21,583 nucleotides of DNA, taken from a virus. Under the pieces are notes generated by a model. That model saw only the letters and a program-made list of their open reading frames with translations, was not told where the DNA came from and ran no database searches. Shown in pieces: positions 1 through 21,583 of the stretch. The first letter of the stretch is position 1; every line of letters begins with the position of its first letter. The stretch covers positions 1 through 21,583 of IMG/VR virus record IMGVR_UViG_3300033144_002551; one strand, given 5' to 3'. Position numbers and translations under genes: made by a program.

Positions 1-1449
1 TCAGCGTCGCCGGGTTGGTCGCAGGGCTGGTCGGCTCACGCTGGCGAGGATGTGCAGAACGCCCCGTTGTGCGAGATGTTGAATGCGTTGTTCAAGACGA
101 CTTCGTCGGCTGGTGATTTCAGCACGTTCCTGAAGTGGTACGACAAGTTCTTGAACTACTGGAAGGCGCAGGCTGTGTCGACGCCTGGTTTCGTTCTTCG
201 TAACGGTTTGGGCGGTAGTTGGTTGTCGTATGCGTTCGGTTTGATGGAGTTGGGTTCGACGAACAAGTTTGCTGGAACGTATTTCCGGGCGCTACGGGGC
301 GGTAAGGGTGATGCGGTGGCCGGCATTGACGACATGATCGGCAAGTTGCTGGGGTCCACGAAGAAGACGGTGGGTGTCGGTTTCGGTTCTCGTGTCGATG
401 TCAACGAGTTGCGTACCATTAGGCGTGTCCTGGAGAGCGGCATTGTTGGTGGCGGTCAGGTTATTACGGAGGTTGATAGGTCTGTTGCTATGAGGCTTGT
501 CAAGGAGTCTCGTAACCCGTTTACAGGAAACCCGATTGATGTGGTGTTCAATCCTGCGTCGACTGAGTTTGCTCCGTTCCGGTTTATCCGGTCTGCGAAT
601 GAGCAGATGGAAACGGTGTTGCGTGGCGCTTTGGCGTTCGATGTGTTGCAGAAGGGTGGTTCGGTTGGTGAGGCTGCCTCCCAGGTTTACAAGTTCCATT
701 TCAACTATGCGGATTTGACGGCTACGGAACGGAAGGCGCGGCGCATTATTCCGTTCTGGACGTGGCAGAAGAATGTGGTGCCGATTCTGGTGGAGAGCCT
801 GGGGAAGCATCCGTATGCGTGGGGCCGGTTGCAGCAGGTGAAGGGCAATCTGGAACTTCAGTCGAAGGAGGAGGGTATCGTCCCGGATTATTTCCTGGAG
901 AATATGGCTATCCGGTTGCCGTGGAAGATCAACGAGTACCAGTCGTATTGGATTCCTGATCTACCGTTCCGGGATTTGAACCGTTTGATGAAGGAACCGA
1001 CTTCGATCACGCGGGTGTTTGCTGAGTCGGCTGCACCTCCGGTGAAGGTGCCGTTGGAGATTTGGGCGGGGAAGCAGTTCTTTGCTGATTTGCCGTTCAG
1101 CGGCAGGTTTCAGCAGGTGCCGCATGTGTACGACAAGTTTCCGTTTCTGATGCAGGCTTTGGCTTTGGCGGGGAAGGCGAAGAAGAACAAGAAGGGGGAG
1201 TACAAGATGCGGGACCAGGACTTGTACATGTTGGATAGTTGGATGCCGTTCTTGTCGAGGTTCCGTAGGATGTTGCCGAATGAGAAGCGGTATTCGAGGC
1301 GGGTTGTGTCGACTGTGGTGTCGACGGTGTTTGGTACGCAGGTGCGGATCAATGATCCGCATGAGACTCGTAATCAGATGATTAGGAATGATCGGGATTT
1401 CGATAATAAGATCCGTGATCTGATCGATATCGAGATGAGGCTTCGATGA
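1..1449 (+). CDS. Large virion protein, C-terminal part (internal virion / DNA-ejection type), partial
   Basis: The frame is open from base 1, so the true start lies upstream. The GTG at 52 has no convincing ribosome site and is only the first internal start. About 480 residues are visible. The recognisable block is near codons 215-265 of the GTG-numbered protein: YKFHFNYADLTATERKARR followed by a Pro-Phe-Trp-Thr-Trp stretch. I know this pattern from very large phage virion proteins (polyvalent, internal-virion or ejection type) encoded at the end of structural modules. The C-terminus is basic and hydrophilic. The stop overlaps the endolysin start by four bases (ATGA), implying coupled translation. 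The last-structural-gene position before lysis fits. The exact virion role (ejection protein or tape-measure-like) is inference. Confidence 0.6.
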   Translation, partial: SASPGWSQGWSAHAGEDVQNAPLCEMLNALFKTTSSAGDFSTFLKWYDKFLNYWKAQAVSTPGFVLRNGLGGSWLSYAFGLMELGSTNKFAGTYFRALRGGKGDAVAGIDDMIGKLLGSTKKTVGVGFGSRVDVNELRTIRRVLESGIVGGGQVITEVDRSVAMRLVKESRNPFTGNPIDVVFNPASTEFAPFRFIRSANEQMETVLRGALAFDVLQKGGSVGEAASQVYKFHFNYADLTATERKARRIIPFWTWQKNVVPILVESLGKHPYAWGRLQQVKGNLELQSKEEGIVPDYFLENMAIRLPWKINEYQSYWIPDLPFRDLNRLMKEPTSITRVFAESAAPPVKVPLEIWAGKQFFADLPFSGRFQQVPHVYDKFPFLMQALALAGKAKKNKKGEYKMRDQDLYMLDSWMPFLSRFRRMLPNEKRYSRRVVSTVVSTVFGTQVRINDPHETRNQMIRNDRDFDNKIRDLIDIEMRLR

Positions 1450-2210
1450 GGGTTGTTCGTAGGTCTGAGTGGGGGGCACGGGAGCCGGCGAAGCCGTTTC
1501 GTGCGTTGAACCGTGGCCGTGTGAAGGGTGTTGTGTTGCATCACAGTGGTGTGGAGGGTGGCCCGTCGGGGATTGCTGCGGTGAGGGCGTTTGAGGCGTA
1601 CCATATGGATACCCGTAAGTGGGATGGGGTTGCCTACAACTGGTTGGTGGATTCGACTGGTGGGGTGTTTGAGGGTCGTGGTGGCGGTGTGCGTGGTGCT
1701 GCTACGAAGGGGTGGAATGCCCGTTCGGAATCGATCTGTTATACGGGGTGGGGGTATGATCCGGTGCCGACGGTGGCGTTGAAGGCTATCCGGTCGGTGA
1801 TTGATGATGTGCAGTTCCGGTATGGGGGTTCGTTGTGGGTGCGGGGGCATCGGGACATGTCGTCGTCGACTTGTCCTGGTGACTGGCTGTATGACTGGCT
1901 GTCTGATGGTGGCCGGGTGGACCAGGGTCCACCTTCGGATATTGACTGGGCGGGGATTGTGGCCTATCTGACGGCCTTGAAGGGCCGTGTGGCGGCTACA
2001 CCTCTGTCGAGGCGTCGCAGGAGCCGTGGAGAGGCTGTACGGGTCGCTCAGGCGCATCTGAGGCACCGTGGGTACGACCCCGGTCCAGCGGATGGTATCT
2101 ATGGTAGGCGTACAGCCGCTGCCGTACAAAAGTTCGAGAAGGCTATGGGCTTCTTGAAGCCGAACGGTGTCCTTGACGGGGCTACCTGGACGGCACTGTT
2201 CTTCGTTTAG
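1446..2210 (+). CDS. Endolysin: N-acetylmuramoyl-L-alanine amidase with C-terminal peptidoglycan-binding domain
   Basis: 254 aa. Cuts the amide bond between muramic acid and the stem peptide to lyse the host. Residues 3-155 form an Amidase_2/PGRP domain: VVRRSEWGAR at the start, first zinc ligand in LHHSG (H32/H33), AYNW near residue 64 holding the likely catalytic Tyr, then the second and third ligands H135 (RGHRD) and C143 (TCPGDW). A basic linker (SRRRRSRG) leads to a PG_binding_1 repeat at about 195-252 (AVRVAQAHLRHRGY, DGIYGRRTAAAVQKFEK, DGATWTALF). There is no signal peptide, so export needs a holin, and a holin candidate follows at 2741. The start is the ATG that overlaps the previous stop. 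Base use is G/T-rich like the gene before it. Confidence 0.95.
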   Translation: MRVVRRSEWGAREPAKPFRALNRGRVKGVVLHHSGVEGGPSGIAAVRAFEAYHMDTRKWDGVAYNWLVDSTGGVFEGRGGGVRGAATKGWNARSESICYTGWGYDPVPTVALKAIRSVIDDVQFRYGGSLWVRGHRDMSSSTCPGDWLYDWLSDGGRVDQGPPSDIDWAGIVAYLTALKGRVAATPLSRRRRSRGEAVRVAQAHLRHRGYDPGPADGIYGRRTAAAVQKFEKAMGFLKPNGVLDGATWTALFFV

Positions 2211-2246
2211 AGGGACACTCCACCCATCTAATAGGAGGTACCCAAC

Positions 2247-2432
2247 ATGCCGAAGGGCAAAGGTTACGGAACATTCGAGAAGACGTTCGGCTCGCAGAAC
2301 AAGCAGCCGTACAACTCGACATCGAAGGACAACATGCACGCCATGAGCGTGCAAGCCAAGAAGGACGCGGCGTATCTTCGCAAGACGAAACTGGGGAACG
2401 CCGCTCACGGCGGTCGCCCCTTCGGGAAGTAG
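2247..2432 (+). CDS. Small basic protein of unknown function (61 aa)
   Basis: Not recognised. The start is well supported: AGGAGGT lies eight bases before the ATG, one of the strongest ribosome sites in the window. The protein is rich in Lys, Gly, Asn and Gln (MPKGKGYGTFEKTFGS at the start, GGRPFGK at the end), has no hydrophobic segment and is probably soluble or nucleic-acid or virion associated. It sits between endolysin and holin in a string of tiny genes. The 36-base gap before it is the only break in the first 3.2 kb, and its coding strand is richer in A and C than the endolysin gene just upstream. Confidence 0.8.
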   Translation: MPKGKGYGTFEKTFGSQNKQPYNSTSKDNMHAMSVQAKKDAAYLRKTKLGNAAHGGRPFGK

Positions 2433-2438
2433 GACACT

Positions 2439-2570
2439 ATGAGGGATGGTTCAACACCACGCCCAGTGAAGGCCGCCAAGGTGCTTGTCACCACAGTGAA
2501 CAGAGGTGGCGGCATCGGTACTGTCGGCTCACCGTCGAAGGCCGGCGCCCGCAAAGCCCTGCGTGACTGA
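2439..2570 (+). CDS. Very small basic protein of unknown function (43 aa)
   Basis: ATG at 2439, six bases after the previous stop, with GGGAAG about nine bases upstream inside the preceding gene. Encodes a 43-residue, Lys/Arg/Gly-rich peptide (MRDGSTPRPVKAAKVLVTTV at the start, ARKALRD at the end). It has no membrane segment. It fills an otherwise empty gap in a tightly packed operon and its stop shares a base with the following ATG (TGATG). No family is recognised. Confidence 0.55.
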   Translation: MRDGSTPRPVKAAKVLVTTVNRGGGIGTVGSPSKAGARKALRD

Positions 2571-2605
2571 TGCCAGGTAAGAAGCCTCGTCGCCCAAGGT
2601 ACTGA
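2570..2605 (+). CDS. Possible 11-residue basic mini-ORF
   Basis: A TGATG junction with the previous gene opens an 11-codon frame ([11 protein letters not shown]) that stops one base before the next gene's ATG. Five of eleven residues are Lys or Arg. No independent ribosome site is visible, so it could only be read by reinitiation. It may be a real micro-peptide, a coupling device, or chance. Confidence 0.25.
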
Positions 2606-2606
2606 C

Positions 2607-2744
2607 ATGCCCCTGAAAAAGGGTTCCAGTCAAGATGTCATCGGCCACAACATCGGTAAGTTGATTACCGAAGGGTACCCACGGGACCAGGCTGCCGCTA
2701 TCGCCTACGACAAAGCGAAACCAAAATCGAGAGGGAAGAAATGA
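2607..2744 (+). CDS. Conserved small phage protein (MPLKKGSS type, 45 aa)
   Basis: 45 residues beginning [20 protein letters not shown], then a [17 protein letters not shown] segment and a basic tail (KPKSRGKK). From general knowledge, this N-terminus and the GYPxxQAxAIA helix recur in a very common small phage protein of unknown role, often found near structural or lysis genes. AAGG lies about nine bases before the ATG. The stop overlaps the holin start (ATGA). Confidence 0.75.
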
Positions 2745-2899
2745 CCGACATGCTAGAGAGAGCAGCGTGGACCTTTTGCCAGGGATTCCTGGGAGTGTTC
2801 CTAGTCAGCGACCTGTCAACCGGCCGCGGAGCCGTCATTGCCGGCGTTGCAGCAGCACTATCCGTCATCAAGACATACGCCAGGGATAAGATCGCATAG
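2741..2899 (+). CDS. Holin-like small membrane protein (r1t-like)
   Basis: 52 residues with two short hydrophobic segments separated by a polar turn: [15 protein letters not shown] (about 8-22), SDLSTGRG turn, then [13 protein letters not shown] (31-43) and a charged tail KTYARDKIA. The ERAxWTFxQxFLG start followed by an AxxAGxAAALSxxK helix matches the layout I associate with r1t-type holins of Gram-positive phages, which form the lesion that lets the endolysin out. The position in the lysis cassette supports this. Coupled to both neighbours by ATGA and TAGTG overlaps. Confidence 0.75.
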
Positions 2900-3210
2900 T
2901 GGATAACCTTGACGCTCAATGGGGTGACTTTATGGCATCCAGCGGCGTTCAACTAGAGCAAGACGTTCTGCGTTCCTTTCAGGAAAGCCGGCATCTGCTC
3001 GACATGACAGACGGCACTCACGCCTCCTGGTACGGCAACCAACTCGGTGTGCTTCTTGTCTTTCAACGGGATGAAGCGATGAGGATGGTCGGCGGTTGGC
3101 ATGATGCCGACGGCGGCGACCTCATTGCTTTGTCTCGGATCTTGGGGTGGGTCACCGGGTTCGTCGACATGATCGAACAGTGCCTGATGCTTTACGACTC
3201 CGAAGAATAG
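2899..3210 (+). CDS. Unknown acidic protein (103 aa)
   Basis: GTG start overlapping the holin stop by one base (TAGTG). The first in-frame ATG is at codon 12 (MASSGVQLEQ), an alternative start. Mostly helical and acidic; SWYGNQLGVLLVFQRDEAMRM and LSRILGWVTGFVDMIEQCLM look like amphipathic or weakly hydrophobic helices rather than clear membrane spans. No family is recognised. It is the last rightward gene before the convergent leftward operon, whose final stop is 12 bases away. No convincing intrinsic terminator lies between the two. Confidence 0.7.
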   Translation: MDNLDAQWGDFMASSGVQLEQDVLRSFQESRHLLDMTDGTHASWYGNQLGVLLVFQRDEAMRMVGGWHDADGGDLIALSRILGWVTGFVDMIEQCLMLYDSEE

Positions 3211-3222
3211 GATCGTATTCGT

Positions 3223-3576
3223 TCATGTATGACAGGTTCTGTCGCGTCTACGCGCCAGAGTTGTTTTGGGAACATCGAGAATGCTGCCGACAAAACGTAA
3301 ACTCAACCGCACCGTGGTGAGCATGTGGAAGATCCACTGTTCTTCCGCCGTGAGGTGATCCAGGGCGTCAGCGAGAATCTCCCGCAACTCGTCTTGCTCT
3401 GTGATGCTTTCCTCGGGTTCAACCCCAGGCGCAGACCGCATCAAAGCGTCGTAAAGGTTATCTGGGCGTCGCTGCGTCCACGGTCGAATCGATGCGTTCC
3501 CGGTGCCGGCTGGCCCTAAGAGAACATCCATCAAGTACGGGTCGGCTGTCCATGCTCCCCGCTCCGACCTACTCAA
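3223..3576 (-). CDS. Small sigma-70 region-4-like helix-turn-helix protein
   Basis: 117 aa if read from the TTG at 3576, which overlaps the previous gene's last codons; the first ATG is residue 16 (MDVLLGPAG) and is a fair alternative. The C-terminal third has LTAEEQWIFHMLTTVRLSLRF running into VGSILDVPKTTLARRRDR (about residues 75-113). This is the pattern of a sigma-70 region 4 or sigma-4-like HTH (LTxEExxV..LS.xxVA..LgVpkttlaRrrdR). No region 2 is present, so it is not a complete sigma factor. It could bind promoters or host RNA polymerase to redirect transcription. It is the last gene of the leftward operon. Confidence 0.7.
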   Translation of the reverse strand: MSRSERGAWTADPYLMDVLLGPAGTGNASIRPWTQRRPDNLYDALMRSAPGVEPEESITEQDELREILADALDHLTAEEQWIFHMLTTVRLSLRFVGSILDVPKTTLARRRDRTCHT

Positions 3577-4060
3577 TAGACGGTGCGTTCAGAAACTGCT
3601 CCCCTATGACCCGTGTGTTTTCCAGGTCGTAATGTGCCGGCTCACCCTTCTCCCACGCTTCGTCGTAGTCGATCCACCCCAGGATGTCGACGACACGAAA
3701 CTCGGGTGGCACTGGTTGCACCACCCACAGCACCAGCCCCTGCTCCAACTGCCGGCGGCGTACAGCAGCATTGGTGCTGGTCCGTACCCGACGCACCTCA
3801 ATGTTGTGGCCCACGTCAGGGAGATGCTTGTAGGTCTTGTGGTCTGACTTGTGCCACACATGCCCCGACCAGTACTGGTTGGTGATCTTGGCGACAGCGA
3901 GTTCCCCCACGCAGGCAGCAGCCTGCGCTGTGCGGTTGTCCTCCATCAGGTTCTTGTCGTAGTGGGCGGCGTCACGCTTACCCCAGTTCGCTACGAAACG
4001 ACGCGCCCCAATGTTCAAGGCATGCTCGTACTCCCAGGGATCCAGTTCGATCTGTATCAT
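3569..4060 (-). CDS. Putative PD-(D/E)XK-fold nuclease-like phage protein (163 aa)
   Basis: 163 aa, ATG overlapping the RusA stop (ATGA). Residues 42-60 (NRTAQAAACVGELAVAKI) and 80-93 (LPDVGHNIEVRRVR) give the E...PD...(D/E)xK-like layout: E53, D82 and E88, with Arg where Lys is usual. The C-terminal strand LVLWVVQPVPPEFRVV and GWIDYDEAW resemble a widespread phage protein family that I consider a diverged PD-(D/E)XK nuclease. Its place beside RusA and the primase fits DNA processing. The altered metal-binding motif leaves catalysis uncertain. Confidence 0.6.
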   Translation of the reverse strand: MIQIELDPWEYEHALNIGARRFVANWGKRDAAHYDKNLMEDNRTAQAAACVGELAVAKITNQYWSGHVWHKSDHKTYKHLPDVGHNIEVRRVRTSTNAAVRRRQLEQGLVLWVVQPVPPEFRVVDILGWIDYDEAWEKGEPAHYDLENTRVIGEQFLNAPSIE

Positions 4061-4401
4061 TTCTTCTTCCCGATCAGACGATGAACCTGGCGGTCATCGT
4101 CGTAGGCCAAACCGTTCAGAGCATCCTCGACAAGTTTCAGATAGTTGGATACATCCCCTCGTAGCATCGATCTTTCCATCTCCAGGGGTGTCAACGTGAT
4201 TGTGATCCGGTCCTTGGAGAACACGCACGCCATCGACACCGGCCCCTCAAACTTCGGTCCCTTGTACGCCTCAGCGATCACAGCCTCAGCGTCGACCGTT
4301 CCCTTCGGTGTGTAGGTGCGTCCCTTACCGAAGCGGGGACGCCCCTTGGCGCGAGGCTGCCCCCGGACAGTGAACCGGTATGTCTGCGGGTTGGGGGCCA
4401 T
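4057..4401 (-). CDS. rusA: RusA-family Holliday junction resolvase, one catalytic Asp replaced
   Basis: 114 aa from the ATG at 4401, with AGGAGG seven bases upstream; the previous gene's stop shares its first base (TGATG). RusA dimers cut four-way junctions to resolve recombination or branched replication DNA. The N-terminal GQPRAKGRPRFGKGRTYTP and the core RGDVSNYLKLVEDALNGLAYDDD are typical of the family. In E. coli RusA, D70, D72 and D91 are essential; here the aligned residues are D83, Ser85 and D102, so the middle Asp is lost. D93 and D101 are also present. The length is normal for the family. It may be active with altered metal binding, or act as a binder only. Confidence 0.88.
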   Translation of the reverse strand: MAPNPQTYRFTVRGQPRAKGRPRFGKGRTYTPKGTVDAEAVIAEAYKGPKFEGPVSMACVFSKDRITITLTPLEMERSMLRGDVSNYLKLVEDALNGLAYDDDRQVHRLIGKKK

Positions 4402-5336
4402 CAAAGTCCTCCTAGAGTGTTGTGCCTGGCGTTCGTAACAAGTTCCTCCAGGCGTTGGTTCCGGTCGTTGCGGTCTACAAACTTTCCGACACGTTCATCA
4501 AGTTCTCCGGTGAGTCGCAGGACAGTGTGGTCACTGTAGTTTTGTCTAAACAGGGAACAGGCGAAAGTATACAGGGCGTTGGAGCGGTCCTCCCGGATGT
4601 CACCCTCCCATATGCGGCGGGCTATGTAAGCGAAGTTGTCGTCGTCACGGCTACGGGTCTGTTCAACCTTCGCTATGGGCTTCAGGTGTCGTTCCTGGTA
4701 CAGGGCGTGAACGGATCGGATGGCGTGACTGGAGGCACGCGACTCCCACGCTGTTTCCACAAACTCGTCGAGGTCGTACGGCTCGTCGTCAGCGTTGATG
4801 ACTACCTGCCGGCCAGGGGCCGCCATGTTCGGGTAGGGCAGCAGTAGACAGTTCCCGAATCCTTTCCCCTCCAGAATAGTCTGCTTGGGGTACACCTCCT
4901 TGGTTGGTACATCCACCAGGCGGCATGCACCCAGCATCGCTTCACGACCCATTTCCGCTGTCAATGGCTGCCGCAGGTACACCCACAGGTGGAACCCTTT
5001 CGACCTGGATCGTTCGATCCAGCCTTGAACACCGAACCGTTGCAGCAAGCGTTGCAGGTTGCAGGCGTGAACGAAGTCGGGTTCTCCCTCGTCGAGGTCG
5101 ACCGCCAACCAGTTCACATACCATTCAGCGGTGCGTTGGTAGTCTTTCCTGAACAGGGGGTACACCCCGATAGGTGGTTCCCCCTCCAGGTGTTCCCGGA
5201 CAGCGTCCACATACTGTTCACCTTCAGCGGAGTAAGCCACCCCCTGGGGGTCAACCAGAGGACGGATGCCGTCATAGTTGGTGGCTATGCGACCGCCCTG
5301 GTGTAGCCGGGCGAAGGTGTCGGCTACGTCAACCAT
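4401..5336 (-). CDS. DNA primase, archaeo-eukaryotic (AEP) superfamily
   Basis: 311 aa. Would make primers for the helicase encoded just upstream. AEP motif I is D80-L-D82 in WLAVDLDEGE. Motif II is RSKGFHLWVYL (S112, H116). It is followed by a KEVYPKQ...GFGNCLLLPYP block (146-169), the EIFPKQ/GN.I.LP signature I associate with phage and TOTE-type AEP primases. Residues 230-305 form a helical C-terminal part (EDRSNALYTFACSLFRQ) resembling the PriCT-like regions of such enzymes. No DnaG-type zinc finger or TOPRIM domain is seen. The start overlaps the helicase 3' end by 13 bases. AEP enzymes can also polymerise DNA, so a wider role is possible. Confidence 0.82.
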   Translation of the reverse strand: MVDVADTFARLHQGGRIATNYDGIRPLVDPQGVAYSAEGEQYVDAVREHLEGEPPIGVYPLFRKDYQRTAEWYVNWLAVDLDEGEPDFVHACNLQRLLQRFGVQGWIERSRSKGFHLWVYLRQPLTAEMGREAMLGACRLVDVPTKEVYPKQTILEGKGFGNCLLLPYPNMAAPGRQVVINADDEPYDLDEFVETAWESRASSHAIRSVHALYQERHLKPIAKVEQTRSRDDDNFAYIARRIWEGDIREDRSNALYTFACSLFRQNYSDHTVLRLTGELDERVGKFVDRNDRNQRLEELVTNARHNTLGGL

Positions 5337-6298
5337 CGGTCATCCACGGGGATGTCAGATTCGTAGTATTCCCGAACGAGGCCACAGTGCGGGTCCATGA
5401 AGTAGTCGATAGGTGGGTTCGTTATGTGGCACGGAGGCCGCTTGTTCTTACACAGGTCTAATGAAATAGACACAGAATGGATGCGGCGTTGGTGGTCGTC
5501 GAGTTTCGCCAAGTCTCGTTTGCGGAACACATTCAACTGGAGGATGGCGTACTCGTCTGCGTTGAACTTGCCGTCATCCATTCCCCTCGACGTTCCCCTC
5601 GTCGAACTCTTACCCGACTGGTGGACAAGGCCGACGGGAAGGTTCTCTGTTTCGGCCCACTCCTTGACACCCTTCAACACGGATGAGACACCCTCGTAGC
5701 CGGACGCTGCCGGCAACTGCTCCAGGAAGTCGATCATCACGAAGCGGGGTCGGATCTGCCAGAAGTCTTCACACTCGGAGAGAGCAACACTCATCTCACC
5801 AAAGGGCATAGCGGATGGGAATATCTTTACCCGATCCAGCGTTTCCTTAGCGTCCTCGATGTGCTGCCGGTGAATCATGTCGCCCGCCTGGAGGGCTTCT
5901 TCCACATCGGCAAGGTTCTGCATGTACAGTAAAGCGTACAGTTTGCTGATGACCAGAGTCTCTGGTTCGTCCGGTGTGAAGATCACAGCCCGAAAGTCCG
6001 GGTCGTTGTTCAGGTTTGTTGCTATGGCTGACAGTAGCACAGCGGACTTGCCACTATGGGCACGGCCCGTGACGACGAGAACGTCGGACGGCCACACGCC
6101 ACGCATCTTGGTGTCGATGTCTCCCAACCCCAGGAAGAACCTGTCGTGGCTCCCCGCTGCGTACTCCATCCACTTGTCTACCGCCTTGTGGCTGGGCTGG
6201 AAGTAACGGTAGTTGTGTTCAGCGGGCTGAACATCAACACCCCCCAATCGGGCGTCAATGTCAGCGTCGCTGAACGCAACAGGTGCGTCGTCGCCCAC
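5324..6298 (-). CDS. Replicative DNA helicase, DnaB/RecA-like ATPase
   Basis: 324 aa from a GTG directly after the previous gene's TAG. Residues 56-64 (LGLGDIDTK) precede Walker A GRAHSGKS (78-85). Walker B is RFVMIDFLEQL (D190). GLVHQSGK (223-230) and the Arg-rich stretch near 234-240 are consistent with motif H4 and the arginine finger. The layout matches the RecA-like motor domain of DnaB-family helicases that unwind at the fork. The DnaB N-terminal primase-binding domain is absent or much reduced: only about 50 residues precede the motor. The neighbouring primase makes a helicase-primase pair likely. Confidence 0.85.
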   Translation of the reverse strand: MGDDAPVAFSDADIDARLGGVDVQPAEHNYRYFQPSHKAVDKWMEYAAGSHDRFFLGLGDIDTKMRGVWPSDVLVVTGRAHSGKSAVLLSAIATNLNNDPDFRAVIFTPDEPETLVISKLYALLYMQNLADVEEALQAGDMIHRQHIEDAKETLDRVKIFPSAMPFGEMSVALSECEDFWQIRPRFVMIDFLEQLPAASGYEGVSSVLKGVKEWAETENLPVGLVHQSGKSSTRGTSRGMDDGKFNADEYAILQLNVFRKRDLAKLDDHQRRIHSVSISLDLCKNKRPPCHITNPPIDYFMDPHCGLVREYYESDIPVDDRWLT

Positions 6299-6895
6299 CT
6301 ACCGGTTGGTCTGGTAGGCGTACTGCTGGAGTTCGCCTCGACGGACGTCCCACGGGAAGTCGACAGCGTCGGCCTGCGTCTGACCGGATGCCTGGTCCCA
6401 CACCTTCAACGGGACGTTGCTGTCACCGTCGTTGACCCACAGACCCACGTTGTTTGACACGTCGCCGTGTTCCTTCACCTCGAACACCTTGATGGTGCCC
6501 CCGTTACCGTCCGACCACTCGTTGGGCTGGAAGGCCAGCAGGTTCCAGGCGGCCTGCTTCTCGTCTGACTGCTTGCCGACACAGAAGTCGACCCGTGGGT
6601 ATATCTTCTGCCCCAACTGCGGGCCACGGGCCGCTGGTGCGGCCACCACTGACTGCTGGGTGGGGCCAGGAGGTGGTGCGGCAGCCACCACTGGTGCCGC
6701 AGCGGGTGCCGCCACAGGGGTTGCACCGGGGAACACGGCAGCGATGTCACCCATCACGACTCGCTCCATCAGGTCGTTGTGAACTGTCTCCACTGTCGCC
6801 AGGTACACGTTGACATCCGGGTTACCGCAGCACATGGAACCTGCGACCTTCGCCGCAACCTGAGCCACAATGGAATGCTTTTCTCTCGTATCCAT
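6299..6895 (-). CDS. Unknown replication-operon protein with Pro/Ala linker (198 aa)
   Basis: The ATG at 6895 is preferred: GGGGAGAGAGAG lies upstream, although the frame is open 19 codons further. Three parts are visible: an N-terminal helical region (6-48, REKHSIVAQVAAKVAGSM then VYLATVETVHNDLMERV), a low-complexity Ala/Pro linker (about 56-95), and a C-terminal domain (96-198) with strands IKVFEVKEHG and VGLWVNDGDSNVPLKVWDQ. The C-terminal domain could be an OB-like or ssDNA-binding fold, and the place just before the helicase would suit a DNA-binding accessory factor. No catalytic motif is visible and the function is not established. Confidence 0.75.
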   Translation of the reverse strand: MDTREKHSIVAQVAAKVAGSMCCGNPDVNVYLATVETVHNDLMERVVMGDIAAVFPGATPVAAPAAAPVVAAAPPPGPTQQSVVAAPAARGPQLGQKIYPRVDFCVGKQSDEKQAAWNLLAFQPNEWSDGNGGTIKVFEVKEHGDVSNNVGLWVNDGDSNVPLKVWDQASGQTQADAVDFPWDVRRGELQQYAYQTNR

Positions 6896-6915
6896 ATTCT
6901 TTCTCTCTCTCCCCT

Positions 6916-7683
6916 TTACCAGGGCGTAGAACCAAGGTGTTTCCCTCGGCATTCACCAGCCTGCCAGACAGGACACCATTGCGGAGAGCAATGCCATCCC
7001 GACCATCGCATAGGCCAGACCTTTAGATCAGATTGTATAAGAGCGGCTATCGACCAGCATAGATCCCGGAGCGCCTCAGTGTGAGGCTCTTGACGCTCGA
7101 TGCAAATGGTCTGCATCTTCCCCTTCACCAACGCCACCAGATCGAAGTCTGGTACCCCGAAAGCGAAACAGTAGACGCTGGCCTGGAGGTTCCAGCGGCG
7201 CTGCTCCCACGGCAGGTACTCACGGCTCGGGTTCTTCCAGTCCAGGATCAAACCATCCTGGACCCAGTCGGCCGTGCCGGTAAGCACTAAGCGTACGCCA
7301 TCCCGTTCATCCAGGGTGGTGCGGAAAGACTGCTCGACCCCGGTTGGAACCATCAGGTTCGGGAAACATTCTTCATGCCAGACAAAGAGATTCTTTCTGG
7401 CGACATCAACAACATTCTCAAACTCCTGATGCCACACCTTCACATCTCGGGCAAGAGCAGGTGTTATTGAATCCATGTATTCGGATGTTTCATCGAAGGA
7501 AAGCCTGTTACCCGTGTGCATTAGTTCGTTGCCGCAATACTCGATAGCGGCGTGAACCATGTTGCCTCGCAACATGTGGCTGTTCTCCTCCGAACGAACA
7601 AGACCCAGACGATCCTGGCGGGCCTGCTCCGGGCAGTTCGAGAACGTGTTCAGGAAACTCTGGCGAATCGGGATCTCGATCAT
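6916..7683 (-). CDS. Cas4/RecB-like PD-(D/E)XK exonuclease with probable Fe-S cluster
   Basis: 255 aa from the ATG at 7683; a GTG at 7701 is an alternative and neither has a strong ribosome site. It opens IEIPIRQSFLNTFSNCPEQAR, then LRGNMVHAAIEY (H44), GTADW (D139), LILDWKNPS (D148-W-K150) and LQASVYCF (Q167, Y171). This is the full H-D-(D/E)xK-QxxxY set of RecB-family nucleases. Cys17 together with C232, C237 and C245 fits the four-cysteine Fe-S arrangement of Cas4/AddB-type enzymes. The likely role is trimming DNA ends in phage recombination or degrading host DNA. It is the first gene of the replication operon, after a 150-base gap with a strong hairpin. Confidence 0.82.
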   Translation of the reverse strand: MIEIPIRQSFLNTFSNCPEQARQDRLGLVRSEENSHMLRGNMVHAAIEYCGNELMHTGNRLSFDETSEYMDSITPALARDVKVWHQEFENVVDVARKNLFVWHEECFPNLMVPTGVEQSFRTTLDERDGVRLVLTGTADWVQDGLILDWKNPSREYLPWEQRRWNLQASVYCFAFGVPDFDLVALVKGKMQTICIERQEPHTEALRDLCWSIAALIQSDLKVWPMRWSGWHCSPQWCPVWQAGECRGKHLGSTPW

Positions 7684-7790
7684 GGAACCAGTATGGCACA
7701 CGGGTGTGACAGCGGGGGCGACCCGGCCGGCGCCGCCTCGGAGAGGAAAGACGACACCGACCGAACCGCTGCCAGGCGGTGGCCCCCGTT

Positions 7791-7822
7791 ACCCCCCACC
7801 CCCCCTAAAGGGGGGTGGGGGT
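7791..7822. terminator. Long G/C homopolymer hairpin in gene gap
   Basis: CCCCCACCCCCC (7793-7804), a five-base CTAAA loop, then GGGGGGTGGGGG (7810-7821): a perfect 12-bp stem in the gap between the small-gene operon and the nuclease operon, downstream of the 7834 stop on the minus strand. There is no T tract on either strand, so it is not a classic intrinsic terminator. It could attenuate, stop RNase decay, or form a G-quadruplex. The adjoining bases up to 7834 repeat at 13671-13683. Confidence 0.6.
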
Positions 7823-7834
7823 ACGGTACCAGGT
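7822..7834 (-). repeat. 13-base repeat, copy 1
   Basis: On the minus strand this reads ACCTGGTACCGTA, starting at the last base of the preceding stop codon and running directly into the G/C homopolymer hairpin. The same 13 bases occur on the plus strand at 13671-13683, again abutting a G/C homopolymer hairpin. Confidence 0.85.
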
Positions 7835-8199
7835 CAAGCATACAGCGGCAGGTCACCGCCGGCGGGGATGACATCCGTCAACGCCACGTTGTGCATCCGC
7901 TCGTCGATGGCACGGTTCAACAGTTCGTGAGAACGCACCCGACCCACCCCGGCCAGGCGCCCAACCTCGGCGCCGTTACCCAGTTCGAGTTGTGCATCGA
8001 GCATGGCCTGCCGGCGCACAAAAGCGACCGCCATCTTCAACCCTTCCAGGTTGTGCGCTATCTCTCCGGAAAGGCGTAAAACCTGCTCGTGGTCGTCCCC
8101 GTATTCGTCTAAATGTTTCCGCATTGCGGCCCCGAATATGTTCGGTTCCGGTAGCAGATTCGTACCGAATGCGTAGATAGGTTCGGCGCCGTTACCCAC
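7834..8199 (-). CDS. Unknown small protein (121 aa), last gene of the small-gene operon
   Basis: Start chosen at the GTG at 8199, with GGGGGGAA about six bases upstream and an eight-base overlap with the previous stop. The longer frame to 8376 runs across the neighbouring real gene and reads as low-quality Ser/Arg/Pro sequence. The protein is mostly helical (AMRKHLDEYGDDHEQVLRL, GEIAHNLEGLKMAVAFVRRQ, SHELLNRAIDERMHNVAL), soluble and weakly acidic. It may form a coiled-coil or all-helical oligomer. No family is recognised. The stop merges into the 13-base repeat and hairpin that end this operon. Confidence 0.65.
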   Translation of the reverse strand: MGNGAEPIYAFGTNLLPEPNIFGAAMRKHLDEYGDDHEQVLRLSGEIAHNLEGLKMAVAFVRRQAMLDAQLELGNGAEVGRLAGVGRVRSHELLNRAIDERMHNVALTDVIPAGGDLPLYA

Positions 8200-8443
8200 G
8201 CCGTTCCCCCCATCCGCTCGACGTTGGGACCAGATGTGCTTCCTTCCGGATCGCATGGTCCAGGGCCGTGATGAGAGCCCTGATGCGGTCGATGCCGGCA
8301 GGGTCAAACAGGTATGGCTTCGCCACGATGTCGGAGAACGGGGCATGGACACCCAGCAGGGTTCGCTGGGCGTCACGGAGGCGTACCTCCATTGTCGAGG
8401 GGGTAGTTAGGAACTCCCCGTCAGGGTCTATTGGTGTTGCCAC
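8192..8443 (-). CDS. Unknown small protein (83 aa)
   Basis: GTG start at 8443 with GGGAGGT five bases upstream, one of the clearest ribosome sites on the minus strand. It starts MATPIDPDGEFLTTPSTMEV and carries helices VRLRDAQRTLLGVHA and IDRIRALITALDHAIRKEA with a basic tail. Soluble, no Cys. No family is recognised. The end overlaps the next gene's start by eight bases, so the two are probably translated together. Confidence 0.7.
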   Translation of the reverse strand: MATPIDPDGEFLTTPSTMEVRLRDAQRTLLGVHAPFSDIVAKPYLFDPAGIDRIRALITALDHAIRKEAHLVPTSSGWGERRG

Positions 8444-8445
8444 TG

Positions 8446-8706
8446 TTACCTCCCGGTAGTCGATGGCTTTGTCGGAACAGTTGTTGTCTCTACCTGTACG
8501 TCAGGGTGTCCCACTTCCAGGACGTTACCCTCTGTTTCTATCCAGATACGGGCGCCGCAACGGTCAGGCGTATCGGACTGGACGATCACGCACGGCCCCT
8601 CGATCACCAGCCAACGGTGATGGGTGGACCCCTTGTAGGTGCGGTGGATGATCGCCGGTTCCCCCTTCTTTATCTTCTGCTGGTGAACGTGGATGATGTG
8701 CTTCAT
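8446..8706 (-). CDS. Unknown small beta-rich protein (86 aa)
   Basis: ATG at 8706 overlaps the previous stop (ATGA); the stop lies just before the ribosome site of the next gene. His-rich N-terminus (MKHIIHVHQQKIKKGEPAII), then alternating strands WLVIEGPCVIVQSD, ARIWIETEGNVLEVG and VQVETTTVP, suggesting a small beta barrel. Not recognised. The pattern of strands could suit a nucleic-acid or protein-binding fold, but this is only a guess. Confidence 0.65.
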   Translation of the reverse strand: MKHIIHVHQQKIKKGEPAIIHRTYKGSTHHRWLVIEGPCVIVQSDTPDRCGARIWIETEGNVLEVGHPDVQVETTTVPTKPSTTGR

Positions 8707-8846
8707 CTCCAGGACGCCCCGATGTGGGCAGCAATCGCGGCCAGAATACGTTTTATCGTCCGCACTTCTTCGAGCAGTTCGTCGACTTTCCGCCCCTCCC
8801 TGTACGCCCTGTAGTAGTCGTCCCTGTTGTAAGAGGGGTCCGTCAT
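8703..8846 (-). CDS. Unknown very small protein (47 aa)
   Basis: 47 residues with ATGA overlaps at both ends, so it fits exactly between its neighbours. It starts MTDPSYNRDDYYRAYREGRK and continues as one charged helix (VDELLEEVRTIKRILAAIAA), a likely short coiled coil. The exact fit of both junctions and the coherent helix support a real gene. The function is unknown. Confidence 0.65.
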   Translation of the reverse strand: MTDPSYNRDDYYRAYREGRKVDELLEEVRTIKRILAAIAAHIGASWR

Positions 8847-9025
8847 TCGCCTGTTACCGCCGTAATGCAGATACGAACCAAGAAGTCGTCACCGTTGGGC
8901 GCACGATCAACGTGCGAAACGGTGACGATGTCGCCCGCAACGTCGAGGCCCAGGGAACTCCGCAGGTCATCCTCGGTCAGCAGCACCTCGTACTGCCGTA
9001 TGGTTGGCTTCGCTACTATTTTCAT
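8843..9025 (-). CDS. Unknown small protein (60 aa)
   Basis: ATG at 9025 overlaps the upstream stop (ATGA) and its own stop overlaps the next start (ATGA). Reads as a compact alpha/beta protein: strands KIVAKPTIRQYEVLLT, DIVTVSHVDRA and DFLVRICITAV around one short acidic helix. No Cys pair, no membrane segment, no recognised family. Confidence 0.65.
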   Translation of the reverse strand: MKIVAKPTIRQYEVLLTEDDLRSSLGLDVAGDIVTVSHVDRAPNGDDFLVRICITAVTGE

Positions 9026-9162
9026 CCGAAGATCGACCTAACGTTGCCGTGGTAAACGGCGAGCGGGTCCCCCTTGGCCTCCAACTCGGCAGTCTTCCGG
9101 GCTATCTCCTTCTTGAGCCACTCACCAGGAACCACTTCCTCTTTCTTCTGGTCACTACTCAT
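9022..9162 (-). CDS. Unknown small charged protein (46 aa)
   Basis: ATG at 9162 chosen over longer starts because GAGGAAG lies just upstream, and the extra N-terminal codons would encode an improbable Arg/Lys run. The protein (MSSDQKKEEVVPGEWLKKEI, then ARKTAELEAKGDPLAVYHG) is a strongly charged helix with a short tail. ATGA overlap with the next gene. Not recognised. Confidence 0.6.
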   Translation of the reverse strand: MSSDQKKEEVVPGEWLKKEIARKTAELEAKGDPLAVYHGNVRSIFG

Positions 9163-9193
9163 CTTCTTCCTCTTTCTCTTTGTCGATCTTCTC

Positions 9194-9295
9194 TTACGCC
9201 CACGCTGCCCGCAACCGGGCAGCGTCCCTGTCACGCTCGACCAGGAGAGCCTCCCGTGTCATCGTCCTGTCCTCACCCGTCGGTCGGATCATCAT
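9194..9295 (-). CDS. Unknown very small protein (33 aa)
   Basis: Start at 9295 by TGATG overlap with the previous gene (a second ATG follows at once). 33 residues: MMIRPTGEDRTMTREALLVE then an Arg/Ala-rich helix DRDAARLRAAWA. The independent ribosome site is poor, so expression would depend on coupling. A 31-base gap follows before the next gene. Either a real helical peptide or a chance frame. Confidence 0.45.
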   Translation of the reverse strand: MMIRPTGEDRTMTREALLVERDRDAARLRAAWA

Positions 9296-9555
9296 CAGTC
9301 CATCACCCGGTCGGTGTCCTTGACGCAGCCCTCGCACACGATGGTCTGACCGAACCGGATCTCGACACCGTGTTCGGCGTCGGCAACCGGGTGGTCGTAC
9401 TGCATTTCGACGGCGACATCTTCGTCGACCTCGATGCGAGCACCGCACCGCTCGCACTCACGACGCAGACACAGCATGCAGGTATCGCCCAGTGCCATGT
9501 CTGGTTCCTCGCCGGCCAGCACAGAATCGCATGGGTCACAGCAACAGGTACTCAT
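9295..9555 (-). CDS. Cys-rich, probably zinc-binding small protein (86 aa)
   Basis: ATG at 9555 (ATGA overlap) with GGGGGAAG upstream. Begins MSTCCCDPCDSVLAGEE; a second cluster CMLCLRRECERCGAR lies near residues 26-40 and a third, CEGC, near the C-terminus. Twelve or so Cys in 86 residues make metal binding likely, probably as two or more zinc knuckles. The middle is acidic (IEVDEDVAVEMQYDH). Such proteins often bind nucleic acid or host proteins, but no family is recognised. Part of a run of Cys-containing small genes. Confidence 0.7.
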   Translation of the reverse strand: MSTCCCDPCDSVLAGEEPDMALGDTCMLCLRRECERCGARIEVDEDVAVEMQYDHPVADAEHGVEIRFGQTIVCEGCVKDTDRVMD

Positions 9556-9800
9556 TCGTCTTCCCCCATCTTCTCCCAGCACGTCGGGCACAGGTACCAA
9601 TGGAACGAGCCGTTCCGCTTACGGTACGCCTGCAACAGCAACTCCCGGTCGGCCTTCGTCATCGCCGGGAACATCGTCTGGACGTACATGGAGTTGGCCC
9701 CCCGCCCGTTCATGTACGCCTCCACTGTTTGCTCTGGCGCCTCGACGGTGTCGACGCTGTCGCACTGGCGGCACGCCATCTGGATCACGGTGTCACTCAT
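9552..9800 (-). CDS. Small protein with two CxxC pairs (82 aa), zinc-ribbon-like
   Basis: ATG at 9800 preferred, with GAGAGGGG upstream and an eight-base overlap with the previous stop; the longer frame is a shadow. CRQCD sits near residues 9-13 and CPTCW near the C-terminus, the spacing of a zinc ribbon with a helical insert (TKADRELLLQAYRKRNGSF). It ends with ATGA overlap. DNA, RNA or protein binding is plausible; no family is recognised. Confidence 0.7.
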   Translation of the reverse strand: MSDTVIQMACRQCDSVDTVEAPEQTVEAYMNGRGANSMYVQTMFPAMTKADRELLLQAYRKRNGSFHWYLCPTCWEKMGEDE

Positions 9801-10044
9801 CCGGCTGCCCCTCTCGACGCTCGGTGTACGACCGGAACCCCTCAGCCATCTGCATGCAGTAGTGCCCGTGGAAGCAGTCCCAGAATGTGCCGTCGTCCGA
9901 CGACATCTGCCATGTGACGAACGGGTGGATGCCACCGTCTGTCTTGGCGAGCACCAGCCCTTGGCATGGCCGCTCACCTCGACCACCCTTCCATGTGTGA
10001 TGCAGGATCGGCTTCGCTCCGTTACGCAACGTGATATCAGCCAC
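9793..10044 (-). CDS. Unknown small protein (83 aa)
   Basis: GTG start at 10044 with GGGGGT seven bases upstream, overlapping the previous stop by eight bases; the much longer frame upstream is a shadow of the neighbouring gene. It starts VADITLRNGAKPILHHTWKG and has beta-strand sequence GLVLAKTDGG, HPFVTWQMSSDDGTFWDCFH and a His/Cys cluster (FHGHYC). The aromatic content is high. Not recognised; metal binding by the HGHYC patch is possible. Confidence 0.65.
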   Translation of the reverse strand: MADITLRNGAKPILHHTWKGGRGERPCQGLVLAKTDGGIHPFVTWQMSSDDGTFWDCFHGHYCMQMAEGFRSYTERREGQPDE

Positions 10045-10321
10045 GACCGTTACCCCCGCACCGCTGAATGTCTTCGTCTGCCAACCGGGCAATGTCGTTG
10101 TCGATCTCGTCGACCTTGTCCAACAGCGTGCCAAGGTGGGCCTGGGCCTCGCCGATCTCGCGAAGGAGGGCAGTCCGGTGCTCCTGACAACAACAGGCCA
10201 GACGGTGCTCGCGGGAGTGGATGAGGCCGTCGGTGGCCTCGCCGGCCAGGTACCGCACGGCGTTCCGGACCTTGTGGGCATCCCTCAGTCGGGCACCCAC
10301 CGATTCGCTCTGGTCTGTCAT
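10037..10321 (-). CDS. Small coiled-coil protein with CCC motif (94 aa), first gene of the leftward operons
   Basis: ATG at 10321 preferred, with AGGAG four bases before it; an ATG at 10333 would add four residues. Begins MTDQSESVGARLRDAHKVRN. It has a REHRLACCCQEH patch in the middle and a long heptad-like helix (ALLREIGEAQAHLGTLLDKV then DEIDNDIARLADEDIQ). Likely a helical dimer, perhaps metal-binding at the triple Cys. As the first gene after the divergent control region it is probably expressed earliest. The function is unknown. Confidence 0.65.
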   Translation of the reverse strand: MTDQSESVGARLRDAHKVRNAVRYLAGEATDGLIHSREHRLACCCQEHRTALLREIGEAQAHLGTLLDKVDEIDNDIARLADEDIQRCGGNGRG

Positions 10322-10397
10322 CTCGCTCCTCATCCCCACCAGACGATCCGGTGTAGAGCCCGACCGTACATCGTGAGGTATCCACCGTGCAGCGACA

Positions 10398-10424
10398 TTG
10401 ACTCGTATACACTGACCGAGTCGA
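10398..10424. promoter_or_regulatory. Inverted repeat around a TATACA box in the divergent control region
   Basis: TTGACTCG (10398-10405) and CGAGTCGA (10417-10424) are inverted arms matching at seven of eight positions, with a perfect six-base core (GACTCG/CGAGTC). The 11-base centre contains TATACACT, a plausible -10 element for the plus-strand gene at 10457. It lies in the only non-coding gap (10322-10456) between the diverging operons, so a repressor or activator site is likely. No good -35 was found on either strand. Confidence 0.45.
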
Positions 10425-10456
10425 CCACACGGCCGGCACAACCAAGGAGAGAGCAC

Positions 10457-11551
10457 ATGCACGAGATCACCGGACGCGACAACGTCCTACTCATGGAAGG
10501 CCACCCACTGTCCGGCATGGGCAACTGGCACGGCCTCGCCGAAACGCAGCAATGGGACAGCGCCATCCGGGAAGGGCTCGCCGTCGAAGACGTCAAGCGG
10601 GTACTCGGTGTCGGAGGCTGGTCAGTGCAGACCGTGCCGCTCGCCGACGCACGAACCAACCCGCCGACCCTCATCGACGGTCACGTCGGCATCGCCTGCG
10701 GCGACCAGCCCCCTCACTACTTCCCGACCAAGGCGTACGGCGTCCTCCAGAACGAGGAACTCGTCGACCTCGCCGGGGTATTCAGGGAGGCGGCACGCAT
10801 CGAGCGCGGCGTCGACCTGCCCATCCTGTCGGCGGGCACCCTGCGTGACCGCCGCATGGCGTTCGTATCCGTCGGTGTCCCCGACGACGCAGCCCTCGAC
10901 GGGCTGCCGGCCCGGTCCCACGCCATGAACCTCGGCACCAGCCACGACGGCACATGCGCATTGGTTGGCTGCCTGGCCTCATACATCGTGGTGTGCGCCA
11001 ACACGTTCCGGGCGTCGCTGCTCGGCACCGCAGTCCAGGAGGTATCCGTGCGCCACACACAGGGCATCGAAGACCTCACCGAAGCCCGCCACATCCTCCG
11101 CGACATGATCGGCGCCGCCTCCCAGACCGACGCCGCCATCGCGCGGCTGCTCGATGTCGAGTACAACGCCGGCGACCTCTGGCACGACCTCGCCGGGCAG
11201 GTTTTCCCCAAGGTGTACGTCGAGCCTGACGACGAGCAGGGCTGGACCGCAGCCCACACCAAGCAGGAGAAGCGGCTCGAAGCGATCCAGAGCGTGTACT
11301 ACAGCGACCTCGTCCCAGGCGACACCCGGCACACAGCATGGGGGGCACTCATGGCAGTACAGGGCTGGGAGCAGCACGAGCGCACCACCCGCACCGCCAA
11401 GGGTGCCCAGCCACGCCACCGCGGCGCCCTCGCCCTCCAGCGCACCGTCGCCTCATCGAGCGGCACCGGCTACCCACTGTCCGACGCCCTGATGACGACC
11501 GACCTACGCGGCCTCAACGGTGCGGACCTCGCCGGGCTGGTGAAGGCATGA
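10457..11551 (+). CDS. DUF932 family phage/plasmid-like protein (364 aa)
   Basis: ATG at 10457 with AAGGAGAGAG upstream; the frame is open further back but that part is antisense to the small-gene operon. The protein has the order I associate with DUF932 (TIGR03299): GWSVQTVPLADAR, GIACGDQPPHYFPTKAYGVL, QNEELVDL, then SHDGTCALVG, YIVVCANTF and VRHTQGIEDLTEAR, with a helical C-terminal half. DUF932 proteins are common on phages and plasmids; the biochemical role is not known. It stands alone opposite the leftward operons, with an ATGA overlap to a zinc-ribbon-like gene. Its C-rich coding strand differs from the G/T-rich packaging genes. Confidence 0.82.
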   Translation: MHEITGRDNVLLMEGHPLSGMGNWHGLAETQQWDSAIREGLAVEDVKRVLGVGGWSVQTVPLADARTNPPTLIDGHVGIACGDQPPHYFPTKAYGVLQNEELVDLAGVFREAARIERGVDLPILSAGTLRDRRMAFVSVGVPDDAALDGLPARSHAMNLGTSHDGTCALVGCLASYIVVCANTFRASLLGTAVQEVSVRHTQGIEDLTEARHILRDMIGAASQTDAAIARLLDVEYNAGDLWHDLAGQVFPKVYVEPDDEQGWTAAHTKQEKRLEAIQSVYYSDLVPGDTRHTAWGALMAVQGWEQHERTTRTAKGAQPRHRGALALQRTVASSSGTGYPLSDALMTTDLRGLNGADLAGLVKA

Positions 11552-11820
11552 CCGACTCCATCCTTCGTGCCTTCGGCATCCCCGACGACGCCATCGTCAT
11601 ACGGGACCGCATCCACGCCGGCACATGCCCCCGGTGCGGACGTATGTTCTCGATGAGGTCACCCATCGAAACCAACGCCCTGTCCCGCTGCACCCGCGGC
11701 GACGATGACACCCCACTTTACGTCTGCTCCCCGTGCGGCACCTACGAGGCATTCCAAGAAATGGCCGGCGTGCTCGATCCGCCTTCGGCCTGGGTCAACC
11801 CTCCACCCGTCACCGACTAA
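11548..11820 (+). CDS. Small zinc-ribbon-like protein (90 aa)
   Basis: ATG overlaps the DUF932 stop (ATGA). 90 residues with CPRCG (about 27-31), a lone C near 48 and CSPCG (about 60-64): two CxxC pairs about 30 residues apart, typical of a zinc ribbon. It starts MTDSILRAFGIPDDAIVIRD and has a Pro-rich end. Probably works with or is co-regulated with the DUF932 protein. Nucleic-acid or protein binding is likely; no named family is recognised. A strong hairpin lies 18 bases after the stop. Confidence 0.75.
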   Translation: MTDSILRAFGIPDDAIVIRDRIHAGTCPRCGRMFSMRSPIETNALSRCTRGDDDTPLYVCSPCGTYEAFQEMAGVLDPPSAWVNPPPVTD

Positions 11821-11837
11821 CCAAGGGGAGGTAAGGA

Positions 11838-11871
11838 ACCGGCCCGGCGCCCTGGGGGACGCCGGGCCGGT
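11838..11871. terminator. Strong GC-rich hairpin after the DUF932 operon
   Basis: ACCGGCCCGGCG (11838-11849) pairs perfectly with CGCCGGGCCGGT (11860-11871) across a ten-base loop. It sits 18 bases after the stop at 11820. No T tract follows, so termination would be of the U-less kind seen in G+C-rich hosts, or Rho-assisted. Confidence 0.6.
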
Positions 11872-12051
11872 CCGCGTTCCGGGGCACCATTACCCCTCCC
11901 AACCTCGTTCCCGGACCTCTGGTGCCCTCTGCGGTCCCTCGATCTTGGCCGATTCGGTCGATCCCGGCCCCTGGGCTCCCGTACCGGCACCGCTTACGGA
12001 TAGGTGATACCGTGAACCGGAGCCGGGCGCCCGCCCGGCAGGGAAGGAATC
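11872..12051. other. Non-coding gap with a long-range inverted repeat
   Basis: No gene is supported here. GGGCACCA (11882-11889) and TGGTGCCC (11930-11937) are exact inverted copies 40 bases apart. The end of the gap (GGATAGGTGATACC near 12000) might hold a promoter for the following gene pair, but no good -35/-10 set is clear. GGGAAGGA just before 12052 is the ribosome site of the next gene. Confidence 0.4.
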
Positions 12052-12243
12052 ATGGAACTACTCACCCTCGGGATCCAAGCGTGCTTCGTCATCTGGGCCG
12101 CCGCCCTCATCTGTCTCGCCATCCGCGAGACACGTCGAGCACTGGCCGCTCGCCGCCGGCGCCGCGCCTACTGGCAGGACCTACTCCGGTCGGCCCGCGA
12201 GGCTACGGCCCACCTCCCACCACTACCGGAGCGCCGCCCATGA
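12052..12243 (+). CDS. Small single-pass membrane protein (63 aa)
   Basis: GGGAAGGA lies five bases before the ATG. Residues 2-23 (ELLTLGIQACFVIWAAALIC) form one hydrophobic span, followed at once by an Arg-rich stretch (RETRRALAARRRRR) and a soluble tail. By the positive-inside rule the C-terminus is cytoplasmic. The stop overlaps the next start (ATGA), so it pairs with the GP88-like gene. It could anchor that protein, act in superinfection exclusion, or be a spare holin or spanin-like factor. None of these can be shown. Confidence 0.7.
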   Translation: MELLTLGIQACFVIWAAALICLAIRETRRALAARRRRRAYWQDLLRSAREATAHLPPLPERRP

Positions 12244-13205
12244 GTACCACCGCGGTAACACTCCGAACGTGGGGCATAGGGCACGCCCGCACCCTCGACG
12301 ACTGGACCGCCCTAGCGGGCCGGTTCTTATCGTCGGACCTCAAGTGCTCGCCGGTAGCCGGCACCAGTGCCGACGGGACGCCTAGGGCAAGCGATTCGGT
12401 AAGGATGGCAACGTGGCTCCCTAGTGGGCCGCCCTCACAAGGTGGAACGTGTCCGGGAGCCTCGGACTACTGCCACTCGCCGGACGGCACGCTGGTTTGC
12501 TATTCCGACCGCCTCGAGCGCTCCCGCCCGTCACTAGGCCGACTGGTCCGGGACCGCCTCGAGGTGTGGAACGCCCTATCCCAGGGCGAAAAGGTCACGC
12601 TATGCGCGGCGATCATCGGCGTTGCATACAGGGCCCAGGCGGAACCCTCGCCACTGTCGAGCCACGCCGGCCACCCTGTCGCCGCTCCGATACTCCGGAT
12701 AGGTGCAGGCGGCGACTTGGACACTTGGGCGACGGCCCAAGCATGGGCCGACGCCCTGCACTGGGCCGCCGACCGGTATCCCACCCTCCGGGCGTGGATC
12801 TACTCCCGGTCCTACTGCATCGACGGCCACGCCGGTCCCGGCGATCCGCTAGGCCCAATCGCTTACGGGATAGCCGACGGCCGGCTCCCTAACGTTTCCG
12901 CGTACCTTTCGTCGGATCCCTCGATGATCGACCGGACACGTCGAGCACTAGCCGGCCGCTACTCACACCTTCCGGTAGCCATGCTGGCGGACACTCGAGC
13001 CCAGGCGCTAGGACTCCTGGCCGACCTCGAGCGCGGTGGGCGCCCCGTTGTATGCCCAACAGAACGGGACACGCATAGGTGGCCCCTAGCCATGCGCCGG
13101 CCCGACGAGAACCACGCCCAAGGCGCCTGCGCTCGATGTCGAGCATGCATCACGCCTGCCGGCTCCCATACCATCACGCCCGACATCATCTTTATCCGCC
13201 GATAG
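12240..13205 (+). CDS. GP88-like phage protein (321 aa) with unusual base composition
   Basis: Start at 12240 by ATGA overlap; the frame is open further upstream but without coding character. Conserved Cys block GTCPGASDYC...CYSDRL (about 63-85). Then LRIGAGGDLDTWATAQAWADAL and YPTLRAWIYSRSY (about 150-190) resemble the GDxxS..Y..aW...P...fW.YTRS pattern of the phage GP88 family (PF17338), a family of unknown function. The C-terminus has a CARCRACI cluster, possibly zinc-binding. The gene holds eight CTAG tetramers in under 1 kb, against about eleven counted in the other 20 kb. With hairpins on both sides this suggests a separately acquired cassette. The family name is moderately sure. Confidence 0.65.
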   Translation: MSTTAVTLRTWGIGHARTLDDWTALAGRFLSSDLKCSPVAGTSADGTPRASDSVRMATWLPSGPPSQGGTCPGASDYCHSPDGTLVCYSDRLERSRPSLGRLVRDRLEVWNALSQGEKVTLCAAIIGVAYRAQAEPSPLSSHAGHPVAAPILRIGAGGDLDTWATAQAWADALHWAADRYPTLRAWIYSRSYCIDGHAGPGDPLGPIAYGIADGRLPNVSAYLSSDPSMIDRTRRALAGRYSHLPVAMLADTRAQALGLLADLERGGRPVVCPTERDTHRWPLAMRRPDENHAQGACARCRACITPAGSHTITPDIIFIRR

Positions 13206-13234
13206 TCCACGCCCGTCGGAGCGCATCCGGCCCC

Positions 13235-13272
13235 GGCCCCGGCTCCCACCCTCACGCCCTGGGACCGGGGCC
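13235..13272. repeat. Bulged hairpin after the GP88-like gene
   Basis: GGCCCCGG (13235-13242) pairs with CCGGGGCC (13265-13272); after one bulged C, TCCCA (13244-13248) pairs with TGGGA (13260-13264). The loop is 11 bases. It lies 30 bases after the stop at 13205 and may terminate that operon, though no T tract follows. Confidence 0.5.
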
Positions 13273-13459
13273 GCTCCGCGCCCGACGACGGAAAACTTCC
13301 GCGGCTCCTCGACGCCGGCACCCTCCCCGAACCCGTGCCCCAGGGCGATGGGTTACCGGCCGGCGACGGTCGACCGGCCCCTGCATCGAGGGCCCCCGCG
13401 TCGTTACCGCCACGTTCCCGGCCGTAACCGTGCTCGAGCGTTGCCAGGGTGATCGAGCC

Positions 13460-13495
13460 GGCGCCTGGGGCCGTGCTCGACGACGCCCAGGCGCC
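13460..13495. repeat. Perfect 10-bp inverted repeat
   Basis: GGCGCCTGGG (13460-13469) and CCCAGGCGCC (13486-13495), separated by 16 bases. A cruciform or protein-binding site in the non-coding block. Confidence 0.5.
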
Positions 13496-13666
13496 ACGCT
13501 CCGAGCCGATCCAGCCGGCGCCGGAGCCGAAGGGGGGGGACCCCAAGCCCCCACCCCCCTCCTCGTTCACTAAGTATTATTACTCCGTTGCCAGTGCGTG
13601 CAGAGATATAACCTGGTAGACGGTGCCTGTACTTGAGAGCGGTGTAGGGATCCCCCCTGTACGCTT

Positions 13667-13683
13667 CGGTACCTGGTACCGTA
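13667..13683 (+). repeat. 15-base palindrome containing 13-base repeat, copy 2
   Basis: CGGTACCTGGTACCG (13667-13681) is a perfect palindrome around a central T. Bases 13671-13683 read ACCTGGTACCGTA, identical to the minus-strand copy at 7834-7822, and run straight into a G/C homopolymer hairpin just as the other copy does. Confidence 0.8.
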
Positions 13684-13726
13684 GTGGGGGTGGGGGGGTC
13701 GCTCAAGGCGACCCCCCCACCCCCAC
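13684..13726. terminator. 19-bp perfect G/C homopolymer hairpin
   Basis: The left arm 13684-13702 (G5-T-G7 core) pairs without mismatch with 13708-13726 across a five-base loop. TTTT at 13737-13740 follows ten bases later on the plus strand. It could terminate incoming transcription before terS, form G-quadruplex DNA, or mark an origin or packaging site. Confidence 0.6.
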
Positions 13727-13740
13727 ATTACCGTAGTTTT

Positions 13741-13762
13741 GTCCCACCATTCCATTTGGGAC
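13741..13762. repeat. Short inverted repeat 31 bases before the terS start
   Basis: GTCCCA (13741-13746) and TGGGAC (13757-13762) are exact inverted copies with a ten-base spacer. Possible binding site for the small terminase or a regulator. Confidence 0.35.
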
Positions 13763-13792
13763 GCTTTAGGTAGGTCTATGGAGGTACTAAGA

Positions 13793-14260
13793 ATGGCACA
13801 GAACGGTGGGGGACGAGGATGGTCGACTGATGAGGAGTCGGGTGTGCAGACGATGCCGGATCGGTGGCGTTCACTCTTGGAGTGGGTGTTGGCGGGGCCG
13901 GAGCGTACACCGACAACTCAGAAGGCTTGGGCTGTTGAAAACGATATGCACGAGGATTCGATTCGTCGGATCAAGCGGGATGTCCGTTTTGTCCGGGAGT
14001 GGGACCGCCGGGCTGCTGAACTGAATGTTCACCCTGAGCGCACTCAGACGGTTATTGACGCTCTGTATGGTGCCGCTGCTGGCGGGGATGTGAAGGCTGC
14101 TTCGTTGTACCTTCAGTACGTTGAGAAGTTCACTCCGAAGCGTCGTGTAATCGTTGATGATGACCGTGACGCTACTGGCTTGTCGGATGCCGAGTTGGCT
14201 GACGAGTTGGAGTCCCTGGTGGCCGAGTTTCGGGATGTGTCGGTGCCTGATGGGGATTAG
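13793..14260 (+). CDS. terS: Terminase small subunit
   Basis: 155 aa from the ATG at 13793, six bases after GGAGGT; an earlier in-frame ATG at 13778 lacks a ribosome site. TerS recognises the packaging site and recruits the motor. Residues 27-75 hold the DNA-binding helices (TPTTQKAWAVENDMHEDSIR then RIKRDVRFVREWDRRAAELN). Then comes the core AVIDALYGAAAGGDVKAASL-like oligomer region (here QTVIDALYGAAAGGDVKAAS) and YVEKFTPKRRVIVDD, typical of phage small terminases. The acidic tail (ELADELESLVAEFRDV) is a usual place for motor contact. Gene order to the large subunit, portal and capsid supports it. Confidence 0.85.
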   Translation: MAQNGGGRGWSTDEESGVQTMPDRWRSLLEWVLAGPERTPTTQKAWAVENDMHEDSIRRIKRDVRFVREWDRRAAELNVHPERTQTVIDALYGAAAGGDVKAASLYLQYVEKFTPKRRVIVDDDRDATGLSDAELADELESLVAEFRDVSVPDGD

Positions 14261-14996
14261 TCTTGTTTCTCAGCATGGGCCGAACCCTCAGTCGAGGACG
14301 CCTGATCGGTCTGTGTCGTTGCCAGATCCGAGGGAGACTGCCGCTGAGATGATGGGCGGTATCGGCAATGTCAGCAATCTGACGTTGAAGCGGTTGCAGA
14401 AGCGCCATACTTCTTTGATTGACCGGTATGAGGGTTTGGCGCCGGATGCGCCTGGTGCACCGTATAACCAGGAGCGGGATGATCTCCTGGATCAGATTGC
14501 GGAGGTGGAGGAGCAGATCCGAAAGATGGAGCCGCCTCCGCCGCCGCCTCCGGTTGAGGTTCTCGATTTGACTGATCCGGCTGCTCGTAAGGCGGCGTTG
14601 GCGCAATGGGGTGCACCACATTTGGAACCGTTGCCTGATCTTCCTCCTGATGTGCATACGATGGCTTCTGGTGAGCCTGGTCGGATCGGGAGGTCGAACC
14701 CGGAGGGGCCTGTCCCTGATTATGTTTCTCCGGAGCCGATGAGTGACGAGGAACGTCAGACTGGTAAGGAATGGATTGAGAAGATCCGTACTGACAATGA
14801 GGAAGTTCTGAATCCGGACTCATCGATGATGTCGTCGATATGGAATGCCGTGATGGGTGCTGTACCAGACATTGATCCGAAGACGGCGATAATGGTGGCG
14901 TCCGCTGTGGCAGCGGCGATTGCGGTTGGAACCGGGGTGGGTGGGCCTTTGGCCCCTGTGATTCTGGGTGGCGGAGCAGCGTTGGCATCTCAGTGA
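14250..14996 (+). CDS. Unknown protein with coiled coil, poly-Pro and hydrophobic C-terminus (248 aa)
   Basis: The ATG at 14250 overlaps the terS stop by 11 bases; no strong ribosome site, so coupled translation is likely. Charged helices at about 47-70 and 83-103 (ERDDLLDQIAEVEEQIRKME) suggest a coiled coil. Seven prolines in a row follow, then VEVLDLTDPAARKAALAQWG. The middle is Pro-rich and disordered. The last 40 residues (AIMVASAVAAAIAVGTGVGG, PLAPVILGGGAALAS) are Ala/Gly-rich and hydrophobic and could insert in membrane. Not recognised. Lying between the terminase genes, it may be a virion or packaging accessory. Confidence 0.75.
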   Translation: MGISLVSQHGPNPQSRTPDRSVSLPDPRETAAEMMGGIGNVSNLTLKRLQKRHTSLIDRYEGLAPDAPGAPYNQERDDLLDQIAEVEEQIRKMEPPPPPPPVEVLDLTDPAARKAALAQWGAPHLEPLPDLPPDVHTMASGEPGRIGRSNPEGPVPDYVSPEPMSDEERQTGKEWIEKIRTDNEEVLNPDSSMMSSIWNAVMGAVPDIDPKTAIMVASAVAAAIAVGTGVGGPLAPVILGGGAALASQ

Positions 14997-15181
14997 TGCA
15001 TGTGAGGCGCCGGCGGATGCTGGCCGAACTCCGGGCCGAGCGGTCGTCGGAGCGTGCTAAGGTGCGTCGCGAGGTGTACGCGATGCACATGAAAGGAGGC
15101 CCTTGTTGGGTGGGAAAGTGTTGCCAGGAGATGAGAACCAGGATTGGCGTGATGAGGCATTCGGAGAGCGTCCCATGTTAG
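14996..15181 (+). CDS. Unknown small basic protein (61 aa), overlaps the next frame
   Basis: TGATG junction with the previous gene. Very basic N-terminal helix (MHVRRRRMLAELRAERSSER, AKVRREVYAMHMKGG), then Cys-containing sequence CWVGKCC. The last 76 bases overlap another small gene that has the stronger start signal. The real protein may use this frame only as a short leader, or both may be made. Confidence 0.45.
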   Translation: MHVRRRRMLAELRAERSSERAKVRREVYAMHMKGGPCWVGKCCQEMRTRIGVMRHSESVPC

Positions 15182-15267
15182 ACCTGTTGGGGAATCCGTT
15201 CCATGATGAGACACCTATCGAGGTGGGCGGCTTGGAGAACCCGGAGTCGTGCGACGCTTGCGGATAG
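15106..15267 (+). CDS. Unknown small acidic protein (53 aa), TTG start
   Basis: AAAGGAGG (15092-15099) lies six bases before TTG at 15106 (an alternative TTG at 15103 is too close). The acidic protein starts LGGKVLPGDENQDWRDEAFG, continues ERPMLDLLGNPFHDETPIEV and ends CDACG, a CxxC pair. The perfect ribosome site and coherent composition make it more likely than the overlapping frame. It overlaps the next small membrane gene by 19 bases. The function is unknown. Confidence 0.55.
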   Translation: MGGKVLPGDENQDWRDEAFGERPMLDLLGNPFHDETPIEVGGLENPESCDACG

Positions 15268-15368
15268 TTGATGTTGCAGCGATCCTAGGTATCGCCCTGG
15301 GTGTATTCTTGTGTGCTACGATGGTGTTTGCTGTCGGCAGGGTGTTGCAGCAAGTGTTTCGATTCTAG
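15249..15368 (+). CDS. Tiny membrane protein (39 aa), GTG start
   Basis: GTG at 15249 with GGAG four to five bases upstream, overlapping the previous gene. The protein VRRLRIVDVAAILGIALGVF then LCATMVFAVGRVLQQVFRF has an Arg-rich start, one hydrophobic span (about residues 8-29) and a short amphipathic end. Such one-span peptides are common in phages. The function is unknown; membrane insertion is inferred from composition only. Confidence 0.5.
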   Translation: MRRLRIVDVAAILGIALGVFLCATMVFAVGRVLQQVFRF

Positions 15369-15377
15369 GGAGGCTTT

Positions 15378-15668
15378 GTGGGTCGTTTGCGTGAAACCAT
15401 TTTTGATGAGTGGATGGCTGAGGGTATCAAGCAGGGATTTTGTGGCCCTCCTGTGTGCGCTGTCCATGATGGTGCTCCGACTACGGAGGCCGAGGACATG
15501 GAGTTGTGGGATGGTGGGGAGCCTTGCTACCATGTGGTCCGCATGTACAACAGTAGTGAGGTCAAAGCCTTGGTGGAAAGAAATCATCCTCCTTCAATGT
15601 GGCGTAACGAGTGGACTCCGAAGTTGCGTCTTGTCGACATGCCGGAGTTGAATGGTGCGGCTGAGTGA
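15378..15668 (+). CDS. Conserved phage protein of unknown function (96 aa)
   Basis: GTG at 15378 with AGGGAGG four bases upstream. Contains GFCGPPVCAVHDGAPTTEAE, WDGGEPCYHVVRMYNSSEV and ERNHPPSMWR. I recall the combination FCxPPVCxxHDGxPT...DPCxHVVRxY...NHxPSxWR from small proteins in other phages, of unknown role. Three Cys with His residues may bind metal. It ends right before the large terminase start. Confidence 0.75.
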   Translation: MGRLRETIFDEWMAEGIKQGFCGPPVCAVHDGAPTTEAEDMELWDGGEPCYHVVRMYNSSEVKALVERNHPPSMWRNEWTPKLRLVDMPELNGAAE

Positions 15669-16556
15669 ATGTCGCGCTTATCAGAACTCCGCCAGGAGGC
15701 GGAGTGGCGGAAGTGTCGACGAGATGAGTCGTATTTCCTACGCATGTATTGGCATATTGCCCATCCTGCTTACGGTCGAATACTATTTGATCTTCGGCAC
15801 GCCCAGTCTTTCGCTTTAGACCACTGGTCAACTAACCGTTATTCATTGACGTTGAAAGCCCGTCAGATCGGGTGGACAACTCTGGTGGCGGCACACCAGT
15901 TTTGGTTGGCGTTTTTTCACGCAGATCAGAATGTGATCGATTTGTCTCGCACAGAGCGTGAAGCGGTGCTGTTGCTGCGGAAAACGAAGTACGGGTTCTC
16001 GCATCTACCTTTGTGGATGGTGGAGCGTGGCCCCAGGTCATTGTTGGAGCATCAGCAACGCATGGCGTTCGACAATGGGTCACAGATCACGTCGATGCCG
16101 TCTGCGTCTGATCCGGCGCGTGGCGAGTCCGCCACGCTGATCGTTGTCGACGAGTGGGCGTTCTTGCCGAACCCTGAGGAAGCGTGGGCTTCTATTGAAC
16201 CGGTGGCTGATGTGGGTGGCCGCATCATCGGGTTGTCTACAGCGAATGGTTCAGGCAACTTTTTCCACAACTTGTGGGTGGGTGCTTCAGCGTCGAACAA
16301 CAAGTTTGCTTCCATGTTTTTTCCGTGGTCTGCGACAGAGGACCGGGACGAATCGTGGTATGAGGAAAAGCAGCAGTCGATGCTGCCCTGGCAGTTGGCT
16401 CAGGAGTATCCGACTACGGCGGAAGAAGCGTTTGTCCGGTCAGGTAACCCTGTGTTCGATTTGGATGTGTTGGATACTCTTGCAGCGGCTTGCCGGCGTG
16501 GCGAAGTCGGTTATCTTCATTCTGTGATGCCGAGAGTTGTGGAGTTCAGGGTATGA
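15669..16556 (+). CDS. terL: Terminase large subunit, ATPase part
   Basis: 295 aa; ATG directly after the previous stop (TGAATG). This is the motor that pumps DNA into the procapsid. Walker A-like LTLKARQIGWTT (61-71), Walker B TLIVVDEW (D161, E162), coupling motif GLSTANGSG (188-196), and the linker YPTTAEEAFVRSGNPVFDLD (247-266) that in homologs leads into the nuclease domain. The frame stops at 16556 and the nuclease domain continues in the -1 frame from an ATG that overlaps the stop (ATGA). Either the motor and nuclease are separate polypeptides, or one base has been lost here by mutation or assembly error. Confidence 0.9.
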   Translation: MSRLSELRQEAEWRKCRRDESYFLRMYWHIAHPAYGRILFDLRHAQSFALDHWSTNRYSLTLKARQIGWTTLVAAHQFWLAFFHADQNVIDLSRTEREAVLLLRKTKYGFSHLPLWMVERGPRSLLEHQQRMAFDNGSQITSMPSASDPARGESATLIVVDEWAFLPNPEEAWASIEPVADVGGRIIGLSTANGSGNFFHNLWVGASASNNKFASMFFPWSATEDRDESWYEEKQQSMLPWQLAQEYPTTAEEAFVRSGNPVFDLDVLDTLAAACRRGEVGYLHSVMPRVVEFRV

Positions 16557-17239
16557 ATCTGGAAGTCTGGTCACCACCGGAAGCAATGCACGGCTATGTG
16601 ATGGGTGTTGACACGGCGGAAGGTTTGGGGCACGGCGACTATTCGTGCATCCAGGTGCTGGATCTGAACACTGGTGAGCAGGTCGCTATCTGGCATGGGC
16701 GTATCGCCCCTGACGAGTTGGCTGCCGAGGTTTTCAACCTTGGGTTGTGGTACCGGGATGCGCTGTGTTGCGTCGAGTCGAACAATCATGGTTTGACGAC
16801 GATCACGGTGTTGCGTCAGTTGGGTTATCCCCGGCTGTTCCGGAAGCGTACGCTAAATAGTGTCTCGAACCGTATGACGCAGGAATACGGTTGGAAGACG
16901 ACTCGCACGTCGAAACCGTTGATGATCGACGATTTGGCGACTGCGTTGAAGAATGAGGAGATCGGGTTGCGGGATCGGAACACGTTGGCTGAGTTGCGGA
17001 CATTTACCCGCAACGAGAGGGGGTCGATGTCGGGTTCCCCGTTTGATGACCGTGTCATGTCGTTGGCGTTGGCGAACCAGATGCGGAAGTTCGCGCATGC
17101 CCCGGAGTACGCTGAGAAGGTCGACGATTACTGGACGGTTGACTGGTGGAAGCGTCTGGCGTTGAGGGAGGACGTGTCAGAGGATCCGTTTCAGATCGGT
17201 AAGCACACGGTTCGTGGGACACGTCGAGCAGACTATTAG
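16553..17239 (+). CDS. terL: Terminase large subunit, nuclease part
   Basis: 228 aa from the ATG at 16553, with GGAG eight bases upstream; the frame is open 21 codons further back. RNase H-like nuclease that cuts concatemers: D20 in VMGVDTAEG, E75 in CCVESNNHG, and D165/D166 in PFDDRVMSLAL are the expected three acidic positions. LRQLGYPRLFRKRT and MIDDLATAL are also typical of the domain. It continues the ATPase protein at the point where homologs run on (VEFR...LEVW). The tail after YAEKVDDYW is polar. All catalytic residues are kept, so it is probably functional whether separate or fused. Confidence 0.88.
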   Translation: MNLEVWSPPEAMHGYVMGVDTAEGLGHGDYSCIQVLDLNTGEQVAIWHGRIAPDELAAEVFNLGLWYRDALCCVESNNHGLTTITVLRQLGYPRLFRKRTLNSVSNRMTQEYGWKTTRTSKPLMIDDLATALKNEEIGLRDRNTLAELRTFTRNERGSMSGSPFDDRVMSLALANQMRKFAHAPEYAEKVDDYWTVDWWKRLALREDVSEDPFQIGKHTVRGTRRADY

Positions 17240-17267
17240 GCATGCTTGTTCCCTCCGAGAGGTAGTT

Positions 17268-17555
17268 ATGGCAAAGAACTTTGTTTCGCACACCAACGGC
17301 ACTCAGACCATTGATGGTGCTAAGGGACAGAACAACAAGATGGAACGCGGCGATTCTGTCGTGGCGAACCCCATCTGGAAGCCTGGTGTTCCCAACTCGC
17401 CCAAGCAGAGGTTGGATGCCCCCAAGTACGCCAACCAGACTGGTGGCTACGGTGAGGTTTCTGTGCGTGAGACACCGTTCAATCAGCACGGGAAGTCCGG
17501 CAAGGTCGAGCCATCGAAGCCGCAGCCCAAGTTGCGCGGCCACAACGCCGGGTAA
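17268..17555 (+). CDS. Unknown small protein (95 aa)
   Basis: ATG at 17268 with GAGAGG seven bases upstream. Polar, Gly/Asn/Lys/Pro-rich and probably disordered (MAKNFVSHTNGTQTIDGAKG start, KVEPSKPQPKLRGHNAG end). It lies between terminase and portal, overlapping the next gene by one base (TAATG). It resembles in style the small basic protein at 2247, but no shared motif is clear. Not recognised; a minor virion or chaperone-like factor is possible. Confidence 0.75.
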   Translation: MAKNFVSHTNGTQTIDGAKGQNNKMERGDSVVANPIWKPGVPNSPKQRLDAPKYANQTGGYGEVSVRETPFNQHGKSGKVEPSKPQPKLRGHNAG

Positions 17556-17827
17556 TGACGGTCCTCCCCAGGGAGGCTTCCTACCCGGAGTTCTGCGATT
17601 ATGTGACCGGTCTGAAAGGACCGAAAACTAAAACAGAACTTGTGGATTTGTGGGAGTGGCGCCAAAAGTTGTTGGGTGTCCGTGTGGATACTGGTCGGGG
17701 CTTTCGATCCCAGTTGCCACCTGATGAACAGCATCTGAGCCGGGAGCAACGCGGCCAGAAAACGGCGGCAGAAGCGAAAGCGAACGGTCGAAACATCGAA
17801 CGTCTGCCAGATAAGGTTTATTTCTGA
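17555..17827 (+). CDS. Unknown small protein before portal (90 aa)
   Basis: TAATG and TGATG junctions on either side, so translation is coupled from 17268 through the portal gene. Starts MTVLPREASYPEFCDYVTGL, then helix KTELVDLWEWRQKLLGVRVD and a basic, Gln-rich end (SREQRGQKTAAEAKANGRNI). Soluble. No recognised family; its fixed place before the portal suggests a packaging or head-assembly role. Confidence 0.75.
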   Translation: MTVLPREASYPEFCDYVTGLKGPKTKTELVDLWEWRQKLLGVRVDTGRGFRSQLPPDEQHLSREQRGQKTAAEAKANGRNIERLPDKVYF

Positions 17828-19263
17828 TGGCTCAGAAGACCAGGGCTGAACTACACGAGCAGTACACGCAACGGTTGCAGCGCACCCAGAGGTGGCGTGA
17901 GGACCAGGGCTTTGATCGGATCTGGTGGCGACTCATCGATCTGTACCGTGGCAAGCATTGGGGTTCGGCAAGTAACCGTTCTGACCTTGTTGCTGTAAAC
18001 CTGGCTTTTTCGACAATCAATGTGATCGCACCGTCTGTGGCGGTGAACCATCCGAAGATTGTTGTGACAGCGAACGACGAGTCCAATGGTGACCGTGCCG
18101 CCTTTGTTGAGGCTGTCGTCAACCATTTGTGGCGTCACCACGATTTCCGTAAGCCGTTCCGTCGTGCTGTCAAAGACTTCTTGATCTTCGGTCACGGCTG
18201 GATGAAGGTCGGATGGAAGTTCCTGGAACAGGAAACTTCCTTGGCGGAACCTGAACGGGATCTGCTGATGCAGCAGGCCCGTTTGGAAGTCGACGAGTTC
18301 GCCCTGGAGTCTCCTGATCTGTCGGGAGCATTACCAACCGACGATGAGATCAACGCCAATCTGCCTGAAACGGCCATGATGGTCATTGAGGATCAGCCGT
18401 TTGTTGAACGGGTTTCCCCATTCGACATCTTCGTTGATCCGGAAGCAACCTGCATGGATGATGCCAGGTGGATCGCTCAGAAGATCATGCGGCCTCTGGA
18501 GGACGCTCAGAGGGATAAGCGGTACAAGCCGTCTGTTCGTAAGAACCTGGATGCTGACGCTGGAATAAACTCCCAGTACGCTTCTCAGTACGAGAATCAG
18601 CGTGACCGTATCCTCGACGAGGATCGTGTCACTATCTGGGAGTTTTACGACATTGCGGAGAACACGATGTCTGTGTTCTCCGAGAACAGCGACGGTTTCC
18701 TTATTGATCCGGTACCGATGCCGTATGCGTATGGTCAACCGTTTGTGATGATCCGCAACTATGACATCCCGGACATGTTCTACCCGATGGGTGACCTGGA
18801 ATCGATTGAGTCTCTCCAGTTGGAGTTGGATAAGACCCGCACCCAGTTGATGAATGACCGGAAGCGGTACGCCAGAAAGTACCTGTACCATGAGCGGTCG
18901 TTTGGGCCGGCAGGGCGTGAAGCCCTGGAATCCGATGACGATGGTCGTCTGGTCCCGGTACTGGATGAGAACAAGTCGTTGTCGGATGTGGTGATTCCAA
19001 TGCCGCAGACACCGATTTCGCCCGAGATTTACGCTTATAGTGAGATCATCGAGAATGACATCAACACGGTGTCGGGTGTGTCGGAGTACGCCAGGGGCGC
19101 TATGCCTGAGATCAGGCGTACAGCGACGGAAGCAAGCATTATTGCTGATGCCCAGAATGCCAGGGCTGCCGACAAGTTGGCGATCATCGAGATTTCGATT
19201 TCGGAGATGGGTCGAAGGGCGGCGATTCCCTGTGGGTTCCGTATAGCCGTGACGACATTCTAG
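17827..19263 (+). CDS. Portal protein, C-terminus lost to a frame break
   Basis: 478 aa. The portal ring is the DNA gate of the capsid and docks the terminase. Signature stretches: WWRLIDLYRGKHWGSASNR, LAFSTINVIAPSVAVNHPKI, FRRAVKDFLIFGHGWMKVGW, ERVSPFDIFVDPEA, PMGDLESIESLQLELDKTRT, VSGVSEYARGAMPEIRRTAT and EASIIADAQNARAADKLAII. After ISISEMGRR the frame turns to unlikely sequence (AAIPCGFRIAVTTF) and stops at 19263. The expected continuation (WVPYSRDDILGEYDYSVEAG) is present in another frame just downstream. The block that homologs carry between these two points, roughly 25 residues, also seems missing. Confidence 0.9.
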   Translation: MAQKTRAELHEQYTQRLQRTQRWREDQGFDRIWWRLIDLYRGKHWGSASNRSDLVAVNLAFSTINVIAPSVAVNHPKIVVTANDESNGDRAAFVEAVVNHLWRHHDFRKPFRRAVKDFLIFGHGWMKVGWKFLEQETSLAEPERDLLMQQARLEVDEFALESPDLSGALPTDDEINANLPETAMMVIEDQPFVERVSPFDIFVDPEATCMDDARWIAQKIMRPLEDAQRDKRYKPSVRKNLDADAGINSQYASQYENQRDRILDEDRVTIWEFYDIAENTMSVFSENSDGFLIDPVPMPYAYGQPFVMIRNYDIPDMFYPMGDLESIESLQLELDKTRTQLMNDRKRYARKYLYHERSFGPAGREALESDDDGRLVPVLDENKSLSDVVIPMPQTPISPEIYAYSEIIENDINTVSGVSEYARGAMPEIRRTATEASIIADAQNARAADKLAIIEISISEMGRRAAIPCGFRIAVTTF

Positions 19264-19664
19264 GCGAGTACGATTACAGCGTTGAGGCTGGTTCAACACG
19301 GCCGATGAATGACACGATCCGTAAGCAGCAGGCCGTGTCGTTGCTGAACGCTGTTGCTCCCCTGGTGGGAACAGTGATTGATCCGACGGCGCTGGCTTTG
19401 CATGTGTTGGAGGATGGTTTCGGAATCAAGGATCCGCAAAGGTTTATAATGCAGCAAGGGCCGCCGCCTCCACCGGGTGAAATGCCGGTAGATGAAGCCG
19501 CCGCTCTTGACGGCGGCCCTCTGCCGCCGGGGGGGCAACCTGGACCTGAACCTCCCCCAGGGCCAGGTTTGCCTCCCGTCTTCGCTCCTACAGGTGGTGT
19601 GCCACCCGAGTTGATGGCTCAACTCGAAGGCCAGATGGGTTTAGAGTTGCCTGCTCTGGGTTGA
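19230..19664 (+). pseudogene. C-terminal part of the portal protein in a shifted frame
   Basis: From about 19230 the frame at positions divisible by three reads LWVPYSRDDILGEYDYSVEA then GSTRPMNDTIRKQQAVSLLN, which is the usual late part of portal proteins of this type. It continues FGIKDPQRFIMQQ into a Pro/Gly-rich tail and stops at 19664. An ATG at 19305 (119 aa) is the only start and has no ribosome site. Separate expression is therefore unlikely. It is best seen as the broken-off portal C-terminus, caused by a real deletion of 3n+1 bases or an assembly error. Confidence 0.7.
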
Positions 19665-19700
19665 CTTGGGACACAGCCCGCACAGTATTAGGAGCAACCT

Positions 19701-19718
19701 ATGGACTCCTGGGGCTAG
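19701..19718 (+). other. Five-codon mini-ORF with strong ribosome site
   Basis: AGGAG (19690-19694), six bases, then ATG GAC TCC TGG GGC TAG (MDSWG). It lies in the only real gap of the structural block, before the scaffold gene. It could be a leader peptide or a gene remnant. Confidence 0.3.
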
Positions 19719-19730
19719 TGCCCATATAAC
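19702..19730 (+). promoter_or_regulatory. Candidate sigma-70 type promoter for scaffold and capsid
   Basis: TGGACT (19702-19707, four of six to the -35 consensus), a 17-base spacer, and TATAAC (19725-19730, five of six to the -10). Transcription would begin near 19737, giving a short leader to the ATG at 19755. It is in the 90-base gap before the two most highly needed structural proteins. The mini-ORF overlaps it. Confidence 0.4.
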
Positions 19731-19754
19731 ACAGAGGGAACGGAACCCATTACG

Positions 19755-20441
19755 ATGGATACTCCAGAATCTTCAACAGAGGTAGCGGCGGAACCTACGA
19801 GTTCGACGTACACCATCAAGGTGGACGGTGCGGAGTCTGAGGTCACCCTAGGCGAACTTCAACAGGGGTACCAACGACAGGCGGATTACACCCGTAAGAC
19901 GCAGGAGTTGGCATCCGAACGTCAGCGTTTGGAGCAGGCCGAGGCAATAGTTTCGGCTTTGGAAGCGGACCCTCAGGGTGCGCTTTCTGCATTGTCGACA
20001 GCGTTCGGCATCGAGGACACCCGAGCAGTTCCTTCCACGGATGAGTGGGCGGATGAACCGGATCCTACGGAGCAGCGCATCGCTTCTTTGGAAGCGAGAG
20101 TGGCAACCCAGTCGCAGACGGCACGAAAGCAGGCTTTGGAAAAAGAAGTTTCTGTTCTGCACGAAAAGTACGGTGATTTCGATGCGGATGCCCTTTACAG
20201 GCATGCGTTGTCAAACCGGATTCCGAACTTGGATGCGGCGTACGCTCATATGAACTTTGGTTCTTTGGCTACTTATGCAGGGAAAATGCATGAGGATCGA
20301 GAGATAACCGAAGCGAAGCGCAACACCCCCGTGGAGAATGGCACCTCACGCCAGGCTGGTGTAATCACTAGCACGCCATCAGATAAACCGATGTCGATCC
20401 GTGAGGCTTTCGCCCAGGCCAAAAAACTACACGGCACCTAG
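19755..20441 (+). CDS. Capsid scaffolding protein
   Basis: 228 aa. Scaffold proteins guide capsid assembly and leave before packaging. The N-terminal VDGAESEVTLGELQQGYQRQ then ADYTRKTQELASERQRLEQA is a very typical scaffold start in phages with this gene order. It is acidic and almost wholly helical, with coiled-coil stretches at about 45-75 and 105-135. The basic C-terminus (MSIREAFAQAKKLHGT) is the expected capsid-binding end. The ribosome site (AGAGGGAA, about 12 bases before the ATG) is weak. It lies between portal and major capsid protein, separated from the latter by 18 bases. Confidence 0.88.
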   Translation: MDTPESSTEVAAEPTSSTYTIKVDGAESEVTLGELQQGYQRQADYTRKTQELASERQRLEQAEAIVSALEADPQGALSALSTAFGIEDTRAVPSTDEWADEPDPTEQRIASLEARVATQSQTARKQALEKEVSVLHEKYGDFDADALYRHALSNRIPNLDAAYAHMNFGSLATYAGKMHEDREITEAKRNTPVENGTSRQAGVITSTPSDKPMSIREAFAQAKKLHGT

Positions 20442-20459
20442 ACCTAAGGAGTAAGAATC

Positions 20460-21401
20460 ATGGCGGGAAACGCAAACTTTGATGAGATTCTCTCCACCAC
20501 GCTAAAGAACTACATTCCGAAACTGACAGACAACATCTTCAGTGCACGGCCGTTGTTCTACGCTTTGACGAACGGCCAGACCATTCGTCGAATCAGTGGT
20601 GGCGCGAATATCGTAGTACCGATCATTTATGGTACGAACTCAACCGCTGGTTCATACAGCGGTACGGATACCATCGACATCACGGCTCAGACAGGCATTT
20701 CGGCTGCTGAGTATTCGTGGGGGCAGTACGCCGCCACCGTGACGATCAGCGGTATCGAAGAAGCCAAGAATAACGGCGAAGCACAGATCATTGATCTGCT
20801 GGAAGGCAAGATTTTCCAGACGCAGGAATCCGTTATTGAGAGCATGAACACCATGTTTTGGGCTGATGGTACCGGCAACGGAGGCAAGGATTGGAACGGG
20901 CTGGCGAACATTATCGGCGGCACGGGCGTGACCCTTGGTGGAATCGATCCGCTTGCCGCAGGCAACTCGTGGTGGAAGTCCACTGAAGTCAATCAGGCTG
21001 GTGCGCTCACTATAGCCAGCATGGCTAACATCTATAACACCATTTCGGTTGGTAACGACCAGCCGACCATTGCAATCACCACGCAGGCTTTGTACGAGGC
21101 TTACGAGGCACTATTGACCGGTCAGATTCGGTACACTGATACCGATATGGCTGATGGCGGGTTCCAGAACCTGCTGTTCAAGGGTGCACCCGTAACCTTC
21201 GATGACGCTGCTGCCTCTGGTCAGTTGCTGTTCCTCAACACCAAGTACCTACAGTTGGTGGCTCATAGCGATGTCTGGTTCAAGCCGACACCGTTCGTGC
21301 GCCCAACCAATCAGGACGCTGTGTTCTCACAGTTGCTTTGTTATGGACAGTTGACATGCAGTAACCGTGCCCGTCAGGGCTTCATGTACGGGGCTACCTG
21401 A
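20460..21401 (+). CDS. Major capsid protein
   Basis: 313 aa from the ATG at 20460, with AAGGAG nine bases upstream. Forms the icosahedral head, most likely with an HK97-type fold. Recognised by the N-terminal ILSTTLKNYIPKLTDNIF and ARPLFYALT, GGANIVVPIIYGTNSTAGSY (about 47-66), the helix ESVIESMNTMFWADGTGNGG, and the C-terminal FKGAPVTFDDAAASGQLLFL, NTKYLQLVAHSD, CYGQLTCSNRARQG. No N-terminal delta domain is needed because scaffold is separate. No protease gene is seen nearby. Codon use (more AAC, ACC and GGT) differs slightly from the genes before it, as expected for a highly expressed gene. Confidence 0.93.
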   Translation: MAGNANFDEILSTTLKNYIPKLTDNIFSARPLFYALTNGQTIRRISGGANIVVPIIYGTNSTAGSYSGTDTIDITAQTGISAAEYSWGQYAATVTISGIEEAKNNGEAQIIDLLEGKIFQTQESVIESMNTMFWADGTGNGGKDWNGLANIIGGTGVTLGGIDPLAAGNSWWKSTEVNQAGALTIASMANIYNTISVGNDQPTIAITTQALYEAYEALLTGQIRYTDTDMADGGFQNLLFKGAPVTFDDAAASGQLLFLNTKYLQLVAHSDVWFKPTPFVRPTNQDAVFSQLLCYGQLTCSNRARQGFMYGAT

Positions 21402-21406
21402 TCCTG

Positions 21407-21583
21407 ATGGGACGAGGATTCGCTTACGCTTACAAGGCTGGCTCACGCCCATACGGGCAGCCCGCTGGTGACAAGTTTCGGGATTCGACACCACGGCCTC
21501 AAACCGTGGGATTCTCCCGCAACATCCAGCAAGTCAACCCGATAAGCAGCGAACCTGTCGTTCCAGAAGTGGTCAAATGTAGT
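21407..21583 (+). CDS. Unknown protein after the capsid gene, partial
   Basis: ATG at 21407, five bases after the capsid stop; the frame stays open for 59 codons to the window end. Starts MGRGFAYAYKAGSRPYGQPA and continues polar, Pro/Ser/Arg-rich (DKFRDSTPRPQTVGFSRNIQ). No good ribosome site, so coupling to the capsid gene is likely. Position suggests a minor head or head-tail protein. Not recognised. Confidence 0.6.
   Translation, partial: MGRGFAYAYKAGSRPYGQPAGDKFRDSTPRPQTVGFSRNIQQVNPISSEPVVPEVVKCS

Follow-up and report, generated by a model that had tools for sequence, protein, structure and literature searches.

Two distant gene gaps in an uncultured virus genome carry the same short sequence next to a perfect hairpin, raising the question of whether this arrangement reflects coincidence, a pair of transcription terminators, sites for replication or recombination, or matched control elements. 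The window, meaning the whole stretch of DNA analysed, is a virus record of 21,583 bases with linear ends. Profile matches reveal a leftward replication block encoding a PDDEXK exonuclease, a DnaB-like helicase, an AEP-type primase and RusA, and a rightward packaging and capsid block encoding a terS-like protein, terL, portal and capsid. A first-pass annotation had reported the 13-mer ACCTGGTACCGTA at 7822-7834 on the minus strand and 13671-13683 on the plus strand, each copy abutting a perfect hairpin and the pair facing outward in opposite orientation. These observations were reproduced in full, the hairpins occupying 7793-7821 (12-bp arms) and 13684-13726 (19-bp arms), each with a 5-nt loop, and the record contains no further exact copy of the 13-mer. 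The two hairpin regions have folding z-scores of -4.0 and -6.3. Neither hairpin is a copy of the other, since the C-run arm comes first at 7793-7821 and the G-run arm first at 13684-13726, and both gaps are flanked by genes on the same strand and hence are not strand-switch borders. Scans of the window for tRNA genes, Rfam families, sigma-70 promoters and terminators found nothing, and a search of the window and 16 relatives against Rfam 15 gave no match at the gathering score.

Relatives were collected with a terS search (80 loci) and three exonuclease searches (26, 80 and 80 loci), and 17 long relatives, across which gene order is kept, were read. Among annotated phages, we found no relative of the terS-like gene; in the nearest of them nothing matched the late-site region at the DNA level, and exonuclease matches reached just 25% identity. 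Among bacterial and archaeal genomes, a marine Acidimicrobiaceae MAG (TMED189) has a 79%-identical copy of terL on one of its contigs (37.6 kb), and a Euryarchaeota MAG has another, so that the host is only hinted at. In the literature searched, we found no description of a paired hairpin element of this kind. The first-pass annotation had named two observations that would speak against its proposal, absence of the element from equivalent borders in related phages and transcripts that read through both sites unchanged; the first of these was checked, and the equivalent gaps in related phages also carry hairpins.

The first gene past the early-site hairpin encodes the PDDEXK (RecB-like) exonuclease (6916..7683, minus strand; Pfam PDDEXK_1, 1e-8), which is likely to start at the ATG at 7683, as similarity among relatives begins at that codon. 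In the window, the 13-mer (7822..7834, minus strand) has as its first base the final A of the TGA stop codon upstream and precedes the hairpin (7793..7821, minus strand; loop CTAAA on the plus strand, TTTAG on the minus strand), which starts 12 nt past that stop codon. This copy of the 13-mer is exact in L083, L085 and L086, has one mismatch in L092-L095, and is degraded in L088-L091, L096 and G001. Exonuclease relatives possess a hairpin at the equivalent position, roughly 15-120 nt ahead of the start codon. A second stem is found in the early leader (7725..7762, minus strand), homologues of which were read by eye; it contains 2-3 G-U pairs per stem in L299, L306, L325 and L098, and its loop (CTCTCCCT) is, again by eye, complementary to the Shine-Dalgarno region in several other clades. 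Sigma-70 matches of at least 9/12 that end no more than 12 nt from the hairpin are present in 11 of 20 distinct window-type exonuclease leaders, against 4.5% in shuffles; neither the early site of the window and its subclade nor the second exonuclease branch has a strong promoter adjoining the hairpin. The predicted -10 box of several early leaders touches the 5' arm or overlaps with it; transcripts from these leaders may then lack the stem's outer half, an argument for a DNA-level role at those sites.

The late site lies upstream of the terS-like gene (13793..14260, plus strand), which heads the packaging and capsid operon and is followed by terL, portal and capsid in that order. Its product shows a weak, below cut-off match to an HTH family (Pfam HTH_Tnp_1_2, 3.9e-4) and is called a small terminase by position, hence terS-like; the Shine-Dalgarno sequence GGAGG of the gene is located at 13780-13784. 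Well upstream of it is a promoter-like element, TAAGTATTATTACTCCGTTGCCAGTGCGTG (13571..13600, plus strand), a variant that was aligned by eye to the consensus of the form found in relatives, TATGTATAGATATnnAnnnnCAGTGCG. A scan of the collection for the latter form recovered 31 loci, with terS located 180-299 nt downstream in all 28 that had enough sequence. A G/C-run block is positioned ahead of this element in relatives and also in the window (13532..13559, plus strand), where it had been described as a third structure with the same core as the hairpins; the block is indeed there, and what it holds is CCCCCACCCCCC, the reverse complement of that core, at 13548-13559. Perfect C-run/G-run hairpins occupy the same place in several relatives (L028, L042 and L072). 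A sigma-70 promoter directly ahead of the late hairpin was considered and is not supported.

The 13-mer proves to be part of a longer motif, and at the late site it overlaps a 13-bp palindrome, the operator-like dyad GGTACCTGGTACC (13668..13680, plus strand). The hairpin follows (13684..13726, plus strand; loop TCAAG) and has on its 3' side a direct repeat of the upstream flank, TTACCGTAG (13728..13736, plus strand), which has equivalents in relatives; a partial copy of the motif, TACCGTA, follows the stem. A second stem, GTCCCA...TGGGAC (13741..13762, plus strand), is kept in nearly all relatives with a spacer of varying length, and the order of the leader is hairpin, second stem of near-invariant sequence, then Shine-Dalgarno sequence. 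The terS hairpin recurs in many relatives, 65-110 nt ahead of terS, while its long perfect form is missing or weaker in around half of the distinct late leaders, mostly in distant clades.

The first-pass annotation had emphasised the G and C homopolymers of the stems. These are not the conserved feature, as stems at the same place in relatives have sequences such as AAGAATGAAAATCTG. Nor does the suggested G-quadruplex switch hold as the conserved feature: a canonical G4/C4 motif (four runs of at least three G with loops of 1-7) is absent from all three window structures and present in just 3 of 32 late-site stems. These 32 distinct late leaders fall into about 14 unrelated sequence groups, and between different leaders the arms match, on average, at 5.3 of 13 positions. 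Over the 14 inner pairs, 440 of 444 cells are Watson-Crick pairs, with one G-T pair and three mismatches, and 413/416 cells are paired where column shuffles leave about 177/416; since a leader had to have 13 or more Watson-Crick pairs in its hairpin to be included, the count is biased towards pairing, and what it establishes is that unrelated arms each pair with their own partner. RNAalifold, applied to an automatic alignment, recovered both late stems with little covariation because the arms misalign, and loop-anchored counting was used instead.

Template switching during replication is described as creating and maintaining perfect stems and inverting their loops (PMC8794818). Changes resembling loop inversion are observed between the window and L008, where CTCAAG and CTTGAG are carried on similar stems, and between L180 and L182 (TTTA and TAAA). 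Template-switch mutation that keeps the stem perfect would be consistent both with loops that flip and with pairing that is strictly Watson-Crick, and the near-absence of G-T pairs could reflect either a DNA-level function or the trace of template switching.

The motif that flanks the hairpins varies by clade, yet is common to both sites of one genome. Common motifs longer than those in 95% of shuffles were detected in the window and in G003 (in opposite sense), G004, G005, G007, G008 and G014, and comprise GTTTACTCAGTACC in G005, G008 and G014, TACTAAGTACC in G003, TTGTAGCCTCC in G007 and a CCTAG repeat in G004; in the window's clade, the common motif is the 13-mer. Against shuffles, no significant common motif in the same orientation was observed in G001, G010, G012, G013, G015 and G016. 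The dyad GTAC[CT]N[AG]GTAC has eight occurrences in 18 genomes, all at the two sites, and in one branch the dyad GTACTNAGTAC is located on either side of the hairpin. We identified 45 distinct dyad-hairpin-dyad composites in 2.92 Mb, a sample centred on exonuclease and terS genes with long genomes included, and every one is no more than 450 nt upstream of the exonuclease or terS gene. The spacing from dyad to dyad is 32-44 nt, and the dyad centres are identical in 34 composites and complementary in seven, so that the flanks resemble direct repeats and not a paired outer stem. In the dyad-bearing clades, the dyad is thus found at the putatively regulated promoters and is absent elsewhere, the distribution that characterises an operator pair.

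We judge the chances to be slightly better than even that the two sites are matched cis-regulatory leader elements, heading the early/replication and the packaging/capsid operons and responding to a common regulator. The position of the sites, their co-occurrence, pairing without conserved letters and the sharing of motifs are the established part of this account. In each element, a short dyad-type motif would adjoin or bracket a perfect hairpin located within the 5' leader or at its beginning. A single regulator of both operons would probably bind this motif, and the hairpin may act in gene expression, either by protecting the 5' end of the mRNA or by altering early elongation in a put-like manner, while template switching during replication would keep the stems perfect. 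A candidate for the trans-acting partner of the paired sites is a small sigma-factor-like protein (3223..3576, minus strand; PHROG sigma factor, 7.8e-5) that has no match in Pfam and has relatives in 12 long genomes. Freedom of the stem letters with pairing kept points to an undescribed paired control element and not to a terminator, a G-quadruplex or a repeat that arose by chance.

Aspects of this arrangement are familiar from well-studied phages. The nutL and nutR sites of lambda, each composed of boxA and boxB, likewise combine a linear motif with a hairpin and are paired at two operon heads, but boxB is a short stem with a common loop, whereas the stems described here are 10-22 bp long and the two sites differ in both stem and loop. 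The T7 gene 10 leader provides an example of a 5'-terminal stem-loop on mRNA and is comparable in that the present stems would lie where transcription of a phage operon begins, or close by; the present stems, however, are paired at two operons with common operator-like flanks. Phage promoter operators are short palindromic motifs found only at the two main promoter regions, as is the dyad, but here a perfect hairpin of variable sequence is placed between two dyads and the regulator is putative.

The put sites of phage HK022 offer a further parallel. Of putL and putR, one closely follows its promoter and one lies approximately 270 nt downstream, and both are leader elements on outward-facing units with two stem-loops each (PMC9378689). 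The present sites resemble this layout, the predicted promoters placing one site beside a promoter and one farther downstream. A put RNA binds the zinc-binding domain of the RNA polymerase beta' subunit and thereby suppresses termination. However, putL and putR are similar in sequence and include non-canonical pairs (PMC9378689), whereas at the present sites the first stem has no conserved sequence, shows hardly any mismatches and lies between repeats, and no sequence similarity links the early stems to the late ones. We therefore do not claim put membership, and antitermination RNA of the put type, with leader structures that act by modifying RNA polymerase, seems decidedly improbable. A phage-specific transcription stop had been proposed in the first-pass annotation, and bidirectional or U-less terminators insulating the neighbouring operons would suit the GC-rich stems and the closeness of the early hairpin to the upstream stop codon in the window. 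Neither stem is followed by a T tract, as the same annotation had recognised, so the hairpins are not intrinsic terminators of the ordinary kind; moreover, a predicted -10 box directly precedes many of the early hairpins in relatives, and the late hairpin is inside the terS leader, downstream of the conserved promoter-like element, which makes termination quite unlikely. As the window contains 39 exact repeated 13-mers, a chance 13-mer beside unrelated homopolymer hairpins deserves mention; the significance of the match derives not from its length but from adjacency to both hairpins and from the recurrence of hairpins and clade-specific common motifs at both sites in relatives, and coincidence is accordingly extremely improbable.

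A role for the hairpins or cruciforms at the DNA level, as sites for replication, recombination or packaging (for example a RusA substrate, an origin or pac/cos), is rather unlikely, albeit in keeping with the near-absence of G-T pairs, the overlap of the -10 box with the arm in some early sites and the conservation of RusA in 13 long relatives. Many contigs also end within the terS hairpin, with 11 ends in its 66 bp compared to 30 in the next 875 bp. These ends are nevertheless scattered over about 50 bp, some occur at the early hairpin too, and the window contig reads through both hairpins, so that assembly breaks at the hairpins fit better than fixed genome ends; covalently closed, telomere-like ends likewise gain no support, as contigs including the window read through. 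The lack of G-T pairs can be explained by template switching (PMC8794818). Both sites have a second stem after them, and in most cases a Shine-Dalgarno sequence, and all of the composites head the exonuclease or terS gene. There is little positive evidence for replication or recombination sites. A more speculative proposal, which we regard as doubtful, is that a sequence-free DNA hairpin, cruciform or single-stranded, maintained by template switching and flanked by dyads, serves as a structure-sensing switch that co-ordinates the early and late operons.

If the two sites are matched leader elements under a common regulator, as we favour, they would represent the first candidate control element linking the replication and packaging genes in a widespread group of uncultured marine phages. 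The terS hairpin may also account for the frequent breaks upstream of terS in assemblies of these phages. Stems with free letters and strict pairing provide, in addition, a natural case that would be useful for testing the upkeep of hairpins by template switching (PMC8794818).

Five relatives carry 5 to 9 different perfect hairpins in tandem upstream of terS, in arrays that span about 250-550 bp (L034:9009-9323, L036:6-286, L042:1396-1640, L072:9178-9495 and L028:121-673) and have arms of 10-22 bp and loops of 3-5 nt. In many arms of the L028 array the loop is adjoined by ACTTAGTAC, a half-site of the dyad, the short palindromic motif that flanks hairpins in one branch. Several contigs, including L005, begin 69-118 nt upstream of terS, their ends lying within the terS hairpin; the terminus of L005 (positions 1-50) is pure poly-G/poly-C, and appears to be a sequencing or assembly artefact.

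The exonuclease gene that opens the leftward early operon is preceded by a conserved, -10-like CATACT, 6 nt upstream of the ATG at 7683 (7683-7701, minus strand), in the position occupied by a Shine-Dalgarno sequence in other clades. The exonuclease start in the window's subclade is possibly leaderless. Also encoded on the minus strand are an AEP-type primase (4401-5336), which matches the primase domain of TOTE conflict systems (Pfam AEP-TOTE, 4.5e-15), and a RusA-like Holliday junction resolvase (4057-4404) conserved in 13 long relatives, for which cruciforms could be a substrate. A small sigma-factor-like protein at the far end of the early operon (3223-3576, minus strand), conserved in 12 long relatives, is a candidate for the factor that recognises the promoter-like element at the late site, upstream of terS.

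One relative, the 37.6-kb contig L332 (NHIM01000009.1, 37,638 bases; terL 79% identical), has been binned into TMED189, a marine Acidimicrobiaceae MAG, which hints weakly at the host.
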